NCBI GenBank assembly: GCA_019753285.1
Contig: JAIELD010000029.1
Span: 124,001-188,000 of the forward strand
Direction: 5' to 3'
DNA from: Beijerinckiaceae bacterium
Lineage (GTDB): Bacteria; Pseudomonadota; Alphaproteobacteria; Rhizobiales; Beijerinckiaceae
Length of the DNA stretch: 64,000 nucleotides
Translations under genes and position numbers: made by a program
Part shown: positions 1 to 64,000 of the stretch, one piece after another
Numbering within the stretch: the first letter of the stretch is position 1
Layout: each line of letters begins with the position of its first letter
The notes under the pieces: model-generated
Told to the model about the DNA's origin: nothing
What the model saw: only the letters and a program-made list of their open reading frames with translations
Databases searched by the model: none

Positions 1-306
1 TTATCCAACACCCGGCCGTTTTTGGATAATGACCAAAGGCATAAAGAGACAAATCAGACCGTCATAATCGAACCGATCAAATCAGGATTGGATGACGTAA
101 TCCGCGTTTTAATTGATCACAACCCAAAGATTGGGAAGAGCTATTTCCGCTTCGATTGCTATCGTGATGGTATGACGATTGCCGATTACAGAAATGCCGT
201 GCGCGACCGATTGGGAGACGTCGAAGCTCAAAAATTCAAGCGCGATATTAGATGGGACAGCGATCGGAATTTTATTAGAGCTCAAAGTGATCGTCGCTCG
301 AAATAG
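1..306 (+). CDS. hypothetical protein, 3' part of a gene cut by the window edge
   Basis: The reading frame is open from the first base and stops at 304-306, so these about 101 codons are probably the C-terminal part of a longer protein. A TTG at 22-24 could start a 94-residue protein, but no clear ribosome binding site precedes it. The product is charged and hydrophilic, with no membrane segment and no motif I recognise. It reads in the same direction as the HNH endonuclease gene, whose start is 18 bases downstream, so co-transcription is likely. Like the next three genes it is AT-richer than the rest of the window. I assign no function. Confidence 0.55.
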   Translation, partial: LSNTRPFLDNDQRHKETNQTVIIEPIKSGLDDVIRVLIDHNPKIGKSYFRFDCYRDGMTIADYRNAVRDRLGDVEAQKFKRDIRWDSDRNFIRAQSDRRSK

Positions 307-324
307 AATACGAGTTCACAGAAA

Positions 325-1323
325 ATGGCTATTGAAGATATAGATACCCAACACATTGAACAAGCTATCATGGAATGTGATCGCATTGGACATGATAAAT
401 TCATTGAGAAATATGGATACGGCAAGGCTCGTGGCTACAATTTAGTTAAAAACGGCCGCGAATACGCTAGTAAAGCTATTTTAGGTGTCGCTCATAAGTT
501 TATTACGCCTTCGTCCAAGCCGTTGAAATTTAACGATTTTGGCGGCGGCAAAGCCGATGCGGCAAAGCGTCTACAAAAACTAGGTTTCGAAGTTAGTCAA
601 CCGGCTCGCAATCCACCTTGGAGCCGAGACGAATTGATTTTGGCACTGGACCTGTACTTTACAAATCCAACTAATCCACCTGGCAAGGGCTCCAAAGCGG
701 TAGATGATCTTTCGGCCCTGTTGAACAAGCTCCAGCGTTTAAATGGAACGACTGGAAACGCGTCGCTCCGCAATCAGAATGGCGTGTATCTTAAAATGAT
801 GAACCTTCGGGCGTTGGACTCGAACTTCACGTCGCAGGGTAAGGTGGGCATGCAATCAGGCGGCTTGTTAGAAAAAACAATCTGGCAGGAATATAAAAAT
901 AAACGCGCTAAATTGGCACAAGATGCAGGAGCCATCCGAGCAGCAATAACCGTTGCAGACGTTGCGGCTCCGACCGATGTTAGTAGTCGCGACCCCTATG
1001 AGGGTGACGAAGGTGGCATCATAATGCGCCTTCATCGCCGTTACGAGCGGGACGCGCGTCTTATCGTAGAAAAAAAGAAGGACGCGCGGCTTAAAGGACT
1101 TTTGGTTTGCGAAATCTGTGATTTCGACTTTGAAAAGCGATACGGAACGCTTGGTGCAGACTTTATCGAGGTGCATCACACGAAACCTGTCCACGCGATG
1201 AAGCCAGGTTCTAAGACGAAACTATCCGACCTCGCTTTGCTCTGTTCGAATTGTCATAGGATGGCGCACCGTAAACGCCTGCCGCTTTCTATTGCTGAAG
1301 TCAAAGCAGCGATATCGACTTAG
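325..1323 (+). CDS. HNH endonuclease (McrA-like), probable restriction/defence nuclease
   Basis: A 332-residue protein. The C-terminal 70 residues hold a complete zinc-bound HNH (beta-beta-alpha metal) nuclease: Cys262-x2-Cys265, the catalytic-type pair His284-His285 after an Ile-Glu-Val strand, then Cys307-x2-Cys310-His311 and His315. The family cuts DNA using one divalent metal ion. The N-terminal 90 or so residues (Gly-Tyr-Gly-Lys followed by Asn-Gly-Arg-Glu-Tyr-Ala-Ser-Lys-Ala) recall, from memory, the head domain of ScoMcrA-type type IV restriction enzymes, but I could not check this. The middle part (about 95-190) contains Trp-Ser-Arg-Asp-Glu, common in HNH restriction proteins. Only four bases separate the stop from the next start, so the two genes are almost certainly one operon. 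The DNA is AT-rich compared with the genes after 5.9 kb. Confidence 0.8.
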   Translation: MAIEDIDTQHIEQAIMECDRIGHDKFIEKYGYGKARGYNLVKNGREYASKAILGVAHKFITPSSKPLKFNDFGGGKADAAKRLQKLGFEVSQPARNPPWSRDELILALDLYFTNPTNPPGKGSKAVDDLSALLNKLQRLNGTTGNASLRNQNGVYLKMMNLRALDSNFTSQGKVGMQSGGLLEKTIWQEYKNKRAKLAQDAGAIRAAITVADVAAPTDVSSRDPYEGDEGGIIMRLHRRYERDARLIVEKKKDARLKGLLVCEICDFDFEKRYGTLGADFIEVHHTKPVHAMKPGSKTKLSDLALLCSNCHRMAHRKRLPLSIAEVKAAIST

Positions 1324-1327
1324 GATT

Positions 1328-1882
1328 ATGGTTTTGAACAAAATCGAAAATAATTTTGATTCTGAACTGTTCAATACAATTTTTGAAAGCGCTACTGCGC
1401 AAGTAGATGAAGGATATTTCAATCTTAGAATTGATGGAGGTGCTCCAATATTACGTGAGCGTGTTTATTGTTATGAATTGTATCATCAGTTCCGCCTCTG
1501 CTGGCCTGAAGCTTCTCCGTATATAATTAATGGCGAAGTCGACAAACGGGGGCATCCGATTCTGAGAAAACTAAAGGCTCAGCAAATTCCTGATTTTCTT
1601 ATCCATTCTCCAGGATCGATGAGGCATAATCACACGATCATTGAAGTAAAAACTTCGAATGTTAAAAATGGAGGTTTGAAGAAAGATGTCGAGACCTTGT
1701 TGCGTTTCAGAAATATCGTCGGTTATCAAAGAGCAATTTATTTAATTTTTGGCTCTCTCAACGATCGGACAAAAAAGCGCATTGCTAAGAATATTTGTGA
1801 ATATCCACAAATTGAGCTCTGGTTTCACGATAAACCAAACACACCTGCATATCGATATCGCTCTACTGAATACACGCGATAA
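1328..1882 (+). CDS. PD-(D/E)xK nuclease-like protein
   Basis: A 184-residue protein starting at the ATG four bases after the HNH gene; an upstream start at 1292 would overlap that gene and is less likely. The arrangement Glu50 (in a helix), then Ile-Pro-Asp89-Phe, then Ile-Ile-Glu106-Val-Lys108-Thr fits the PD-(D/E)xK fold used by many restriction and repair nucleases: an acidic residue, Asp at the end of a strand, and Glu-x-Lys on the next strand. No other domain is visible. This is the most AT-rich gene in the window, a sign of recent transfer. It sits between an HNH nuclease and an SNF2 helicase, which supports a role in DNA defence. No named family comes to mind; the nuclease assignment rests on the motif alone. 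Confidence 0.6.
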   Translation: MVLNKIENNFDSELFNTIFESATAQVDEGYFNLRIDGGAPILRERVYCYELYHQFRLCWPEASPYIINGEVDKRGHPILRKLKAQQIPDFLIHSPGSMRHNHTIIEVKTSNVKNGGLKKDVETLLRFRNIVGYQRAIYLIFGSLNDRTKKRIAKNICEYPQIELWFHDKPNTPAYRYRSTEYTR

Positions 1883-1940
1883 ACGTATTCGTTTCTTGAG
1901 TTTGATTGACCAAATCGGTTAAAGCGCAGGGGCGGCGTCA

Positions 1941-4900
1941 ATGCGATCCACTTCGAAATTTCAATCAAAAATACTAAGTCGCCCCTCCGAAGCTTCGCAT
2001 TACAACATTTATTGTTCAGCTCTGGAGTGGGACCTCACCGACCCTATCGTTATCGAGAGCGCTGACGACTTCAAGTCAACAAAGCGGTGGGAAGAGAGGC
2101 TCACACCCTTCCATCACCAGATCAGCAACCTCATCACCTTTTGCCGCCGCTTGCCAGTTACCCTACTCGCCGATGACGTCGGCTTAGGCAAAACGATCAG
2201 CGCTGGGCTTGTGATGAGCGAGCTGATCGCACGCGCGCGGCTCTCAAAAGTTCTTATCGTCTGTCCCAAAGTGCTCTGCCCGCAGTGGAAAGAGGAGCTC
2301 GCGTCCAAGTTTGATATTCCCAGTATAATTGCGACCGGACGAGAGATCTTGTCGGCTAATCCTGGCGACGTCGGCGCAGTAATTACAACCTACAATTCGG
2401 CCCGACTTTATCTGGAAAAAATTCCAGAGGACCGTTTTCAAATGCTTGTTCTCGATGAAGCTCATAAGCTTCGCAATCTTCACGGCACGCCAGATACACC
2501 TCAGGTAGCACGAACCTTTTATAAGGCACTATCGAACCGGCGGTTTTCTTTTGTGTTGATGCTCACTGCAACACCAATTCAAAATCGACTTTGGGACCTA
2601 TATTCGCTCGTCGACCTGCTTACGGCAGCTCGTGGCCACGACAATCCCTTCGGCTCGCCTGGCATGTTCGCTCGGCGTTTCATCGCCGATGAAAGGGATA
2701 AGGCGAGGCAATTAAAACCCGAAGCTCGCGATGAGTTTCGCTCGATAGTGTACGGTTATATGTCTCGTGTCCGGCGAGGAGATGCAAATCTCCTTTTTCC
2801 CGAGCGCATCGTTCAGATGCACAATGTATTGCCAACGCCCGCAGAGATTGAGCTGATCACCGCAATCGCGGAACCGATCAAGGAGATGAACCGCCTCGCA
2901 CAAATTAGCATATTGCAGGCTTTGGCGAGTAGTCCACATGCGCTCGCCGCTCAGCTCATCAATATGGCGAGAAACGGGACAGTATCTAAGGACCTGGCAA
3001 TTAAGGTCGGTCAAATCGTGTTGGCAATGCCTCCGAGCGCCAAACTATCAGGTCTTGCGGTCTTAATTGAACAACTCAAAAGGCAACAACCTGATAGTTG
3101 GCGTTTGATTGTTTTCACGACGCGCCGAGAGACTCAGACGACCATACAAAATTTTCTAGAATCACAGGGTCTAAAGGTTGGTCTCATCAATGGAGATTCC
3201 GGACTACGAAATCAGGAAACAATTTCCAAATTTCGTGAGACGCCACCTAGCTATCGGGTGATCGTTTCGACCGAGGCTGGTTCTGAAGGCGTCAATCTTC
3301 AGGTCGCAAACGTTCTTGTGAATTATGACCTGCCTTGGAACCCGATGATTGTCGAACAACGCATCGGTCGCGTTCAGAGACTGGGCTCTGACCACGCTCA
3401 TGTCAGTATCTTCAACATCACCCTGAAAGGCACTTTCGAAGAATACATCGTAGCGCGGCTCATGGAAAAATTGCAGATGGCTTCGCATGCCATCGGGGAT
3501 ATCGAGTCCCTTCTCCAGGGAGCGGATGTCGGTGATCGAGACGAAGATGCTGGTAGGAGCTTCGAAGATCAGATTTTGGAACTTGTCCTCGCCGCCTTGG
3601 CTGGCAAGGATGTCGAAAAAGATGTGCGTCTGAAAGAGACGAGCATTGAAAACGCAAAGCGTGAGTTAGAACTCGAGGAAGCTGCCATTAACGCGATGCT
3701 CGGCAGCATGGATAGTTCTGGATACACAGGTCCAAAGGCCCCAGCATTACCTAAAATTCAGCGCTCGATGGAGCCACCAGATTTCATTCAGTCCGCTTTT
3801 CAAATGTTGGGCGCAAAGATTTCAGAATTTCGGCCTGGCATCTTCGCGGTAGAAGAAAAATCTTCACGTGAATACATTACATTTGATCCAGAAAAATCCG
3901 CAGATAAGCGCGTAGGGCTTTACACTCCCCAATCTCCCGCATTCCAACGGCTCGTAAAACGCTCAATCAGTTCAGCACTGCATGACATTAAGGATGGCGA
4001 TGACAATCCTGGTACGGAATCGCAAAGCATCGCTTCGGCATGGGTTGAACAGCTTGGCGCGAAATTCGATATCGCGAAGGTCACGGCCGCAGCACGGTCA
4101 TTCCACGGTGACGCTCTGCTCCGGGTCCGCGCAACCACGGCGCACGATAGTTACGAGCGGCTGGTGTCATGCAAATGTGAAAATCAGGACCATCAGACCT
4201 ATAAAAGCGGGCCCGAATTTATCACGCCGGTAGCCGATCTGATCCAGGACATTGGAACGCTCGGAATTGATCCCGAAAAGCTTCGGACAGCGGGCGAGAG
4301 CGATATGGCTATTGCTGAATTTAGTAGGTTCTACCTAGAGCGAGGAGCGATTGAAGTCGAGGCTGCCGGCACGGATGATAGGAAGCGGAAGAAACTGGAA
4401 GATGATTTCACGCCGCGCCTCGAAATGACGCTTGTGGGAGTGAAAGGAAGTGTTTCGCGCGATGTCGATGTTCGTGTCCGCTACACTTTCGCTTCCGGTG
4501 GCGAATATGAGAGCGACCTTACGATCCGGCCTAGCACGCGCGAAATCGTCAAAGGCCCTGAAATTGCTCGTTGTGGCAAATCGGGACAACAAGCTCCCAT
4601 TACCTGCTTCGGACAATGTGCCTACTCGGGCGCGCAAGTGCTGAAGCATTTGTTGGTTTCATCGGAATTTTCGACACGGCAAGCACTCTCGGAATTCACT
4701 GCAACCTGCGCTTTGAGCGGGAAAACGGCTGTAAAAGACGAACTTGAGTTATCCTATGTCACCGGCAGACTAATCGCATCGAGCTTGCTTATGACATCGT
4801 CGATAAGTGGGAAACGAGGCGAACCGGAGCATTTCAGCCAATGTCATTTCACAAATTCGACCGCTCTGAAAAGCGAGCAGGCTGAAAGCCAGATTTCCGA

Positions 4901-5639
4901 AAAATACTACCGCTCTGACGAGCAAGCACGATCCGAATTCACTGGGAAACTTGGCCATAAAAGCGAGTTTTTGGCTTGTTTTGAAACTCGGCAGACAATA
5001 GCGGCGAACGAGGCCGAGACTTGCGAAATAACTCAGAAGAAGGTGCGGCCTGGGATCCTTATCGGCTGTGATATTACGGGTAAGCGGGTTTTACCTTCGG
5101 AACTCAGCGTCTGCGCCGCATCCCGGAAACGGGTGCTGAAAAGCCTACTCGTCACTAGCAGCGTTTCCCAAGCCCCGCTCATACCAGAAGAGGCTCTCCA
5201 ATCGCTGGGGGGGGCATATTGTTTACCAGTGGAGGCAGAGGCTTGTTTCTGGAGTGGTCGCCGCTCGCATCCAGACGACATGCGTACCTGTACCCTCTCG
5301 GGTCTACCGATTCATGTTGAGTTCGCGACAAAAAGCGAACCGCCGCGCCTCCGTTCGTTAGTTGAGATGCTCGATGGCATTAGGAGAAGCGCCGACGAAG
5401 AGTCCTTGTGGCCGACCCTTGAAACCAGGGTTGCTGCTGCGTTGAAAGGAGGCAAAGTTCGCGTGGAGGCGGCCGTGATTTCGCCAGCCAAACAGCATCT
5501 CGCAGTCTGTTCAGAATCGAAGAAGTTGCTCGGCCTCAAGGTCCGTCAGGTCGGGGTGATCTATGACATCAAAGATAATTCAATCATTGGCAGGCTAGCT
5601 GAAGGAAAGCGTAATGCCCAAGGCTGGGTCGCCGAATAA
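1941..5639 (+). CDS. SNF2/RapA-family helicase with C-terminal 15-residue Cys/Ser repeats
   Basis: A 1232-residue superfamily 2 ATPase. Residues 75-90 contain the Walker A Asp-Val-Gly-Leu-Gly-Lys-Thr, 172-175 the DEAH box, about 205-212 the Leu-Thr-Ala-Thr-Pro motif III, and about 443-480 the SNF2 motifs V and VI (Ser-Glu-Gly-Val-Asn-Leu, Gln-Arg-Ile-Gly-Arg-Val-Gln-Arg). The helicase part most resembles RapA/HepA-type enzymes that translocate on double-stranded DNA. Residues about 520-870 are unassigned and partly coiled. Residues 878-1131 are about 17 tandem 15-residue units, listed as a separate repeat feature; I know no SNF2 family described with them. An AGGGG lies nine bases before the ATG. 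It is the last gene of the AT-rich plus-strand block with HNH and PD-(D/E)xK proteins, which suggests a defence role with the helicase as translocating or sensing module. RapA-like recycling of RNA polymerase is the alternative, but the context does not favour it. Confidence 0.85.
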   Translation: MRSTSKFQSKILSRPSEASHYNIYCSALEWDLTDPIVIESADDFKSTKRWEERLTPFHHQISNLITFCRRLPVTLLADDVGLGKTISAGLVMSELIARARLSKVLIVCPKVLCPQWKEELASKFDIPSIIATGREILSANPGDVGAVITTYNSARLYLEKIPEDRFQMLVLDEAHKLRNLHGTPDTPQVARTFYKALSNRRFSFVLMLTATPIQNRLWDLYSLVDLLTAARGHDNPFGSPGMFARRFIADERDKARQLKPEARDEFRSIVYGYMSRVRRGDANLLFPERIVQMHNVLPTPAEIELITAIAEPIKEMNRLAQISILQALASSPHALAAQLINMARNGTVSKDLAIKVGQIVLAMPPSAKLSGLAVLIEQLKRQQPDSWRLIVFTTRRETQTTIQNFLESQGLKVGLINGDSGLRNQETISKFRETPPSYRVIVSTEAGSEGVNLQVANVLVNYDLPWNPMIVEQRIGRVQRLGSDHAHVSIFNITLKGTFEEYIVARLMEKLQMASHAIGDIESLLQGADVGDRDEDAGRSFEDQILELVLAALAGKDVEKDVRLKETSIENAKRELELEEAAINAMLGSMDSSGYTGPKAPALPKIQRSMEPPDFIQSAFQMLGAKISEFRPGIFAVEEKSSREYITFDPEKSADKRVGLYTPQSPAFQRLVKRSISSALHDIKDGDDNPGTESQSIASAWVEQLGAKFDIAKVTAAARSFHGDALLRVRATTAHDSYERLVSCKCENQDHQTYKSGPEFITPVADLIQDIGTLGIDPEKLRTAGESDMAIAEFSRFYLERGAIEVEAAGTDDRKRKKLEDDFTPRLEMTLVGVKGSVSRDVDVRVRYTFASGGEYESDLTIRPSTREIVKGPEIARCGKSGQQAPITCFGQCAYSGAQVLKHLLVSSEFSTRQALSEFTATCALSGKTAVKDELELSYVTGRLIASSLLMTSSISGKRGEPEHFSQCHFTNSTALKSEQAESQISEKYYRSDEQARSEFTGKLGHKSEFLACFETRQTIAANEAETCEITQKKVRPGILIGCDITGKRVLPSELSVCAASRKRVLKSLLVTSSVSQAPLIPEEALQSLGGAYCLPVEAEACFWSGRRSHPDDMRTCTLSGLPIHVEFATKSEPPRLRSLVEMLDGIRRSADEESLWPTLETRVAAALKGGKVRVEAAVISPAKQHLAVCSESKKLLGLKVRQVGVIYDIKDNSIIGRLAEGKRNAQGWVAE
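4572..5333 (+). repeat. DNA encoding about 17 tandem 15-residue repeats in the SNF2 protein
   Basis: Codons 878-1131 can be set out in lines of 15 with conserved columns: position 1 is Cys or Ser, position 3 is usually hydrophobic, position 4 is Ser or Thr, position 5 is most often Gly, position 6 is often Lys or Arg, and positions 12-13 are often Glu-Leu or Glu-Phe. Units begin for example at Cys878, Cys893, Ser908, Cys923, Ser938, Ser953, Cys968, Ser983, Ser998, Cys1013, Cys1028, Cys1043, Cys1058 and Ser1073. One unit near 1088-1101 has 14 residues, then units start at Cys1102 and Cys1117. The DNA copies have diverged, so the repeat is visible only in the protein. Confidence 0.85.
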
Positions 5640-5893
5640 TTGCGGTCTCTTCCCAGAAACTCCGGTCGAAAAAGCTTATTTGGGGCCTAAACGGATGATT
5701 AGTCGGTGAACGATTAAACGCTCACTAGACATCCGAATTATCCTGAAAAACCGACGCTGTGTGATGTGTTCTTGGTCAGTTCTGGCTCAACTTCGAACGT
5801 ATCGCTATACCCCCTTTCGTTCTTTTTTTACGCATAGCGTCTGTTAGCTCTTTCGGGGCGATCGACGCGCCGCTGCCGGCCATCCTCTTCGAG

Positions 5894-5913
5894 GCGGAGG
5901 GCTGAACCTCCGC
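5894..5913 (-). terminator. hairpin just downstream of ndh
   Basis: A 7-bp perfect stem (GCGGAGG with CCTCCGC) and six-base loop start four bases past the stop codon of the minus-strand NADH dehydrogenase gene. No run of T follows on the minus strand, so it may be only a weak terminator or an RNA-stabilising end. The rest of 5640-5893 between the AT-rich island and ndh shows no gene, tRNA or attachment repeat that I can see. Confidence 0.45.
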
Positions 5914-5916
5914 TGC

Positions 5917-7332
5917 TCAATGCAGCTTCAGCTTCGGGCGGATCACCTGGTTGACATGGCCGATCGCGATCATCGTCATGCCCTTCAGCCAGCCATGAAT
6001 GGCGATGAGGTGCATGCGGTAGAGCGACACGTAGATCAGCCTCGCAAGACGGCCTTCCACCGCCATGCGCCCGCCGATGAGGTTGCCCATCAGGCTGCCC
6101 ACGGTGGAATAGCGTGACAGAGAAACGAGCGAGCCCTTGTCGCGATAGACGAAGGGTTCGAGGCTACCGCCCTTGATCAGCGCGCGGATATTGCGAAAGC
6201 AGGTTTCCGCCATCTGGTGCGCGGCCTGCGCGCGCGGCGGAATGGGCCGGTCGGCGCCCTGCGGCTGGCAATTCGCGCAGTCCCCGATCGCGAAGATGCG
6301 CTCGTCCCGCGTCGTCTGCAGCGTGTCGCGCACCACGAGCTGGTTGTTGCGCGTCGTCTCCAGCCCGCCGATTCCGTTGAGGAACTCGGCGCCCTTGACG
6401 CCCGCCGCCCAGACCTTGAGGTCGGCCTCGATGAAGCCGCCGTCGCGCGTGGCAATGCCGGTCTCGCGCACCTCGGTCACCTGCAGCCCGGTGAGCACCG
6501 TAACGCCGATCGCCTCGAGCTCGGCTTTCGCGGCCGCCGAAAGCTTTTCGGGCAGCGCGGGCAGAATGCGAGGGCCGGCTTCGACCAGCGTCACCTTGAG
6601 GCGCGACTCGTCGAACACTTCGAGACCGTAATAGCCTAGGCCGCGGGCCGCGGTGAAGAGCTCGGCCGCAAGCTCGACGCCGGTCGCGCCGCCGCCGACG
6701 ATCACGATGCGGACATACGCATCGGCGGCCGGGTCCGCGCTCATGGTGCGGGAGACACGCAGGCATTGGTTGAGCAGCATCTGGCGAAACCGGTCTGCCT
6801 GCTCGCGACTGTCCAGAAAAATTGCGTTGTCCCGCGCGCCCGGCGTGCCGAAATCGTTCGAGACAGAGCCGATCGCCAGCACCAGATAGTCATAGCGGAT
6901 GCGGTGCTGCCCGATGATCTCCCGGCCCTTTTCATCGAGCAGCGGAGCCACGATCACCTGCCGCGCCTCGCGGTCTATGCCTTGCAGCGAACCGTCGAAG
7001 AAGCGGTAGTTCCAGCGATAGGCGTGGCTGCGATAGCCGACCTCGTCGAGATTGGCGTCGAGGGAGCCGGCGGCGACCTCATGCAGCAGCGGCTTCCAGA
7101 TGTGAGTGCGGTTGCGGTCGACGAGGATGATGTCGTAGCTGTCGCGCGGGAAGGTGCGGCCGAGCTTCACCATGAGGCCAAGCCCACCGGCGCCGCCGCC
7201 GATCACCACGATCTGCGTTTTCTTCGCCTTCATCGCGCTCGGCAGCCCGTTGGACGACGTCGGAAGCCCGGCCGGCGAGTGCGGGAGGCTGCCGACCTCT
7301 TCGGTCCTCGTCTTGCTCGCCAAATCGTCCAT
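5917..7332 (-). CDS. ndh: type II NADH:quinone oxidoreductase (NDH-2)
   Basis: A 471-residue FAD enzyme that oxidises NADH and passes electrons to quinone without pumping protons, at the inner face of the cytoplasmic membrane. Residues 40-50 form the FAD-binding Gly-x-Gly-x-x-Gly strand, a second Val-Gly-Gly-Gly-Ala-Thr-Gly near 210 binds NADH, and Ala-Ile-Gly-Asp near 350 closes the FAD site. The C-terminal 60 residues are hydrophobic and amphipathic, as in membrane-attached NDH-2. The frame is open further upstream, but the ATG at 7332 has AAGGAG eight bases before it, so I start there. The first 35 residues before the FAD motif are not conserved-looking. Confidence 0.9.
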   Translation of the reverse strand: MDDLASKTRTEEVGSLPHSPAGLPTSSNGLPSAMKAKKTQIVVIGGGAGGLGLMVKLGRTFPRDSYDIILVDRNRTHIWKPLLHEVAAGSLDANLDEVGYRSHAYRWNYRFFDGSLQGIDREARQVIVAPLLDEKGREIIGQHRIRYDYLVLAIGSVSNDFGTPGARDNAIFLDSREQADRFRQMLLNQCLRVSRTMSADPAADAYVRIVIVGGGATGVELAAELFTAARGLGYYGLEVFDESRLKVTLVEAGPRILPALPEKLSAAAKAELEAIGVTVLTGLQVTEVRETGIATRDGGFIEADLKVWAAGVKGAEFLNGIGGLETTRNNQLVVRDTLQTTRDERIFAIGDCANCQPQGADRPIPPRAQAAHQMAETCFRNIRALIKGGSLEPFVYRDKGSLVSLSRYSTVGSLMGNLIGGRMAVEGRLARLIYVSLYRMHLIAIHGWLKGMTMIAIGHVNQVIRPKLKLH

Positions 7333-7476
7333 GTGCGTCGCTCCTTGGCTTCCGCGTCTCACGGCGCAGAAAGGCGGTCGCTCGCTGTTCGCAAACGCCC
7401 GCGATAAGCTAAACACAAGAGCGGCTGCAGAGCCATCGCCTATCGGCCTTGCCCACAGCACGCCCCGAGCGGCGGA

Positions 7477-8421
7477 TTACCGCTGCAGCAGGGTTTTTTC
7501 CAGCATGATGTGTATGCCCTTCGATCCGTTGACGACCTGCGTCACCCTGAGATCGGCGGCAAGGCTGCACAGCGTGTAGGCATCTTCGCGCGACAAGCCT
7601 CCAAGCCGCTCGATCAGATCGAGCATGGCGCGCAGCGCAATCACGACACAGTCGTCGAGATCAGGATCGAACGCCATGGTGATCCAATGCGTCGGCGTCT
7701 CGGCGATCGGCCATTCCAGCGTCATGTCGTTGCGCGCGACGAGCTCGAACGTGCCGACAAGCCCCGTTTCGATCGCAGTGATGCAGACCTCGCCATCCCC
7801 CTGCGCGCCATGCCCGTCCCCCACGGAGAACAGCGCTCCGTCACAGAACACGGGAAGGTAGAGCGTCGTGCCGGCGACGAGTTCCTTGTTGTCGATGTTG
7901 CCGCCATTGCGGCGCGGCGGCGGCGTCGGGATCGCGCCCCAATTGGCTGGCGGCGCAACCGCCATCACGCCGAAGAAGGGCTTCAATGGCAATGTCAGGC
8001 CCCATGGGAGGCGGGCCTCCATTCGGCTCGCGTCGAGCGGAATGTGCATCAGCCGGCGCTGGTGGAAATCGTCCGGCAACGCACCGGCGAGCGGGCGGAT
8101 CACGTTGAAGCCCCAGTCGTAATGGAGATCGATTTGCTTGATCCTGACCTCGAGCACGCCGCCGGCGCGCGCGCCGCGCACGGCGACCGGGCCGGTGCAG
8201 ATGTGGAAGGGAAAGCGGGTCGAAACCTGCCGATGGATCGCCCGCAGCGCATCCGGAACAATGAACGGGCTGCCATCCGCAGGCATCACGTCCTCCCCGC
8301 CGGAGACGGTCGACAGGGTCACGGTCTCGCCGCTGTCGATCGTCAACACCGGCTTCAAGGCAGCATCGAAGTAGCCCCAATGGACGGTGTCGGGCGAAGC
8401 GTCGATGCGGCTTGCGGTCAT
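7477..8421 (-). CDS. acetamidase/formamidase family amidohydrolase
   Basis: A 314-residue protein of the FmdA/AmdA family, which hydrolyses short amides such as formamide or acetamide to acid and ammonia. Family features are His-Trp-Gly-Tyr near the start, a metal-site region Val-Gly-Asp-Gly-His-Gly-Ala-Gln-Gly-Asp-Gly-Glu, and Gly-Gly-Asn-Ile-Asp-Asn ahead of it. The reading frame stays open for over 400 codons upstream, but homology begins here; GAAAGAG precedes this ATG. It lies between ndh and a divergent hydroxyacid dehydrogenase gene (120-bp gap), so the two may share a promoter region. The true substrate is unknown. Confidence 0.85.
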   Translation of the reverse strand: MTASRIDASPDTVHWGYFDAALKPVLTIDSGETVTLSTVSGGEDVMPADGSPFIVPDALRAIHRQVSTRFPFHICTGPVAVRGARAGGVLEVRIKQIDLHYDWGFNVIRPLAGALPDDFHQRRLMHIPLDASRMEARLPWGLTLPLKPFFGVMAVAPPANWGAIPTPPPRRNGGNIDNKELVAGTTLYLPVFCDGALFSVGDGHGAQGDGEVCITAIETGLVGTFELVARNDMTLEWPIAETPTHWITMAFDPDLDDCVVIALRAMLDLIERLGGLSREDAYTLCSLAADLRVTQVVNGSKGIHIMLEKTLLQR

Positions 8422-8541
8422 GGCTGCTCTTTCGGGAATGGCGGCGGCTTCATCGCCACCGTTGGCAAAAAAAACGCTACGAGGCGTGGCCGTCAAGCTG
8501 TAAGCGAGTTCGAGACCAACCTCCAGCCTCGAGCGTCGATC

Positions 8542-9483
8542 ATGCAGCCCATCCCCTTCCTCTCGCAATCTGACGAGGCCGAGCAGGCTGCCTGGGTCGA
8601 GGCGCTGTCGCTCGCGATGCCGGATGAGCGGATCGTGCCCTTCGCGGCGCTTGGCCGCGACGACGGGCAGGCGGCGCGGGTTGCGATCGTCGCCAATCCG
8701 GACCCAGCCGAAGTGGCGCAGCTCCCCGGCCTCGTCTGGATCCAAAGCCTCTGGGCGGGCGTGGAGCGCATCGTGCACGATCTTCAAGGCTTCGACGGCA
8801 CGATCGTGCGGCTCGTCGATCCTGAACTTGCCCGCACCATGGCCGAGGCGGTGCTCGCCTGGACACTCTATCTCCATCGCGACATGCCAGCCTATGCGGC
8901 CGCGCAGCGCGAGGCGCGGTGGCGGCCACTCGACTATGTCCGCCCGCAGGAGCGCTCGATCGGCCTGCTCGGACTTGGCGAACTTGGCCGCGCCGCGGCA
9001 GGGGTCCTGCTCCAGGCAGGCTTTCCGGTGCGCGGTTGGAGCCGCACGGCAAAAACGGTTCCCGGCGTCGAGACGCTCCACGGCGAGGACGGTCTTGCTG
9101 ACATGCTCTCGAAAACAGACATCCTCGTCTGCCTGCTGCCGCTGACGCCGCAGACGCGGAGGCTTCTCGGCCGGCGCACGTTGTCCCATCTGCCGAGAGG
9201 GGCGTCGCTGATCAATTTTGGCCGCGGCCCGGTAGTCGTCGTGGACGACCTCATCGCGCTGCTCGACGATGCTCACATCGCCCATGCCGTGCTCGACGTG
9301 TTCGAGCGTGAGCCGCTGCCGCAGGAGAGCAGGCTTTGGAGCCATCCAGCGGTCACGGTGCTGCCGCACATCTCGGCGGAAACCAACCGGACGACGGCGG
9401 CGGCGATCGCAGCTGCCAATATCCGCGCGTTCCGTCAGTCCGGTGCCGTGCCCAAGGGAATTGACCGAACACTTGGGTATTGA
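8542..9483 (+). CDS. D-2-hydroxyacid dehydrogenase, GhrA-like (glyoxylate/hydroxypyruvate reductase)
   Basis: A 313-residue NAD(P)-dependent reductase. The nucleotide site is Gly144-Leu-Gly146-Glu-Leu-Gly149 at the head of the Rossmann fold. Catalytic-type residues follow in the usual order: Arg in Asn-Phe-Gly-Arg-Gly-Pro, Glu in Phe-Glu-Arg-Glu-Pro-Leu, and His in Pro-His-Ile-Ser-Ala-Glu-Thr. Length and the Trp-Ser-Arg after the nucleotide site fit the GhrA type, which reduces glyoxylate and hydroxypyruvate to glycolate and glycerate. It is divergent from the acetamidase gene. The last seven codons and the stop are duplicated just downstream in another frame (see repeat). Confidence 0.85.
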   Translation: MQPIPFLSQSDEAEQAAWVEALSLAMPDERIVPFAALGRDDGQAARVAIVANPDPAEVAQLPGLVWIQSLWAGVERIVHDLQGFDGTIVRLVDPELARTMAEAVLAWTLYLHRDMPAYAAAQREARWRPLDYVRPQERSIGLLGLGELGRAAAGVLLQAGFPVRGWSRTAKTVPGVETLHGEDGLADMLSKTDILVCLLPLTPQTRRLLGRRTLSHLPRGASLINFGRGPVVVVDDLIALLDDAHIAHAVLDVFEREPLPQESRLWSHPAVTVLPHISAETNRTTAAAIAAANIRAFRQSGAVPKGIDRTLGY

Positions 9484-9498
9484 CCGGACGCTTGGGTA
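9461..9498 (+). repeat. 19-bp tandem duplication across the stop codon
   Basis: Two copies of a 19-base unit beginning TTGACCG lie head to tail, with two differences. The first copy is in frame with the dehydrogenase and gives the C-terminal Ile-Asp-Arg-Thr-Leu-Gly-Tyr and stop. Because 19 is not a multiple of three, the second copy sits in the +1 frame but encodes the same peptide and stop. Both differences (CGA/CGG and ACA/ACG) are synonymous. Confidence 0.85.
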
Positions 9499-9520
9499 TT
9501 GAACAGCGGGCGATCGCTGC

Positions 9521-9835
9521 TTACCCGGCCTGAGCCTCGGCATTGCGCTTGCGGGTCGCCGCCGCCTTCTTCGCGGCAGCGGACCGATCGGCTTTCGGGC
9601 GCTCGGCGGACGCTGTTCCGCCCGCCTCGCCACCCTTGTGCGCTGCCGGGTGGCCGGTGTCTGCGCCTCGGCCGGAGCCGGATTTCTTGCCGCCGCCATC
9701 ATCCTTGTTGACGGTCGCCCAGGCCCTGCGCTCGGCCTCGTCCTTCTTGACGCCGCGCTTCTCGTAGCCTTCCTCGATATGCTCGGCCTTGCGCTTCTGC
9801 TTATCGGTATATGCGGATTTTTCGCCCTGTGGCAT
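9521..9835 (-). CDS. small basic protein, annotated in relatives as plasmid stabilization protein
   Basis: A 104-residue, very hydrophilic protein. The N-terminal half (Tyr-Thr-Asp-Lys-Gln-Lys-Arg-Lys-Ala-Glu-His-Ile-Glu-Glu-Gly-Tyr) and Glu-Ala-Glu-Arg-Arg-Ala-Trp-Ala-Thr-Val-Asn belong to a widespread small family that databases often call plasmid stabilization protein, with no proven function. The C-terminal half is Lys/Ala/Gly-rich and looks disordered, like histone-type tails. I start at the ATG at 9835 because GGAGGAA lies six bases before it; an upstream ATG at 9859 is in frame. It converges on the dehydrogenase gene. Confidence 0.7.
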   Translation of the reverse strand: MPQGEKSAYTDKQKRKAEHIEEGYEKRGVKKDEAERRAWATVNKDDGGGKKSGSGRGADTGHPAAHKGGEAGGTASAERPKADRSAAAKKAAATRKRNAEAQAG

Positions 9836-9896
9836 GGCCCGTTCCTCCATGCGCTTCAACGAGCACGGGGAATGACTGTTCCAGCCGAGGCGATCG

Positions 9897-12647
9897 CTAG
9901 CGCGTCTCCGGCACCGGCATCGTCGCCTTCACCGTTTCGATGAGCTGTTTCAGGCTGAAGGGTTTCGGCAGGAAGCTGAACTCCTCACCCTCCGGCAGGT
10001 TCTGGCGGAAGGCGTCCTCCGCATAGCCGGAGACGAAGATGATCTTGAGGTCGGGATTGCGCTTGCGCAATTCGCGCAGCAGCGTCGGCCCATCCATCTC
10101 CGGCATCACCACATCCGAGACGACGAGGTCGATCTTGCCGTCGAGTTCGTCGACGATGCGCATCGCCTCGATGCCGGATGATGCCTCGCGCACCGTATAG
10201 CCCCGCGAGGCAAGCGCCCGTTTGCCGAAGGCGCGCACGGCTTCCTCGTCCTCGACCAGCAGGATGGTGCCCTGCCCGGTGAGATCGACCATCTGGCCCG
10301 ATTTTTCGGCAAGGTCCTTCGGCGCGAGCTCTTCGGCCGTCGGCACGTAGCGCGGCAGGAAGATGCGGAAGGTCGTTCCCTCCCCCATCACGGAGTCGCA
10401 GTAGATATAGCCATTGGTCTGTTTCACGATGCCATAGACAGTCGAGAGGCCGAGACCGGTGCCCTTGCCGATTTCCTTTGTCGTGAAGAACGGTTCGAAG
10501 ATCTTCTCCTGAACCTCCTTCGGAATTCCCGTGCCGGTGTCGGCGACCTCGACCAGCACGTAGTCGGCGGCGATCAGCCCCTCATAGCCATAGGCCTCGC
10601 AGTTCGCCGCATCGACGCTGCGGGTGCGGATCGACACCCGACCGCCATTCGGCATCGCGTCCTTCGCGTTGACGCAGAGATTGACGATGACCGTCTCGAA
10701 CTGATTGATGTCGGCCTTGATCGGCCAGAGATCGCGGCCGTGATGAACGTCGAGCTCGATGGTTGGGCCGATGAGATGCTGCAGCATCTTGGTGAGTTCG
10801 GTGAGCACGTCGCCGAGCACCAGCACCTGCGGCCGCATCGTCTGCCGCCGCGAGAAAGCGAGCAACTGACGCACGAGGCCGGCCGCGCGGTTCGCGTTGT
10901 TCTTGATCTGCATGATGTCCTGAAAGGACGGATCGGTCGGCCGGTGGTTGGCGAGCAGCATGTCGGAAAAACCGATGATCGCCTGCAGCACATTGTTGAA
11001 ATCATGCGCGACGCCGCCGGCAAGCTGGCCGACAGCCGTCATCTTCTGGCTTTGCGCGAATTGCTCCTGCAGTTTCTTCTGTTCGCTCGTCTCCAGCACA
11101 TACACGATCGCGGCCTCGGTGCCGACAGGCGTCGCGGTGCCGATCAGGCTCGCCGGCGTGTTGACCGGCGGAGCGTTGCTCATGCCGCCATCCTGCACCG
11201 CGGAGACGAAGAACCGAGCGAAGCGCGCACCATCCGCGAGCGTCACGTCGATCGGCGCGATGTCGCCCTGCCCGGCTGCCGCCTGGCCGATCGCCGCCTC
11301 GAGCGCCATGCGGTCGCGCTCGCTCACCGTCGATTGAATGAGACGCGTCTGACCGTCGGCCTTCGGCGTCAGAACATCCGGGAAGAGGCGCGCGAACAGT
11401 CCGTTCGAGCGGTCAATCTGGCCGCGTCGATCGACCGTGGCGATCGCCATCGGCGTATTGTTGAAGTATCGCGCGAAACGGACCTCGGCCGCCTCCTGCC
11501 CGTCGACGATGTCGTTGCTCTGCGAGCGGTTGAGCACCACAGTTCGGGAGGGCCCGAGCGCGCCGTCGCTTGCGATCGCGACCCGGTGCAGCAGGCGCAC
11601 AGCCAGCGCCTGGCCGGTACGGCGCTTCAAGTCGAGGTCGATCACCTCGGTCCGCACCTCGCCGGGCCGACCGCTGATCGTCGAGAACAGCGCCACGCTG
11701 TCACCCGGCACGATCTCCTTGAGCTTCAGCCCACCGAAACCGACCTGCGTGATATCGAGATTGAGCCAGTTGGCGAGCGTCGCGTTCATATAGGCGATGG
11801 TGCCGCCCGCATCCGTCGAGAAGAAGCCGACCGGCGCATGATCGAGATAGTCGATCGCCGCCTGCAGGTCCTGGAAGACGTTTTCCTGCCGCACGCGGTC
11901 GCGCGTGAGGTCCGTGATGGCCCAGACGCTGGCGTGATCGCCGCCGCCGCGCTCCACCGGCGTCACTCTGACGCGATACCAGCCGACCGCGCCCTCGCCG
12001 GTGAGCGGCGGCGTCAGCCGGATCTCCTCGCTCGCGGGCCGGCGCTCCTTGGCGGCGAGGCTGAGGCGGTAGACCGCCTCGCTGACATCGGCAGGACCGG
12101 TGAAGAGGCGCTCGACCGGCTTCAGAAGCGAGGGATCGCTGCCATTGGCGAAGGTCATGTAGGCGGCGTTGGCGTAGACGATGCGGCCATGCTGGTTGGT
12201 GACGAGCAATCCGTCCTGGCTGCTGTCGGCGATCGATTTCGTCAGGTCGTTGCGGGCCGCGCGCGCGCCGATCTGAAGCACGCCGATCGAATACATGAAG
12301 AGCGCCAGCACGCCGATCGCCGACCAGGCGGCGAGGAACCAGAGAATGAACTGCGTCCGCACCTCGTCATCGAGGAACGACGTTCCGGCAACCGCGCCGA
12401 CCAGCACGACGGCGAGCAACAGCACCAGCGCGACGCTGCCATTGCGATCTCCCCTGTCGAGGGAGGGCATCATCGCCCCATCCGCGACATGCGGCATCAA
12501 CGGCTGAGGCGGGTCGTCATCCAGCTTGGGCGCGACCCTCTTGAAGAGGCCAGATGGTTCCGGCTTTTCGACCGAGGGGCCTTGATGTCGTGCGGAGTCC
12601 AGCACCAAATGTTCGTCTCGCTGATAGCCGCCGGTTCCGTGGGACAA
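9897..12647 (-). CDS. cckA: hybrid sensor histidine kinase CckA
   Basis: A 916-residue membrane kinase/phosphatase that controls the cell-cycle regulator CtrA through a phosphotransferase (ChpT). Two membrane segments lie at about 71-90 and 99-120, followed by PAS-type sensor regions to about 500, a HisKA domain with the phospho-accepting His548 in Gly-Val-Ala-His-Asp-Phe-Asn-Asn, an ATPase domain with Asp-Thr-Gly-Thr-Gly-Ile and Gly-Lys-Gly-Thr-Gly-Leu-Gly-Leu, and a C-terminal receiver with the phospho-acceptor Asp near 845 (Ser-Asp-Val-Val-Met-Pro-Glu-Met-Asp-Gly). The start is uncertain: the longest frame begins with TTG at 12647, while an ATG at 12497 gives 866 residues; neither has a strong ribosome site. 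CtrA-like boxes before several flagellar operons here give it plausible local targets. Confidence 0.92.
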   Translation of the reverse strand: MSHGTGGYQRDEHLVLDSARHQGPSVEKPEPSGLFKRVAPKLDDDPPQPLMPHVADGAMMPSLDRGDRNGSVALVLLLAVVLVGAVAGTSFLDDEVRTQFILWFLAAWSAIGVLALFMYSIGVLQIGARAARNDLTKSIADSSQDGLLVTNQHGRIVYANAAYMTFANGSDPSLLKPVERLFTGPADVSEAVYRLSLAAKERRPASEEIRLTPPLTGEGAVGWYRVRVTPVERGGGDHASVWAITDLTRDRVRQENVFQDLQAAIDYLDHAPVGFFSTDAGGTIAYMNATLANWLNLDITQVGFGGLKLKEIVPGDSVALFSTISGRPGEVRTEVIDLDLKRRTGQALAVRLLHRVAIASDGALGPSRTVVLNRSQSNDIVDGQEAAEVRFARYFNNTPMAIATVDRRGQIDRSNGLFARLFPDVLTPKADGQTRLIQSTVSERDRMALEAAIGQAAAGQGDIAPIDVTLADGARFARFFVSAVQDGGMSNAPPVNTPASLIGTATPVGTEAAIVYVLETSEQKKLQEQFAQSQKMTAVGQLAGGVAHDFNNVLQAIIGFSDMLLANHRPTDPSFQDIMQIKNNANRAAGLVRQLLAFSRRQTMRPQVLVLGDVLTELTKMLQHLIGPTIELDVHHGRDLWPIKADINQFETVIVNLCVNAKDAMPNGGRVSIRTRSVDAANCEAYGYEGLIAADYVLVEVADTGTGIPKEVQEKIFEPFFTTKEIGKGTGLGLSTVYGIVKQTNGYIYCDSVMGEGTTFRIFLPRYVPTAEELAPKDLAEKSGQMVDLTGQGTILLVEDEEAVRAFGKRALASRGYTVREASSGIEAMRIVDELDGKIDLVVSDVVMPEMDGPTLLRELRKRNPDLKIIFVSGYAEDAFRQNLPEGEEFSFLPKPFSLKQLIETVKATMPVPETR

Positions 12648-12673
12648 GAATCGACGATTTTAATGATTATGCG

Positions 12674-13744
12674 TCAGATTCTGCCTTTTCTAAAGCGCAT
12701 TACGTAGCCGATGACTTCCGCCACCGCTTTATAGTGCTCGGCCGGGATTTCGCTGTCGATGTCCATCGCGGCGTGAAGCGCGCGGGCGAGCGGCCGATTT
12801 TCGACGATCGGCACATCGTTGGCCTCCGCGATCTCGCGGATCTTCAGCGCAACGCCATCAAGGCCTTTCGCCACGCAGATCGGCGCATTCATGCCGGATT
12901 CGTATTTGAGCGCCACCGCGAAATGGGTCGGGTTGGTGATGATGACGGTCGCCTTCGGCACGGCGGCCATCATGCGCTTGCGCGCGGCCTGGTTGCGGAT
13001 CTGCCGGATCTTCTGCTTGATTTCCGGATTGCCCTCGCTCTCCTTGTGCTCGTCCTTCACCTCCTGCTTGGTCATGCGTTGGCGTTTTGCCCACTTCATG
13101 CGCTGGTAGGTATAGTCCGCCGCGGCAATGAACACGAAGATCGCCAGCGTGGAGCCGAGCAGCTTGAGGATCAGCGCCAGCACCTCCGGCAGAACGGCGG
13201 CGATATCAAGATCGACAAAGCTCTGCAGCTTCCGGCGCTCCGGCCAGAGCGCGATGACGACGGCCACCGCGACCGCCAGCATCTTGGCGAAACTCTTGAG
13301 GAACTGGACGAGCGCCTCCTTGCCGAAGACCCGCTTGAAGCCAGCGATCGGCGACAATCGGCTGAATTTCGGCTCGAGCGCCTCGAAGCTCCACACAAGG
13401 CTATGCTGGATCATGTTGCTGCCGATGCCGGCGATGACGATGAACAGCATCGGCACGCCGATCGCCGCAAGGCTGATCATGCCGCTATAGGCGGCGAGCG
13501 TGCGCAGCCCCTGCCCGTCAAGCGGAATCTGGTGGGCGTTGCCGAGCATGCTGCGCATGGCAAGCGCGAGATTCTGGCTGCCGGATCCTGCCCAGATCAT
13601 GATGGCGAGGGTGCTGGCGGCCAGCAGGAAAAACGTGACGACCTCGTTGCTCTTGGCGACGTCGCCCTTCTCGATCGCCTGATCGAGCCTTCGTTGCGAA
13701 GGTTCTTCTGTGCGGTCTTCCTCGTCGCCACCAGGCTCAGCCAT
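12674..13744 (-). CDS. flhB: flagellar export apparatus protein FlhB
   Basis: A 356-residue membrane protein of the flagellar type III export gate. It switches the exporter from rod/hook to filament substrates by self-cleavage. The N-terminal part has four hydrophobic segments (about 35-55, 90-115, 145-165 and 185-210). The cytoplasmic part holds the Asn-Pro-Thr-His cleavage site near residue 268. The length is normal. It is the last gene of flgB-flgC-fliE-fliQ-fliR-flhB, with a four-base gap after fliR. The C-terminus ends shortly after the conserved domain. Confidence 0.95.
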   Translation of the reverse strand: MAEPGGDEEDRTEEPSQRRLDQAIEKGDVAKSNEVVTFFLLAASTLAIMIWAGSGSQNLALAMRSMLGNAHQIPLDGQGLRTLAAYSGMISLAAIGVPMLFIVIAGIGSNMIQHSLVWSFEALEPKFSRLSPIAGFKRVFGKEALVQFLKSFAKMLAVAVAVVIALWPERRKLQSFVDLDIAAVLPEVLALILKLLGSTLAIFVFIAAADYTYQRMKWAKRQRMTKQEVKDEHKESEGNPEIKQKIRQIRNQAARKRMMAAVPKATVIITNPTHFAVALKYESGMNAPICVAKGLDGVALKIREIAEANDVPIVENRPLARALHAAMDIDSEIPAEHYKAVAEVIGYVMRFRKGRI

Positions 13745-13748
13745 GGGC

Positions 13749-14513
13749 CTACCTCACGATGAACTGCGCAAGCACAGTTTCCATGTAGCGAAGGAAGGTG
13801 CTCATCATGGTGCCCATGATGGCGATGAAGATCAGCGTGCCGAGCAGGATGGCGGCGGGCTGCGCGATGTTGAAGACCTGAAGCTGCGGCATCATCCGCG
13901 CGAGGATGCCGAGCCCGGCGTTGAAGACGAGGCCGAAGACGAGGAATGGCGCCGATATCTGCACCCCGACCTTGAAGGAGCCGACGATCACGTCCGTCAC
14001 CAGGGTCAGCGCATCGGCCGCGACCGGCAGGTTGCCAGGCAGAAACATCTTGTAGCTGTCAAAGATGGCGGCAAGCGCCATGTGATGCAGGTCGAGTTCG
14101 AAGATCATCGTCACGCCGAGCATCGTCATGAAATTGGCGAACACCGTGCCCTGCTGTCCGGGAGAGGTCGGGTCGAGCGTCTGCGCGTAGGAGAGCGACA
14201 TCTGGTTTGCGACGATGATGCCCGCCGTCTGGAGCGCGGAGAGCGCGAGCCGCGCCGAAATGCCGATCATGCCGCCGATGATGAGTTCGGCAAAGAGGAG
14301 ATTGATGAGGAGCGGGATGTCGGTCGGGGAGGCAGTGACCATCGGCCGGACGAGAGGCACGATGACAAGTGTCGTCAAAAAGCCGAGCGCAAGCCTGGTG
14401 CGCATCACGATGGTCCGCTCGCCGATGCCGGGCATCAGCATCATCAGGGTTCCGACGCGGGCGAAGACGAGCATGACCACGATCGCGAATTCCGGTAGCA
14501 GCCGAATGGTCAT
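13749..14513 (-). CDS. fliR: flagellar export apparatus protein FliR
   Basis: A 254-residue polytopic membrane protein, core of the flagellar type III export gate with FliP and FliQ. It is almost wholly hydrophobic with the family's Ala-Arg-Val-Gly near residue 20, Pro-Gly-Ile-Gly near 30 and Pro-Phe-Leu-Val-Phe-Gly near 185. It lies 44 bases after fliQ and four bases before flhB in the flgB operon. The order fliQ-fliR-flhB is common across bacteria and supports the identity. Confidence 0.94.
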   Translation of the reverse strand: MTIRLLPEFAIVVMLVFARVGTLMMLMPGIGERTIVMRTRLALGFLTTLVIVPLVRPMVTASPTDIPLLINLLFAELIIGGMIGISARLALSALQTAGIIVANQMSLSYAQTLDPTSPGQQGTVFANFMTMLGVTMIFELDLHHMALAAIFDSYKMFLPGNLPVAADALTLVTDVIVGSFKVGVQISAPFLVFGLVFNAGLGILARMMPQLQVFNIAQPAAILLGTLIFIAIMGTMMSTFLRYMETVLAQFIVR

Positions 14514-14557
14514 CTGCCCGACACCCTTCTGGTCCCTCGGCGCTTCTGCGCCGCCTG

Positions 14558-14824
14558 TCAGCCGCCCGCTATGATTCGCGTCGCGACACGCCCCATGTAG
14601 CCCGAAAGCGCATCGCTCATGAACGGCATCAGCAGCATCAGGGCGAGGAAAGTGACGATGATCTTCGGGACGTAGACGAGCGTCTGCTCCTGGATCTGCG
14701 TGAGCGCCTGCAGCAGCGAGATCACGACGCCGACGATGAGCCCGATCAGCATCACCGGCAGCCCCATCTTGAAGAAGGTGAGGATGCCGTCGCGGGCGAT
14801 GTCCATGATCTCCGCGCCGTTCAT
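14558..14824 (-). CDS. fliQ: flagellar export apparatus protein FliQ
   Basis: An 88-residue protein with two membrane segments (about 15-38 and 52-75) and the family's Leu-Gln-Ala-Leu-Thr-Gln-Ile-Gln-Glu-Gln-Thr-Leu between them. It forms part of the FliPQR export gate. Its ATG overlaps the fliE stop codon by one base (TGATG), a pattern of translational coupling. Confidence 0.94.
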   Translation of the reverse strand: MNGAEIMDIARDGILTFFKMGLPVMLIGLIVGVVISLLQALTQIQEQTLVYVPKIIVTFLALMLLMPFMSDALSGYMGRVATRIIAGG

Positions 14825-15144
14825 CAGATCGGCATCCGCATGATTTCCTCGTAGGCCGCGATCACCTTGTCGCGCACGGCGACGAGCGTCTCGAGCGCCG
14901 CCTCGCTTTCGGCGACGGCAGTGACCACGTCGACGATATCCGCCTTGCCCGTCACGGCCTGGGTCGACTGGACATCGGCCTTATGGCCGGCGGCCGAGAC
15001 CTGATCGATCGCGGATTGCAGCAGATCGTCGAAGCCGCCCGACGCTTTCGAGCCTAGCGCCTGAGAGACGTTTTGCCGTGAAGGGTCTGCATATCGCTGC
15101 GCGGCCGAGTAGGCGCTTGCAGCTAGGGTTGCCGGGGTTGCCAT
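14824..15144 (-). CDS. fliE: flagellar hook-basal body complex protein FliE
   Basis: A 106-residue protein that connects the MS-ring to the proximal rod. The C-terminal half has the family pattern Val-Thr-Ala-Val-Ala-Glu-Ser-Glu-Ala-Ala-Leu-Glu-Thr-Leu-Val-Ala-Val-Arg-Asp-Lys-Val. The N-terminus is low complexity, as usual. It follows flgC by 18 bases and overlaps fliQ by one base in the early basal-body operon. Confidence 0.93.
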   Translation of the reverse strand: MATPATLAASAYSAAQRYADPSRQNVSQALGSKASGGFDDLLQSAIDQVSAAGHKADVQSTQAVTGKADIVDVVTAVAESEAALETLVAVRDKVIAAYEEIMRMPI

Positions 15145-15162
15145 GTTTTCTCTCCAAAAGGA

Positions 15163-15573
15163 TCAGGCACGCAGGATATCAAGCGTGCGTTGCAGCATTC
15201 GACGCGTCGCACTCACAACATTGAGGTTGGCTTCATAGCTTCGCTGCGCTTCGCGCAGATCCATCGTCTCGATGAGAGTGTTGACGTTGGGGGCCTGCAC
15301 GTAACCATTGGCGTCCGCCGCCGGATGGCCCGGCTCGAACTTGTTCTGGAAGGGAGCCCTGTCCCGCGCGATACGTCCGAGCTTCACCGTTTCGGCGCCG
15401 AGTTCGCTATCGAACTTGCGGTCGAAATTGGGAAGCTTGCGGCGGTAGGGCGATTCCCCGCGCTTGGTCGGCATCGAATCGGCGTTCGCGATGTTCTCCG
15501 AAATGACCCGCATGCGGCCGGACTGGGCCTTGAGGCCGGAGGCTGCGATCGAAAGCGATTTCACGAAATCCAT
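15163..15573 (-). CDS. flgC: flagellar basal-body rod protein FlgC
   Basis: A 136-residue axial protein of the proximal rod. The N-terminal signature Ala-Ser-Gly-Leu-Lys-Ala-Gln with Asn-Ile-Ala-Asn-Ala-Asp near 30 and the C-terminal heptad region ending in Leu-Asp-Ile-Leu-Arg-Ala are those of rod proteins secreted by the flagellar exporter. A GGACAC-type leader lies before the ATG. It is 20 bases downstream of flgB. Confidence 0.94.
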   Translation of the reverse strand: MDFVKSLSIAASGLKAQSGRMRVISENIANADSMPTKRGESPYRRKLPNFDRKFDSELGAETVKLGRIARDRAPFQNKFEPGHPAADANGYVQAPNVNTLIETMDLREAQRSYEANLNVVSATRRMLQRTLDILRA

Positions 15574-15593
15574 CAGAGTGTCCTTTCGTCCGA

Positions 15594-15998
15594 TCAGCTA
15601 CGCTTGCCGAGCGCGATCTTGAGGTAGTTCATGCTCTTGGTGTAGAGCGAGATGGCAGCGGCGTAGTCCATCTGGTTTTCGGCAAGCTTGGTCATCTCCT
15701 CCTCGAGGCTGACCGAATTGCCGGAGGGAACGGTCTCCGCGCCCTTGCCCTTGTCCGGTGAGAATGTCGCCTCGTAAGGGTCCGCCGCGCCGATGTGATT
15801 GGCTGCAGTGACACGCGGCTGCACGGACGAAATGCCGAGGCTGGCGGCGGCGTAGGACGCGCCGAAGCTCTTGAGGTCACGCGGCTTGTAGCCGACGCTA
15901 TCGGCGTTGGCGACGTTCTCGGACAGCAGTTTCTGGCGGGTCTGATGCCAGTGCATCCGCGCCTTCAAGGCAGAGAGAATCGGGAGATCGCCAGCCAT
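15594..15998 (-). CDS. flgB: flagellar basal-body rod protein FlgB
   Basis: A 134-residue proximal rod protein, first gene of flgB-flgC-fliE-fliQ-fliR-flhB. It shows the rod signature Leu-Ser-Glu-Asn-Val-Ala-Asn-Ala-Asp-Ser-Val-Gly-Tyr-Lys near 24-38 and the C-terminal Ala-Ile-Ser-Leu-Tyr-Thr-Lys-Ser-Met-Asn helix. AAGGAAA lies six bases before the ATG. The 244-bp gap to the divergent fliO gene contains an exact CtrA-type box and a FlbD-like palindrome, both nearer to flgB, so this operon is likely under cell-cycle control. Confidence 0.94.
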   Translation of the reverse strand: MAGDLPILSALKARMHWHQTRQKLLSENVANADSVGYKPRDLKSFGASYAAASLGISSVQPRVTAANHIGAADPYEATFSPDKGKGAETVPSGNSVSLEEEMTKLAENQMDYAAAISLYTKSMNYLKIALGKRS

Positions 15999-16021
15999 TT
16001 TCCTTAACCTTCCAATCTGTA

Positions 16022-16037
16022 TGGGAAAATATTGCCG
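16022..16037. promoter_or_regulatory. FlbD (ftr)-like palindrome between flgB and fliO
   Basis: The sequence TGGGAAAATATTGCCG is an imperfect palindrome. It matches the palindrome upstream of flgE in 14 of 15 bases over GGGAAAATTTTGCCG, and resembles those upstream of flgF and flgI. Here it lies only about 25 bp before the flgB start codon and ten bases from the CtrA box, inside the likely leader, which would suit repression. The name of the binding protein is inferred from Caulobacter; flbD is not in the window. Confidence 0.5.
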
Positions 16038-16046
16038 TGCGTATGG

Positions 16047-16061
16047 TTAATTTCCGGTTAA
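16047..16061. promoter_or_regulatory. CtrA-binding box, exact TTAA-N7-TTAA
   Basis: Two TTAA blocks separated by seven bases (TTTCCGG), the consensus spacing for the response regulator CtrA. It lies about 50 bp upstream of flgB and 182 bp upstream of fliO, so flgB is the more likely target. In Caulobacter, CtrA activates the earliest flagellar operons; CckA, which feeds CtrA, is encoded in this window. Confidence 0.6.
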
Positions 16062-16242
16062 GAAGCTGCCGTAGCTGTACCGTTCGGGTACAAAAATCAG
16101 AAATTTTTAAGGATTTTCGCTGACGAAGCCGGTATTGTCGCGCGAAGACTGTAGGAAACCGGAACGCTCCGCCGTCTCCTGTTAAGACCTCGTCTCATGT
16201 TAAGACTTGCATGGCGAGCACCCGCCGTTTCAAGAGTGGTTC

Positions 16243-17619
16243 ATGACGCAACTGCAGACTTTATTGGGTGAGGACGGCGTAAGGTGGGCTGTGTGGGGAG
16301 GCATAGGACTCGTCGCGCTCCTTGCGATCCTCCTCATCATCATTGTCCTGAAGCGCATCTTCGCTCCCGCCTTCAACATGAGCAGCGCCGCTGATCGCCG
16401 CGGTCGCCCACCCCGGCTCGGCGTCACCGATTTCTTCAATCTCGACCGGACGGGCCGTCGTCTCGTCATCGTTCGACGCGACAATGTCGAGCATCTCGTC
16501 ATGGTCGGCGGCCCGAACGACGTCGTCATAGAGACCAACATCGTCCGCGGCTTGCGGCCGGAGGTCTCCACAGTCGATTCCACCGGCCGCCCTACCGTGC
16601 AGCCGCGCCAGATCGACAACGCGTCATTGGACGGCGCCCCCGCCGGCGTGTTCGAGACCGGACTGCCCCAGCGCGAGCTTGCAGCCCGCTCCGCACCGGT
16701 TCCGCCATCGCTTGAGCCAAGGTTCGAACCGCAGCCAAGGGTCGAACCGCGAGCCGCGCCGGCGTTCGAGCTCAAGACGCCGGAGGTGCCTGCAGTAGAA
16801 ATCGCGGCCCCTGAACCGCGATCATCGGAACCTCGATTGCCGGAACCCCGATTGCCGGAGCCTCCTCCGGTCGTCGTGCCGCAACCACGCTTGACGCCGA
16901 CGCGCCAGCCCGCCGCCAGGACACCCGAGCCGACAGCGCCTGCGCCGAAGCTGCCGGAGCCGAAACCGGTCGAACCGCCGCCAGTGCCAGCGCCGGAGTT
17001 TCGCTCGGCCAAGCTCGTGCCGAGCCGAGCGCCGCAGGCAGCACCGGAACCGCCTGCGAAACCCGACTTTCAGATGCCCGACTTCGACGAACTCGCGGCG
17101 CTGGCGAAAGATACCAGCCGAAACGCCCTGCGTGAGCCGCCGGCGTCCAGCCCGACGCAGCGCAACTGGCCGGGTCCCGCTCAGGCGGCACCGGCCCATT
17201 CCGAGCTTCCCGCGCCTGAAGCGGATTCCAAGCCGCAAGCCGCCGAGCCTATCGATGCGCCGGAGCCGCCGGTGGTGGAGCTGCCGCCTCGCGAACCACC
17301 GAAGCGCACCTCGTTCGAGGATGTCAGCAAGCGCCTTCAAGAGGCGTTGCGACGTCCGCAGGCCTTGACGCCGTCAGCCATCACGACATCCACGGCGCGG
17401 GCAACGGCCGTCACGGCGCCAATCCAGCCGGCTCCGTTCTCGCCGACGCCGCCACCCGCCGCCAGCGAGATGGAAGGCACGGCGCAGCTTGCAGGCGAAG
17501 CTGACGTCCCGGCCGATGGGCAGGCGAAGCCAGCCGCCAGCGCGGCGCAGAGCGACGAACTCGATCTCGAACAGGAAATGGCGCGGCTTCTCGGAAGGTC
17601 CCCGGGCAGCAAGCCGTGA
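16243..17619 (+). CDS. fliO: flagellar biosynthetic protein FliO with long Pro-rich tail
   Basis: A 458-residue protein. One membrane segment (about 14-36) is followed by the FliO domain (about 50-105: Leu-Val-Ile-Val-Arg-Arg-Asp-Asn-Val-Glu-His-Leu-Val-Met-Val-Gly-Gly). FliO helps assemble the FliP ring of the export gate. The remaining 350 residues are rich in Pro, Glu and Ala with short degenerate repeats and look disordered; most FliO proteins are 100-150 residues. I chose the ATG at 16243, preceded by AAGAG; an in-frame TTG at 16207 would add 12 residues. Its stop overlaps the fliP start by four bases. Confidence 0.85.
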   Translation: MTQLQTLLGEDGVRWAVWGGIGLVALLAILLIIIVLKRIFAPAFNMSSAADRRGRPPRLGVTDFFNLDRTGRRLVIVRRDNVEHLVMVGGPNDVVIETNIVRGLRPEVSTVDSTGRPTVQPRQIDNASLDGAPAGVFETGLPQRELAARSAPVPPSLEPRFEPQPRVEPRAAPAFELKTPEVPAVEIAAPEPRSSEPRLPEPRLPEPPPVVVPQPRLTPTRQPAARTPEPTAPAPKLPEPKPVEPPPVPAPEFRSAKLVPSRAPQAAPEPPAKPDFQMPDFDELAALAKDTSRNALREPPASSPTQRNWPGPAQAAPAHSELPAPEADSKPQAAEPIDAPEPPVVELPPREPPKRTSFEDVSKRLQEALRRPQALTPSAITTSTARATAVTAPIQPAPFSPTPPPAASEMEGTAQLAGEADVPADGQAKPAASAAQSDELDLEQEMARLLGRSPGSKP

Positions 17620-18413
17620 GCGCGCTCTCTGATGTCGGACGATATGGGCTCACCTGCCCGCTGAGGCTGGCGCGGATCTCCGCCCTGCCGGCGATGGTTC
17701 TCGCCGTCTGTATCGCCGTCTGTCTTGGCGCGTCCACCGCTCAAGCCCAGGATATCGGCATCAATTTTGGCGGCGGCACCGGGGTGACGCAGCGCGGGCT
17801 ACAGCTCGTCGCGCTCATCACGATACTATCTCTCGCGCCGTCCATCCTCGTGATGGTGACCTCGTTCACGCGCATCGTGGTCGTGCTCTCGCTGCTGCGC
17901 ACGGCGCTCGGCGCGCAGACCGCGCCTCCGAACGGCGTCATCACCGCGCTCGCGCTCTTCCTCACTGCCTTCGTGATGGGTCCCACCTTCCAGACAGCCT
18001 ACACCAACGGCATCCAGCCTCTCGTCGCAGGTCAGATAAGCGAGGTCGAAGCATTCAACCGCTCATCCGCGCCATTCAAGACCTTCATGCTGAAGCATGT
18101 GCGGGAGAAAGACCTCGAACTCTTCGTCAACCTGAGCAATGCACCCAAGCCCGCCAACGCCGAGGCGATGCCGCTCAACCTGCTGGTGCCTGCCTTCATG
18201 ATTTCGGAGCTGCGCAGGGCGTTCGAGATCGGCTTCCTGTTGTTCATCCCGTTCCTGATCATCGACCTCGTCGTATCGTCGATCCTGCTCTCGATGGGCA
18301 TGATGATGCTGCCGCCGGTGACGATCGCCCTGCCGTTCAAGCTCATCTTCTTCGTGCTGGTGGATGGCTGGCGGCTCGTCGCGGGCAGCCTCATCCAGAG
18401 CTATGGCGGCTAG
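17616..18413 (+). CDS. fliP: flagellar export apparatus protein FliP
   Basis: A 265-residue integral membrane protein, main subunit of the flagellar export gate. An N-terminal cleaved signal (hydrophobic stretch about 25-45, ending Ala-Gln-Ala) precedes membrane segments near 60-80, 90-110, 200-220 and 235-255. Family motifs include Met-Val-Thr-Ser-Phe-Thr-Arg-Ile-Val-Val-Val-Leu-Ser and Leu-Arg-Arg-Ala-Phe-Glu-Ile-Gly-Phe. It starts with GTG inside the fliO stop (GTGA overlap), so the two are translationally coupled. It converges with the TPR protein gene. Confidence 0.94.
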   Translation: MSALSDVGRYGLTCPLRLARISALPAMVLAVCIAVCLGASTAQAQDIGINFGGGTGVTQRGLQLVALITILSLAPSILVMVTSFTRIVVVLSLLRTALGAQTAPPNGVITALALFLTAFVMGPTFQTAYTNGIQPLVAGQISEVEAFNRSSAPFKTFMLKHVREKDLELFVNLSNAPKPANAEAMPLNLLVPAFMISELRRAFEIGFLLFIPFLIIDLVVSSILLSMGMMMLPPVTIALPFKLIFFVLVDGWRLVAGSLIQSYGG

Positions 18414-18422
18414 CCCGGCCGC

Positions 18423-21400
18423 TCAGGCCTTGTCCGGCACAAGCGACTTGGTGCTGCGCGCGCCGACCGTCTCCGGATAGCGCTCACGATAGGTTTCGAG
18501 GAACGCACCCATCGTGTCGCTGGAGACCACGGTGCGGGCAAGTTCCTTGAAGTCCTTCGCGCGCACGCCCGATTCCGCCGTGACGAGACTAAAGCTCTTG
18601 GCGTCGACGCTATCCGCCATCAGGCTCGCATATTTCGTGCGCAGCCGGTCGAGGCCGAGCCTGTCATTGCCGAGCACGTAGGCGATGCCGGCGCGCATCA
18701 CGTCGCTGCGCTGGCGATCGCTGAGCGGCGTCTGCTGCTCCCACGCATCGCCGAGCACCATTTCGAACGCTTCGCCAGCCTCACGCCAGCGCTTGCCCTG
18801 CCAGTAGATGTCGGCGCGCAGGCGCTCCACATCGGGGCCGGAACGGGCCGCGACCATCTCGATGGCGAGATCGGTGCGCGACAATTCGGAAAGGGCGCGG
18901 GCTTCCAGCAGCGCGCGAGCTCGCCGCATCTCTGCCGGCACGGAGGAAAGCCGCGAGTTGCGCAGCACGGCAAGCGCATCCGTCGGCTTGCGGTTCTGGA
19001 GGTATATGACCGCCAGCCGCGCGGCGACGCTCGCCCGCGCGACGCCGCCGAGACGGGTGTCGACCTGATGCTGGAGGAGTTCCGCAGCCTGATCGAGGAG
19101 ATCGAGTTCTGCAAGGCGATCGGCAAGCCGGCGCACGATCTCGTCGCCTTTGCGGCCCGGCGGCGTGTAGTTGCGGAAATCGTAGAACAGCGCCAGCGCC
19201 TTCAGCTTGTCGATGTCATCGGACTTGCCGTTGAGAAACAGCGTCTCGAAGCTGACGCCCATATCGTCTTCGAATTTGCGCGTGATCGGGTGATCGGGGA
19301 GGATTTCCTCGGCGCGCTTGGCGGCGGCGAAGGCCTCGCGCCAGCGCTTGGAACCGGCATAGATCTCACCGAGCTTGGCGAGCGCACGCAGTTCGACCTC
19401 GTCCCTGCGCCAGATCACCGCGACGGTCTCGAGCTCGGCCTCGACCTTCAGCGGCTCGACGCGTTTTTCGTTGTAGCCGAGAATGGCGTGGAACAGCCGC
19501 GCCTTGGCTTCGATCTCGCGATTGCTCGTCATCTTCGCCAGGGCATACTGGCTCATGGCATCGTCTACGCGGCCTGTCTCTTCCGCGAGCCGGCCACGGA
19601 AGAGCGCGATGAGCGCCGGGTCGCGTTCGGAGGCATCGAAACGCTCGAAAAGGTCGAGCTGCTGTGCGGCGAAGTTGAGATCACGCGCTTCCAGCGCCGC
19701 CTCGATGATGAGCGGCAGGAACTCGGCCTGCAGCGGATCGGGATATTTCTCCAGCAGGTCAAGCGACTGGCGAAACCCGACGAGCGCCGGCGTCCAGCGT
19801 TTGGCTTTCCCGTCGAGATAGGCGCGCCAGAGAACGGACTCGCCCTCAAGCTGCAGGATCGGATCGTTGAGCGTCTTCAGCGCGTTGGCCGCATCGTTGG
19901 CCAAGGCATAGCCGATCGCCTTCATCATCATGATCGGCTTGCTTTGCCCGGCTGGCTGATCGTCCTTCGACAAGGTCCGGATCACGGCCACGCTGTCATT
20001 GGGCATCTTGTTGGCGAGATAGAACTTCGCCAACGCAAGCCGCGCTTCGGTGCGGTCGCGCTGCGGCGACTCGGCCGCGCTGCGCAGGAGGTCCCGTTCG
20101 CGGTCTCGGGTCACGCCCTTGCCAGCCGTGCGCCAGGCGCTGGTGTCGATCAGGAGATCGCTGCGGCGATCGTCACGGCCCGCCTGTTTCGCGCCCTCGA
20201 CGCCGAGCGAGAGCGAAAGACCCTGGTCGCGCGTGACCCAGACCTCGTCGAGGCCGGATTTCACGACCAGATCGTCAGCAACGGGCGAGAAGACAAGGCC
20301 CTGCGCCGTCGCCATGGCGTTGACCTCGACGAAATGCTGCGCCTTGGCGAGACCCTGCACCTTGCCGCGCGCGGGCACCACCGCCCAACGCTCGCCTGAA
20401 GCCGCATCGTCGAGCCAGAAGACCTTGCCGGCATCCGCGAGATTGGCGACGAGCGCGGTCCGTCCGTCCTGACTGACGCCGCGCTTCAGCACGATCGGAT
20501 CGGTCGGAGCCTGCGTCTCGTCTCCGAGCGTGACGGTCCAGCCCTTGTCCTCCGGCGCGACGCTCACGACCTGCTTGCGCGCCATTTGCACGCGCAGGAT
20601 CGCCGCGCCGCCAATGCCATCGACTTCGGTCGCGCCGATGACGTCCTTGAAGGCCTGAGGCAGGGTTTCGCTCTCGAGCCCCTTCGATCCCTCAAACACC
20701 ATCCAGACCACATCCTCGCGGACGAACACAGCCGCCGGCGGCCGATTTGCGAAGGCAAGCTTCACGCGGACGCCCTCGCCCGCCTTGCTGTAGGTCACAC
20801 GGCCCGCCCCGGCATCCGTCGCGGGTCCAGCACCGATGCCATCAAGTCCGCTGCCAAGCGAAGACAGCCTCGAGGGTTTGGCTACGGAAGGTTGTTCGAA
20901 TTTCGCCGTGCGCGGCTTTTCCTTGTCCGGCTGCTGCTCGCCCGCCGCCGAGGCAAGCTCCGCCTGCTTTTCCTCGGGCTTCAGTTCTGGCGCCGGCGCC
21001 ACGGCAGGCGCCTTCGCGGCTGCCTTCACATTGCCCTTCGGGATATCGACGACGAAGGTGTCGTCCTCACGGAACCCCTGCACGCGGGCATTGCCGGGGA
21101 TCGCCATCGTCACCTTGAGCGAGGTCGAGTTCGGCGCGACCTCGAACGACTTCACCGAGTCAGGCAAGGTCGGCTTCACCGCCGCGGCGTCGATGCGGAA
21201 AGCGCCATCGAACGTCAGGGTGACGAAGTCCCCTTCCTTCTTGAAATCGACCGGCGCGACCACCGGCATCTCGAAGATCACGCGGTTGAAGGTCGGCGCT
21301 GTCCCGATCCTGACCTCGATGTCGCGAACCGTCTCCAGTTCGCGCTGCTTCTGCGCTTTGCGATTGTTCTCCTCGGCCAGAATCGCGCGCTTGGCGAGAT

Positions 21401-21890
21401 CCTGGACGACCTCGGCCGGCAAACCGGGCGGTTGACCCTTCCATTCGTCCGGCAGCAGGTCGAGGTAGAGCTTTTCGCCTGCCTCCTTCATATCCGGGCG
21501 CAGCGACTTCACGAGCGCGAAGCGGAGGGCCTTGCCGTCCGGATCTCGGCGCGCCAGCGAGATATAATTGGGCGCCTGAAGCGCGAGCTTTTCGAGATCG
21601 ACATCGACCGGCTCGCTGAACTCGACCACCATCACGCCGTTGCTTGCCCGCACCTTTGCGCGAATCGCGGCATCGAAATTGAAGATGACGCGGCCATAGC
21701 CCTGCTGCTCGGACGCGGCGGCATTGCCTCGATTCGCGGCGGATGCGGCATCGGAAAGGCAAAGTGACAGCACCACGCCGGCGATCGCGGCGAGCAGGCG
21801 GTTCCGCTCTCGTACATGCCGCGCCGGCTCCTCGCCGGAGGAACGGCAGGCACGAACGACTTCGCGAACGACACGGAACGCAACAAACAT
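18423..21890 (-). CDS. large exported TPR-repeat protein of the flagellar cluster, function unknown
   Basis: About 1155 residues. A signal-like segment (about 31-53, ending Ser-Asp-Ala-Ala-Ser-Ala) suggests export. Residues about 60-280 contain two beta-rich AMIN-like stretches (Val-Ile-Phe-Asn-Phe and later Asn-Arg-Val-Ile-Phe-Glu-Met with Val-Thr-Leu-Thr-Phe). The middle is Pro/Glu/Lys-rich, and from about 600 on there are many degenerate tetratricopeptide helices. It probably works in the periplasm as a scaffold, possibly near the motor or the peptidoglycan. The start is unsure: ATG at 21890 lacks a well-spaced ribosome site and a TTG at 21917 is in frame. It follows motE on the same strand but is separated by a terminator and has its own inverted repeat upstream, so it may be transcribed alone. 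Confidence 0.6.
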   Translation of the reverse strand: MFVAFRVVREVVRACRSSGEEPARHVRERNRLLAAIAGVVLSLCLSDAASAANRGNAAASEQQGYGRVIFNFDAAIRAKVRASNGVMVVEFSEPVDVDLEKLALQAPNYISLARRDPDGKALRFALVKSLRPDMKEAGEKLYLDLLPDEWKGQPPGLPAEVVQDLAKRAILAEENNRKAQKQRELETVRDIEVRIGTAPTFNRVIFEMPVVAPVDFKKEGDFVTLTFDGAFRIDAAAVKPTLPDSVKSFEVAPNSTSLKVTMAIPGNARVQGFREDDTFVVDIPKGNVKAAAKAPAVAPAPELKPEEKQAELASAAGEQQPDKEKPRTAKFEQPSVAKPSRLSSLGSGLDGIGAGPATDAGAGRVTYSKAGEGVRVKLAFANRPPAAVFVREDVVWMVFEGSKGLESETLPQAFKDVIGATEVDGIGGAAILRVQMARKQVVSVAPEDKGWTVTLGDETQAPTDPIVLKRGVSQDGRTALVANLADAGKVFWLDDAASGERWAVVPARGKVQGLAKAQHFVEVNAMATAQGLVFSPVADDLVVKSGLDEVWVTRDQGLSLSLGVEGAKQAGRDDRRSDLLIDTSAWRTAGKGVTRDRERDLLRSAAESPQRDRTEARLALAKFYLANKMPNDSVAVIRTLSKDDQPAGQSKPIMMMKAIGYALANDAANALKTLNDPILQLEGESVLWRAYLDGKAKRWTPALVGFRQSLDLLEKYPDPLQAEFLPLIIEAALEARDLNFAAQQLDLFERFDASERDPALIALFRGRLAEETGRVDDAMSQYALAKMTSNREIEAKARLFHAILGYNEKRVEPLKVEAELETVAVIWRRDEVELRALAKLGEIYAGSKRWREAFAAAKRAEEILPDHPITRKFEDDMGVSFETLFLNGKSDDIDKLKALALFYDFRNYTPPGRKGDEIVRRLADRLAELDLLDQAAELLQHQVDTRLGGVARASVAARLAVIYLQNRKPTDALAVLRNSRLSSVPAEMRRARALLEARALSELSRTDLAIEMVAARSGPDVERLRADIYWQGKRWREAGEAFEMVLGDAWEQQTPLSDRQRSDVMRAGIAYVLGNDRLGLDRLRTKYASLMADSVDAKSFSLVTAESGVRAKDFKELARTVVSSDTMGAFLETYRERYPETVGARSTKSLVPDKA

Positions 21891-21963
21891 GGGCACAACG
21901 GGCTTTCGCCCCTCCAAACGCCGCGCGGATACGCCAACAACAGGCGCGCGGAGTCCGGACAGA

Positions 21964-21985
21964 CCTTAGGGCGATATGCCTAAGG
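21964..21985. promoter_or_regulatory. perfect 7-bp inverted repeat upstream of the TPR gene
   Basis: CCTTAGG and CCTAAGG flank eight bases, 74 bp before the likely start of the TPR protein gene and after the motE terminator. The size and spacing suit a dimeric repressor or activator, or an RNA stem in the leader. No known operator comes to mind. Confidence 0.4.
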
Positions 21986-22025
21986 GAGATTTAATGGCTG
22001 GCCCGAGGACAAAGGGCTGAACCGC

Positions 22026-22050
22026 AAAAAATGGGCCCGCCGCGCGGCGG
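22026..22050 (-). terminator. Rho-independent terminator after motE
   Basis: On the minus strand a GC-only palindrome (stem CCGCC/GGCGG with a four-base loop, 22037-22050) is followed by GCCCA and six T. It begins six bases past the motE stop codon, so it should end the fliL-fliM-DUF6468-motE transcript. Confidence 0.65.
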
Positions 22051-22055
22051 CGCAC

Positions 22056-22898
22056 CTATTTCTTGCGATCGAGGCGCGGCAGTTCGCCGGGCGGCAGCGC
22101 GTCGCCGCGATCCTGCGCGTCGCCGAGCTGATTGCGCAACGCCAGCGCCGTCGTCAGCTTCTCGGCGCTGTCTGGGCTCATCGCGGCGAGGATCTCCGAC
22201 ATCTTGCGCGGATTGAGCGCGAGCACGACGGGCACGAGCACCTTGATGTCGAGCTTTTCGAACACCCGGGCTGCTTCCTTCGGCTTCATCGCTTCGTACA
22301 TGATGACGAGCGGCTTAAGGTTTTCCTGCTCGTTCTTCGCCCGCGCCGTGCCGGTGACGTCGGCCTTGATCTCCGCCTGCTTCAGATCGCCTATGCGGTC
22401 TTCGATCTTGCGTTCGGCCGCCTTCAACAGATTCTCGCGCAGGTCGAGCTCTTTCGCTCTCTGTTCGAGTATCTGCCGCCTGTCCTGCAGGCGCTCGATC
22501 AACTGGCGCTCGGTGCCTGAGGGCGGGAGCGGTGGCGCCTGGACGACCGGGCGCTCCTCGGCTTGCGGCTTGATGGCATCGAGTTTCGCGTCGACGGGCT
22601 TGTTCTCGGCCACCTTCGTCTCCGGCGGTTTCGCGCCATGGCCGCCATCGCCGTCCTTCTTTTTCTTTTCCGGGACGGAGCCGGTCGTGATCGTATCGAC
22701 GATTTCAGGGTTCTGCCGAACGGAGGTCAGCGCTCGCCCAAACGATTTGCGGCTTGGGTCAAGGTCGAGATTGGCCGTTTCGCTCGTCGAAGCCTCGGTG
22801 AAGAGATAGCCTCCGCGAAGGGCGATGCCCATCGCCTTCAGGCACAAAAGCCCGGTCGCCGCGACGATCAACACTGGGAGAATGCGAAAACGCGCCAT
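22056..22898 (-). CDS. motE: MotE-family protein (MgtE-N-like domain, chaperone for MotC)
   Basis: A 280-residue exported protein. One N-terminal membrane segment (about 7-27) is followed by a Lys/Pro-rich linker (about 75-130), a coiled coil (130-185: Arg-Gln-Ile-Leu-Glu-Gln-Arg-Ala-Lys-Glu-Leu) and an MgtE-N-like helical domain (about 195-260: Met-Tyr-Glu-Ala-Met-Lys-Pro-Lys-Glu-Ala-Ala-Arg-Val-Phe, Leu-Asn-Pro-Arg-Lys-Met-Ser). In Sinorhizobium MotE is a periplasmic chaperone of MotC needed for motor function. No motC is in the window. Seven bases separate it from the DUF6468 gene in the fliL operon. Confidence 0.85.
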   Translation of the reverse strand: MARFRILPVLIVAATGLLCLKAMGIALRGGYLFTEASTSETANLDLDPSRKSFGRALTSVRQNPEIVDTITTGSVPEKKKKDGDGGHGAKPPETKVAENKPVDAKLDAIKPQAEERPVVQAPPLPPSGTERQLIERLQDRRQILEQRAKELDLRENLLKAAERKIEDRIGDLKQAEIKADVTGTARAKNEQENLKPLVIMYEAMKPKEAARVFEKLDIKVLVPVVLALNPRKMSEILAAMSPDSAEKLTTALALRNQLGDAQDRGDALPPGELPRLDRKK

Positions 22899-22904
22899 GT
22901 CCGC

Positions 22905-23417
22905 TCACGCTGCGCTATGTTCGTGGCCGGCCGCCTGCGCCAGGGGAAAGCGCCGCGTCCGGACGCGGTCCGCCATCGCCCGCGCCGAAGCGAGCGTATC
23001 CGCGAGACGGTTGGCTCGAATTTCCTGCTGCGGTTCTTCGGCGATCTTGACGACCGGAGCGGGTGCGGGCTGCTCGCCCGAGGCCAGCCTCGCGGTCGCG
23101 ACGATCTTCATGATGCGCCCCAGCACCTCGTCGCCGGACTTCATCTTGGCGTCGAATTCGGCCGAGAAATGCTCAGCGGCGCGCAGGCGCTGCGCGAGAT
23201 TGCCATCGGCCTCCGCAATGGTGTTGCGCAACCCCGAAATCGCCTGCTCGGCGCGCTCGGTGGCAAGGCTCAGCTCGACCACCGTCTGGCGGATCGTGCC
23301 TTCGTCCTTGCGGAAGCGCTGCAGCCGCTTGTCCAGAATGAAGCAGTACCCGACGGTCACGCCCAGAAGCACCGTGACCAGCCCCTCGACCGCGAGGCCT
23401 AAACCCATGCCGCTCAT
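22905..23417 (-). CDS. DUF6468 flagellar-operon membrane protein
   Basis: A 170-residue protein with one N-terminal membrane segment (about 5-25) and a cytoplasmic coiled-coil region (30-110). It matches, from memory, the DUF6468 family found between fliM and motE in Hyphomicrobiales; no function is known. Its ATG overlaps the fliM stop by four bases (ATGA), so it is translationally coupled to a switch protein. The conserved place in the operon suggests a part in the motor or switch. Confidence 0.75.
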   Translation of the reverse strand: MSGMGLGLAVEGLVTVLLGVTVGYCFILDKRLQRFRKDEGTIRQTVVELSLATERAEQAISGLRNTIAEADGNLAQRLRAAEHFSAEFDAKMKSGDEVLGRIMKIVATARLASGEQPAPAPVVKIAEEPQQEIRANRLADTLASARAMADRVRTRRFPLAQAAGHEHSAA

Positions 23418-24577
23418 GCATCTCTCCTGGTATTCGTCGACTGTTCGAACATTGAAAAGGTCGTGCGCGAGCGCTTCAGCGGGCGGGCGACCTGGACTGC
23501 GATATGATCACCGAGCCGGCCCATGCGGCCCTGCGTGATCAACTGGTCGCCGCAGCGCATCTGGATCATCGGATCGGGCTTCAGGTCGAACATCAAGGTG
23601 TCCCCCACCTTGAGGTCCATCACCGAGCGCAACGGCAGCTTGGCTTCGTAGAGAACCGCCTCGATATCGCATTTCGCCTGCCAGATTTCGGTGGCGAGAT
23701 GCTCCTCCCAGATCGGATCACGGCCGAACTTCTCGCCCATGAAGCTCTGGAGCAGCATGTCGCGAATGGGTTCGATCGTGGCGTAGGGAAGCAGAATCTC
23801 GACGCGGCCGCCGCGGCCCTCGATGTCGAGGTGCAACTCGATCAGGATCGCGGCGTTGGCCGGACGCGAGATGGAGGCGAAGCGCGGATTGGTCTCGATG
23901 CGGTCGGTCGAGAACTTGACCGGCGAGATCGGCTCGAAAGCCTTCTCGGCATCCGCAAGCACGATGTCCAGCATGCGACGAACGAGGCTGATCTCGATCG
24001 TGGTGTAGGGCCTGCCGTCGACACGAATGGCAGCATGGCCGCGCCGTCCGCCGAGCAGCACGTCGATCACGAGGTAGATGAGGCTGGAATCAACCGTCAC
24101 GATGCCGAAATTGTCCCACGGATCGGCCTTGAAGACGTTGAGCACCGCCGGGAGCGGGATGGAGGCGAGATAATCACCGAAGCGAACCGAGGTGATGCCG
24201 TTCAGCGTCACCTCGACGTTGTCGGAGAAGAAGTTGCGCAGCGACGACGTCAGCAACCGCACCATGCGGTCGAAGACGATCTCGAGCATCGGCAGGCGCT
24301 CGTAGCTGACCGTGCCGGAGTCGACGAGCGTGCGCACGCCGCCAGTGCCGTCCAGCGTCTGGTCCTCGATCGAGAAGCCGAGCAGGTTGTCGATCTCATC
24401 CTGGTTGAGAATGCGGTCGATCAGGAGGTCGTTGCTGGCGGAGCTGCTTTTCGTGACTTCGGTCTCGGACGTCTCCCAGAGATCGTCCGCGACGTCGTCG
24501 GCGCTTTTCGCCCCACCGAGCGAGCGCTCCCACTCGGCGGCAAGATCGTCCTGATTGGTTGAAGGTATGTCAGCCAC
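23414..24577 (-). CDS. fliM: flagellar motor switch protein FliM
   Basis: A 387-residue C-ring protein that binds phosphorylated CheY and sets the direction or speed of rotation. Residues about 60-75 hold Ile-Leu-Asn-Gln-Asp-Glu-Ile-Asp-Asn-Leu-Leu-Gly, the middle domain (about 90-290) includes Arg-Leu-Leu-Thr-Ser-Ser-Leu-Arg-Asn-Phe-Phe and Leu-Leu-Gly-Gly-Arg-Arg-Gly, and the C-terminal SpoA domain (about 300-370) ends the fold. The N-terminus is longer than in enterics, which is usual in this group. It is second in fliL-fliM-DUF6468-motE; fliN and fliG are not in the window. Confidence 0.94.
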   Translation of the reverse strand: MADIPSTNQDDLAAEWERSLGGAKSADDVADDLWETSETEVTKSSSASNDLLIDRILNQDEIDNLLGFSIEDQTLDGTGGVRTLVDSGTVSYERLPMLEIVFDRMVRLLTSSLRNFFSDNVEVTLNGITSVRFGDYLASIPLPAVLNVFKADPWDNFGIVTVDSSLIYLVIDVLLGGRRGHAAIRVDGRPYTTIEISLVRRMLDIVLADAEKAFEPISPVKFSTDRIETNPRFASISRPANAAILIELHLDIEGRGGRVEILLPYATIEPIRDMLLQSFMGEKFGRDPIWEEHLATEIWQAKCDIEAVLYEAKLPLRSVMDLKVGDTLMFDLKPDPMIQMRCGDQLITQGRMGRLGDHIAVQVARPLKRSRTTFSMFEQSTNTRRDA

Positions 24578-24622
24578 TAGACACTGCTTTCCATTCGAGC
24601 CTGATCGCGCTTTCGCACTCGA

Positions 24623-25120
24623 TCACTGGACGAGGATTTCCTTGAAGTTCACCGCATCGACCTTGTTGGGATAGACGGCGACGTTGACGCGCCGCATCAG
24701 CTCCTCCTTCAGGCGGTAGAGACCAGCCGAGCCTTCGAGGTCGGAGGGGCGCAGCTCGCGCATGAAGACCTGGAACGTGTCCTGCACGCGCGGAAGCATC
24801 GGCGTGATCTCCTGCACCAGTTTGGGGTCGGCGACTTCGAGCGAGAGCTTCAGCTTCAGGAATTGCTGGCGCTCCTGCGTCGAGGAACCCGCAAGATTGA
24901 TCGTCATGTCGGGCAGATCGATCGAGCCGATCTTCTTGACCTCGACCTTCGCCGCCGTCTCGCTCGGCGCCTTGTTCATCATGAAATAGGCGCCGCCGCC
25001 GATCGCGGCCAGAAGCGCCACGGCCGCGCCGATGAGCGCGGGCTTGGGCAAGGTCTTCTTCTTGCCCTCTTCCGCGCCGACTTCCGTCTCGTCGGTCTCG
25101 CCCTGCTTTTTCTTCGCCAT
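24623..25120 (-). CDS. fliL: flagellar basal body-associated protein FliL
   Basis: A 165-residue protein with one membrane segment (about 29-49) and a periplasmic FliL domain that surrounds the stators and supports torque. The Lys/Glu-rich cytoplasmic head and the end Val-Asn-Phe-Lys-Glu-Ile-Leu-Val-Gln are typical. I start at the ATG at 25120; an in-frame start at 25186 would add 22 residues unlike the family. It heads the operon with fliM, and a CtrA-like box lies about 95 bp upstream. Confidence 0.92.
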   Translation of the reverse strand: MAKKKQGETDETEVGAEEGKKKTLPKPALIGAAVALLAAIGGGAYFMMNKAPSETAAKVEVKKIGSIDLPDMTINLAGSSTQERQQFLKLKLSLEVADPKLVQEITPMLPRVQDTFQVFMRELRPSDLEGSAGLYRLKEELMRRVNVAVYPNKVDAVNFKEILVQ

Positions 25121-25214
25121 GATAGCAGCCCCAGTGTTGCACCCGGCCCGCTTCGCGCATCGCGCGATGGGCCGGAGATTCCGCATTCCCTAAGGTCACC
25201 ATCGCCAAAGATGG

Positions 25215-25230
25215 TTAATGAAGCCTTTAA
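25215..25230. promoter_or_regulatory. CtrA-like box upstream of fliL
   Basis: TTAA is followed after seven bases by TTTA, or after eight bases by an exact TTAA. It is one step from the TTAA-N7-TTAA consensus, 95 bp before the fliL start and on the far side of the flgF promoter elements. fliLM is a CtrA-dependent early operon in Caulobacter. A separate TTAACCAT half-site is at 25348-25355. Confidence 0.4.
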
Positions 25231-25240
25231 AAATGCGGAA

Positions 25241-25259
25241 CCGGGCAATTTTTGCCGAG
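25241..25259. promoter_or_regulatory. FlbD (ftr)-like palindrome upstream of flgF
   Basis: CCGGGCAATTTTTGCCGAG is a near-perfect palindrome (CGGgCAA-TTT-TTGcCG). Its centre is 110 bp upstream of the -24 dinucleotide of the flgF sigma54-like promoter, the normal range for an enhancer-binding protein. The preceding bases AATGCGGAACCG recur in the flgI control region. Confidence 0.6.
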
Positions 25260-25357
25260 CTTATTTTGCCCGCTGGCCGTTGTTGCCCGTGGCAGAGCTA
25301 ATGGAGGCTTTCCGCTAAATCTCTGATTTGACTGAAGTAGTTTTTGTTAACCATGTT

Positions 25358-25373
25358 TGGCACGCCTCTTGGT
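25358..25373 (+). promoter_or_regulatory. sigma54-like promoter for flgF-flgG-flgA-flgH
   Basis: TGGCACG, four bases, TTGGT. The -24 block is exact; the -12 block has GG where the consensus has GC. From the -12 dinucleotide to the preferred flgF ATG is about 80 bases, nearly the same as at flgI. The spacing and the upstream palindrome support it despite the weak -12. Confidence 0.55.
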
Positions 25374-25450
25374 GAATGAATGACCGAGGCTGGCCGCGCT
25401 GGGGAGCGTTGAGGTCAGCCGAATTGGGGAGCATGGAGGCGTCGTTTCCG

Positions 25451-26194
25451 ATGGAAAACGCGCTATTGGTCGGCCTGTCGCGCCAGGTGGCGCTTGGCCG
25501 CGAATTGGATGTCGTCGCGAACAACGTCGCGAACATCGAGACGAACGGCTTCAAGCGCCGCTCGTCGGTCTTTCAGGAATATATATCGCCGACCGCCCGC
25601 GCCGAAAACTTCAAGGGCGTGGACAAGCGCGTGTCCTTCGTTCTCGACCAGGGCACTACGCTGAACTTCGCGGCCGGCGGATTGAGCCGGACCGACAATC
25701 CTCTCGACGTCGCGATCAAGGGCGACGCGCTTTTCGCGGTCCAGACGCCCCAGGGCGAGCGCTATACGCGGGACGGAGCCTTCTCCTTCAATGCGAAGGG
25801 CGAACTCGTCACGCAGAGCGGGCATCAGGTCGTCACCGATCAGGGCGTGTTCCGCCTCACGCAGACCGAGCGCGACTTCCAGATCGCGCCTGACGGGCAG
25901 ATCACGACCAGCGATGGCGTCAGGGGCAAGATCAAACTCGTCAAGTTCGACAATCCGCAGTCTCTGGCCAATGTCGGCGCCAACGAATTCAGCAGCACGG
26001 ACCGCGCGAGGCCGGCGGGCACGGACGTCAGGCTCGAGACGGGTGCGGTGGAGAAGTCCAACGTCAGCGCCGTGCTGGAGATGAGCCGCCTCATCGAGAT
26101 CAATCGGTCCTATCAGGCCGTCGCCAACATGATGACCCAGACCGACCAGCTTCGCCGGACCGCGATCCAGAAGCTCGCGGACATCTCCACCTGA
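25451..26194 (+). CDS. flgF: flagellar proximal-rod protein FlgF
   Basis: A 247-residue rod protein of the FlgE/F/G family. The N-terminal Glu-Leu-Asp-Val-Val-Ala-Asn-Asn-Val-Ala-Asn-Ile-Glu-Thr-Asn-Gly-Phe-Lys signature and the C-terminal helix Val-Leu-Glu-Met-Ser-Arg-Leu-Ile-Glu-Ile-Asn-Arg-Ser-Tyr-Gln are intact. Starts at 25376 and 25433 are possible, but family proteins begin Met-Glu-Asn-Ala-Leu-Leu, which is the ATG at 25451, with GGAGG 11 bases upstream. It heads flgF-flgG-flgA-flgH. Confidence 0.92.
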   Translation: MENALLVGLSRQVALGRELDVVANNVANIETNGFKRRSSVFQEYISPTARAENFKGVDKRVSFVLDQGTTLNFAAGGLSRTDNPLDVAIKGDALFAVQTPQGERYTRDGAFSFNAKGELVTQSGHQVVTDQGVFRLTQTERDFQIAPDGQITTSDGVRGKIKLVKFDNPQSLANVGANEFSSTDRARPAGTDVRLETGAVEKSNVSAVLEMSRLIEINRSYQAVANMMTQTDQLRRTAIQKLADIST

Positions 26195-26222
26195 TTCGTA
26201 TTTTCATAAAGGATTATCCGCC

Positions 26223-27014
26223 ATGCGCGCTCTTTATACCGCCGCCACCGGAATGGCCGCCCAGGAACTGTCCGTCCAGGTCATCTCGAACAACGTCGCC
26301 AACCTGCGCACCAGCGGCTTCAAGCGCCAGACGGTGCAGTTCCAGGATCTGCTTTACGATCAGCAGCGGCGTGCCGGTTCGCAGACCTCGAACCAGAACA
26401 CGCAGGTGCCGTCCGGCGTCTTCATCGGAACCGGCGTCAAGACTGTGGCGACGCCGCGGATCATGAGCCAGGGCAACCTGTCTCCCACGGAGCGCACCTA
26501 CGACGTTGCGATCAACGGCGAAGGCTTCTTCAAGATTCAGAAGCCGGACAACACCATCGCGTACACGAGGGATGGATCGTTCGAGCTCGACAGCCAGGGC
26601 CGCCTCGTCACGGCGGACGGCTACCTCGTCGATCCGACGATCACCGTGCCCAACAACGCGACGAGCTACGCGGTGAGCCCGCAAGGCATCGTCACCATCG
26701 TGCAGCCGGGCAATGTCCAGCCGCAGCAGATCGGCCAGCTCACCATGTCGCGCTTCATCAACAAGGTGGGCCTCGAATCGCTCGGCAACAATCTCTACGG
26801 CGAAACGGCGGCCTCCGGCCCCGCGATCGACGGCACCGCCGGCGCTGACGGCATCGGCACGCTGCAGCAGGGCTATCTCGAGGATTCGAACGTCAACTCG
26901 GTCACCGAGATCACCGGGCTGATTTCGGCGCAGCGCGCTTACGAATTCAACTCGAAGATCGTGACCGCCGTCGACCAGATGCTGACGACCACCGCGCAAA
27001 TGTTCCGCGCCTGA
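26223..27014 (+). CDS. flgG: flagellar distal-rod protein FlgG
   Basis: A 263-residue protein, the normal length. It has the rod signature Val-Ile-Ser-Asn-Asn-Val-Ala-Asn-Leu-Arg-Thr-Ser-Gly-Phe-Lys-Arg and the FlgG-specific stretch Gln-Val-Pro-Ser-Gly-Val-Phe-Ile-Gly-Thr-Gly-Val-Lys. It forms the drive-shaft part of the rod between the FlgF segment and the hook. AAAGGA precedes the ATG by nine bases. It is 28 bases after flgF. Confidence 0.95.
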   Translation: MRALYTAATGMAAQELSVQVISNNVANLRTSGFKRQTVQFQDLLYDQQRRAGSQTSNQNTQVPSGVFIGTGVKTVATPRIMSQGNLSPTERTYDVAINGEGFFKIQKPDNTIAYTRDGSFELDSQGRLVTADGYLVDPTITVPNNATSYAVSPQGIVTIVQPGNVQPQQIGQLTMSRFINKVGLESLGNNLYGETAASGPAIDGTAGADGIGTLQQGYLEDSNVNSVTEITGLISAQRAYEFNSKIVTAVDQMLTTTAQMFRA

Positions 27015-27023
27015 GGGAATGCC

Positions 27024-28145
27024 ATGAACCACTCGCTCCGCATCATCGGCACCGCATCGCTCGCAGCCCTCGTCGCGACGGGAAGCCTCGCCGCCGCACC
27101 CGCCAAGCCTAAAGACCGTGCGCCAGCCGCCCCTGCCGCAAAAAGCGCGGCGGCAGTCCAGTCCCCCGTGGAAGAGGCGGTGCCGGCGATCGTGCCGCTG
27201 ACGCTGAAATCGGAAGCCATCGTCAACGGCGACGTGGTCCGGTTCTCGGACCTCATCAACGGCGTCGATCCCCGCAGCGACGTTCCGGTGTTTCGCGCTC
27301 CTGAGCTCGGCCAGATCGGCACCATCCAGGCGGCACGCATCCTGTCGGCGGCGGCCGAGAACAATCTCGGCAAGATCGACACGCGTGACCTCACCGCGAT
27401 CATCGTGCGCCGTTCCGGCCACATCGTGGCACAGGACCAGATTCTCGACCTCGTCCGCGAGGCGCTCAACCGGCGCTTCGGTCTGCCGGCCGACACGGAG
27501 CTGGTGCCGGAAAAGACGACGAAGCCGATGATCGTGGAGGCGGATGCCCGCCGTTCGCCGCAGGTCGCGAGCTTCATATTCGACAACCGCAGCAACCGCT
27601 TCGAGGCGACGTTCACCGTTCCCGGCAGCGAGATCACCACGAAAACGCCTTACCGCATCGCCGGCGCGCTCGGCGAGAACATCCGGGTGCCGATCGTCAC
27701 CCGTGCACTCGCAAAGGGCGACACGATCACGGCCAACGACATCTCAATCGAGCGGCGGAAAAGGGTGGACTTCACCGGCGACGCGCAGGTCGATCCCGAG
27801 AAGGTCGCCGGCCAGATCGCCCGGCACGCGATGCGCAGCGGCGACATCATCGCGAGCGGCGACATCGTCAAGGCGGAGTGGGTGGAGCGCGGCTCGCTCG
27901 TGACGCTCGTCTATGAAACGCCAGGCATGTCGCTCTCCACCAAGGGGCGCGCCATCACCGGGGGCAGCGAGGGCGACACCGTGAGCGTGCAGAACCTTCA
28001 GTCGAAGCGCACCGTCGAGGGCGTGATCATCGGGCCGGGCAAGATCAGCGTGCAGAACAAGTCAGTGCAGCCAAGCCAGAAGACCTCGGCGCTGGAGCCT
28101 GACCTTGCCCGTGCGCCGACCCGCACCTCGCTGCTTGCACAATAG
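27024..28145 (+). CDS. flgA: flagellar P-ring assembly protein FlgA
   Basis: A 373-residue exported chaperone for P-ring assembly by FlgI. A signal peptide (about 1-28, ending Leu-Ala-Ala-Ala) is followed by an Ala/Lys-rich linker, a first domain from about 65, and the SAF-like and beta domains of FlgA (about 225-345, including Ile-Val-Thr-Arg-Ala-Leu-Ala-Lys-Gly-Asp and Leu-Val-Thr-Leu-Val-Tyr-Glu-Thr-Pro-Gly). It is longer than the enteric protein (about 220) through the N-terminal region, as is common in this order. GAGGGA lies five bases before the ATG. Confidence 0.92.
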   Translation: MNHSLRIIGTASLAALVATGSLAAAPAKPKDRAPAAPAAKSAAAVQSPVEEAVPAIVPLTLKSEAIVNGDVVRFSDLINGVDPRSDVPVFRAPELGQIGTIQAARILSAAAENNLGKIDTRDLTAIIVRRSGHIVAQDQILDLVREALNRRFGLPADTELVPEKTTKPMIVEADARRSPQVASFIFDNRSNRFEATFTVPGSEITTKTPYRIAGALGENIRVPIVTRALAKGDTITANDISIERRKRVDFTGDAQVDPEKVAGQIARHAMRSGDIIASGDIVKAEWVERGSLVTLVYETPGMSLSTKGRAITGGSEGDTVSVQNLQSKRTVEGVIIGPGKISVQNKSVQPSQKTSALEPDLARAPTRTSLLAQ

Positions 28146-28210
28146 AAATAGGATTGGGGATCGGGGCGGCTCCCGCCCGTTCGATCGAGATCGTGAAAAA
28201 GGTGACAGTC

Positions 28211-29002
28211 ATGAGTGAGCGCATCAAGACACCCAAGGCCCCTGCCCCGACGCTGGTGAAGCGCACGGTCACGCTCAGTCTCGCGCTCGCGGTGGCAGGG
28301 CCGCTCGGCGCCTGCAGCGCCTTCAACCGGCTGGAGCAGATCGGCGCGGCGCCGGCGCTTTCGGCGGTGGACAATCCCGCCGCCGCGCCAGGCTACAAGC
28401 CCGTGCAGTTTCCGCAGCCCGTGCCGGTACCCGCACTCACCACGCAGAACTCGCTCTGGCGCTCCGGCTCGCGCGCTTTCTTCAAGGACCAGCGCGCCAA
28501 CCAGGTCGGCGATATTCTCACGGTGCATGTCTCGATCACCGACAAGGCGAAATTCGATAACGAGACGAAGCGCTCGCGCAACAACAGCGAAAATCTCGGT
28601 GCACCGAAGTTCTTCGGCCTCGAAAGCCAGTTCCGCAACCTGCTGCCGAACGCCGTGACGCCCGAAAGCCTGGTGAAAGCCACCTCGGACGGGTCGAGCG
28701 ACGGCAAGGGTTCGGTCGACCGCAAGGAGGAGATCGTCACCGACATCGCGGCGGTGGTGCTGCAGGTGCTGCCGAACGGCAACCTCGTGATCGAGGGCAA
28801 ACAGGAGGTGCGCGTCAATTTCGAGGTGCGCGAGCTGATCGTCGCCGGCGTCGTCAGGCCGGAGGACATCGAGGCGGGCAACGTCGTCCAGAGCTCGAAG
28901 ATCGCGCAGGCCCGCATCTCCTATGGCGGCCGCGGCCAGATCACCGACGTGCAACAGCCGCGCTACGGGCAGCAGGTGCTGGACGTGCTGCTGCCGTTCT
29001 AA
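28211..29002 (+). CDS. flgH: flagellar L-ring lipoprotein FlgH
   Basis: A 263-residue outer-membrane ring protein. The signal peptide ends in the lipobox Leu-Gly-Ala-Cys, so the Cys near residue 35 is lipidated. The core shows Ser-Leu-Trp-Arg, Phe-Phe-Lys-Asp-Gln-Arg-Ala-Asn-Gln-Val-Gly-Asp-Ile-Leu-Thr-Val and Leu-Pro-Asn-Gly-Asn-Leu-Val-Ile-Glu-Gly-Lys-Gln-Glu, all typical. I start at the ATG at 28211 with AAGGTG before it; an upstream in-frame start at 28154 is less good. It is the last gene of the flgF operon and is followed by two hairpins. Confidence 0.94.
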   Translation: MSERIKTPKAPAPTLVKRTVTLSLALAVAGPLGACSAFNRLEQIGAAPALSAVDNPAAAPGYKPVQFPQPVPVPALTTQNSLWRSGSRAFFKDQRANQVGDILTVHVSITDKAKFDNETKRSRNNSENLGAPKFFGLESQFRNLLPNAVTPESLVKATSDGSSDGKGSVDRKEEIVTDIAAVVLQVLPNGNLVIEGKQEVRVNFEVRELIVAGVVRPEDIEAGNVVQSSKIAQARISYGGRGQITDVQQPRYGQQVLDVLLPF

Positions 29003-29173
29003 GCCTTTTTATACGAGTTGAAGGGAGCGCATGAAGTCCTGCCGGCAGGCAGGGCCGAGGGAGCAGTGTGCCTGTTGCGGTTGTCGCGTCCTCGTAAAGT
29101 CCTGCGTCGCGTTCAGTTGCGTTCGTCATTCCGGTTGCCTGCCTGATCATCTTGGGCGAGCGCCGGTTCTGAA

Positions 29174-29193
29174 AGCGGGTTGGTTGACCCGCT
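29174..29193 (+). terminator. first hairpin after flgH
   Basis: AGCGGGT and ACCCGCT pair around a six-base loop, followed by CCCCCTT. A modest hairpin, 170 bases past the flgH stop, directly ahead of a stronger one. Confidence 0.4.
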
Positions 29194-29217
29194 CCCCCTT
29201 GTGGTCAGCCAAAACGC

Positions 29218-29249
29218 GTGCGGCCCCGGAGCTCCCCCCGGGGCCGCAC
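29218..29249 (+). terminator. strong hairpin terminating the flgF-flgH operon
   Basis: A 12-bp perfect stem (GTGCGGCCCCGG with its complement) and an eight-base loop are followed by CTCGTTT. The T tract is short, but the stem is the strongest in this part of the window and lies between the flagellar operon and the unrelated cytochrome gene. Confidence 0.6.
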
Positions 29250-29387
29250 CTCGTTTACGAGACTGTCAAATCCCTTGGGGCTGTGACAATGGTCACATGC
29301 CGCGTACATTGGCGGTTCAGAACAATCTTGGCATCGTCAGGTTGTCGACCGCAGTCGGAACACCCCCGCTTTCGAGGAAGGCACAAG

Positions 29388-29945
29388 ATGCAGCCGGTTA
29401 GCCCGAACGCCCAGCGCTATGACACGCGAACGATCGTCTTTCACTGGACGATCGCGGTGCTGGTCGTGCTGCAATGGCTCAGCGCGCAGACGATCGACCT
29501 CTTTCCACGTGGCCCGCTGCGCGTCGATGCGCGTTCCGTTCATATCATGCTGGGCGTGCTGACCGGAGCCGTTCTCCTCGCACGCATAATTTGGCGTGCG
29601 ACCGAGGGGCGGCGGCTTCCGCTGGCGGATAAAGGCGTGCTGAACCTCGTGGCCAAGGCAACCCATTGGGGTCTTTACGCCCTTCTGACCGCCATGGTCC
29701 TTGTCGGGCTGTTTCTCGCCTGGACGCGTGGCGATTCGATCTTCAACCTATTCTCGATCCCCGCTTACGAGCCCGGCAATCGCGCGCTCGTGCACCAGGT
29801 CGAGGAACTGCACGGTACAATTGGCTGGATCATCATCGCTGTAGCCGGGCTGCACAGCGCAGCAGCGCTGTTTCACCGCTATTTTTTGAAAGACGGCGTG
29901 CTGCAGCGCATGCTGCCGTCAGAGGCCGATCAATCGTCCCGGTAG
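29388..29945 (+). CDS. cytochrome b561-type membrane protein
   Basis: A 185-residue di-haem cytochrome b of the YodB/CybB type. Four membrane segments are visible (about 16-36, 49-67, 90-110 and 146-165). Candidate haem ligands are His19 (Phe-His-Trp), His51 (Ser-Val-His-Ile-Met), His138 (Leu-His-Gly-Thr) and His156 (Gly-Leu-His-Ser). Such proteins shuttle electrons between quinol and periplasmic acceptors, or act as a superoxide:quinone oxidoreductase. GAGGAAGG precedes the ATG by six bases. Its last 16 bases overlap the end of the convergent dksA gene. It is not flagellar and may be a later insertion in the cluster. Confidence 0.85.
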   Translation: MQPVSPNAQRYDTRTIVFHWTIAVLVVLQWLSAQTIDLFPRGPLRVDARSVHIMLGVLTGAVLLARIIWRATEGRRLPLADKGVLNLVAKATHWGLYALLTAMVLVGLFLAWTRGDSIFNLFSIPAYEPGNRALVHQVEELHGTIGWIIIAVAGLHSAAALFHRYFLKDGVLQRMLPSEADQSSR

Positions 29946-30355
29946 ATCTTCTCGCGGCGTTCGTGGCGTTCCTGCGCTTCGATCGACAGGGTCGCGATCG
30001 GCCGGGCGTCGAGCCGGCGCAGCGAGATCGGCTCGCCCGTCTCCTCGCAGAAACCGTAGCTGCCGTCGTCAATGCGCGAGATCGCGGCGTCGATCTTCGA
30101 GATGAGCTTTCGCTGGCGGTCGCGCGCCCGGAGCTCGATCGAACGATCGGTTTCCGACGAGGCGCGGTCGGCGATGTCGGGATGGGCATCCACATCCGCC
30201 TGCAGCGTGTTGAGCGTCTCGGTGGATTCGCGGATGATGTCCTGCTTCCACTTGATGAGTTTTTTTCTGAAGTAGTCTCTCTGCCGCTCGTTCATGAACG
30301 GCTCGTCTTCTGATGGACGGTAATCGCTCTCGGGTTTCAACGCCGCATCGACCAT
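29930..30355 (-). CDS. dksA: RNA polymerase-binding factor DksA
   Basis: A 141-residue protein with the family layout: N-terminal helix, long coiled coil (about 20-95, with Asp-x-x-Asp near the tip: Asp-Ile-Ala-Asp) that enters the secondary channel of RNA polymerase, then the C-terminal globular domain. The zinc ribbon is reduced: only the first Cys (Phe-Cys-Glu-Glu-Thr) remains, and the later Cys pair is Ser and Ala (Leu-Ser-Ile-Glu-Ala). This form is usual in alphaproteobacteria. I start at the ATG at 30355; an upstream in-frame start adds 32 poor residues. It works with ppGpp in stringent control. Confidence 0.88.
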   Translation of the reverse strand: MVDAALKPESDYRPSEDEPFMNERQRDYFRKKLIKWKQDIIRESTETLNTLQADVDAHPDIADRASSETDRSIELRARDRQRKLISKIDAAISRIDDGSYGFCEETGEPISLRRLDARPIATLSIEAQERHERREKIYRDD

Positions 30356-30496
30356 TCGAATTCCTGCAATGTTTGAAATGCGCCGCCACCGCGCTTCGGC
30401 GGGCTGCGAAGGTGCCGCCTTATACGCGCGCCATTGTGACACGACAATCACGAAAATATTTCAGCTCTCACCAAGCGTGAGAAGGTGTGGTTTCGC

Positions 30497-30904
30497 TCAG
30501 GCGCGCAGGCCGAGCTTGGCGAGTTCGACCTCGGCTCTGAGCTCGATATGCGCAAGGATTTCATCGAGTTGCGGGTCGGCGCTCGGCGCGCGGTGGCGGA
30601 GCTGCTCGGCGATGCGATGGAGCGCCTGCGCCGGCACCTTGCCCGCAAGCATGGCGGCTTTCAGCTGATCGAGCGAATCAAGCAGGTTTTTCCCGCGCTG
30701 CGCAGCGCGCCGTCGGCGCTCGGGAGCGTCATCCACCTCCTGCAGCGCGATGAGCGCGTCGAGATTGGCAAGAGCGCTGATGTTGATCGGTGTCGAGGCC
30801 TTGGACGTGCTGCTCGTCGGCAGCGAGAAACTGGCGCCGCCCGCGCGACGGGGCCGACCGGATGCAACTGCGCTCGAAATGCCCGAACCTGAATATACCC
30901 GCAT
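30497..30904 (-). CDS. fliX: flagellar assembly regulator FliX
   Basis: A 135-residue protein whose C-terminal two thirds match FliX: Asp-Ala-Leu-Ile-Ala-Leu-Gln-Glu-Val, Leu-Asp-Ser-Leu-Asp-Gln-Leu-Lys, and Asp-Pro-Gln-Leu-Asp-Glu-Ile-Leu. In Caulobacter FliX senses assembly of the early basal body and controls the sigma54 activator FlbD. The N-terminus (Met-Arg-Val-Tyr) is typical. Start at the ATG at 30904 with GGGTGG upstream; a TTG one codon before is not needed. It is divergent from flgI, and the shared region has a CtrA-like box, a FlbD-like palindrome and a sigma54-like promoter. Confidence 0.9.
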   Translation of the reverse strand: MRVYSGSGISSAVASGRPRRAGGASFSLPTSSTSKASTPINISALANLDALIALQEVDDAPERRRRAAQRGKNLLDSLDQLKAAMLAGKVPAQALHRIAEQLRHRAPSADPQLDEILAHIELRAEVELAKLGLRA

Positions 30905-30975
30905 CAATCCACCCGGAAATCGCGCCCATCATGCCGCCTGGCGGCTTTTCTCAGAACATGATGAGCGAAGCGTGG

Positions 30976-30990
30976 TTAAGGGTTGGTGAA
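30976..30990. promoter_or_regulatory. CtrA-like box upstream of fliX
   Basis: TTAA, seven bases, TGAA: one mismatch from TTAA-N7-TTAA, about 72 bp before the fliX start. fliX is a CtrA target in Caulobacter. Confidence 0.4.
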
Positions 30991-30994
30991 GATG

Positions 30995-31012
30995 CCGGCC
31001 AGATTTGCCGGG
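30995..31012. promoter_or_regulatory. FlbD (ftr)-like palindrome upstream of flgI
   Basis: CCGGCCAGATTTGCCGGG is a palindrome with two central mismatches. Its centre is 103 bp upstream of the -24 dinucleotide of the flgI sigma54-like promoter. A further half-site (CGGCAAA) is at 31017-31023 and the string TGCGGAACCG shared with the flgF region is at 31038-31047. Confidence 0.55.
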
Positions 31013-31104
31013 CGCACGGCAAATAAAGCCTTAACGCTGCGGAACCGTTCATGTTTACCGCATTATAATTTAATGATTTCAATATGTTGACTAGCCTTAC
31101 CCTA

Positions 31105-31120
31105 TGGCATGGCTTTCGCA
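31105..31120 (+). promoter_or_regulatory. sigma54 promoter for flgI-flgJ-flgN
   Basis: TGGCATG, four bases, TCGCA: both key dinucleotides (GG and GC, ten bases apart) are present and the rest is close to the consensus TGGCACG-N4-TTGCA. The -12 GC is 79 bases before the flgI ATG. It is the best-matching sigma54 site I found in the window. Confidence 0.7.
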
Positions 31121-31197
31121 AAGCTTCCAGCAGTTCGTTGCGTGCTGCGTCTCATACGGGGAGTTCCCGCCAGAATGTTGCCAAGGTTTTCAGACCC

Positions 31198-32340
31198 ATG
31201 CGTGCACCTCAGTTCTCCACAAGGCTGCTCCTTTCCAAGATAGCGCTCGTTCTCGGCGCGGTTGCCATCAGCGCCGCCATCGCCGTCCCGGCCGTCGCGA
31301 ATTCACGCATCAAGGACCTTGCCAGCGTCGAGGGCGTCAGGGAGAACCAGCTCGTCGGCTACGGCCTCGTCGTCGGCCTCAACGGCACGGGCGACACGCT
31401 CAACAACTCGCCCTTCACCAAGCAGTCGCTCACCTCGATGCTCGAGCGCCTTGGCGTCAACACGCGCGGCACCAATCTTCGCACCGCCAACGTTGCGGCC
31501 GTCATGGTCACCGCCAACCTGCCGCCCTTCTCGACGCAGGGCACGCGGGTGGACGTCACCGTCTCCGCGCTCGGCGATGCGAAATCGCTCCAGGGCGGCA
31601 CGCTGCTGGTGACGCCGCTGCTCGGCGCTGACGGCGAGGTTTATGCCGTCGGCCAGGGTTCCGTCGCGATCTCGGGCTTCTCGGCCGAAGGTGAAGCCGC
31701 GAAGGTGACACGCGGCGTGCCGACGGTCGGGCGCATCGCCAACGGAGCCGTCGTCGAACGCGAGATCGACTTCGCGCTGAAGGGCCAGACCGCGCTGCGC
31801 CTCGCCCTGCGCAACCCCGATTTCACGACCGCGAAGAACATCGCCGGCGCGATCAACGAATTTCTCAACGCCAACTGCGCCGAACCGACCGACCCAGCGA
31901 CCGTCGCGATCCAGATTCCTGCGAACTACAAGGGCAACATCATCAAGCTGCTGACAGAGGTGGAACTGCTGCGCGTCTCGCCAGACCAGCGCGCCCGCAT
32001 CGTGGTCGACGAGCGCTCCGGGATCATCGTCATCGGCAAGGATGTGCGCGTCTCCACCGTCGCCATCGCGCAGGGCAATCTCACCGTCACGATCAGCGAA
32101 ACGCCGGTCGTCTCGCAGCCCAACGCCTTCGCTAACGGGCAGACGGTGGTGGTGCCGCGCACCAACATCAACGTCAATGACGACGCCGGCAAACGGCTCG
32201 CCATCGTCAAGGAGGGCGTGACGCTGAAGGATCTCGTCGACGGGCTCAACGCGCTCGGCATCGGCCCCCGCGACATGATCTCGATCCTGCAGGCCATCAA
32301 GGCCGCGGGCGCCCTGCAAGCCGACATCGAAGTGATGTGA
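31198..32340 (+). CDS. flgI: flagellar P-ring protein FlgI
   Basis: A 380-residue periplasmic ring protein. A signal peptide (about 8-33, ending Val-Ala-Asn) precedes Arg-Ile-Lys-Asp-Leu-Ala-Ser-Val-Glu-Gly-Val-Arg-Glu-Asn-Gln-Leu, then Gly-Tyr-Gly-Leu-Val-Val-Gly-Leu-Asn-Gly-Thr-Gly-Asp, family hallmarks. The frame is open to 31084, but that extension would contain the sigma54 promoter, and the ATG at 31198 gives the normal length. The next gene, flgJ, starts 10 bases after its stop. Confidence 0.95.
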   Translation: MRAPQFSTRLLLSKIALVLGAVAISAAIAVPAVANSRIKDLASVEGVRENQLVGYGLVVGLNGTGDTLNNSPFTKQSLTSMLERLGVNTRGTNLRTANVAAVMVTANLPPFSTQGTRVDVTVSALGDAKSLQGGTLLVTPLLGADGEVYAVGQGSVAISGFSAEGEAAKVTRGVPTVGRIANGAVVEREIDFALKGQTALRLALRNPDFTTAKNIAGAINEFLNANCAEPTDPATVAIQIPANYKGNIIKLLTEVELLRVSPDQRARIVVDERSGIIVIGKDVRVSTVAIAQGNLTVTISETPVVSQPNAFANGQTVVVPRTNINVNDDAGKRLAIVKEGVTLKDLVDGLNALGIGPRDMISILQAIKAAGALQADIEVM

Positions 32341-32350
32341 GGACAAGACC

Positions 32351-32692
32351 ATGACAGCCCATATCCTTCCCCAGAACTCGGCGCTCGCAGGCCTTGGCCA
32401 GACGACGCCACCTGACGGCAACACATCGAAGAAGGCTAAGACCGCCTGGGCGGCGGCTCAGAACTTCGAGTCGATCTTCATCAAGAACCTCTACTCGCAG
32501 GCCTTCAGCGGCGTGAAGGGAGAAGGCCCGCTCGGTACCGACGGCGCAGGCGCCGAGACCTGGCGCGATCTCCTCGTCGACGAATACGCCAAATCAAGCA
32601 CGCGGTCCGGCGGCATCGGCATCGCAAAGGACGTCTACCGCGAACTTCTCCAGGTGCAGGAGCGCGCAGGCGCGAAAACGGTTTCAAAATAG
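32351..32692 (+). CDS. flgJ: rod-binding protein (FlgJ N-terminal type)
   Basis: A 113-residue protein equal to the N-terminal rod-binding domain of FlgJ: Ala-Ala-Gln-Asn-Phe-Glu-Ser-Ile-Phe-Ile-Lys-Asn-Leu-Tyr and Gly-Ala-Glu-Thr-Trp-Arg-Asp-Leu-Leu-Val-Asp-Glu-Tyr. It lacks the C-terminal muramidase domain of enteric FlgJ, as usual in alphaproteobacteria, where a separate lytic enzyme serves the rod. It caps rod assembly in the periplasm. It follows flgI closely and precedes flgN. Confidence 0.9.
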   Translation: MTAHILPQNSALAGLGQTTPPDGNTSKKAKTAWAAAQNFESIFIKNLYSQAFSGVKGEGPLGTDGAGAETWRDLLVDEYAKSSTRSGGIGIAKDVYRELLQVQERAGAKTVSK

Positions 32693-32744
32693 CGCTGGAG
32701 CCAAAGCCTCCCGCGTCGGTCCGGTTCAAACGAAAGTCAGTGTC

Positions 32745-33236
32745 ATGTTGAGTCAAGGTTCAGAGTTTCAGCCCGGCCAGCTCCGCGTCGCGACGGCCGA
32801 AGAGGCGATGCGTCTCGTCGAGAACGCGCTCGATGCGCTCGATACGCTCGAGCCGATCATCGCGGAGGAAACTGCGCTGATGCGCGACGGCCAGATGCGC
32901 CACGCGCTGAAGCTTTCCGCCGAGAAGGCGGGCGCGGCCGCGCACTACACCCGCATGCTGGAGGCCCTGAAGGGCAACGCGATCTCGCTTGGACGCTTCG
33001 CGCCGGACGGCCTTGCGCTGCTGAAGCTGCGGCATGAGAGCTTCTCGGAACTCCTCGCCTACAACATGGCAGTGCTGACCACGGCCCGCTCCGTGTCGGA
33101 AGGCATCATCCGCGAGGTTTCCTCCGAGGTAGCCGCACAGGCGAACCCGGTCGGCTACCGCTCCAACGGCATGATGGAGCAGCGCGCACAGACGCGCATG
33201 GCGAGCGCGCCGCTCGCGGTGTCAAAGGCGGTTTGA
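32745..33236 (+). CDS. flgN: FlgN-like flagellar export chaperone
   Basis: A 163-residue helical protein. The pattern of an N-terminal helix (Leu-Val-Glu-Asn-Ala-Leu-Asp-Ala-Leu-Asp-Thr-Leu-Glu-Pro-Ile-Ile-Ala-Glu-Glu) with long amphipathic helices fits FlgN, the chaperone of the hook-associated proteins FlgK and FlgL. The position after flgI-flgJ is where alphaproteobacteria carry this gene. Sequence conservation is low, so the call leans on context. The gap to flgJ is 52 bases. Confidence 0.75.
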   Translation: MLSQGSEFQPGQLRVATAEEAMRLVENALDALDTLEPIIAEETALMRDGQMRHALKLSAEKAGAAAHYTRMLEALKGNAISLGRFAPDGLALLKLRHESFSELLAYNMAVLTTARSVSEGIIREVSSEVAAQANPVGYRSNGMMEQRAQTRMASAPLAVSKAV

Positions 33237-33308
33237 GGGCGGGTTCGAACGCTCTACGGTCTTCGCTGAAATAGAAATGGTCGCCTTTTGGGCATGATCC
33301 TCTGACGC

Positions 33309-33339
33309 TTGACATAAAGTTACAGTCAGGTGTAGCTTT
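33309..33339 (+). promoter_or_regulatory. MerR-type promoter and operator
   Basis: TTGACA (33309-33314) and TAGCTT (33333-33338) are 18 bases apart, and the spacer holds a dyad, AAAGTTACA (33316-33324) with TGTAGCTTT (33331-33339), eight of nine bases paired. A dyad in an over-long spacer is the hallmark of MerR-family autoregulated promoters, whose activators untwist the DNA. The merR-family ATG is only about seven bases after the -10, so the mRNA is probably leaderless. Confidence 0.75.
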
Positions 33340-33345
33340 TTTAAA

Positions 33346-33741
33346 ATGATTGTGGAGCCACCATATTTTTCGATCGGCGAGTTGGCGCGGCGCACTGGGC
33401 TTAGCCAGCGGGCCATCCACTACTATGAAAGCTTCGGCTTGCTTTCGCCCGTAGAACGTGAAGGACGAGGCTATCGCTATTATGATGAGTCCAGCGAGCA
33501 AAGGCTGAATAAGATCGGCCAGCTCAAACGGATCGGCCTGACGCTCGAGGAAATTCGCGACGTCATCGACCTGTATTTCACGGCCGGCATGGTCGCCGAC
33601 GGCAAGAGAAAAGTACTCGGAATTTTGCGCAGACATTTGCGCGATACGGAGGCCAGACTTGAAGAGCTGTCCGATTTTCGTCGCGACCTCGTAGCCAACA
33701 TTGCTAGACTCGAGCAGCTTGCGCTCGACGCAGCAAGGTAA
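33346..33741 (+). CDS. MerR-family transcriptional regulator
   Basis: A 131-residue protein. Residues 8-30 form the winged helix (Ser-Ile-Gly-Glu-Leu-Ala-Arg-Arg-Thr-Gly-Leu-Ser-Gln-Arg-Ala-Ile-His-Tyr-Tyr-Glu), the wing has Arg-Tyr-Tyr-Asp, and the C-terminal half is the dimer coiled coil. There is no Cys in the C-terminal part, so a metal or redox sensor is unlikely; the signal is unknown. It has its own MerR-type operator directly upstream and a 68-bp gap to the hydrolase gene, which it probably controls. The two genes interrupt the flagellar cluster between flgN and flaF. Confidence 0.88.
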   Translation: MIVEPPYFSIGELARRTGLSQRAIHYYESFGLLSPVEREGRGYRYYDESSEQRLNKIGQLKRIGLTLEEIRDVIDLYFTAGMVADGKRKVLGILRRHLRDTEARLEELSDFRRDLVANIARLEQLALDAAR

Positions 33742-33809
33742 TGGCCAACGAAAGCCGGTTATCTTTCGTTTTAAAATCTACATCTTACGTCAACTAAAGG
33801 ATAAATTTC

Positions 33810-34457
33810 ATGTTTCATGCTGAAAGTGTCGTCGATCATGCCGTGACCAGGTCTGAAATTCGTAGCACCGCGCTGGTGATGATCGAATTCCAACGCGAAT
33901 GGCTCGATCCAGCGGTGGGCAAGTTAAATTCTCTGGTGGCGGACAAAACGGCATTACGCGCGTCGGCAGATGCGGCAAAACGGCTTTTAGCGGCCGCACG
34001 CGCAGCTGCCATTCGCATCGTCCATGTCCCGTGTCTGCATGACGCCGGCTACCCCGAGATCGCCGGCGGCCTCGCGCATGGCCTGTTTGCAGCGATTCCA
34101 CGAGCTAGGACCTGGATCGACGCCGGCAGGCCCTTCGCCGACGGCTTCGAGCCCGGCCCCGGTGAATTTGTGGTGTCAGGGCGTGTCGGCGCAAGTGCCT
34201 TTGCACACTCAAATCTCGACATCCATTTGCGGGCGCACAACATCAAGCGATTGATCATCGCCGGCTACGCGCTGCATGTCTGCGTAGAGAGCACGTTGCG
34301 CCAGGCTCATGACCTTGGATACGACGCGACGATTGCCGAAGATGCATGCGCATCATTCACAGACGCGCAGCGGCGGCATGTGCTTGAAGATGTCGTGCAC
34401 CATTTTGGGCGTGCAGCCAGTGTTGGCGACCTGGAGCGTGCGCTGAAGGCGGCATGA
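33810..34457 (+). CDS. isochorismatase-like cysteine hydrolase
   Basis: A 215-residue alpha/beta hydrolase of the isochorismatase-like family, members of which cleave amides such as nicotinamide or ureido compounds, or vinyl ethers. The nucleophile-type Cys158 is in His-Val-Cys-Val-Glu-Ser-Thr after a cis-peptide-like turn. The usual Asp is Glu26 (Val-Met-Ile-Glu-Phe-Gln), and the usual Lys region reads Ser-Gly-Arg125-Val-Gly-Ala-Ser-Ala-Phe, without a Lys. Substrate is unknown. It follows the MerR-family gene and likely forms a regulated pair with it. Confidence 0.82.
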   Translation: MFHAESVVDHAVTRSEIRSTALVMIEFQREWLDPAVGKLNSLVADKTALRASADAAKRLLAAARAAAIRIVHVPCLHDAGYPEIAGGLAHGLFAAIPRARTWIDAGRPFADGFEPGPGEFVVSGRVGASAFAHSNLDIHLRAHNIKRLIIAGYALHVCVESTLRQAHDLGYDATIAEDACASFTDAQRRHVLEDVVHHFGRAASVGDLERALKAA

Positions 34458-34543
34458 CGGCGTCACGCCATCTCAAGCCAGCCGTTTCAGGCGGTCAGCG
34501 ACCTTACAAAGATCGATCGAAGGCTTAAGTCGGGACTAAAGCT

Positions 34544-34966
34544 TCACGCAGCCTTTTCGGCCTGGGCCTGGGCCGAAGCAGCAGCGGCCTGTCCCACCGG
34601 CGTGCGCAGACCGGCGGCGATATTGCAGTTGATATTGATGAGGATGTCGAGCCCTTCGCGCTTCGGCTCGAAGGTGAGCGCGATCGTGTGGCGGAAGATG
34701 AAATTGGCGAGATTGGCGATGTTGCTCTTGATCTCGTTCGGCAGCGGATTGTCTTCGGCGATGGCCGAGGTGAAGAGGATGGTCCAGAGGCGGCGGTTGA
34801 GCGTGAGCGCCTCATCGAGCGATTTGCGAAGGTTCGGCAGAGTGTCCCAATCGTCCTTCAGCGCCTGGATCTTAGACGCCGTGTGCATGAGGGCTCTTGC
34901 CTCGAGGTTTCTTGGGTCGGCGGCTTGAAGGGCATTTTTAGAGTACGCTTGGGCTGCCTGTTGCAT
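34544..34966 (-). CDS. flaF: flagellin biosynthesis regulator FlaF
   Basis: A 140-residue helical protein. Family marks: Ala-Tyr-Ser-Lys-Asn-Ala near the start, Asn-Arg-Arg-Leu-Trp-Thr-Ile-Leu, and Leu-Pro-Asn-Glu-Ile-Lys-Ser-Asn-Ile-Ala-Asn-Leu. In Caulobacter FlaF promotes flagellin translation or export and opposes FlbT. The first 29 bases overlap the end of flbT, so the two are coupled. The C-terminal 20 residues are Ala/Gln-rich. Confidence 0.93.
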   Translation of the reverse strand: MQQAAQAYSKNALQAADPRNLEARALMHTASKIQALKDDWDTLPNLRKSLDEALTLNRRLWTILFTSAIAEDNPLPNEIKSNIANLANFIFRHTIALTFEPKREGLDILININCNIAAGLRTPVGQAAAASAQAQAEKAA

Positions 34967-35342
34967 TCGCTATCAGCTTCTGTTCGTAAGTGATGAGTTC
35001 TTTCGCGGTCTTCAGCGCTTTATAGAAGTCACCACTTAAAATGCGGTTATTGATTTCGGCGCAAATAGGCCGACCGCTGGGAGCTGCCTCCAGGAAATCG
35101 TTCACGAGATCGAAATAAAGGTCCGACTGCTCCTTCGTCATGCCGTCGAGATACATGAGCTGGACGCAGAGATAGATGCGCTTGGCGGGCGAATTCGCCG
35201 TCTGGCCGGTCAAAATATCCTTCTCGCGCAGGATCGGCGAATTGCCCTCGATGAAAAACCGGGTCCTGCTGTCGCCGTTGCGGATGACGACGGCGCCGAC
35301 GATGATGCGTTCGTTCGGCTTCAATTCGACTTTGAGGGCCAT
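34938..35342 (-). CDS. flbT: flagellin mRNA regulator FlbT
   Basis: A 134-residue protein. Lys-Pro-Asn-Glu-Arg-Ile-Ile-Val-Gly, Asn-Gly-Asp-Ser-Arg-Thr-Arg-Phe and Lys-Arg-Ile-Tyr-Leu-Cys-Val-Gln-Leu-Met-Tyr match FlbT. In Caulobacter FlbT binds the 5' leader of flagellin mRNA and promotes its decay when the hook is unfinished. Here it lies just downstream of the flagellin gene, whose leader has a clear stem-loop. AGGAGGAT precedes the ATG. Confidence 0.94.
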   Translation of the reverse strand: MALKVELKPNERIIVGAVVIRNGDSRTRFFIEGNSPILREKDILTGQTANSPAKRIYLCVQLMYLDGMTKEQSDLYFDLVNDFLEAAPSGRPICAEINNRILSGDFYKALKTAKELITYEQKLIANATGSPSVL

Positions 35343-35399
35343 TCTATCCTCCTTGAGACGGTCGCTGTTCTCGCGGTCTTTTGTCAGTAGGGTTAATGC

Positions 35400-36833
35400 T
35401 TAGTTGAAGAGGCGGAGCACGGCCTTGTCCGACTGGTTGGCGAGCGAGAGCGCCTGGGTCGAGAGCTGCTGGCGGGTCTGGAGCGCGAGCAGGCTCGCCC
35501 CTTCCTCGTTCTGGTCGGCGAGCGTCAACAGGCTGGAGCCGTCGCCCAGCGTCTTGATCGTGTTCTTGGTGAATTCCTGCCGGGTGGTTGCAACCGTGTT
35601 GTTGGTGGCGAATGCCGCTGCCTGCGCCTGGAGCGCATCATAGGCGGTTTGCAGCGTCGTGATCGCTGTCCTGATCTCATTATCGGACTGGAGATTGTAC
35701 TCGACGTCTGAGCGCTTCAGGTTGAGGCCTGTCGAGTCGTAGATCACGCCCGTGACGACGAGATTTGTGGTGTTGTTCTCGTTCAGAACGAGGTTGAGAC
35801 TGTCGCCGTACAGCAGATTGGTGCCGTTATAGCCGGCGTCTTTCGCGATGTTGGTGATCTGCTGCAGGGTGTTCGCGTAGGTCGCCCCGGCCGTCGCGCG
35901 CGTCTTGTTGAGCACCGATGGAATACCGGTGACCGACGTGTTGAGGTTGTTCGCAAGCGGCACAATCGCTTCCGGCAGACGTCCAAACAAATCGCTCAGC
36001 GTCTTCAAACCGTCGTTAGCGGCAACGGAAACGTTTGTGCCGCCAAGCGTGATCGACAATTGGCCCGCATTGGCCGGCGCGCCGGTCGTGGTCGGCGTGC
36101 CCGTGACGTTTTCGATGATAAAGCGGCCGCCAGCATCAACCGAAGCATGCACCAGCGCGGGCTGTGGTGAAGTCAGAGAGGTCGTGTCGACATTGTTGAC
36201 GTCATAATTGATCGCGTCGGCAAGATCTTTGGCTGAATTGATGACAAGGGGCAGAGTTCCTGGGTATGTCGCTTTCAGCGTCGCGCCCGCTGTGGGCAGT
36301 TTCGTCGCGAGTGATCCGCCGAAGGTCCGGGTCGTCAGCGGAACGGCGGTGCCGTCTGGCCGGGTCGCGCTGATCGCGAGCGTCGCGCCGTTCGTGAATG
36401 GCCCAGGCGTCGTCCCGGCAGGTGCGGCGGGGGTCAGGAGCGATGGATACTTCCCGGAATAGTCGGGACCCCAATTGATAAGCTGGCCGTTGGTGTTGGA
36501 GCCTGAAGCAAGCTGTGCATTCGTCGCGGAATTCTGCAGCGCATTTCTAAGCTGTGCCTGCAGGGTCTGGATCGTATTGGACAGCGCGGTGATGCCGTCA
36601 TTGGCCTGCTTGATCGTGTTTATGCCAAGGCCGATATTGTCGAGCAGCGCGCCGAGCTGGGAACCGCGCGTGTCGAAATTCTGCGCCGAGAAATACCGCA
36701 GCGGATCATCGAGCGCGGTATTCACCTTCTTGCCTGTCGAAAGCGCACTGTTCACCACGTCCTGATCGGCAGCATTTTGCTGCAATGCGAGGAGGTTACT
36801 GCGTATCCCAGCTGAAAGAACGATGTTCGACAT
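35400..36833 (-). CDS. flagellin
   Basis: A 477-residue filament protein. The conserved ends are intact: N-terminal about 1-120 (Ile-Arg-Ser-Asn-Leu-Leu-Ala-Leu-Gln-Gln, Leu-Ser-Thr-Gly-Lys-Lys-Val) and C-terminal about 400-477 (Ala-Leu-Gln-Thr-Arg-Gln-Gln-Leu-Ser-Thr-Gln-Ala-Leu-Ser-Leu-Ala-Asn-Gln). The middle part (about 130-290), surface-exposed in the filament, is Thr/Ala/Gly-rich. It is the only flagellin in the window. AAGGA lies before the ATG. The 150-bp upstream region has a leader hairpin and a CtrA-like box. Confidence 0.93.
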   Translation of the reverse strand: MSNIVLSAGIRSNLLALQQNAADQDVVNSALSTGKKVNTALDDPLRYFSAQNFDTRGSQLGALLDNIGLGINTIKQANDGITALSNTIQTLQAQLRNALQNSATNAQLASGSNTNGQLINWGPDYSGKYPSLLTPAAPAGTTPGPFTNGATLAISATRPDGTAVPLTTRTFGGSLATKLPTAGATLKATYPGTLPLVINSAKDLADAINYDVNNVDTTSLTSPQPALVHASVDAGGRFIIENVTGTPTTTGAPANAGQLSITLGGTNVSVAANDGLKTLSDLFGRLPEAIVPLANNLNTSVTGIPSVLNKTRATAGATYANTLQQITNIAKDAGYNGTNLLYGDSLNLVLNENNTTNLVVTGVIYDSTGLNLKRSDVEYNLQSDNEIRTAITTLQTAYDALQAQAAAFATNNTVATTRQEFTKNTIKTLGDGSSLLTLADQNEEGASLLALQTRQQLSTQALSLANQSDKAVLRLFN

Positions 36834-36852
36834 GACGTGCCATTCCTTGGAT

Positions 36853-36872
36853 GAGAAGTGTTCTCACTTCTC
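36853..36872 (-). promoter_or_regulatory. stem-loop in the flagellin 5' leader, candidate FlbT target
   Basis: GAGAAGTG and CACTTCTC pair perfectly over eight bases around a four-base loop, ending 20 bases upstream of the flagellin start codon and just before the AAGGA ribosome site. FlbT is known to act on flagellin leader RNA, and flbT lies next door. The assignment is inference. Confidence 0.5.
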
Positions 36873-36902
36873 TTCGTCAGGCAGCATCATGATTTGTTAA
36901 GG

Positions 36903-36917
36903 TTAATGATCCGTTAG
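36903..36917. promoter_or_regulatory. CtrA-like box upstream of flagellin
   Basis: TTAA, seven bases, TTAG: one mismatch from consensus, 70 bp before the flagellin start. Another TTAA lies two bases before it. I found no acceptable sigma54 element for this gene. Confidence 0.4.
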
Positions 36918-36985
36918 CGGAAAGCCAAAACGTAAGGATTGATGAACCCTGATGCGACTGGCGGATCTCGTCGCCTTCGCGCCGA

Positions 36986-37390
36986 TCAGGCGACCTTCTC
37001 GACGAGATGGGACTCATCCGCGCTTCTGACGGCGGCCTGCTGATAGGTTGCATCGCGCAGCACGGCATCGTTCGGAAATTTCTGCACGACGTCGCCCGTG
37101 CGCTCATCGACGGAGATGAAGACCAGCTCCTCCTCCGCGTCATAGACGAACTTGCTCTTGATGAAGCTCGCGGCTGTCTGCTGCAGCGCGACAGCGCGAG
37201 CCTGGGCCTGCTGCGCGTCATCGACGGGAAGCGCGAAGCTTTTCGGCGCGGCCTGCACGGATTCGGCCGGCGGCAAGTCCGTCGCGACAGCATCGGCCAC
37301 GGCAGGCTGCTGATAGGACGATAAAGGCGTGGACGTCTGGCCGCCATCGGAGGCAACCGGACCGACCCGCCCTACGACATCGATAGTCAT
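36986..37390 (-). CDS. flaG: FlaG-like flagellar protein
   Basis: A 134-residue protein. The C-terminal half, with Lys-Phe-Val-Tyr-Asp, Leu-Val-Phe-Ile-Ser-Val-Asp-Glu-Arg-Thr-Gly-Asp-Val-Val-Gln-Lys-Phe-Pro, has the FlaG fold pattern; the N-terminal half is variable and Gln/Ala-rich. FlaG influences filament length in other bacteria. Start at the ATG at 37390 with AAGGAG six bases upstream; an in-frame start at 37414 would remove that site. It lies upstream of flagellin on the same strand, 152 bases away. Confidence 0.75.
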   Translation of the reverse strand: MTIDVVGRVGPVASDGGQTSTPLSSYQQPAVADAVATDLPPAESVQAAPKSFALPVDDAQQAQARAVALQQTAASFIKSKFVYDAEEELVFISVDERTGDVVQKFPNDAVLRDATYQQAAVRSADESHLVEKVA

Positions 37391-37633
37391 GACCCGCTCC
37401 TTGCGAGAACTCACAACCTTCTGGTTGCAAAACAGAACGTATCAAGGAGCGACGAAAACGCCGTAAAGGAATTCATTAAAATGTGAATCAATCGCCTTGG
37501 CGACACGGATGCGCAAAAACCGGCGCGATCTCGGCGATCGGCGACCATCAAGCACAGCCGCCCGGCAAATGCACGCCGGTCGATTGCGCCGGCGCGCGAG
37601 TTTCCAATCGGCGTTAACGATGCCCTGCAGGCC

Positions 37634-39232
37634 TCAGCGCAGATACTGTGTCAAAGTGAGCTTCGAGAGGATGCTCGTCGTCTGGTAGCTTGCCTGAAGG
37701 CGGTTCTGAAGGCTGAGGATCTGAACGGAGATCGACGTCGAATCGGCGTTTTCGACGCCATCGATGAGGTCCTGGTAGTAGGCCGTCTTCTGCTTCAGCC
37801 GGGTCTGCGCGTCCTTGACCGCCACCGCCGAGTTCGAGAGCTGCACCTGCACGTCAGCGATGCTCTCCGTCGCCTTGTTGCCGAGCACGGTCTGCGCGCG
37901 GGTGGCGAGCGCCTGGAAATGGTCCTTGTCGTTGGGGTCGAGCGTGTTGAACGGCTCGACCGCCAGCACGGCGAAGGCGGCGAGCGCCTTGATGAAGGCT
38001 GGCTCGTTGCCCTGCACGCCGACGCCGACCGCGATGCTGCTATCGACGCGGGAGGGAACGCTGTTGCGGATCGTGTCGATGTTGGCGGTGGTGGCCGTCG
38101 GCTGCTCCTCGCCATTGTAGAACGCGATGGTCGCCTTGGCGCCGACCGCGAAGGTCGTCGTCGTGGTCGTCGCCGTCGTCGCCGGCAGGGTGCCGACGCG
38201 CTGCGCCGGGCTTGCGACGGTCTGGCCGAAGAAGTTTGTTGCGGCGGTGATCGAGGACGCCGCTTTCAGCGTCGTGGCCGCCGCCGCGTTGATCGCCAGC
38301 GTGATCGCGGAATTGAGGTTGGCCGCGGTCTGCGCCGTCGTCGCGCCAATCTCGAACTGCGTCTTGCTGGCGTTGAAGCCGGCACCGTTGGTGGTGACGG
38401 ATGATGTTGCCTTCAGCGTCAGCGTCGTCGTCGTCGCATCCGGCAGCGTCAGCGTGATTGTGATGGAATCGCCGACGAGCGGCTGGCCCGTCACGTTGAC
38501 CGAAACGCCGGCTGGCGATCCCGCCGGGCCTGAAACGGCGATGTTGGGGTTGGTGCTCGTCGGCGGATTGGCAGCATTGAACTTGAAGCCGTAGGGGCTG
38601 CCGGCGACATCCTCGGTAATCGTGGTCGGCGCGCCTGCGCCGGCCAGCACGAGGCGACCGGTCGAGGGAGAATCGATCGCGGGGGCCACCGCCGCCACGA
38701 TGCCAAGATCAGCCTGATTGCGCTCGGCAAGAATCTGCTTCAGCCCGTCATGGGTGGAATCGCCGTTGAGGATCGTTTCCGAGTTGGTGAGCGGCTGCAC
38801 GTTGCTGGCCCGCCCGGCGAACAGGTATCGCCCGGCATAATCGGTGTTGAGCAGTTCGACCGCCTGCTGGAAATTGTAGCTGGCGAGGCCCTGCGTTACG
38901 ATCTTGCCGCTGGCGTCCGTCTGGTACGACCCGGTCAGCAGCGCCGACGAGAAGCTGTTCGACGACTGATTTAGCTGATCAAGCGAGCTGTCCGCCAGCT
39001 TCAGCCTCGATGCCGTCTGATCCGCCGTGCTCTGGAAGCCCTGCGAGAGCGTCAGCCTCTGCTGGAACTCGAGCGCCGTGACGCGCCCTGCCCCGAGCGC
39101 GCTGTAGGTCTGCGCGACCTTGCCGGTCGCGAGCTGTTGCTGGAGATCGGTGAGCTGCGAACCGATGCTCAACAGATTGTTGGTGTTGAGGTTGGTGGAG
39201 AACAGGCCTGCCGCAAGCGATGGGATCGTCAT
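37634..39232 (-). CDS. flgL: flagellar hook-associated protein FlgL (HAP3)
   Basis: A 532-residue junction protein between hook and filament. The flagellin-like ends are clear (N-terminal Leu-Thr-Asp-Leu-Gln-Gln-Gln-Leu-Ala-Thr-Gly-Lys-Val; C-terminal Gln-Ile-Leu-Ser-Leu-Gln-Asn-Arg-Leu-Gln-Ala-Ser-Tyr-Gln-Thr-Thr). The middle (about 170-390) is long, Thr/Ala-rich and has runs of Thr, making it larger than the enteric protein (about 317). It lies 11 bases after flgK in flgE-flgK-flgL. Confidence 0.9.
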   Translation of the reverse strand: MTIPSLAAGLFSTNLNTNNLLSIGSQLTDLQQQLATGKVAQTYSALGAGRVTALEFQQRLTLSQGFQSTADQTASRLKLADSSLDQLNQSSNSFSSALLTGSYQTDASGKIVTQGLASYNFQQAVELLNTDYAGRYLFAGRASNVQPLTNSETILNGDSTHDGLKQILAERNQADLGIVAAVAPAIDSPSTGRLVLAGAGAPTTITEDVAGSPYGFKFNAANPPTSTNPNIAVSGPAGSPAGVSVNVTGQPLVGDSITITLTLPDATTTTLTLKATSSVTTNGAGFNASKTQFEIGATTAQTAANLNSAITLAINAAAATTLKAASSITAATNFFGQTVASPAQRVGTLPATTATTTTTTFAVGAKATIAFYNGEEQPTATTANIDTIRNSVPSRVDSSIAVGVGVQGNEPAFIKALAAFAVLAVEPFNTLDPNDKDHFQALATRAQTVLGNKATESIADVQVQLSNSAVAVKDAQTRLKQKTAYYQDLIDGVENADSTSISVQILSLQNRLQASYQTTSILSKLTLTQYLR

Positions 39233-39243
39233 GGTTTCAATCC

Positions 39244-41157
39244 TCAGATCTGGAGCAGCGTCGTGAACAGTTCCTTGACGGTACTGATCAGACGCGCATT
39301 CGCCGAATAGGCATTCTGCACCTCGATCAGGTGGGCGAGTTCCTGATCGATGTTGACGCCGGAATTGTCCGAGAACGTCTTCTGGATGGATTTCAGCACG
39401 ATCTGCTGGCCGTCATCGATGTTCTTGGCGTCGATGACGCGGCCGCTCTGGTTCTGGACGACGTTTTTTGCAAAATCGACCACCGTCCCGTCGAAGGGCG
39501 CGCCGTTGGAGCCGATGCCGCCGAGCGGCGAGAAGGCCTGGTTGGCCTTGGTCAGCTGGTCGATCAGGAAATTGGGGCGTTTGGCGTCGCCGGCGAGCGT
39601 CGTGACGCCGCTGGCATTCGTATAGACGACGAGGCTTCCCGGGTTGTTGATGACAGCCGGGTTGAGCGCGAGGCGCTGGGCAAGGCCGTTGGTCTGATCG
39701 ACGCTGCCCTCGAAGCTGCCGGTGTAGGGCTTGCCCGTCTGCGTATCGATGAACAGCGGCAGCGCCACGTCCTGGCCTGAAAGCGCGGTCGAGGTGATCG
39801 AGCCGTTGACCTTGCCGATCGTCAGCGTCGCGGGCGTCGTGCTCACGGCCTGGATCTGGTTGGCGCCGGGGCTGGTGAGAGAGATGCCGGCTGGCAGCGG
39901 GGCTTCCGTGCCGGCACCGATCTTGGTTGCGAGCTGCGCGAGCGCGCCGGCGACGCCGCCGGAGAAGTCGAGCGCGATGACACGGTTGTTGACGGTCGAT
40001 TCGTTGAGCTCGGCGAGCTTCTGCGCATCATAAAGGTTGGGCGGCGTGATCGTGGTGTCGTCCACCCGCTTGATGGTGATGCGCTTGTTGATGCCGCCGA
40101 CCGTGTAGTCGATCGTGACCTCGTTGCCGGGCTGGATCGGATAGTTGGTGAGGTCGACATTGAAGCCGTTGGCGACCGGAGCGCCGGCGACCTGATTGTT
40201 GGCGACCGCGTTGGAGAGCCCGGCGGCGAGCTCATCGACCTGCGCCTGCGCCTGAACGAGCTGCTTGTCGCGCAGATTGACGAGGCCGGCGATCTCCCCG
40301 GAGCGGATCGAGCCGTTGGCGAGAACGTCGATCCCCGCGCCGCCATTCGGCGACAGCAACGTGACCGTGCCGACGCCGCGGACGAGTGGATCGGTGCTGT
40401 ATTGCGAGGTGGCGTTGAGAACGTAATGCTGATCGTATTTGAACTTCGAGGCGTTGATGTCGAGCAGCGGCAGGCCGCCTGTCGTGGTAATGCGCACGCC
40501 GTTATTGGCGGTCGAGGACACGCTGACATCGACATATTTCGACAGCTCGGAGATCTGCTTGTCTCGCTGGTCGAGCAGCGCGGCGGAAGCCTGCGTGCTG
40601 CCGAGCCCGATGATCTTGTTGTTGAGGTCCTGCAGGTTGCTGAGGATGCCGTTGACCGTGTTGACGTCATCGGCGAGATGCGCCTCGATGCCGTCGCGCT
40701 GGGTCTGGATGTCGGTGCTGATGCCGCTCAGGCGCTGGGCGAGGGCCTGCGCGGCCGAGATGACGCCGTTGCGGGTGATGCTGTTGCCGGGATCGTTCGA
40801 AAGCGCCTGCAGCGCCGTCGTAAAGGCATTGACGGCGGCGTCGAGCGAGCCGCTGGAGCCGGGCTGGCCGAAGATCTGGTCGATCTGCGCGAAGTTTTCG
40901 TTCTGCACGCTGGTGTAGGCCGCGGCGGACGTCTCCGTCCGCAGCTGGCTCTGCACCACCGTGTCGAGAATGCGCTGGATGCTCGCAACCTGGACGCCCG
41001 TCGTGTTGCCGGCCGTGACCTGCTGCACGAGCGTGGCCTGCCGGCGCGTATAGCCGACAGACCCCTGGTTGGAGACGTTTTGACTGATGACCTCGATCTG
41101 AGCCTGCGTGGTGGTCAGACCGCTGAGGGCAGCGTCAAGTGCGCTTGAAAGTCCCAT
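39244..41157 (-). CDS. flgK: flagellar hook-associated protein FlgK (HAP1)
   Basis: A 637-residue protein at the hook-filament junction. N-terminal Gly-Leu-Thr-Thr-Thr-Gln-Ala-Gln-Ile-Glu-Val-Ile-Ser-Gln-Asn-Val-Ser-Asn with Gly-Tyr-Thr-Arg-Arg, and the C-terminal Asn-Ile-Asp-Gln-Glu-Leu-Ala-His-Leu-Ile-Glu-Val-Gln-Asn-Ala-Tyr-Ser-Ala-Asn-Ala-Arg are family signatures. It is the second gene of flgE-flgK-flgL and needs the FlgN-like chaperone for export. Two hairpins precede its start. Confidence 0.94.
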   Translation of the reverse strand: MGLSSALDAALSGLTTTQAQIEVISQNVSNQGSVGYTRRQATLVQQVTAGNTTGVQVASIQRILDTVVQSQLRTETSAAAYTSVQNENFAQIDQIFGQPGSSGSLDAAVNAFTTALQALSNDPGNSITRNGVISAAQALAQRLSGISTDIQTQRDGIEAHLADDVNTVNGILSNLQDLNNKIIGLGSTQASAALLDQRDKQISELSKYVDVSVSSTANNGVRITTTGGLPLLDINASKFKYDQHYVLNATSQYSTDPLVRGVGTVTLLSPNGGAGIDVLANGSIRSGEIAGLVNLRDKQLVQAQAQVDELAAGLSNAVANNQVAGAPVANGFNVDLTNYPIQPGNEVTIDYTVGGINKRITIKRVDDTTITPPNLYDAQKLAELNESTVNNRVIALDFSGGVAGALAQLATKIGAGTEAPLPAGISLTSPGANQIQAVSTTPATLTIGKVNGSITSTALSGQDVALPLFIDTQTGKPYTGSFEGSVDQTNGLAQRLALNPAVINNPGSLVVYTNASGVTTLAGDAKRPNFLIDQLTKANQAFSPLGGIGSNGAPFDGTVVDFAKNVVQNQSGRVIDAKNIDDGQQIVLKSIQKTFSDNSGVNIDQELAHLIEVQNAYSANARLISTVKELFTTLLQI

Positions 41158-41165
41158 ATTCGCTA

Positions 41166-41210
41166 GACGCCGTTCGAGGCGTCCTCCTGGTTGCCGGCAG
41201 GAGCGCCGGC
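41166..41210 (-). other. two hairpins between flgE and flgK
   Basis: In the 57-base gap lie GACGCC/GGCGTC (41166-41183) and GCCGGC/GCCGGC (41193-41210), each with a six-base loop. Without T runs they are more likely to protect the flgE mRNA end or tune flgK and flgL expression than to end transcription fully. Confidence 0.45.
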
Positions 41211-41214
41211 TAGA

Positions 41215-42654
41215 TTACCTGATGACCTGCAGGATATCCTGAAGGATGTTGTTGGCCGTGGTGATCACCTTGGCGTTGGCCGAATAGGCCTGCTGCGTGA
41301 CGATCAGTTTGGTGAATTCGGATGCGATGTCGGTATTCGACGATTCCACCGCGCCGCCTGACAGTTCGGAGCCTGCGCTCAGGACGACTGGCTGGCCGGA
41401 GTCGAGCGTCTGCTGGAAGGTTCCGCCTGAGACGCGGGTCAGACCATCGCTGTTCTTGAACCTTGCTTCGGAGACCTGCGCCAATGGCACGATCTGGCCG
41501 TTGGTGTAGTTGCCGACGAGGCGACCGCCCGTATCGAGGCTGAGGCCCTGGAACGAACCGGCCGTGTAGCCGTTGGCGTTGATCGAGATGCCGCCGACCT
41601 GGCCAGCCGCGCTGCCCGAAGAGGTGGAGCCCGAGAACTGCGTCAGGCCGGTCGAGAAATCGACCTTGAGCGGCAGGCCGGCGCTGTCGACCTGAACGCC
41701 GTCGATGATCACGTTGGAGAGCGAGGTCACGGTGACCGGCGTCGTGTTGGTGCCGGCCGGATTGAAGGTGAAATTGGCGCCAGGAGAACCGTTGCCGCCC
41801 GCCGCCGTGCCGCCGAATTGCTGCCAGCGCGCCTGCGTCGCGGTCGGAGTGGGCGTCGTGCTGCTGTCGACGCGGTAGAAGGCCTGCCAGGTGTTGGCGC
41901 CGACCTTGCCCCAGCGGACTTGCAGGTTCACTGGCGAGCCGTTCGGCGCATAGACGGTCTTCGCGCCGCCATCGACCGTCGTGTTGATGAAGGTCGCCTC
42001 GTCCTGATACTGGACGACGCCCGTCGCGGGGTTGAAGGTCGCGGGAGCCGCGCCGCCGCCCCAGATCTGGTCTGCCGGAGGCACCACCGCGCCCGGCGCC
42101 TGGCTCGCACCCGTGCTCGGCGTCGGCGGCAGGTTCGCCTGATAGTTGAAGTTCGAGGTCTGGAGAGCCGGCAGGTCCTTGGTGTTGATCTGGAGCACCT
42201 GCGGCTTCGAGCCCTGCAGCGCGCCCGTCACCGGATCGACGAGGATGCCTTCGAGATAATTGCCGGCGCCGTTGACGAGGTAGCCGTTATTGTCCTGCGC
42301 GAAGTCGCCGCGCCGGGTGTAGCGGTCGATGCCGGAGAAGGTCGGCTGGCCGCCGGCATTGCCGGTGCGCGACTGCACGACGAAGAAACCTTCGCCGTTG
42401 ATCGCAAGGTTGGTGGAGATGCCGGTCTGCGAGATCGAGCCCTGCAGCAGCGTGGTGTTGCGGCCATAGGCGTTGACGGAGCCAGAAAGCTGCTGGGTCG
42501 GCGATGTCGACGGAATGAGGTCGACGAAGCTTGTGTCCACCCGCTTGAAGCCGACCGTCGTCGAGTTGGCGATGTTGCCGGAGATGTTCTGCAGCGCATA
42601 GGACTGCGACTGAAGACCGGAGACCGAAGTAGTCAGAGAATCAAAAACGCCCAT
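41215..42654 (-). CDS. flgE: flagellar hook protein FlgE
   Basis: A 479-residue hook subunit. The rod/hook N-terminus (Leu-Gln-Asn-Ile-Ser-Gly-Asn-Ile-Ala-Asn-Ser-Thr-Thr-Val-Gly-Phe-Lys-Arg) and C-terminus (Val-Thr-Gln-Gln-Ala-Tyr-Ser-Ala-Asn-Ala-Lys-Val) are typical, with variable hook domains between. flgD and fliK, often beside flgE, are missing from the window. A sigma54-like promoter and a FlbD-like palindrome lie upstream. It is followed by flgK and flgL. Confidence 0.94.
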   Translation of the reverse strand: MGVFDSLTTSVSGLQSQSYALQNISGNIANSTTVGFKRVDTSFVDLIPSTSPTQQLSGSVNAYGRNTTLLQGSISQTGISTNLAINGEGFFVVQSRTGNAGGQPTFSGIDRYTRRGDFAQDNNGYLVNGAGNYLEGILVDPVTGALQGSKPQVLQINTKDLPALQTSNFNYQANLPPTPSTGASQAPGAVVPPADQIWGGGAAPATFNPATGVVQYQDEATFINTTVDGGAKTVYAPNGSPVNLQVRWGKVGANTWQAFYRVDSSTTPTPTATQARWQQFGGTAAGGNGSPGANFTFNPAGTNTTPVTVTSLSNVIIDGVQVDSAGLPLKVDFSTGLTQFSGSTSSGSAAGQVGGISINANGYTAGSFQGLSLDTGGRLVGNYTNGQIVPLAQVSEARFKNSDGLTRVSGGTFQQTLDSGQPVVLSAGSELSGGAVESSNTDIASEFTKLIVTQQAYSANAKVITTANNILQDILQVIR

Positions 42655-42737
42655 AACGCGAACCCCTTACGCGACAGAAACTGGTGCAGAGGCGGTTACG
42701 CGAGACCTGGATGCCCGCTCTGCTTGGCAAGGGGTAT

Positions 42738-42753
42738 TTCAACTGTCGTGCCA
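42738..42753 (-). promoter_or_regulatory. sigma54-like promoter for flgE-flgK-flgL
   Basis: On the minus strand: TGGCACG, four bases, TTGAA. The -24 block is exact; the -12 has GA instead of GC. It lies about 85 bases before the flgE start, close to the spacing at flgF and flgI. Confidence 0.55.
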
Positions 42754-42847
42754 AGGCTGTATTTTATTATATTTCAATAAGTTATATGGTTATCGAGATG
42801 TTAAAATCGTGCCGTTGCGGCAGTTCTGGCAGGACAAAATCCGCTGC

Positions 42848-42864
42848 TGGGAAAATTTTGCCGC
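42848..42864. promoter_or_regulatory. FlbD (ftr)-like palindrome upstream of flgE
   Basis: TGGGAAAATTTTGCCGC forms an imperfect palindrome (GGgAAAATTTTgCC). Its centre is 104 bp upstream of the -24 dinucleotide of the flgE promoter, the same distance as at flgI. Confidence 0.55.
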
Positions 42865-42901
42865 CTTCCCTGGAGCCCGCATCCACGCCGATCGGCGCCT
42901 C

Positions 42902-43939
42902 TCAGGCCTCGGGCGCATCCCGCTGGCTCTTCTGCGCCGTGATGAGCGTGCTCGCGAGTTCGGAGAGCTTCGGCTCACGCTCGACGAGGAAGGGCATCGG
43001 CCGGCAGACCGCGATGGCGGCGAGGCCGACCCGCGCGGTGAGGATGCCGTTGAGCACGCCTTCGCCGAGCTTTGCCGACAGGCGGGCGGCGATGCCGTGG
43101 CCAAGCACCTGGCTGAGGACGCCATCCGTCACCGCCATGCCGCCGGTGATGGCGAGATGAGTGAAGACCTTTCGGCCGAGCCGCAGGAAGCTGAGGAGAC
43201 CGGGCCGTCCGCCATAGATTTCCGCGATGCGCCGCGTGAGCCGCACGGCCTGTGCGCCGGCGAACAGCACGTCGACGACCGCGCGGGGGCTGAGTGTGGT
43301 GATGAGCGACACGCGTTTCGATGCGGTGAGGATCGCATCCCGCACCGCAGCGTCGCGGGGCTTCAAGAGAACGCGTTCGGCGATGTTGAGAAGATCGGGC
43401 CCGTCGATGATCGCCTCGCTATGCGCTTCCATCTCGGCGCGCGAGGCGGCGCTTCTCACGTCGTTCTCGTAAAGCTGGTTCAGCCGCCGAACGAGGTCGC
43501 GCGCCTTATCGCGGTCATCAGCGATGATGGCGGCGCTGATCTCGGCGCGAAGATCGCTGAGGTCGTCGAGCCGCGCGAGCGCGCGCCATTCGCGGGTGAG
43601 CAGCACGATGAGCGCGATGAGCGCGACCAGCGCGACCGCCGCGCCGATCCAGCCGAGAGTCTCGCTCGCGTTGAAGAGGTTATCGATGAACTGCCAGCCA
43701 TAGAGACCGACCCAGAGACTCGCGAGCACGCCGAGAGCCGATCTGAAGACGACGCCCCAGGTCAGCCGGCGACGCTTTTCGGTCATCGCCTCCGCCAGCG
43801 CTTCCGCCGGCGCATCAAGTTCGGCCGCCAGAAAGTCTGGATCGACGGTCAGCGCGGTGCGGGCATCGTCAGAAGGCCGCTCGCGCGGATCGAGGCGGAA
43901 AACGCGGGGGCCTTGGGGATCGGACCTGGTCTCGCTCAT
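42902..43939 (-). CDS. YcjF-like inner-membrane protein (TIGR01620 family)
   Basis: A 345-residue protein with two membrane segments (about 62-82 and 95-115) and a cytoplasmic C-terminal domain with Leu-Ser-Pro-Arg-Ala-Val-Val-Asp-Val-Leu-Phe and Gly-Ile-Ala-Ala-Arg-Leu-Ser-Ala-Lys-Leu-Gly-Glu-Gly. It belongs to the YcjF family, always found beside the YcjX GTPase; the pair responds to envelope stress in other bacteria, but the biochemical role is unknown. Seven bases separate it from ycjX. Confidence 0.85.
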   Translation of the reverse strand: MSETRSDPQGPRVFRLDPRERPSDDARTALTVDPDFLAAELDAPAEALAEAMTEKRRRLTWGVVFRSALGVLASLWVGLYGWQFIDNLFNASETLGWIGAAVALVALIALIVLLTREWRALARLDDLSDLRAEISAAIIADDRDKARDLVRRLNQLYENDVRSAASRAEMEAHSEAIIDGPDLLNIAERVLLKPRDAAVRDAILTASKRVSLITTLSPRAVVDVLFAGAQAVRLTRRIAEIYGGRPGLLSFLRLGRKVFTHLAITGGMAVTDGVLSQVLGHGIAARLSAKLGEGVLNGILTARVGLAAIAVCRPMPFLVEREPKLSELASTLITAQKSQRDAPEA

Positions 43940-43946
43940 GTTGGGC

Positions 43947-45416
43947 CTATTTCAGCCTGTCGCCGATGAGGAATTGCAGCGCGCGATCGAGCCTGATCGA
44001 CGGCATCATCCTGATGCGACCGTCACTCGAACGCTCCGGCACCGGCGACCGGAAGCGCAGTGCCTTGAAGGCGAAGGGCTGGCCGCCGGCAAAGACCGCC
44101 GCCGGATCGCTCGGCAGATCGCCTGGAAAGACAGCCGCCTCCGCGCTGCCGTCGAACACCTCGTCGCCAAGCCGCTCGCCTTCGAGCGGCACGCCCGCAA
44201 TGCAGGCGACCGGCCCGTGCCCCCTGCCCGAGGCCGACATTTCCCGCGTCGCCCGCACGGAAGCCAGCGCGATCACATCCATCGATGCGCCGCTCACCTC
44301 GACCCGCGCCGCCGCCCGCCCGACGAGCATGCGCAAGACCGCCTCCAGCCTGTCATGGCTGGTGTGGTGGAGATGGTCCGCTTTGGTTGCCGCGAACAGC
44401 ACCTTTTCGATGCGGGGCGAGAAGAGGCTCGTCAGAAGCGAATTCTGCCCGACCCTGAAGGCCTGCAGCACGTCCGCCATCGCATTTTCAAGATCGTTGA
44501 GCGCGGCTGGTCCGGCGCTGAGCGCGGTCAATGCGTCGACGAGCACAATCTGCCGGTCGAGCCGAGAGAAATGATCGCGGAAGAACGGCTTCACGATGTG
44601 GGTCTTGTAGGCCTCGTAGCGCCGCTCCATCATCGCGCCGATCGACCCAGGCCTGATCCCGTCGCCCTCGGCGAGCGCCAGCGGGGCGAAGGTCAGAGCG
44701 GGCGATCCCTCGAGATCGCCTGGCATTAAAAACCGTCCGGGCGGCAGGGCGGAGAGGGAGACGCGTTCGTCCTGGCAGGCGCGCAGATAGGCTGTGAAGG
44801 CCTCGGCGAGGCCGCGCACCTTGGCCTCATCAGCAGGGGCGTGCGGGTCGCAGACCGAGAGCGCCTCGAGATACGCGCTTGCAAGCTCCGCGCGCGGAGC
44901 TTTGCCGCACGCCTCGAGCGTCTCCTTTGACCAGCGCTCGTAGGACTTGCCGAGCAGGGAGAGGTCGAGCAGCCACTCGCCCGGATAGTCGACGATATCG
45001 ATCGTCAGCGAGGAGCGGCCAGCGCCGAACCAGCCGCCATCGCGCTCGAACTCGATGACGAGCCGCAATTCCGAAATGCGCCGCGTCGATTCCGGCCAGT
45101 GACGGTCGGCGCCGGTCAGGGCGACGAGGTGATCTTCATAAGCAAAGCGCGGCACCGCGTCATCCGGCTGCGCTTCGAGATAGGCACGCCGGATGCGGCC
45201 CTCCGCCCCGGCGGCGAACACTGGAAGACGGCCGCCCGAGACGAGCGCGTGCACCAGCGCGGTGATGAACACCGTCTTGCCGGATCTCGCTAGGCCGGTG
45301 ACGCCGAGCCGGATCGTCGGCCGCGTGAGACTCGAGACGTAGTCGACGACGCTGGATGTCGCTCGTCTCGCATCGCCTATGAGATCGAAGAGGAAGGGGT
45401 CAGGTGGAGGGCTCAT
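43947..45416 (-). CDS. YcjX-like GTPase
   Basis: A 489-residue P-loop GTPase. Walker A is Gly-Leu-Ala-Arg-Ser-Gly-Lys-Thr-Val-Phe near residue 45, a Walker B-like Ile-Val-Asp-Tyr-Pro-Gly-Glu-Trp-Leu-Leu-Asp near 140 replaces the usual Asp-x-x-Gly, and Thr-Lys-Ala-Asp near 350 gives guanine specificity. It partners the YcjF protein encoded directly downstream. The ATG at 45416 fits the family length; a start 51 bases upstream is in frame. No strong ribosome site is visible. Confidence 0.86.
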   Translation of the reverse strand: MSPPPDPFLFDLIGDARRATSSVVDYVSSLTRPTIRLGVTGLARSGKTVFITALVHALVSGGRLPVFAAGAEGRIRRAYLEAQPDDAVPRFAYEDHLVALTGADRHWPESTRRISELRLVIEFERDGGWFGAGRSSLTIDIVDYPGEWLLDLSLLGKSYERWSKETLEACGKAPRAELASAYLEALSVCDPHAPADEAKVRGLAEAFTAYLRACQDERVSLSALPPGRFLMPGDLEGSPALTFAPLALAEGDGIRPGSIGAMMERRYEAYKTHIVKPFFRDHFSRLDRQIVLVDALTALSAGPAALNDLENAMADVLQAFRVGQNSLLTSLFSPRIEKVLFAATKADHLHHTSHDRLEAVLRMLVGRAAARVEVSGASMDVIALASVRATREMSASGRGHGPVACIAGVPLEGERLGDEVFDGSAEAAVFPGDLPSDPAAVFAGGQPFAFKALRFRSPVPERSSDGRIRMMPSIRLDRALQFLIGDRLK

Positions 45417-45530
45417 TCGCCGCCAGAGTAGAGCATTTGCCTGGAAAGTCGAAACCGCGCGACGCACGATCGGGAACGATAGCCGGTCGGATCGATCACG
45501 ATTTCGTCGATATCGATGAAAATGGCGGCA

Positions 45531-46061
45531 TCAGTCCTCATCCACGCCGCCAAGCAGGCGCGGAGTGATGAATTGCCGTAGATTGCCGGACCCTGGCGCG
45601 ACGTCGAGCCAGCTCGCGACCTTGACCTCGAACACGGCCAGCCCCGCGGTCGGATATTTGAGGTCGAGATGCGATGCTGCGGAAGGGTTGCTGCGCGCGC
45701 GATCGATCAGGGCTTCGGAAAGGTCCGCCATGCCCGGATTGTGGCCAACGAGCATCAGCGAGGCCGCCTCATCGGAAACGCCGCGCACCAGTTGCAGAAG
45801 GTCGTCCCAACTCGCGTCGTAGATGTCGTCTGTGAAACGCGCGGGAGGCGCTCCCAGCGTCTCGTTGACGAGCGCGAAAGTCTCGCGCGTGCGTCGCGCG
45901 GTCGAGACAAGCGTCGATTGAGGGATGAAGCCCTCCCGCTTCATGAACGCGCCGATCAGCGGCGCAGCTTCGCGGCCCCTGGCCGCAAGCGGCCGCTCAT
46001 GGTCCGCGACGCCATCGGGCCACGCCGACTTGGCGTGCCGCAGCAGGTAAAGACGTCGCAT
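45531..46061 (-). CDS. SixA-like histidine phosphatase family protein
   Basis: A 176-residue protein. The catalytic Arg-His is in Leu-Leu-Arg-His-Ala-Lys-Ser-Ala-Trp at residues 6-10, and the second His in Val-Gly-His-Asn-Pro-Gly near 115. SixA removes phosphate from phosphohistidine in phosphorelay or PTS proteins in other bacteria. I start at the ATG at 46061 with TGGAGGT upstream; the longer frame has eight extra residues. A gene for an Hpt protein, the type of substrate SixA can act on, lies nearby (46698-47072), but a link is only inference. Confidence 0.85.
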   Translation of the reverse strand: MRRLYLLRHAKSAWPDGVADHERPLAARGREAAPLIGAFMKREGFIPQSTLVSTARRTRETFALVNETLGAPPARFTDDIYDASWDDLLQLVRGVSDEAASLMLVGHNPGMADLSEALIDRARSNPSAASHLDLKYPTAGLAVFEVKVASWLDVAPGSGNLRQFITPRLLGGVDED

Positions 46062-46190
46062 CGCGCAGACCTCCAGGCCAGTCATGGTGCATTCCGGTCA
46101 AGGCATCAAACCAAGCTATGGGTCGGAATGAAAGAGTGATGTCCGGAGAAACACCGTTCAGCAGGGGCGGGTGATGGCTAGACGCAGAGG

Positions 46191-46511
46191 TCAGGCCTGT
46201 TTGGCCGGCGTACGGACGATGATCCCGTCGATCGCGTCGGAAACCTTGATCTGGCAGGAAAGACGCGAATTCGGCTTCGCCTCGAAAGCGAAGTCCAGCA
46301 TATCCTCCTCCATGGCGGCAGGCTTGCCGACGATCCCCATCCACGCTTCGTCGATGTAGACGTGACACGTCGCGCAGGAGCATGCGCCGCCGCACTCAGC
46401 CTCGATGCCGGGAATGGAATGGCGGATCGCCGCCTCCATGACGGTGCTGCCGGTTTTCGCTTCGACCGGCCGCTCGGCCCCGCTGGCATCGATGAAGGTG
46501 ATTTTTGGCAT
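46191..46511 (-). CDS. 2Fe-2S ferredoxin, adrenodoxin type
   Basis: A 106-residue electron carrier. Four Cys ligands appear in the order [10 protein letters not shown] (three of these, near 40, 46 and 49, are the usual ligands) and Leu-Ser-Cys-Gln-Ile near 86. This vertebrate-adrenodoxin-like type serves iron-sulfur cluster assembly or cytochrome P450 enzymes; neither iscS/hscA nor a P450 is adjacent. The normal family length is about 105. Confidence 0.9.
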
Positions 46512-46697
46512 GGAGGTCGGTCATCCTGTGGAGAGAACGCTGTCGGCCAGCGCTGGCGCAACGCTGTTTAATGCCTAAAGCGCGGTTTGGCGAGAGGCCA
46601 ATTGCGAGGCCGGGCGAGGCGCGAAGCCGCGTGCGCGGGATCGTCGGCAGCCCTTGCCGAGCCCCTTGCCGAGCCTCCGGGCGACCCTGCAAAACCG

Positions 46698-47072
46698 TCA
46701 GGAAACGCGACCGAGTCCGATGATGACGTCGTTCGCTTCATGGATCGTGCGGGCGAGTTCGGCGATCTCGCGTGACAGCGCCGCGTCGCCCATCGCGCTG
46801 CTTGCGTCATCCGCCATCAACGCTGTCTCGACGTTTTCGGCGGCCTTCGCGACGCTCCATGCGCCGACCGCCCGCGCCGAACCCTTCAAGGTGTGCACGA
46901 GGTCGCGCCGCTCGGCGAGGACGCCGCTCTTGAGGATGCGGTCCCGCAGCAAGATGGACTGCCGAACGAACAGGGCAAGAATTTCGCGCTCCAATTCACG
47001 GTCGCCGAGCGTCTGGCGCGCGAGGTGGACGAGGTCGATCGGCCGCTCGAAAGATGCGCTGTTCGTTGTCAT
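46698..47072 (-). CDS. histidine phosphotransfer (Hpt) domain protein
   Basis: A 124-residue four-helix Hpt protein. The phospho-accepting His is in Leu-Val-His-Thr-Leu-Lys-Gly-Ser-Ala-Arg near residue 60. It would pass phosphate between a receiver of a hybrid kinase and a response regulator; the partners are not in the window. I start at the ATG at 47072 with GAGGT eight bases before it; a TTG six bases upstream is in frame. It is divergent from the giant coiled-coil gene, sharing a region rich in GTTAACG motifs. Confidence 0.87.
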   Translation of the reverse strand: MTTNSASFERPIDLVHLARQTLGDRELEREILALFVRQSILLRDRILKSGVLAERRDLVHTLKGSARAVGAWSVAKAAENVETALMADDASSAMGDAALSREIAELARTIHEANDVIIGLGRVS

Positions 47073-47159
47073 CGGCAAACCTCGACTTCCTGTAAAACCA
47101 AGAGCCGAGCGTAGTTTAGCCGGGTTGACAGAACGCTAACGGCGTTAAGGTTGAGCCGC

Positions 47160-47282
47160 GTTAACGAAGTTTATTAAAAGTTAACGAACCTGTTTGCGCT
47201 TCAACCCCAACCCGCTATTGTAACCCGAACAGCGACAAATATGGCCAAAATGCGGTGATTTTTACCCATTTTGCCGTTAACG
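47160..47282. promoter_or_regulatory. cluster of three GTTAACG motifs before the GPR-like gene
   Basis: GTTAACG occurs at 47160-47166, 47180-47186 and 47276-47282, with further TTAA blocks between (47145-47148 and 47173-47176). They resemble CtrA half-sites (TTAAC) but no pair has the exact seven-base spacing. The region separates the Hpt gene and the polar scaffold gene. Confidence 0.35.
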
Positions 47283-47323
47283 GTCCCGATCATCAGCGTT
47301 CTTCCGAGTAGGGCAAGTATCAT

Positions 47324-50300
47324 ATGGCAATCAAGTCCAACGCAACCGGCGCGGCCAAGATGGACGCGACAGAAGCTGCGCTTTCGGCAATCGAGGAAGC
47401 TTTGAATTTGTCGCCGTCGAGCGAGCGGCTTCAGACGGCTGCGCCATCAGCCCCGATCGAGAAGACCCAGAAGACGAGGCCCGACGCACCAAGGCAGCCT
47501 ATCGCCGCCGAGGAGATGGACCCGCTGGAGGCCGCCGTGGCCGCTGCGCTCGCCACAGCGCCGGTGAGCGCTGCGCCGACAGGCAAGGCCGATACGGACG
47601 CAGCGCTTCTCAACGTCGCACCGCGCGCTTCGCAACCAGCGGCAAGCACGCCGCTGCAGCCTGAACGGCTGCAGACGGAGCGCAAGGCGGCCGAGCGCAA
47701 GTCGGAGACGTTCATTCCGCCGTCGCTGCCCGCCAATGACGACCGCCGCGAAATCGGCCCGCTGCTGCATTCTCTACAGGATCGAGCGCCGGGCTGGCCA
47801 CTGGCGCTCGCCTTTATCCTGTCCTGCGTCTGGGTCGCAGCGAGCGGCTATTACGCCTGGAGCCGCTTCGGTAGCGCCATAAAGGCAGGCGCGGGCCTGT
47901 CCGACCTCCCGCTCGATGATGTGGCGGTCGCCACGCTAGCGATCCTCGGCCCGGTGCTGTTCTTCTTCGGCATGGCGGCGATCTTTCGCCGCACCTCCGA
48001 GCTTCGCCGCACCTCGCGCGCCATGGCCGAAATCGCGCTGCGCCTCGCAGAACCCGAGACGGTCGCGGCTGATGGCGTATTCACCCTTGGCCAGGCGATC
48101 CGCCGCGAGGTCAATTCGGTCGGCGACGGCATCGAGCGCGCGCTTGCAAGGGCGAGCGAGCTCGAAGTCATCGTCCACAACGAGGTTTCGGCGCTCGAAC
48201 GCTCCTATTCCGACAACGAGCTGCGCATCCGGGCGCTCGTGGACGAACTCGTGACGCAGCGTGAAGCGATCAATTCCAATGCCGAGCAGGTGCGTCTCGC
48301 CATCATCGGCGCGCATGATCACCTGACAAGCGAGCTTGGCGCTGCCGGCCTGCGCATCAGCGACACGCTGCTCGACGCCGGCAACCGGGTCGCGTCCTCG
48401 CTCGACGAGAAACGCGACCAGATCGCCTCGGCGCTCGACGGTGCGGGTCACCAGCTCGTAGAGCAGATTTCGCAGCGCTCGGAAACGCTGATCAGTCGGC
48501 TCAACGAAACCGGCAACACGGTGAGCCATCAGATTTCCCAGACCGGCTCGAACGTCTCGGACTCGCTCGCCCGGTCCGGCCATGAACTCGTGAACGAAAT
48601 CGCACAGCGCAGCGACACGGTCGCCCGCGAACTCGAAAGCGTCGGCGCGGTGCTGCGCTCCTCCTTCGAGGAGAGCGTCAACACCGTTGCGGCGACACTG
48701 GGCGACGCCGGCACCGCCGTCGTGCAGAAAATCTCGGACCATGCCACCGGCATGAACCAGAACCTGAAGGACATCGGCGAGCAACTCGTCGTCGACCTCA
48801 GCCTGCGCAGCTCGGAAATCACGGCCAAGATCGAGGAAACCGGCACGCAACTCGCAGAATCGCTGCTCGAGCGCAGCCAGGCCCTGGCGGACGGCATCGG
48901 CGAAACGCATCGTCGCTTCGACGAAACGATCAACATCCACGGCAGGGCGCTGCACGACAACCTCAGCGCCACCGGAGAGCGGGTCGGCGCTCTGCTCGGC
49001 GAGCATTCCGAGAAAGCAGGCGCAGCCTTCACCGCCCATGTCGATGCGCTCGACGCCAAGCTGCAGGCGACCGCCGAAGAGCTCAACCTGAAGCTCCAGG
49101 CGGCGACCGACGCCTCCTCGTCGAGCCTCACCGAATCCGCCAAGGAGATCGTCCTCTCGCTTGCCGAACAGGTCGGCCGGGTCAACGACGTGCTGCACGA
49201 GAACGCGCAGATCCTCGGCGGCAACATCCAGACGCACGCCAATGCGCTGTCGCAGGACCTCTCCGGCTTCGATCGTGCCCTGCAGGACAAGATCGAGACG
49301 ATCAGCGAGGCGATCGGCGTCAATGCCCGCGTGCTGACCGACACGGTCCATGCGCATGTCTCGACGCTCGACCGCCATGCAACCGACTTCGATCGCTCGC
49401 TCGGCAACCAGATCGCGCTCATCACCGCCTCGCTCGATACGACGAGCAAGGATATCGGCAGCGTGATCACCGGCCACACGACCGCCATCGCCACGCAGGT
49501 CGCCGGCATCGACGCGGCGCTGTCCGGCCAGATCGACACGCTGAACGACGCGTTCAACGTCAACGCCGAGAAGATCGGCGTGAGCATCAAGGCGCAGGTC
49601 GATGCGGTCGAGGGCCGTCTCGTCGGCTTCGACGACAGCCTGAAGCTGCGCGGCGCGGAGATCACCTCCCGCCTCGAGGACCAGCAGCGACGCTTCGCCA
49701 ACGCGTTCGACGAGCACGCCAACGCCATATCCGGCCATACCGAGACCTTCGTCCAGGTGCTTGAGGCGGGCAACCGGACGCTCGCCGACACGCTCGACAG
49801 CCATGCCCGCAGCATCGTCAGCAGCACGGACGATATCGCCGCCCGGCTCGAAAGCCGCAACGCGGCGTTGGCGAACGCCTTCGATGGCCATATCGAGGCG
49901 CTGGTCGGTCATAATCACCGCCTGACCGCCGCCCTCGACGAAAAGCAGCAGGCGCTCATCGGCGAAGGCGACCGTATCGCCGCCGCGCTCGCCAGCCATG
50001 TCGGCGACATCGAGCAGCGCACCGAATCCCGCACGGCCCAGCTGGCGGACACGGTCACCGGGTTGCTCGGCAAGATCGACAGCGGTCTCGACGCCCGTGC
50101 GAGAGCGCTCAACTCGACCATCGCAGGACGCACGCTCGAACTCTCGAAAGTGCTCGGCGATGGCGGGCGCGAACTGACGACAGCGATGGAAACGAAGGCG
50201 CGCGAGATCGACGAGATCATCACCGCCCGCTCTTCCGCCATGACGGAGACGCTTTCGGCCAAGGCTGATGAGATCAATCAGACGCTCGGCGGCAAGGCGA

Positions 50301-52477
50301 CTGAAATCGCCTCGACGCTCGACGACCGCATCGGCCAGTTCGAGAGCCGCGTCGTCAACCGTCTCGACACCGTCACCGCCGATCTCGAGACGCGCGGCGC
50401 ATCCGTGTCGCAAAGGCTGACGGACCAGATCGAGTCAGTCGCCCTCGATCTCGAGGCGCGCGGAGCGACGATCTCGGAGAAACTCACCGGCCGGATCGAC
50501 AGCGCGACGGAGAATCTCACCGCGAAGGCGAGCGCAGTCGACGAATCCCTCCGCTCACGCGCCATCGAACTCGACAAGGCGCTCAACAGCCTGTCGAGCC
50601 AGATTTCCGCAACTCTCAATGGCCGGGTGGAGGACATTACGGCGGCACTCGGCTCGCGTTCGTCCGAGATCGCGCAGCTGTTCGACGACCGCAGCAACTC
50701 CCTCGTCGTGGCGCTCGATTCGCGCGGCGAGGAAATCACCCAGAAGATCGCGAGCGTCGGCCAGGATGTCGTCTCGGCGCTGGAAGGCCGGGGCCAGGAC
50801 ATCTCCGCCCGCCTCCTCACGGCGACGAGCAACCTCGAGACATCGATCGGCGAAAGCGCCGAGAAGTCGATCGCGGACCTCTCCGGCGCCATCTCCCGCA
50901 TCGGCTCGGAGACGAGCACGCTGCAATCGACGCTGAGCAAGAGCGCGGAGCGCACCGTCTTGGGCCTCGTTGCCGCTTCCGACCGCGTCAAGAGCGAGGC
51001 CGAAGCGCTCTACGAGACGATCGGTGCCAACGCCGAACGGGCGCTCTCCACCCTCGCCAGCACGAACGAGGCGTTGAAGACCGACACGGCCTCGGTGCTG
51101 GAGCGCCTCGCGCACACCAACGAAAGCCTCCAGGCGCTCGTCGCCGACGCCACGTCCAACCTCTCGGAGGTCGAGGCGAACATCTCGGGCCGCGTCAAGA
51201 CGCTCGAGGACATGATGCGGACGATGCTCAGCCAGGCCGGCAGCACCTCGACCCGCGTCACCAGCCAGATCGAATCGCTGAAGGCGATCTCCGGCACGGT
51301 TCTCGCCGAGGCGAGCGACATAGCCGCCAGCCTCGAGAGCCGCACCACTGCCATCAGCGAGGCGACGAAGGCGATGGCCGACGCGCATGGCGTCGTCGAC
51401 CGTACCCTCTCTGAAAAGCAGAAGGCGCTGGAGGTGATGCTGCACGCCGTCGGCGACCGCGCGGAGGACCTCGACTCGATCGTCCGCTCCTTCACCGCCC
51501 TTGTCGACGACAGCCTGCGCAATGCCGAGGCTCGCGCCCGCCAGATCGGCTCCGTGCTGTCCGAAAACGCCCAGTCGACGACCGAGGCGCTCGGAGCGCA
51601 GTTCGAGACGATCCGCAACGAAACCGGCAAGGAGCGCGAACGCACCGCATCGGCGCTGCGCAAGGCCTACGAGCAGGCGATCGGCGAGATGCAGGACGTC
51701 TTCTCCAAGCTGACGGGGCGGTTCGAGCAGAGCGCCAGCCAGTTGAAGGCGGTCTCGGCGGATATCTCGCGCGATCTCGAGGCGACCCGTGCCGATCTCC
51801 ACCGCACCTCGACGGACTTGCCGCGCGAGGCGAAGGAAGCGACCGCGGCTGTCAGGCGCGTGGTGGCCGATCAGGTGAAAGCGTTGGCAGAACTCAACGA
51901 AATCGTCGGCAAGACAGGCAGGGGCCTTGATGTTGGCGAGCCGCGCCCAGCGGCAGTGCGCCCTCAGCCCGCGCCGCAGCCGGAGCCGCGCCGCGTCTCG
52001 ATGCGGCAGGAAGCCGACGCTCCTGCGCCCGTTCGCGCGGAGCCCGCCGGCCAGCGCGGCGCATGGCTGTCGGAACTGCTCTCGCGCGCCTCGCATGACG
52101 AGACCCCTGCCCCGGCGCCGGTCCAGCCTGCCCGCGCGCCGCAATCGCTCGACACGCTCTCGGTCGATATCGCCCGGATGATCGACCACGAAGCCGTCGT
52201 CGATCTTTGGGATCGATATCGCGCCGGCGAGCAGAACATCTTCAGCCGCCGCCTCTACACGCTGAAGGGTCAGCAGACCTTCGACGAAATCCGCCGTCGC
52301 TATCGCCGCGATGCCGATTTTGCCGCCTCGGTCGACCGCTATGTCGACCAGTTCGAGACGCTGCTGGCCGACATCTCGGATAACGGACATGACGACAGGG
52401 CGGCGAAAAACACGCTCACCTCGGACAACGGCAAGGTCTACACCATGCTGGCGCACGCTTCGGGACGGTTCGAATAG
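47324..52477 (+). CDS. giant membrane-anchored coiled-coil protein, growth-pole-ring GPR/RgsE-like
   Basis: A 1717-residue protein. Residues 1-155 are Ala/Pro-rich, two membrane segments lie at about 158-179 and 200-221, and about 230-1560 is almost continuous helix with 11/22-residue periodicity, clearest at 955-1174. A Pro-rich linker (about 1545-1610) precedes a conserved-looking C-terminal domain of about 100 residues (Asp-His-Glu-Ala-Val-Val-Asp-Leu-Trp-Asp-Arg-Tyr-Arg-Ala-Gly-Glu). This layout matches GPR of Agrobacterium and RgsE of Sinorhizobium (about 2100 residues), which form a ring at the growing pole; databases call such proteins apolipoprotein-like. It is likely cytoplasmic, anchored in the inner membrane. 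It ends at a strong terminator. Confidence 0.75.
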   Translation: MAIKSNATGAAKMDATEAALSAIEEALNLSPSSERLQTAAPSAPIEKTQKTRPDAPRQPIAAEEMDPLEAAVAAALATAPVSAAPTGKADTDAALLNVAPRASQPAASTPLQPERLQTERKAAERKSETFIPPSLPANDDRREIGPLLHSLQDRAPGWPLALAFILSCVWVAASGYYAWSRFGSAIKAGAGLSDLPLDDVAVATLAILGPVLFFFGMAAIFRRTSELRRTSRAMAEIALRLAEPETVAADGVFTLGQAIRREVNSVGDGIERALARASELEVIVHNEVSALERSYSDNELRIRALVDELVTQREAINSNAEQVRLAIIGAHDHLTSELGAAGLRISDTLLDAGNRVASSLDEKRDQIASALDGAGHQLVEQISQRSETLISRLNETGNTVSHQISQTGSNVSDSLARSGHELVNEIAQRSDTVARELESVGAVLRSSFEESVNTVAATLGDAGTAVVQKISDHATGMNQNLKDIGEQLVVDLSLRSSEITAKIEETGTQLAESLLERSQALADGIGETHRRFDETINIHGRALHDNLSATGERVGALLGEHSEKAGAAFTAHVDALDAKLQATAEELNLKLQAATDASSSSLTESAKEIVLSLAEQVGRVNDVLHENAQILGGNIQTHANALSQDLSGFDRALQDKIETISEAIGVNARVLTDTVHAHVSTLDRHATDFDRSLGNQIALITASLDTTSKDIGSVITGHTTAIATQVAGIDAALSGQIDTLNDAFNVNAEKIGVSIKAQVDAVEGRLVGFDDSLKLRGAEITSRLEDQQRRFANAFDEHANAISGHTETFVQVLEAGNRTLADTLDSHARSIVSSTDDIAARLESRNAALANAFDGHIEALVGHNHRLTAALDEKQQALIGEGDRIAAALASHVGDIEQRTESRTAQLADTVTGLLGKIDSGLDARARALNSTIAGRTLELSKVLGDGGRELTTAMETKAREIDEIITARSSAMTETLSAKADEINQTLGGKATEIASTLDDRIGQFESRVVNRLDTVTADLETRGASVSQRLTDQIESVALDLEARGATISEKLTGRIDSATENLTAKASAVDESLRSRAIELDKALNSLSSQISATLNGRVEDITAALGSRSSEIAQLFDDRSNSLVVALDSRGEEITQKIASVGQDVVSALEGRGQDISARLLTATSNLETSIGESAEKSIADLSGAISRIGSETSTLQSTLSKSAERTVLGLVAASDRVKSEAEALYETIGANAERALSTLASTNEALKTDTASVLERLAHTNESLQALVADATSNLSEVEANISGRVKTLEDMMRTMLSQAGSTSTRVTSQIESLKAISGTVLAEASDIAASLESRTTAISEATKAMADAHGVVDRTLSEKQKALEVMLHAVGDRAEDLDSIVRSFTALVDDSLRNAEARARQIGSVLSENAQSTTEALGAQFETIRNETGKERERTASALRKAYEQAIGEMQDVFSKLTGRFEQSASQLKAVSADISRDLEATRADLHRTSTDLPREAKEATAAVRRVVADQVKALAELNEIVGKTGRGLDVGEPRPAAVRPQPAPQPEPRRVSMRQEADAPAPVRAEPAGQRGAWLSELLSRASHDETPAPAPVQPARAPQSLDTLSVDIARMIDHEAVVDLWDRYRAGEQNIFSRRLYTLKGQQTFDEIRRRYRRDADFAASVDRYVDQFETLLADISDNGHDDRAAKNTLTSDNGKVYTMLAHASGRFE
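50186..50845 (+). repeat. DNA encoding ten consecutive 22-residue helical repeats
   Basis: Codons 955-1174 split into ten units of exactly 22 residues, most opening with Leu-x-x-(Arg/Lys)-x-x-x-Ile/Val and carrying hydrophobic residues again at position 12. This is two 11-residue (hendecad) turns per unit, the pattern of right-handed coiled coils and apolipoproteins. The copies are diverged at DNA level. Confidence 0.8.
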
Positions 52478-52503
52478 GCGCAGACGACGACGGCCGAAAT
52501 AAA

Positions 52504-52538
52504 AAAGCCCGGGCGATTTGCGCAATCGCCCGGGCTTT
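52504..52538. terminator. bidirectional Rho-independent terminator
   Basis: A 15-bp perfect stem (GCCCGGGCGATT core with flanking AAA/TTT) and five-base loop lie between the convergent GPR-like and XRE-cupin genes. A-runs on the left and T-runs on the right let it work in both directions. Confidence 0.9.
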
Positions 52539-52556
52539 GTCGTTTGAGACGTCGAC

Positions 52557-53174
52557 CTACTCCATCACCGCGGCTTTCAAGATGCAGACCATCGTTGCAT
52601 GGGCATTGCTCTTCGAGGCGTTGCGCACGACATGCGGCCGATCGCAGCGATAACGCAGCGTTTCACCCGCCATGACGCGCTCGGTCTGCCCGCCGACCTC
52701 GACCTCGAGTTCGCCCTCGATCACCGAAAGACACTCGATCGAACCGCGCTGATGCGGGTCGGAGATGAGCACGCCGCCGGGCTCGGCCTTCACGTCGTAC
52801 CATTGCAGCCATTCCACCGTCTTCAGCCAGCCGATGATGGCAAGCCTGAACTTGCCGTCCTGCGAGACGAGGATCGGCGTGTCGGCGCGCGTCGATTTCT
52901 CGACGAAGGGCATGTCGTCGGACTGGACGAGGAAGCGCTCGATCGAGACGTCGAGAGCCTGCGACAACCGCCAGATCGTCGCAAGCGTCGGGTTGGTCTC
53001 GTTGCGCTCGATCTGGCTGATGATCGATTTGGCGACGCCTGATTGCTCCGCAAGCTCCGAAAGCGAGAGATTATAGGTCTTGCGCAGGTGCTGGATCGTC
53101 TTGCCGAGCTGGCCAGACAGCGCCAGCGCGCCGCTCTCCATCTCCTTGGTCTTTTCCTTTACCGGCGCGGCCAT
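52557..53174 (-). CDS. XRE-family regulator with cupin sensor domain
   Basis: A 205-residue regulator. Residues about 20-80 form the helix-turn-helix (Leu-Ser-Glu-Leu-Ala-Glu-Gln-Ser-Gly-Val-Ala-Lys-Ser-Ile-Ile-Ser-Gln-Ile-Glu-Arg), residues about 120-200 a cupin barrel (Gly-Ser-Ile-Glu-Cys-Leu, Gly-Glu-Leu-Glu-Val-Glu-Val-Gly-Gly, Arg-Cys-Asp-Arg-Pro-His). Such proteins (PuuR/SutR-like) sense small molecules and repress catabolic or stress genes. The ATG at 53174 has AAGGAA upstream; the frame is open 93 bases further. The target is unknown; it is not obviously linked to thiD. Confidence 0.88.
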   Translation of the reverse strand: MAAPVKEKTKEMESGALALSGQLGKTIQHLRKTYNLSLSELAEQSGVAKSIISQIERNETNPTLATIWRLSQALDVSIERFLVQSDDMPFVEKSTRADTPILVSQDGKFRLAIIGWLKTVEWLQWYDVKAEPGGVLISDPHQRGSIECLSVIEGELEVEVGGQTERVMAGETLRYRCDRPHVVRNASKSNAHATMVCILKAAVME

Positions 53175-53314
53175 GATTTGATTGGTTCCTTGAAACGGAA
53201 ATACGTTTGATTTAGCGGACAATGCAGCAAGCATCGTCGCAGGGCAAGACAACCAACAAGGGACCAAACGATGCAGCAGGCTTGCGCCCTTGCATCGTCA
53301 CTGATGGATTTGCG

Positions 53315-54118
53315 CTACCACCAGGCGTGAAAGTGATGCGTCGGGCCGTGCCCGTGGCCGATCGAAAGGCGATCCGCCGCCTCTATCGCCTTCGTGACAT
53401 AGAGCTTGGCGTCGCCGATCGCGGTTTCAAGGGAAGCGCCCTTGGCGAGCCCGGCAGCGATGGCGGCAGAGAGCGTGCAGCCCGTGCCATGCGTATTGGA
53501 TGTCGCGACGCGAACCGATTGGAAGCGGCGCACACCCTCGGCCGATACCAGCACGTCGGTGCTTGTCGGGCCGACGCCATGCCCGCCCTTGACGAGCACG
53601 GCTTCCGGCCCGAGCCGAAGCAGCGCCCGCGCCTGATCGACCATCGCCTCATCGCTCGCAGCGATGGGCGCTCCAAGCAGCGCCGCAGCCTCCGGCAGGT
53701 TCGGCGTGATGAGACGGGCGAGCGGGATCAGCCTGTCCCTCAGGCTCGACACGGCATCGCGGTCGATGAGCGCATCGCCGCTGGTCGCGACCATTACCGG
53801 GTCGAGCACGACGTTGCGCGCGCCGAACTCGCCGAGCCCAGCAGCGACCGTTTCGATGATAGCTGCGTTCGACAACATGCCGATCTTGACCGCGCCGACG
53901 CTCATATCGGTGAACACGCTTCGCATCTGCTCCAGAACAAATGGAGGCGGCACATCGAACACGCCTTGCACCCCTTGTGTGTTCTGAGCCGTGAGCGCCG
54001 TGAGGACGCTCGCGCCATAGACGCCATTGGCCGAAAAGCTTTTCAGATCGGCCTGTATCCCTGCCCCGCCGCCGCTGTCGGAGCCGGCGATGGTCAGGGC
54101 AATCATGGTCTGTGGCAT
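53315..54118 (-). CDS. thiD: hydroxymethylpyrimidine/phosphomethylpyrimidine kinase ThiD
   Basis: A 267-residue ribokinase-fold enzyme that phosphorylates HMP and HMP-P for thiamine synthesis. Gly-Ser-Asp-Ser-Gly-Gly-Gly-Ala-Gly-Ile-Gln-Ala-Asp near residue 12 binds the pyrimidine, and Thr-His-Gly-Thr-Gly-Cys-Thr-Leu-Ser near 208 is the catalytic anion hole. Length is standard. I start at the ATG at 54118 with GGAG eight bases upstream. No other thiamine gene is beside it. Confidence 0.94.
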   Translation of the reverse strand: MPQTMIALTIAGSDSGGGAGIQADLKSFSANGVYGASVLTALTAQNTQGVQGVFDVPPPFVLEQMRSVFTDMSVGAVKIGMLSNAAIIETVAAGLGEFGARNVVLDPVMVATSGDALIDRDAVSSLRDRLIPLARLITPNLPEAAALLGAPIAASDEAMVDQARALLRLGPEAVLVKGGHGVGPTSTDVLVSAEGVRRFQSVRVATSNTHGTGCTLSAAIAAGLAKGASLETAIGDAKLYVTKAIEAADRLSIGHGHGPTHHFHAWW

Positions 54119-54158
54119 CGGTCGGGCTCCGGGGCGCTGGCAAAAATGGCTGTCGAAA

Positions 54159-55193
54159 TCAGATGGGGCGCGAGGGAGCGGCGGCTTTCTCGCGCTTGCG
54201 CTTGATGCCGAGCTGATGCTCACGAAGGATCACGAACAGCCCTGCGGCGATGACGATCGAAGCGCCGATCATCAGCGCCTCGTCCGGCGTCTCGGCGAAC
54301 AGGACCCAGCCAATGATCAGCGCCCAGACCAGATTGAGGTAGTCGAACGGCGCGATGACGGATGGTTCGGCGTGGCGGTAGCTTTCGGTGAGCGTGATCT
54401 GGCCGATCCCGCCAAACACCCCGATCATGATCATGAGGCCTGCCTCGAGCCCCGTGGGCATCAGCCAGCGATACCGCACGTCGAAGAAGCCGAGCAGGAT
54501 GGTCAGCGCGCCGAAGACCGATGTCAGCGCCGAGAAATACAGCACGATCGTGCCGGTCTTTTCGGTGGCGGTGAGCTTGCGCACCTCGATCATCGCGAAG
54601 GATGTGCACAAGGCGGCCATCAGCCCGCAGGCCGCGCCGAAGCTCGCACCCTCTGCTGGCGGTGCCGAAGCCTGCAAGAAGCTCAGATGCGGCCAGAGCA
54701 TCACCGCGACGCCGATCATTCCGACGCCGACCGCGCTCCAGCGGTAGACGCCGACCGTTTCCTTCAGCACGAGGGCGGCGAGCATCACGGTGATGAGCGG
54801 AACGATGTAGTTGATCGCGGTCGCATCCGGCAGCGGCAGAAGCGATAGCGCCGCGAAACCGAAAAACATGCCGAACGACCCGACGAGGCCGCGCTGGATG
54901 TGCCCCATTCGATTGTTGGTAAGCGTCGCGCCCTTGAGCTTGCCGCGCCAGGCGAGCCAGGCGACCACGGTCCACATGGCGAGGAACGAGCGGAAGAACA
55001 CCACCTCGCCGACCGGGTAGATCGTTTCACCTGGATGGCTCGTGCCGAGCCATTTCACGCTCGCCGACATCATGGTGAAAGAAAGCCCCGAAAGGACCTT
55101 GAAAAAAATGCCGAGAAAAGGATTCACGAGAAAAGGGCTGCGCTGAGGGATCGAACGGCGATGCCCTCTCGACACTAGATAGTTGCCCGGCAT
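54159..55193 (-). CDS. DMT-family transporter (EamA domains)
   Basis: About 344 residues with ten predicted membrane segments in two EamA halves (about 30-160 and 175-315), the drug/metabolite transporter fold. A charged C-terminus (Lys-Arg-Lys-Arg-Glu-Lys) faces the cytoplasm. Substrate is unknown; relatives move amino acids, nucleosides or metabolites. The start is uncertain: the ATG at 55193 has no good ribosome site, and a GTG 66 bases further on, just before the first membrane segment, is possible. It lies 40 bases upstream of thiD on the same strand, so a link to thiamine precursors is possible but unproven. Confidence 0.85.
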   Translation of the reverse strand: MPGNYLVSRGHRRSIPQRSPFLVNPFLGIFFKVLSGLSFTMMSASVKWLGTSHPGETIYPVGEVVFFRSFLAMWTVVAWLAWRGKLKGATLTNNRMGHIQRGLVGSFGMFFGFAALSLLPLPDATAINYIVPLITVMLAALVLKETVGVYRWSAVGVGMIGVAVMLWPHLSFLQASAPPAEGASFGAACGLMAALCTSFAMIEVRKLTATEKTGTIVLYFSALTSVFGALTILLGFFDVRYRWLMPTGLEAGLMIMIGVFGGIGQITLTESYRHAEPSVIAPFDYLNLVWALIIGWVLFAETPDEALMIGASIVIAAGLFVILREHQLGIKRKREKAAAPSRPI

Positions 55194-55332
55194 TTGAAAA
55201 GAAATTTGCGGCCGGTGGCGGCGCTGGGTGCGCCGAACCACCTCGTCTGCCCCGATTTTGGCCCGCTGTCACAAAAATGAGACCGGAATCTGGCTTTAAC
55301 GACGAGATAAAGACAGGTCAGGATCGCCCGCA

Positions 55333-56157
55333 GTGACAGATGAACCCGAAACGAGACGTATTCGCGCGATGTTCATCTCCGATGTCCATCTCGGCACCAA
55401 GGGCGCGCAGGCCGCGATGCTCCTCGATTTCCTGCGCTACCATGATGCCGATACGATCTTCCTCGTCGGCGACATCATCGATGGCTGGAAACTCAAGAGC
55501 GGCTGGTATTTCCCGCAGGCGCACAACGACGTGGTGCAGAAGCTTCTGCGCAAGGCGCGCAAGGGCGCACGCGTCATCTACGTGCCCGGCAATCATGACG
55601 AATTCTTCCGTGAGTTCCTCGGCCTCACCTTCGGCGGCGTCGAGGTCTACGACACGGCGATCCATGAGACCGCCGACGGGAAGCAGTATCTGATCATCCA
55701 TGGCGACTATTTCGATGTCGTGGTGCGGCACGCCAAATGGCTCGCCTTCCTTGGCGACTGGGCCTACACCTTCGCGCTCGGCATCAACACCTATCTCAAC
55801 ATCGTGCGTCGCAAGCTTGGCCTCACCTACTGGTCGCTGTCGGCCTGGGCCAAGCTCAAAGTGAAGAACGCGGTCAACTTCATCGGCAAGTTCGAGGAGA
55901 CTCTGGCCGCCGAGGCGAAGCGCCACAAGGTGGACGGGGTGATCTGCGGCCATATTCATCACGCGGCCCAGCGCGACATCGACGGCGTCAAATACCTCAA
56001 CACCGGTGACTGGGTCGAATCCTGCACGGCGATCGTGGAAAACTACGACGGTACGATGGAGATCATCCGCTGGGCCGACGTGGTCTCGGCACGTGAGACG
56101 AACTCCAGCTCCCGCAAGGCCACGTCGCAGCCGCAGCTCGCCCGCAAGGCTGCCTGA
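55333..56157 (+). CDS. LpxH-like UDP-2,3-diacylglucosamine diphosphatase / calcineurin-like phosphoesterase
   Basis: A 274-residue binuclear-metal phosphoesterase. The metal motifs appear in order: Asp-Val-His-Leu-Gly (16-20), Gly-Asp-Ile-Ile-Asp (near 45), Gly-Asn-His-Asp-Glu (near 89), His-Gly-Asp (near 120) and Gly-His-Ile-His-His (near 208). LpxH removes UMP in lipid A synthesis; LpxH-like homologues with longer C-termini may act on other lipids. It starts with GTG; a downstream ATG at 55369 would cut into the fold. The glycosyltransferase gene follows at 56 bases, suggesting a joint role in an envelope glycolipid. Confidence 0.82.
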   Translation: MTDEPETRRIRAMFISDVHLGTKGAQAAMLLDFLRYHDADTIFLVGDIIDGWKLKSGWYFPQAHNDVVQKLLRKARKGARVIYVPGNHDEFFREFLGLTFGGVEVYDTAIHETADGKQYLIIHGDYFDVVVRHAKWLAFLGDWAYTFALGINTYLNIVRRKLGLTYWSLSAWAKLKVKNAVNFIGKFEETLAAEAKRHKVDGVICGHIHHAAQRDIDGVKYLNTGDWVESCTAIVENYDGTMEIIRWADVVSARETNSSSRKATSQPQLARKAA

Positions 56158-56213
56158 ACCAAGGATCGAGCGGCGCATCGGCGTTCCCGTTGCGAAAGAA
56201 CGAAAGTGGACCG

Positions 56214-57407
56214 ATGAAGATCCTGATTGCGACCGATGCCTGGCATCCGCAAATCAACGGGGTGGTGCGCTCGCTGCAGCAGATGGCGGACGAACTCGAG
56301 AAGATCGGCGTCACGGTGGCGTTTCTCACGCCCCAGATGTTCAAGACCGTGCCGATGCCGACCTATCCTGAAATCCGGCTTTCGCTCGCCTCGCAGATGG
56401 CGATCGCGAGGCACGTCAGGCAGTTCGCGCCCGACTACATCCATGTCGCGACGGAAGGCCCGATCGGCTTTCAGGTGCGGCGCTATTGTCTCAATGCAGG
56501 CCGCGCCTTCACCACGAGCTACCATACCCGCTTTCCCGAATATATTTCGGCGCGCTTCCCCATCCCCGAGCGCATGAGCTATGCGGTTCTGCGCTGGTTT
56601 CACAATGCCGGCCACGGCGTGATGGTGACGACCGCCAGCATGCGGGCCGAACTCGCGGCGCGCGGCTTCAAGAACATCCTGCCCTGGTCTCGCGGCGTCG
56701 ATGCCGACTTGTTCCGGCCCCGTCCGGCCGAGGAGTTGCGACTGCCCGAATTCGAGGGCCTCGCAAAACCGTTCTTTCTTTATGTCGGCCGGGTCGCGGT
56801 TGAAAAGAACCTCGAAGCGTTCCTGACGCTCGACCTGCCCGGCACGAAACTGGTCGTCGGCGACGGCCCGCACAAGGCCGCGCTCGAGCAGCGCTTCGCC
56901 GATGCACGCTTCCTCGGCGTGAGGGTCGGCGAGGATCTGGCGAGGGTCTACGCCGCTTCCGACGTCTTCGTCTTTCCGAGCTTGACCGATACGTTCGGCA
57001 TCGTGCTGTTGGAAGCGCTGGCGGCCGGCGTGCCTGTGGCGGCTTTCCCGGTCACCGGCCCCAAAGACGCCCTCGGCGACAGCGACATCGCCGTGCTCGA
57101 CACGGATCTGCGCAAGGCGGCCCTCGCCGCGCTCAACATTCCTCGCGAGCGCTGCCGCGCCTTCGCGCTTGGCAAGACCTGGGCGGAAAGCGCGCGGCAG
57201 TTTTTGAAGAACGCCTCTCTGGCCGCATCTCTTGCGACGCATGAGCTTCCGATCGAGGCGGCGATCGACAATGGCGTGATCGAGCCCGTCCTGCCGGCGC
57301 AGCCGAAAACGCTCGAAAGCGCAGTCAGCGAAGAAACGCCCGCCGAGCGCGACCGGCGCGCCGGCCGCAAGGTCGAACGCACCGCGGCAATGGCGCTCGA
57401 CGCCTGA
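56214..57407 (+). CDS. GT4-family glycosyltransferase
   Basis: A 397-residue retaining glycosyltransferase of the GT-B fold. N-terminal domain: Thr-Asp-Ala-Trp-His-Pro-Gln-Ile-Asn-Gly-Val-Val-Arg near 8-20. C-terminal domain: Tyr-Val-Gly-Arg-Val-Ala-Val-Glu-Lys-Asn and the donor-binding Glu-x7-Glu region in Phe-Pro-Ser-Leu-Thr-Asp-Thr-Phe-Gly-Ile-Val-Leu-Leu-Glu-Ala. It resembles PimB/SqdX-like enzymes that glycosylate lipids. The C-terminal 50 residues are extra. It is downstream of the LpxH-like gene and its stop codon abuts the stop of the convergent cheZ with no gap. Confidence 0.87.
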   Translation: MKILIATDAWHPQINGVVRSLQQMADELEKIGVTVAFLTPQMFKTVPMPTYPEIRLSLASQMAIARHVRQFAPDYIHVATEGPIGFQVRRYCLNAGRAFTTSYHTRFPEYISARFPIPERMSYAVLRWFHNAGHGVMVTTASMRAELAARGFKNILPWSRGVDADLFRPRPAEELRLPEFEGLAKPFFLYVGRVAVEKNLEAFLTLDLPGTKLVVGDGPHKAALEQRFADARFLGVRVGEDLARVYAASDVFVFPSLTDTFGIVLLEALAAGVPVAAFPVTGPKDALGDSDIAVLDTDLRKAALAALNIPRERCRAFALGKTWAESARQFLKNASLAASLATHELPIEAAIDNGVIEPVLPAQPKTLESAVSEETPAERDRRAGRKVERTAAMALDA

Positions 57408-58523
57408 TCAGGTGAAAAGCGACAGCTTCTTGTTGAGCTCGGCCTCGTCGAGCGCTTCGAGTTGGCTCATTCGCTCTGCCGGGATTTGATAGGCCGGCTC
57501 TGGCTTCTGCGAGACGTCCGGCAGGAGTACGACATTGGCGCTGAGGGCAGGCGCAGGCGCGGTATCGAGCGGTTCGAGCGTGTCGGTGATGTCCTGTTCG
57601 CTCAGCGCCGCCCCGGTGCTTGGCGGCGGTGCCGCTGCGCTCGAATCATCGCTGAAGAAAACCTCGTTGTCGCTGAGGAATTCGTCGGTGAGCAGATTTT
57701 GATTCTGGTTTTCCGCCGCGAACGTCGTGAAGGCGTCGACGAACTGGCCCGACACTTCGCCCTTCTGCTCGTTGACCCATTCGAGAGCGAAATCGACATC
57801 GTTCTGGGCAAGCGAGGTGTCGCCACCCTCGAACGGACTTGCGGGGTCGATCTGCGGCAGCGCCTCTGGCGGCAGATCGGAAATCTGGAAACCTTCCACA
57901 CCCTGGAGGATGTTGATCATCTTGTGGATGCGGTTTTCGAGAAAGCGCATCGTCTCGATGACCTTGTGCGTACGCTGCGCCGTCAAATCCTGGAACGAGC
58001 ACGCAAGGTAGATGTTGGTCGCCCGCGCATCGACCGCATCGCAGGTCTCGACGGCAAGCCCGCCTTCGCGCAGCGTCCAGGCGATCTCCTGTATCTGTTC
58101 GGCTGCTTCGAGAATTTCCGATGTCGCCTGCTCGGTGGAGCGGACGATCGCATCGAGCTCGCCGGAGACGAGGTCAATGTGCTTTGGATCGTGGTCCTGC
58201 GAACCGACCGCGGCGACCTCCGTGTGGGTATCCGCGATGCGGCGCGCCATTTCGATCAGGTCCTGCCGAAGCACGGCGATGGCCGGATCGGCGGTCTTTT
58301 CGGGCGTGGGCTGAGGCAGCGAGCGAGCGACGTTTTCAGCGACCGTTTCGACGAGCGAAACCTGCATCCGCTCGATCGCGCCGAGCACCTGCTGCGTGTC
58401 GGCATGGCGGTTGCGCCGCTGGTATTCGGAGAGGAACCAACGCCCGCGCTCCGTCTCGACAACAGCCGCCTCGATGGTTTCGTAATCGATCGAGCTGTAT
58501 TGCACACTAGGCAGTTGGGTCAT
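57408..58523 (-). CDS. cheZ: CheZ-like phosphatase of CheY-P
   Basis: A 371-residue protein. The hallmark CheZ helix, Leu-Ala-Cys-Ser-Phe-Gln-Asp-Leu-Thr-Ala-Gln-Arg-Thr (near 178-190), holds the catalytic Gln and Asp acting on phosphorylated CheY. The family of this order is longer than enteric CheZ (214), with an acidic C-terminal half (about 215-330), and ends in Lys-Leu-Ser-Leu-Phe, a possible CheY-binding tail. No other chemotaxis gene is in the window. The upstream 370 bp hold two TTAACC half-sites. Confidence 0.85.
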   Translation of the reverse strand: MTQLPSVQYSSIDYETIEAAVVETERGRWFLSEYQRRNRHADTQQVLGAIERMQVSLVETVAENVARSLPQPTPEKTADPAIAVLRQDLIEMARRIADTHTEVAAVGSQDHDPKHIDLVSGELDAIVRSTEQATSEILEAAEQIQEIAWTLREGGLAVETCDAVDARATNIYLACSFQDLTAQRTHKVIETMRFLENRIHKMINILQGVEGFQISDLPPEALPQIDPASPFEGGDTSLAQNDVDFALEWVNEQKGEVSGQFVDAFTTFAAENQNQNLLTDEFLSDNEVFFSDDSSAAAPPPSTGAALSEQDITDTLEPLDTAPAPALSANVVLLPDVSQKPEPAYQIPAERMSQLEALDEAELNKKLSLFT

Positions 58524-58893
58524 GGGTGCGCGCGTATCGTTCAGGGGCAGGACAGGCTGGCGGATCAGAATCCACGAGGCCGACGCATGGCTGGTTAACC
58601 GCCGAAACGATAGGTCAGGAAGTCTTAAAGGACCGTTTCATTAACCGCATTCCGAGATTTAAAGCCGATGGAACAACCCGCCATCGTCGCGGCTTTCATC
58701 TGCGCATGCCTGAACGGATGGAAGCCGATGCAACCGCTGCAATTTGGCGTCACCCGGCTAAAAAAAGCCAGGTTCGGTCGATCCTTTGGCGAATAACGCA
58801 TCGAGCCCGTTGCGCGGCCAGCGTCGCTCCCCATACTCTGCCTGCGGGCGCACCGTCTTCCACGACGCCTCGCCTGCGAAAGACCAGTTTTAG
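58524..58893. other. 370-bp intergenic region between cheZ and mlaE
   Basis: No gene seen. It should hold the divergent promoters of cheZ and the mla operon. TTAACC, a CtrA half-site, occurs at 58595-58600 and 58641-58646, nearer cheZ, with other TTAA blocks between. No exact TTAA-N7-TTAA box and no clear sigma70 pair. Confidence 0.5.
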
Positions 58894-60027
58894 ATGACGA
58901 ACCTGCCAACAGCCATCCATGACCGACAGGGAGACGTGCTGCGCATCGTCTTTGGCGGACTCTGGGTCGCGGACGGCGCGCGCCCTGCGGAGCAAGCGGC
59001 CGACAAGGCGATGGAAGGGCTCGACAGCATCAAGTCGGCGAAGCTCGACATGAGCAGCGTCGAGAAGCTCGACACGATGGGCGCATGGCTCGTCGCACGC
59101 ATCAAGCACGAACTCGAGCAGCGCAAGGTGAGCGTAACCGTCGAAGGCGCACGCGAAGAATACATGCTGTTGCTGAACGAGATCATCTGCGACGGCTGCG
59201 ATCCGCATGTCAGGCAAAAAAACCCGGGCGTCGTCGATTATCTCGCCGAGGTCGGCATGGCGGTCGCGCGCAGCGGCAGCGATCTCGTGCGCGGCACCGC
59301 CTTCCTCGGCGATTTCGTGATTTCGCTCGGCAGGGTCATCCTCAATCCTCGCCGCTTCCGCCTGACCTCCGTCGTCAATCAGGTGGAGAAGATGGCGTTC
59401 CGCGGCGCGCCGATCATCATTCTGATTTCACTGCTCGTCGGCGCGATCATCGCGCAGCAGAGCCTGTTCCAGTTGCAGGCCTATGGCACCAGCGCCTTCG
59501 TCGCCGACCTGCTGGGCATCCTCATCCTGCGCGAGCTTGCCGTTCTGTTGACCGCCATCATGATGGCGGGCCGCTCTGGCTCCAGCATCACCGCCGAGAT
59601 CGGTTCGATGAAGATGCGCGAGGAGATCGACGCGCTTCGCACCATGGGCCTCGATCCGGTCGAAGTCCTCGTCATCCCGCGCGTTCTGGGCCTCGTCATC
59701 TCGATGCCTATATTGACGTTCATCAGCGCCATGTCGGGATTGTTCGGCGGCGGGCTGGTCGCCTGGATCTATGGCAGCGTGACGCCGGACATCTTCTTGT
59801 CGAGGCTGCAGGCCGCCATCGGCCTCAACACCTTCCTCGTCGGCATGATCAAGGCGCCGTTCATGGCGCTGGTGATCGGTCTCATCGCCTGCGTCGAGGG
59901 TCTCGCGGTCAAGGGCTCCGCCGAGTCGCTCGGCGCGCAGACGACGGATTCGGTGGTCAAATCCATTTTCATGGTGATCGTCGTCGACGGGCTGTTCGCA
60001 ATGTTCTTCGCAGCGATCCACTACTAG
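58894..60027 (+). CDS. mlaE: MlaE-type phospholipid ABC transporter permease with fused STAS domain
   Basis: A 377-residue inner-membrane permease. Residues 1-105 form a STAS domain (Leu-Asp-Met-Ser-Ser-Val-Glu-Lys-Leu-Asp-Thr-Met-Gly-Ala) equal to the separate MlaB of enterics. The MlaE domain (about 125-375) has five membrane segments and the family motifs Gly-Ala-Ile-Ile-Ala-Gln-Gln, Ala-Gly-Arg-Ser-Gly-Ser-Ser-Ile-Thr-Ala-Glu-Ile-Gly, and Glu-Glu-Ile-Asp-Ala-Leu. It transports phospholipids across the periplasm with MlaF and MlaD, encoded next. Confidence 0.93.
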   Translation: MTNLPTAIHDRQGDVLRIVFGGLWVADGARPAEQAADKAMEGLDSIKSAKLDMSSVEKLDTMGAWLVARIKHELEQRKVSVTVEGAREEYMLLLNEIICDGCDPHVRQKNPGVVDYLAEVGMAVARSGSDLVRGTAFLGDFVISLGRVILNPRRFRLTSVVNQVEKMAFRGAPIIILISLLVGAIIAQQSLFQLQAYGTSAFVADLLGILILRELAVLLTAIMMAGRSGSSITAEIGSMKMREEIDALRTMGLDPVEVLVIPRVLGLVISMPILTFISAMSGLFGGGLVAWIYGSVTPDIFLSRLQAAIGLNTFLVGMIKAPFMALVIGLIACVEGLAVKGSAESLGAQTTDSVVKSIFMVIVVDGLFAMFFAAIHY

Positions 60028-60030
60028 ACG

Positions 60031-60957
60031 ATGAGCGAGCCAGACATGCCTTCCGCTTCGATGATCGACGCCCCCGGCAAAGGCGCAGCCGCGCCCGGAG
60101 ACGTTCATGTCAGTGCGAATGGCGGTGGCGAGCACATCGACGAACGTCATGGCGAGGTCATCATCCGCGTGCGCGATCTGTCCGTCGGTTTCGGCGACCG
60201 CACCATCAACAAGGATCTCAATCTCGACGTCTACCGCGGCGAGATTCTCGGCGTTGTGGGTGCATCCGGCACCGGCAAATCGGTGCTGCTGCGCACGATC
60301 ATCGGCCTCGTGCCGAAACGCGCGGGCTCGATCGAGGTGTTCGGGCAGGATTTCGCCAAGCTCAACGAGGAGCAGCGCCGCATGGTGGAGCGCCGCTGGG
60401 GCATCCTCTTCCAGCAAGGCGCGCTGTTTTCGGCCTTGACGGTCAAGCAGAACATCCAGCTCCCGATGCGTGAATATCTCGACATGTCGGATCGGCTGCT
60501 CGACGAACTGGCGATCCTGAAGATCGAGATGGTGGGCCTGAAGCCGGAGGCCGCCGAAAAGTTTCCCTCCGAGCTCTCGGGCGGCATGATCAAGCGCGCA
60601 GCTCTCGCCCGCGCGCTCGCGCTCGACCCTGAAATCGTGTTCCTTGACGAGCCCACCTCCGGTCTCGATCCGATCAGCGCCGGCGAATTCGACGAACTGA
60701 TCGCCACCCTGCAGAAAACTTTAGGGCTCACCGTTTTTATGGTAACGCACGACCTCGACAGTCTGAAATCCGTATGCGATCGAATCGCCGCCATCGGTGA
60801 AGGCAAGGTGTTGGAAACCGGACCGATGGAGACAATGATGGCCTCGAACCATCCATGGCTGCGGTCCTACTTCCACGGCGCACGCAGCTTCAAAGGTGTG
60901 CGCTCGTCTCGTGAACCGCGCGACGGGAACGCCCCCGCTTCTATCGGGAGCGCCTGA
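60031..60957 (+). CDS. mlaF: MlaF-type ABC transporter ATP-binding protein
   Basis: A 308-residue ATPase. Walker A Gly-Ala-Ser-Gly-Thr-Gly-Lys-Ser near 82, signature Leu-Ser-Gly-Gly-Met near 186, Walker B Ile-Val-Phe-Leu-Asp-Glu-Pro-Thr-Ser-Gly near 207, and the switch His in Val-Thr-His-Asp near 240. The first 45 residues are extra and low complexity; a later start may be used. It lies three bases after mlaE and five before mlaD. Confidence 0.93.
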   Translation: MSEPDMPSASMIDAPGKGAAAPGDVHVSANGGGEHIDERHGEVIIRVRDLSVGFGDRTINKDLNLDVYRGEILGVVGASGTGKSVLLRTIIGLVPKRAGSIEVFGQDFAKLNEEQRRMVERRWGILFQQGALFSALTVKQNIQLPMREYLDMSDRLLDELAILKIEMVGLKPEAAEKFPSELSGGMIKRAALARALALDPEIVFLDEPTSGLDPISAGEFDELIATLQKTLGLTVFMVTHDLDSLKSVCDRIAAIGEGKVLETGPMETMMASNHPWLRSYFHGARSFKGVRSSREPRDGNAPASIGSA

Positions 60958-60962
60958 GCTTC

Positions 60963-62297
60963 ATGGAAAATCGTGCCAATTACGCGCTTGTCGGTCTGTT
61001 CACGCTTGGCGTCATTGCCTCCGTGTTCGCCTTCGTCTGGTGGTTTCGCGTCTCCAACCAGGCAGGCGAGCGCGCCGAATACCGGCTGATCTTCACTGGT
61101 TCCGTCTCCGGCCTCGGCAAGGGCGGCATCGTCAAGTTCAACGGCATCAGGGTTGGTGACGTCACGGAGATCGAGTTCGTCAAGGATGATCCGAGCCGCG
61201 TCTCCGCCATCATCAAGATCGACCCGAAGACGCCGGTGCGCAGCGACACCCGCGCCCGTCTCGAATATCAGGGCCTGACCGGCGTCGCCTCCATCGCGCT
61301 CACCGGCGGCAAGAGCGACGCTGCGCCGCTGAAGACCCCCGACGGCAAGGGTATTTCGACGATCTACGCCGAACGCTCCGATTTCCAAGACCTGCTGGAG
61401 ACGGCGCAGCGGCTCTCCGGCAAGGCGGATTCGATTCTCAACAACGTCGACGCCCTGCTGAAGGACAATCAGGGCCAGATCGGCGATACGATCAAGAACA
61501 TCCAGGTGTTCTCGAAAGCGCTCGCCGACAACTCGCCCAACGTCTCGGCCTTCCTCGGCGCGGTCGGCGACATGTCGCAGCGCATCTCCGCTCTCTCGCT
61601 CAAGCTCGAGAAGCTGTCGAGCGACGCAGATGACCTGCTGCGCGCGGTCGATCCGGCCAGCATCAACCGCACGGTCAGCAACATCGAGACCTTCACGCAG
61701 ACGATCGCCGAGAACAAGGCCAACATCAACGGCATCCTCTCCGATGCTGCGACGCTGGCAAAACGTCTCAACCAGACCACCGGGACGCTCGACCTCGCGC
61801 TTAATTCATTCACCGATCTGACGAAGGCGATCGACGCGCAGCGCATCAACCGCTCGATCGAGGGCATCTCCAAACTGTCCGATACGCTCGGCGCACGCGC
61901 CGGCGACGTCGATACGGTGCTGCGCAACGCCGCCGCTGTTTCGAACAAGCTGACGGGCACCGTCGACAAGGTCGACCGCGTGCTGGTCGCGGCGGAAAAT
62001 TTCCTCGGCATCGAGGGCGGCGCCAACGGCCTCACCAAGAACATGTTCAGCGAGATCACCGAAGCCGCGAAGGCGTTTCGCACGCTCTCTCTTAACCTCG
62101 ACAAGCGGACGGCCGAGATCACGGCGGGCTTCAACAAGCTTTCCGGTCCCGGCCTTCGCGACATTCAGGGCTTGGCGACCGATACGCGCCGCACCGTCAA
62201 CGAGGCGAACCGCACGGTGCGCAGCCTCGGCCGCGACCCGAGCCAGCTTCTGTTCGGCGGTCAATCCTCCGTGCCGGAATACAGCGGGAGCCGTTAG
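60963..62297 (+). CDS. mlaD: MlaD/MCE-family lipid-binding protein
   Basis: A 444-residue protein with one N-terminal membrane anchor (about 10-30), an MCE domain (about 40-120: Phe-Asn-Gly-Ile-Arg-Val-Gly-Asp-Val, Tyr-Gln-Gly-Leu-Thr-Gly-Val-Ala) and a long helical C-terminus (about 140-420) that can form a needle-like tunnel as in PqiB-type MCE proteins. It is longer than enteric MlaD (183), typical for this order. It hands lipids between the membranes. Confidence 0.92.
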   Translation: MENRANYALVGLFTLGVIASVFAFVWWFRVSNQAGERAEYRLIFTGSVSGLGKGGIVKFNGIRVGDVTEIEFVKDDPSRVSAIIKIDPKTPVRSDTRARLEYQGLTGVASIALTGGKSDAAPLKTPDGKGISTIYAERSDFQDLLETAQRLSGKADSILNNVDALLKDNQGQIGDTIKNIQVFSKALADNSPNVSAFLGAVGDMSQRISALSLKLEKLSSDADDLLRAVDPASINRTVSNIETFTQTIAENKANINGILSDAATLAKRLNQTTGTLDLALNSFTDLTKAIDAQRINRSIEGISKLSDTLGARAGDVDTVLRNAAAVSNKLTGTVDKVDRVLVAAENFLGIEGGANGLTKNMFSEITEAAKAFRTLSLNLDKRTAEITAGFNKLSGPGLRDIQGLATDTRRTVNEANRTVRSLGRDPSQLLFGGQSSVPEYSGSR

Positions 62298-62899
62298 TGT
62301 CTGATCGTAACGAAACGTCACGTCGTCGCTTCATGGCGGGCCTATTCATAACAGCCGCCGGGCTAGCGGTGTCGGCCTGCGGCACGCCGCCCTCACCGAC
62401 CTTCGACCTATCGGCCGCACGCGACATCCCGCCCCGCAAGCGCGGCGGTCTCAGCGGCCAGTTGATCGTCTACGAGCCCGTCACGCTCGCCGTCTATGAC
62501 AGTGACCGCCTCGTCGTCAAAGGCCGGACGCAGGGTCTGACCTACCTGCCGGGCGCGCAATGGGCAGACCGGCTGCCGCGCCTCGTCCAGACGAGGATGA
62601 TCCAGAGTTTCGAGAACGCCAACCGCTTCAAGAGCGTCGGCCGGCCCGGCGATCAGATCAGCGCGACGATGGTGCTCAACACCGAAATCCGCGCCTTCCA
62701 GATCGAGGAGGAAACGCGCGAGGCGCTGGTGGAGATTTCCGCCAAGGTGATCGGCCAGGGGTCCGGCCAAATACAGCGCGCGCAGCTTTTCACGGTGCGG
62801 ATCCCGGTCACTTCGATCGATGCAGGCGGCGCGACCACGGCGCTCGACGAGGCGCTTCGCCAGGCGCTGGCGCAGATCGTGGGCTGGACGGCGCGATAG
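62297..62899 (+). CDS. PqiC/ABC-type transport auxiliary lipoprotein
   Basis: A 200-residue outer-membrane lipoprotein. Arg-Arg-Arg-Phe-Met-Ala-Gly opens a Tat-like signal and Leu-Ala-Val-Ser-Ala-Cys is a lipobox, so Cys near 28 is lipidated. The body has Trp-Ala-Asp-Arg-Leu-Pro-Arg-Leu-Val-Gln-Thr and follows the ABC-auxiliary fold (DUF330). It likely receives lipids from the MCE protein. Its start overlaps the mlaD stop by one base (GTG start). Confidence 0.86.
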   Translation: MSDRNETSRRRFMAGLFITAAGLAVSACGTPPSPTFDLSAARDIPPRKRGGLSGQLIVYEPVTLAVYDSDRLVVKGRTQGLTYLPGAQWADRLPRLVQTRMIQSFENANRFKSVGRPGDQISATMVLNTEIRAFQIEEETREALVEISAKVIGQGSGQIQRAQLFTVRIPVTSIDAGGATTALDEALRQALAQIVGWTAR

Positions 62900-62925
62900 C
62901 TGGCTCTCGGGAGGCGGCCGTTGCG

Positions 62926-63702
62926 CTAGAGCTTGCCGCCGACGAGATAAATTGTCCCGAGAACGATTGCAGCGGCTGCGGCCAAGCAGCCGGCAGCGCG
63001 CATTGGCAGCGCCGGTGCGATGACCGCCTCGCGTTCATCGACATAATCCGCCGCAGGCTTCCGGCCGGTAACCATGGCGTGGATCAGCGGGTCCTTGCGC
63101 ACAAGCCAGTAGCAGAGATTGGCCGTGACGTGCACTGCGATGAAGGCGAGCAGATAATTGAAGCCGCGTACATGCCAGGAGCCGACTTTCTTGGCGGTGT
63201 CGTCGGAGATCAGAACCTGCAGCGGCCCGGCATTGATGTCGTTGTGATCGAGCAGGAACAGGCCGAGCGTCGCCTGCGTGGCAAGAGCGAGGAACAGCAG
63301 GATGATCATCCATGTCCCTATCGGGTTATGACCGAGATAATGCGCCTTGCCGCCGCGCAGGAGATCGAGGCCGTAGGACAGCGCCGCTCCCGGCCAACGG
63401 ATAAAGGACGAAAATCGCGAAGTCGACGAGCCAAACACGCCCCAGAGCAGGCGGAAGACGAGCAGGATGAGGATCGCATAGCCGTTAAAGGCGTGCCAGC
63501 GCATCGAAAAATCGCCAACCGCCTCCGAGAAGCGAAAACTCAGCCAGGCATCGAGGATGAGGAAGACGAGCCCCCAGTGAAACAGCCGCGTCGGCAGGTC
63601 CCAGGCCACCACCTTGGCAGACCGACTTGCGGCCGGGCTACCACCAGGCTGCCAGGCCGTCGCGCCGTCGATCCGCGAAGACGGGTTGGGGGAAGACGTC
63701 AA
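62926..63702 (-). CDS. cytochrome b561-family protein (Ni/Fe-hydrogenase b-type cytochrome-like)
   Basis: A 258-residue membrane protein. Membrane segments lie near 45-65, 75-95, 135-155, 180-205 and 235-255. Likely haem-ligand His are in Leu-Phe-His-Trp, Met-Arg-Trp-His, Trp-His-Val-Arg and Ile-Ala-Val-His. It lies seven bases after the cytochrome c' gene on the same strand; the pair probably moves electrons from quinol to a periplasmic haem protein. It starts with TTG at 63702; no alternative ATG precedes the first segment. Confidence 0.83.
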   Translation of the reverse strand: MTSSPNPSSRIDGATAWQPGGSPAASRSAKVVAWDLPTRLFHWGLVFLILDAWLSFRFSEAVGDFSMRWHAFNGYAILILLVFRLLWGVFGSSTSRFSSFIRWPGAALSYGLDLLRGGKAHYLGHNPIGTWMIILLFLALATQATLGLFLLDHNDINAGPLQVLISDDTAKKVGSWHVRGFNYLLAFIAVHVTANLCYWLVRKDPLIHAMVTGRKPAADYVDEREAVIAPALPMRAAGCLAAAAAIVLGTIYLVGGKL

Positions 63703-63708
63703 TTCCGA

Positions 63709-64000
63709 TCAGCCCGGCTTGCGGTAGACCTTGTGACAGGCTCCGCAATTCGAAAGCACCTTGGGGATTTCAGCCTTGAAGCTCGCCTCGTCCTTGATCG
63801 CTGCGAGCGCGGCGGTAGCGTCCGCGCCGATCTTCGTGAAGCCGGCCGTGAACTTCGCCTTGTCTTCCCAGATCACGGGAAGCGCTTCGGTCTTCTCGCC
63901 GGTCTTCGAATCATCGGGGAACAGATTGGGCAGCTTTTTCGAGCCATCGACGATCGCGTTGAGCAGTTTCTGCGTCTCGGCAAGATTGAACGGGGCCTGG
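63709..64000 (-). CDS. cytochrome c' (c-556 type), 5' part outside the window
   Basis: The minus-strand frame is open to the right edge and stops at 63709-63711. The visible 96 residues end in Asn-Cys-Gly-Ala-Cys-His-Lys-Val-Tyr-Arg-Lys, the C-terminal haem-attachment site of cytochrome c', and have the four-helix pattern with Trp-Glu-Asp-Lys. This is a periplasmic, high-spin haem protein. The signal peptide and the axial Met or Leu ligand lie outside the window. Confidence 0.85.
   Translation of the reverse strand, partial: QAPFNLAETQKLLNAIVDGSKKLPNLFPDDSKTGEKTEALPVIWEDKAKFTAGFTKIGADATAALAAIKDEASFKAEIPKVLSNCGACHKVYRKPG

What the first reader, a model, noticed from the sequence alone, without database searches (positions are those of the whole stretch)
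4572..5333. SNF2 helicase with a C-terminal array of about 17 tandem 15-residue Cys/Ser-x-x-Ser/Thr-Gly repeats
Seen: from residue 878 to 1131 the protein aligns in lines of 15 with Cys/Ser at position 1, Ser/Thr at 4, Gly at 5, Lys/Arg at 6 and Glu-Leu near 12-13; 14 units in a row keep exact phase. I know of no SNF2 or RapA family with such a domain. The spacing could stack as beta-hairpins, with the Cys pairs holding zinc in some units and Ser in others, giving a long solenoid that may bind DNA, RNA or a phage protein. This is inference.
Basis: partly seen in the sequence, partly recalled or inferred. Interest (0 to 1): 0.85.

Follow-up and report, generated by a model that had tools for sequence, protein, structure and literature searches.

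The report
Helicase with a coded repeat arm
A DNA-motor enzyme found in scattered bacteria carries a long, regular arm of about 17 equal pieces, each fixed as either a cysteine or a serine piece in an order that hardly changes across distant bacteria; it is not in the domain libraries we searched, it sits beside DNA-cutting enzymes in a good part of the genomes seen, and here it rides at the end of a mobile element.

Summary
ORF window 1941-5639 is a SNF2 helicase whose residues 878-1131 are 17 units, 14 of them exactly 15 residues. No match in Pfam, NCBIfam, PADLOC, PHROGs or PDB sequences covers the array. It defines a family: the window plus 50 loci from many phyla, CPR included. Arrays have 13, 16, 17, 21 or 25 units. 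Position 1 follows a near-invariant barcode, CCSCSSCSSCCC[C/S]SSCC; even the Ser codon family is fixed per unit while the wobble base varies.

AlphaFold gives a confident regular array (mean pLDDT 94): knuckle-like CxxS/TG loop, strand, helical turn, strand, recalling LIM/treble-clef zinc fingers with ligands lost.

The nearest gene is a Cas4-like/RNase H-like nuclease in 14 of 50 loci. In the window the gene is the last of a 15.7-kb casposon-like element with Cas1, PolB-like protein, HNH, inverted ends and a 14-bp duplication. Most likely: a RapA/BrxHII-like motor for defence against foreign DNA with a docking or recognition arm. Function is inferred.

The parts
1941..5639 (+). SNF2-family helicase with C-terminal 15-residue repeat array, 1232 aa
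   Evidence: ORF; PF00176 E 7.9e-25 and PF00271 E 2.4e-18; full-length relatives 61/50/53% identical
2160..3494 (+). SNF2 ATPase core (residues about 74-518)
   Evidence: Pfam stretches 74-307 and 375-482; motif patterns in the family: DEAH 45/45, TATP 45/45, QRxGRxxR 45/45, motif I 43/45, EGVNL only 31/45 (the motif strings are recalled)
3648..4505 (+). Middle region (residues 570-855), alpha+beta, RapA-like by fold alignment; holds the family signature AHDSYERL
   Evidence: model aligned to RapA 8t0l_F over model residues 2-809, Z 23.8, 597 aligned, rmsd 7.8; no Pfam match
4572..5333 (+). Array of 17 units (14 x 15 aa, one of 14 aa, two cap units), barcode CCSCSSCSSCCCCSSCC
5220..5291 (+). 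Possible terminal metal site C1094, C1102, H1110, C1117
   Evidence: all four invariant in 32 of 32 rows; metal binding itself is inferred
5334..5636 (+). C-terminal tail (residues 1132-1232), alpha+beta sheet, weakly cystatin/NTF2-like
   Evidence: best VIA row 4r80_A Z 6.6, 71 aligned, rmsd 3.4; below the level the tool calls trustworthy
1292..1882 (+). 196-aa protein, PD-(D/E)XK-like by motif only (PDF...EVK); 58 bases between its stop and the SNF2 start
   Evidence: motif by script; no Pfam match at E 0.01; PADLOC PD-Lambda-3_A E 0.005 only
325..1323 (+). HNH endonuclease gene
   Evidence: PF01844 E 2.1e-10; PHROGs HNH
5801..5813 (.). Right inverted end of the casposon-like element (12 of 13 bases match the left end)
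5814..5827 (.). Right copy of the perfect 14-bp (T-rich) target-site duplication; left copy at G000:C1:114063-114076, outside the window
   Evidence: 0 of 300 shuffles of the end regions gave a perfect 14-mer

Best explanation
It is a RapA/BrxHII-like SNF2 translocase whose C-terminus has grown into a modular arm. Each 15-residue unit is a zinc-knuckle-like loop (CxxS/TG), a short strand, one helical turn and a second strand. The units stack in register mostly without metal, and the position-1 Cys or Ser is fixed by the neighbours each unit must pack against or by the face it shows. The arm is a docking or recognition rod: the motor tracks on double-stranded DNA, while the arm binds an invader-derived ligand or a partner nuclease (often a Cas4-like/RNase H-like nuclease; HNH and PD-(D/E)XK-like proteins in the window) and delivers it to foreign DNA. 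SHOWN: helicase core, array, barcode, predicted local fold, spread among phyla, nuclease neighbours, mobile-element setting. INFERRED: ATP-driven tracking, rod shape and stacking, arm as docking surface, defence role.
For: Four of five helicase motif patterns are found in 43-45 of 45 members. Predicted core and middle align with RapA, the architecture that PMC12839542 (section 27 read) describes for the BREX helicase BrxHII. The best NCBIfam scores are DrmD, DpdE and an anti-phage phospholipase D-like protein; in PADLOC, which holds defence models only, BrxHI/HII, DrmD and HmaA. The nearest gene is a Cas4-like/RNase H-like protein in 14 of 50 loci; PF13482 matches 9 and DUF2779 6 of 89 nearest-neighbour genes, whereas in 150 genomes of the phylum PF13482 occurs in 71, mostly once. 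Other neighbours match DrmD/DrmA-type helicase models and a type IIG/ISP restriction enzyme. PMC3985635 (passages) presumes 3'-5' exonuclease activity for both nuclease families. Array model mean pLDDT 94.0. Position-1 identity and codon family are conserved per unit.
Against: No activity is shown. 36 of 50 loci lack that nuclease as nearest gene on the sides that could be seen, and the window's two nucleases have no homologue near the other loci, so partner choice is loose or the protein acts alone. PADLOC tallies are biased because any SNF2 neighbour matches many models, and no control loci were tallied with the same pipeline. The EGVNL pattern of motif V is found in only 31 of 45.
Confidence: 0.42

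Rival explanations
1. The array binds nucleic acid directly: the GK/GR tips form a basic ridge along the array that lies on DNA or RNA and gives the motor processivity or substrate choice.
For: K/R at position 6 in 61%, position 7 in 39% and position 15 in 34% of canonical-unit cells.
Against: Acid residues at positions 2, 11, 12 and 14 nearly cancel them: net charge is +1 to +8 over 254 residues in six members; units 7, 10, 14, 15 and 17 have K/R at position 6 in at most 9% of members.
Confidence: 0.22
2. It is a housekeeping or element-serving helicase: a RapA-like recycler of RNA polymerase, or a replication helicase of the casposon, not a defence protein.
For: Fold similarity to RapA; in the window it is the last gene of a casposon-like element; PMC4046053 (passages) reports that many casposons carry helicases.
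Against: Sporadic: 4 of 397 genomes in the order sample, 2 of 385 in the class sample and 2 of 398 in the phylum sample, the window's own genome counted each time. No homologue of nine of the window element's proteins, Cas1 and PolB-like among them, was found in the flanks held (up to 9 kb, often less) of the other 50 loci. NCBIfam RapA score 125.4 against a cut-off of 576.
Confidence: 0.2
3. The Cys units form a metal or redox ladder (zinc, iron-sulphur or disulphides between neighbouring Cys units) that senses oxidation or metal stress.
For: Cys units are strictly conserved and, in the 32 seventeen-unit members, swapped with Ser only at unit 13 and once at unit 6; runs of adjacent Cys units 10-13.
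Against: One knuckle Cys per unit and no CxxC pairs in those members; three CPR members lack units 10-13 altogether, and isolated Cys units (4 and 7) have Ser on both sides.
Confidence: 0.12

Closest known systems
RapA and BrxHII (RapA-type Swi2/Snf2 helicases); DrmD, DpdE and HmaA among defence helicases
   Same: SNF2 core; following alpha+beta region aligns with RapA 8t0l_F; profile hits to DrmD 212.8 bits and BrxHI/HII 192.4 bits
   Different: no Tudor-like N-terminus in the modelled part; all NCBIfam scores far below their cut-offs; the 17-unit array and tail match nothing above cut-off in the libraries
LIM / treble-clef zinc fingers and viral LIM-like proteins (BFVD A0A6J7X2B6 'LIM domain containing protein', A0A8S5MS56 'prokaryotic metallothionein', Klebsiella phage KpV48 gp08)
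   Same: knuckle-hairpin layout; 20 BFVD matches at E<=1e-3, best 7.3e-6; PINCH LIM4-5 among weak PDB rows (7d2t, E 0.47)
   Different: second knuckle Cys replaced by Ser/Thr in 99%, exact 15-residue period, 13-25 units; query-normalised TM-scores of those 20 at most 0.26, and adenovirus fibres are among them; PDB Foldseek has no match at E<=0.001; profile comparison with the KpV48-type stretch is not significant (probability 0.8%)
Two-gene plasmid SNF2 systems (Haloarcula, Nostoc, Rhodovastum)
   Same: helicase cores match the family profile (E 6e-85 to 4.1e-63); partner gene directly downstream has CxxC motifs at or near its end or, in Nostoc, CELSG
   Different: no array; partner shows no significant profile match to the middle or array, so a common origin is only a lead
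Casposons (PMC4046053, passages read)
   Same: Cas1, PolB-like protein with C-terminal HTH match, HNH, inverted ends and a 14-bp duplication around the window's locus
   Different: SNF2 is not mentioned in the text held ('SNF2' 0 occurrences)

Membership tests
RapA (PRK04914) | SNF2 helicase core | tested here: met
RapA (PRK04914) | family score above NCBIfam cut-off | tested here: not met
   125.4 bits against 576
RapA (PRK04914) | N-terminal tandem Tudor pair | tested here: inconclusive
   helicase begins within about 70 residues; no strands before the first helices in the model, but residues 1-32 were not modelled
DISARM DrmD | family score above NCBIfam cut-off | tested here: not met
   212.8 against 610 and 180.4 against 950
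BREX BrxHII | RapA-like domain order after the helicase | tested here: inconclusive
   alignment with RapA over model 2-809, rmsd 7.8; domains not folded and searched one by one
BREX BrxHII | partner genes BrxC, BrxX and PglZ | not tested
   none is among the 25 families shown (of 231) in the neighbour tally of 89 genes; the full list was not shown
LIM / treble-clef zinc finger | two ligand pairs (CxxC or similar) per zinc | tested here: not met
   position 4 is Ser/Thr in 99% of canonical cells and never Cys in the 32 members counted; only the last cap could form one C-C-H-C site
LIM / treble-clef zinc finger | knuckle plus hairpin fold | tested here: inconclusive
   secondary structure fits; Foldseek matches weak
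Casposon (the island around the gene) | stand-alone Cas1 | tested here: met
   PF01867 E 8.7e-32, G000:C1:116747-117883; no Cas2 among the ORFs scanned, but neither Cas2 nor a CRISPR array was searched for specifically
Casposon (the island around the gene) | family B DNA polymerase | tested here: inconclusive
   PF03175 E 7.3e-5, below its cut-off; PHROG 1907 DNA polymerase E 2.8e-11; C-terminal HTH match
Casposon (the island around the gene) | terminal inverted repeats and about 14-bp target duplication (the usual length is recalled) | tested here: met
   12 of 13 terminal bases inverted, perfect 14-bp duplication abutting both ends
Casposon (the island around the gene) | Cas1 in the casposase clade | not tested
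   no Cas1 tree was built

The most novel reading that the evidence does not exclude
A largely metal-free solenoid derived from zinc knuckles, with a Cys/Ser barcode kept across bacterial phyla including CPR, is a new repeat domain that serves as the recognition and docking arm of a two-part immune machine (SNF2 motor plus Cas4-like/RNase H-like exonuclease), which also travels as casposon cargo.
Probability: 0.3. Interest if true: 0.86.

Novelty: new variant of a known kind. Interest (0 to 1): 0.72.

Why it matters
It adds an unnamed repeat domain, with an unusually strict fixed pattern, to RapA-type helicases of the kind used in defence, and it gives a direct way to ask what such helicases recognise: the arm can be shortened or lengthened by whole units, as nature has done (13 to 25 units). 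The per-unit Cys/Ser and codon conservation is a striking case where a repeat protein's units are not interchangeable. The recurring nuclease neighbour makes a testable two-gene system, and the casposon setting links it to Cas1-driven mobile DNA.

Tried and rejected
Zinc in most units: rejected on sequence. DNA-level tandem repeat or recent expansion: nothing listed there by Tandem Repeats Finder; copies are diverged. Named domain: Pfam at E up to 10 gave only DUF3659 at 0.024, below its cut-off, in the tail. PDB by sequence: no match for the array as a single sequence or as a repeat profile. Phages and plasmids by tblastn: no match for the C-terminal 379 residues. Viral contigs: the full-length profile gave 37 SNF2 relatives matched in the helicase part only, none of them with a match to my four-unit profile in the DNA held; A2 gave 202 pattern stretches and no relative; the degenerate CxxTGK pair pattern gave 19 stretches, most of which read, by eye, as CxxCxGTGK-type sequences; two (L116, L120) matched the four-unit profile weakly (E 1.4e-5) and read as a few near-identical 15-residue CEPTGKPTRTRSLRR-like copies, probably a DNA minisatellite, not followed up. 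Repeat in other architectures: a repeat-only profile matched only the SNF2 gene of the sample's centre genome in 200 genomes, and in the window's own genome only the SNF2 gene; this samples few genomes. Homology with the KpV48-type phage stretch and with the split plasmid partners: not significant. A four-unit superperiod suggested by length steps of -4, +4 and +8 fails because one member has 16 units and unit similarity shows no lag-4 peak. The tree is the quick one; the careful search did not finish. Absence of a fold from the VIA lists shows nothing. The general repeat finder did not show the element ends. Empty site: a sister genome (G001) matches the left flank through the duplication plus 3 bases at 78% identity over 50 bases, so the right side was not confirmed; the right-hand neighbour gene is not found in that genome at E 1e-80.

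Dropped rows: 45 of 51 proteins (window plus 44 of 50 loci) were used for array counts; six loci were left out as truncated or broken (L058, L077, L080, L083, L086, L099). The codon and position counts use the 32 seventeen-unit members of those 45. Two of 91 nearest-neighbour genes were left out of A7 (L058:7427-7786 and L094:6638-7171). Neighbour genes are longest-ORF calls, not curated genes. The genome-contig scan works from two peptide patterns and so is not complete.
Full report
WHAT IS THERE. The ORF at window 1941-5639 (+) encodes 1232 residues. Above its cut-offs Pfam finds only helicase domains (SNF2-rel_dom E 7.9e-25, Helicase_C E 2.4e-18 and overlapping ResIII and DEAD). Residues 878-1131 (4572-5333) are 17 units. 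Autocorrelation at lags 15, 30 and 45 has z of 8.8, 7.9 and 8.7, and none of 2000 shuffles reached the lag-15 value at any tested lag.

A FAMILY, NOT A ONE-OFF. Whole-protein search of 397 genomes of the order matched 4 at E 1e-60, the window's own among them; the three others are 50-61% identical along nearly the full length. A profile of the C-terminal part matched 2 of 385 in the class sample and 2 of 398 in the phylum sample, own genome included each time. One pattern-based scan of a collection of 84,980 species genomes gave 50 loci in Pseudomonadota, Nitrospirota, Acidobacteriota, Planctomycetota, Lentisphaerota, Elusimicrobiota, Bdellovibrionota and several CPR/Patescibacteria lineages. 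In the quick tree phyla are mixed: 15 label changes for 13 groups (least possible 12), 7 for Pseudomonadota, of which starred branches force 5. The window's nearest relative is in Bosea thiooxidans. That fits transfer but does not prove it; many rows are metagenome bins. No array relative was found in phage records, plasmid records or viral contigs.

UNIT NUMBERS. Of 45 near-full-length members, 32 have 17 units, 8 have 25, 3 have 13, 1 has 21 and 1 has 16. Counts come out as whole units; I saw no indel inside a canonical unit (for 37 members with an automatic start, ten printed). The 25-unit arrays repeat the block of units 5-12, with within-protein identity of the two copies of 39-64%. The three 13-unit CPR members lack units 10-13 (L093 printed; barcodes of all three).

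THE BARCODE. Reading only position 1 gives CCSCSSCSSCCC[C/S]SSCC. In the 32 seventeen-unit members the exceptions, apart from variable unit 13 (23 Cys, 9 Ser), are one Asp (unit 2), one Cys (unit 6) and one Ala (unit 15). Among the 13 others, L084 has one Val, and L095 and L098 differ in the duplicated block and, L098, in one Ala. The codons are more telling (32 members). Units 3, 5, 6, 9 and 15 use TCN serine (6 and 15 in 31 of 32, the others 32 of 32), with all four wobble bases seen at each; units 8 and 14 use AGY serine in 32 of 32. Cys codons vary between TGC and TGT. Cys and Ser are one base change apart, yet they are hardly ever exchanged although wobble bases vary freely. I infer strong selection on which unit is Cys and which is Ser. 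Members share ancestry, so these counts are not independent events.

FOLD. AlphaFold2 on residues 856-1232 with 32 family sequences gave mean pLDDT 94.0, 92-97 by ten-residue block through most of the array, pTM 0.68. The typical DSSP pattern per unit is six loop residues (CxxS/TGK), three strand, three helix, three strand. In a 1200-residue model (residues 33-1232, 45 sequences; mean pLDDT 79.8, pTM 0.47) the array keeps the same pattern at pLDDT about 75-93. Foldseek against PDB had no match at E<=0.001 for the array model (best 0.19; LIM domains of PINCH1 at 0.47). VIA rows covered mainly the tail, top Z 6.6, so they hardly test the array. Against viral models there were 20 matches at E<=1e-3 (best 7.3e-6), mostly unnamed and with query-normalised TM-scores up to 0.26. 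Named ones near the top include a LIM-domain protein, an amidoligase (1.4e-3) and a metallothionein (0.011), but also adenovirus fibres and a giant-virus PARP, which shows how loose this level is. One matched phage protein, KpV48 gp08, was read: its C-terminus has a CxxC zinc-ribbon-like stretch followed by a CxWS turn (alignment of five relatives), but profile comparison with our array was not significant. [quoted passage not shown] My reading, that the unit is a zinc knuckle that lost its second ligand, is inference from this.

METAL. Position 4 is Ser/Thr in 99% of canonical cells and never Cys in the 32 members, so there is no CxxC pair there. Invariant Cys or His that could chelate are only at the C-terminal cap (C1094, C1102, H1110, C1117) and possibly at the start (C878, C889, C893).

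THE REST OF THE PROTEIN. Four of five helicase motif patterns are present in 43-45 of 45 members; the EGVNL pattern in 31. Foldseek's four best rows are RapA; VIA ranks eukaryotic remodellers higher on the core alone, but the RapA row spans core and middle (model 2-809, Z 23.8). [quoted passage not shown] Our middle region may be the same two domains, but I did not fold them apart. Scores to RapA, DrmD, DpdE and others are far below NCBIfam cut-offs, so I file the protein beside, not in, these families.

NEIGHBOURS. Nearest genes of the 50 loci (89 genes, one or two per locus) were scanned. PF13482 (RNase_H_2) matched 9, DUF2779 6, DUF2130 3, SNF2 3 and PDDEXK_1 3 (first 25 of 87 families shown). 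One PADLOC Cas4 model matched 7, DrmD/DrmA-type helicase models 4 (first 25 of 231 shown). By direct comparison, 14 of 50 loci have a Cas4-like/RNase H-like protein as nearest gene: L061, L068, L070, L071, L072, L077, L078, L079, L088, L093, L094, L096, L097, L098. The Pfam counts add to 15, so either one protein matches both families or one locus escaped the comparison. A clear G-x-PD...(D/E)-x-K motif was seen in four (L068, L070, L071, L072); looser pattern matches came up in L093 and L098 and none in the other eight. PF13482 is found in 71 of 150 genomes of the phylum, mostly once, so 9 of 89 nearest genes is far above chance; I give no p-value because loci are related and gene calls are crude. 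PMC3985635 (passages) places DUF2779 and COG2251 (PF13482) among presumed 3'-5' exonucleases and says these families contain a PD-(D/E)XK-like domain. In the window the two genes upstream are an HNH protein and a protein with a PDF...EVK motif.

THE WINDOW'S LOCUS IS A CASPOSON-LIKE ELEMENT. GC in 1-kb windows falls from 60-66% to 42-56% between about L010:4000 and window 5650-6000. Inside lie Cas1 (PF01867 E 8.7e-32), a 1053-aa PolB-like protein with C-terminal HTH matches, a 334-aa protein without a family match, HNH, the 196-aa protein and, last, the SNF2 gene. The left end reads duplication then GGGGTATAGTGAT; the right end reads the inverse of GGGGTATAGCGAT then the same perfect 14-bp duplication. 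The element spans G000:C1:114077-129813 (15,737 bp, by arithmetic), upstream of a gene recognised by eye as recA, found at high identity in 13 of 13 genomes searched. Shuffling the end regions gave no perfect 14-mer in 300 trials, though the duplication is T-rich. PMC4046053 (passages) describes islands with Cas1, PolB, HNH and HTH genes, and bacterial casposons including one in an alphaproteobacterium. None of nine of the element's proteins has a homologue near the other 50 loci (flanks up to 9 kb, often less), so as far as seen the casposon setting is particular to this copy.

SPLIT RELATIVES. Of 25 plasmid records with a match to the core, three were read: SNF2 proteins of 522-585 aa, 31-34% identical in the core, without array, each followed by a 346-396 aa gene with CxxC motifs at or near its end (Haloarcula, Rhodovastum) or CELSG (Nostoc). 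This suggests that the array grew from a terminal knuckle, but profile alignments were not significant (probability at most 1.5%). It stays a lead.

HOW IT MOST LIKELY WORKS. See Best explanation. Shown: core, array, barcode, predicted local fold, distribution, neighbours, element ends. Inferred: translocation, docking, defence. I hold defence with an arm-docked partner at about 0.42.

NOVELTY. Seven literature searches in the open-access library listed no paper on such an array, at most ten rows each; one search found 0 papers with SNF2, helicase, C-terminal and '15-residue repeats'. Subscription papers are not covered. I rate it a new variant of a known kind: a RapA-type SNF2 protein with an unnamed repeat domain.

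Noticed in passing
G000:C1:114063-129827 (L010:4063 to window 5827): A complete-looking casposon-like element (Cas1, PolB-like, HNH, inverted ends, 14-bp duplication) upstream of a recA-like gene in the window's genome, with the SNF2 gene as its last gene.
   Followed up: partly
L010:4228-4653: 142-aa ORF of repeated YTGPGGG(A/L) units (24-bp DNA period) just inside the left end of the element.
   Followed up: no
L064 and L068: Nearly identical family members in a Nitrospira bin and a Nitrosospira bin (tree path about 0.05): recent transfer or a binning mix-up.
   Followed up: no
L134:3252-6192, L135:3270-6039, L136:3399-6114: Two-gene plasmid versions: helicase-only SNF2 followed by a gene with CxxC or CELSG near its end; a conserved pair worth its own study.
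   Followed up: partly
L057:11000-13954, L059:3455-6667: A second SNF2 protein beside the array SNF2 gene; DrmD-type helicase models match four nearest-neighbour genes in the PADLOC tally.
   Followed up: partly
L079:6404-7393: A TerB_N-domain protein directly upstream of the array SNF2 gene in a Patescibacteria genome.
   Followed up: no
L077:2317-5736, L088:3712-7176, L098:3679-7080: Neighbour RNase H-like protein of 1134-1155 aa; L077 and L088 also match AAA (superfamily I-type) helicase domains, recalling the Cas4-helicase fusion that PMC4046053 reports in casposon HenMar-C1.
   Followed up: partly
L116 and L120 (reverse strand): Two viral contigs with a short stretch of near-identical 15-residue CEPTGKPTRTRSLRR-like copies that weakly match the four-unit profile; probably a minisatellite.
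   Followed up: no
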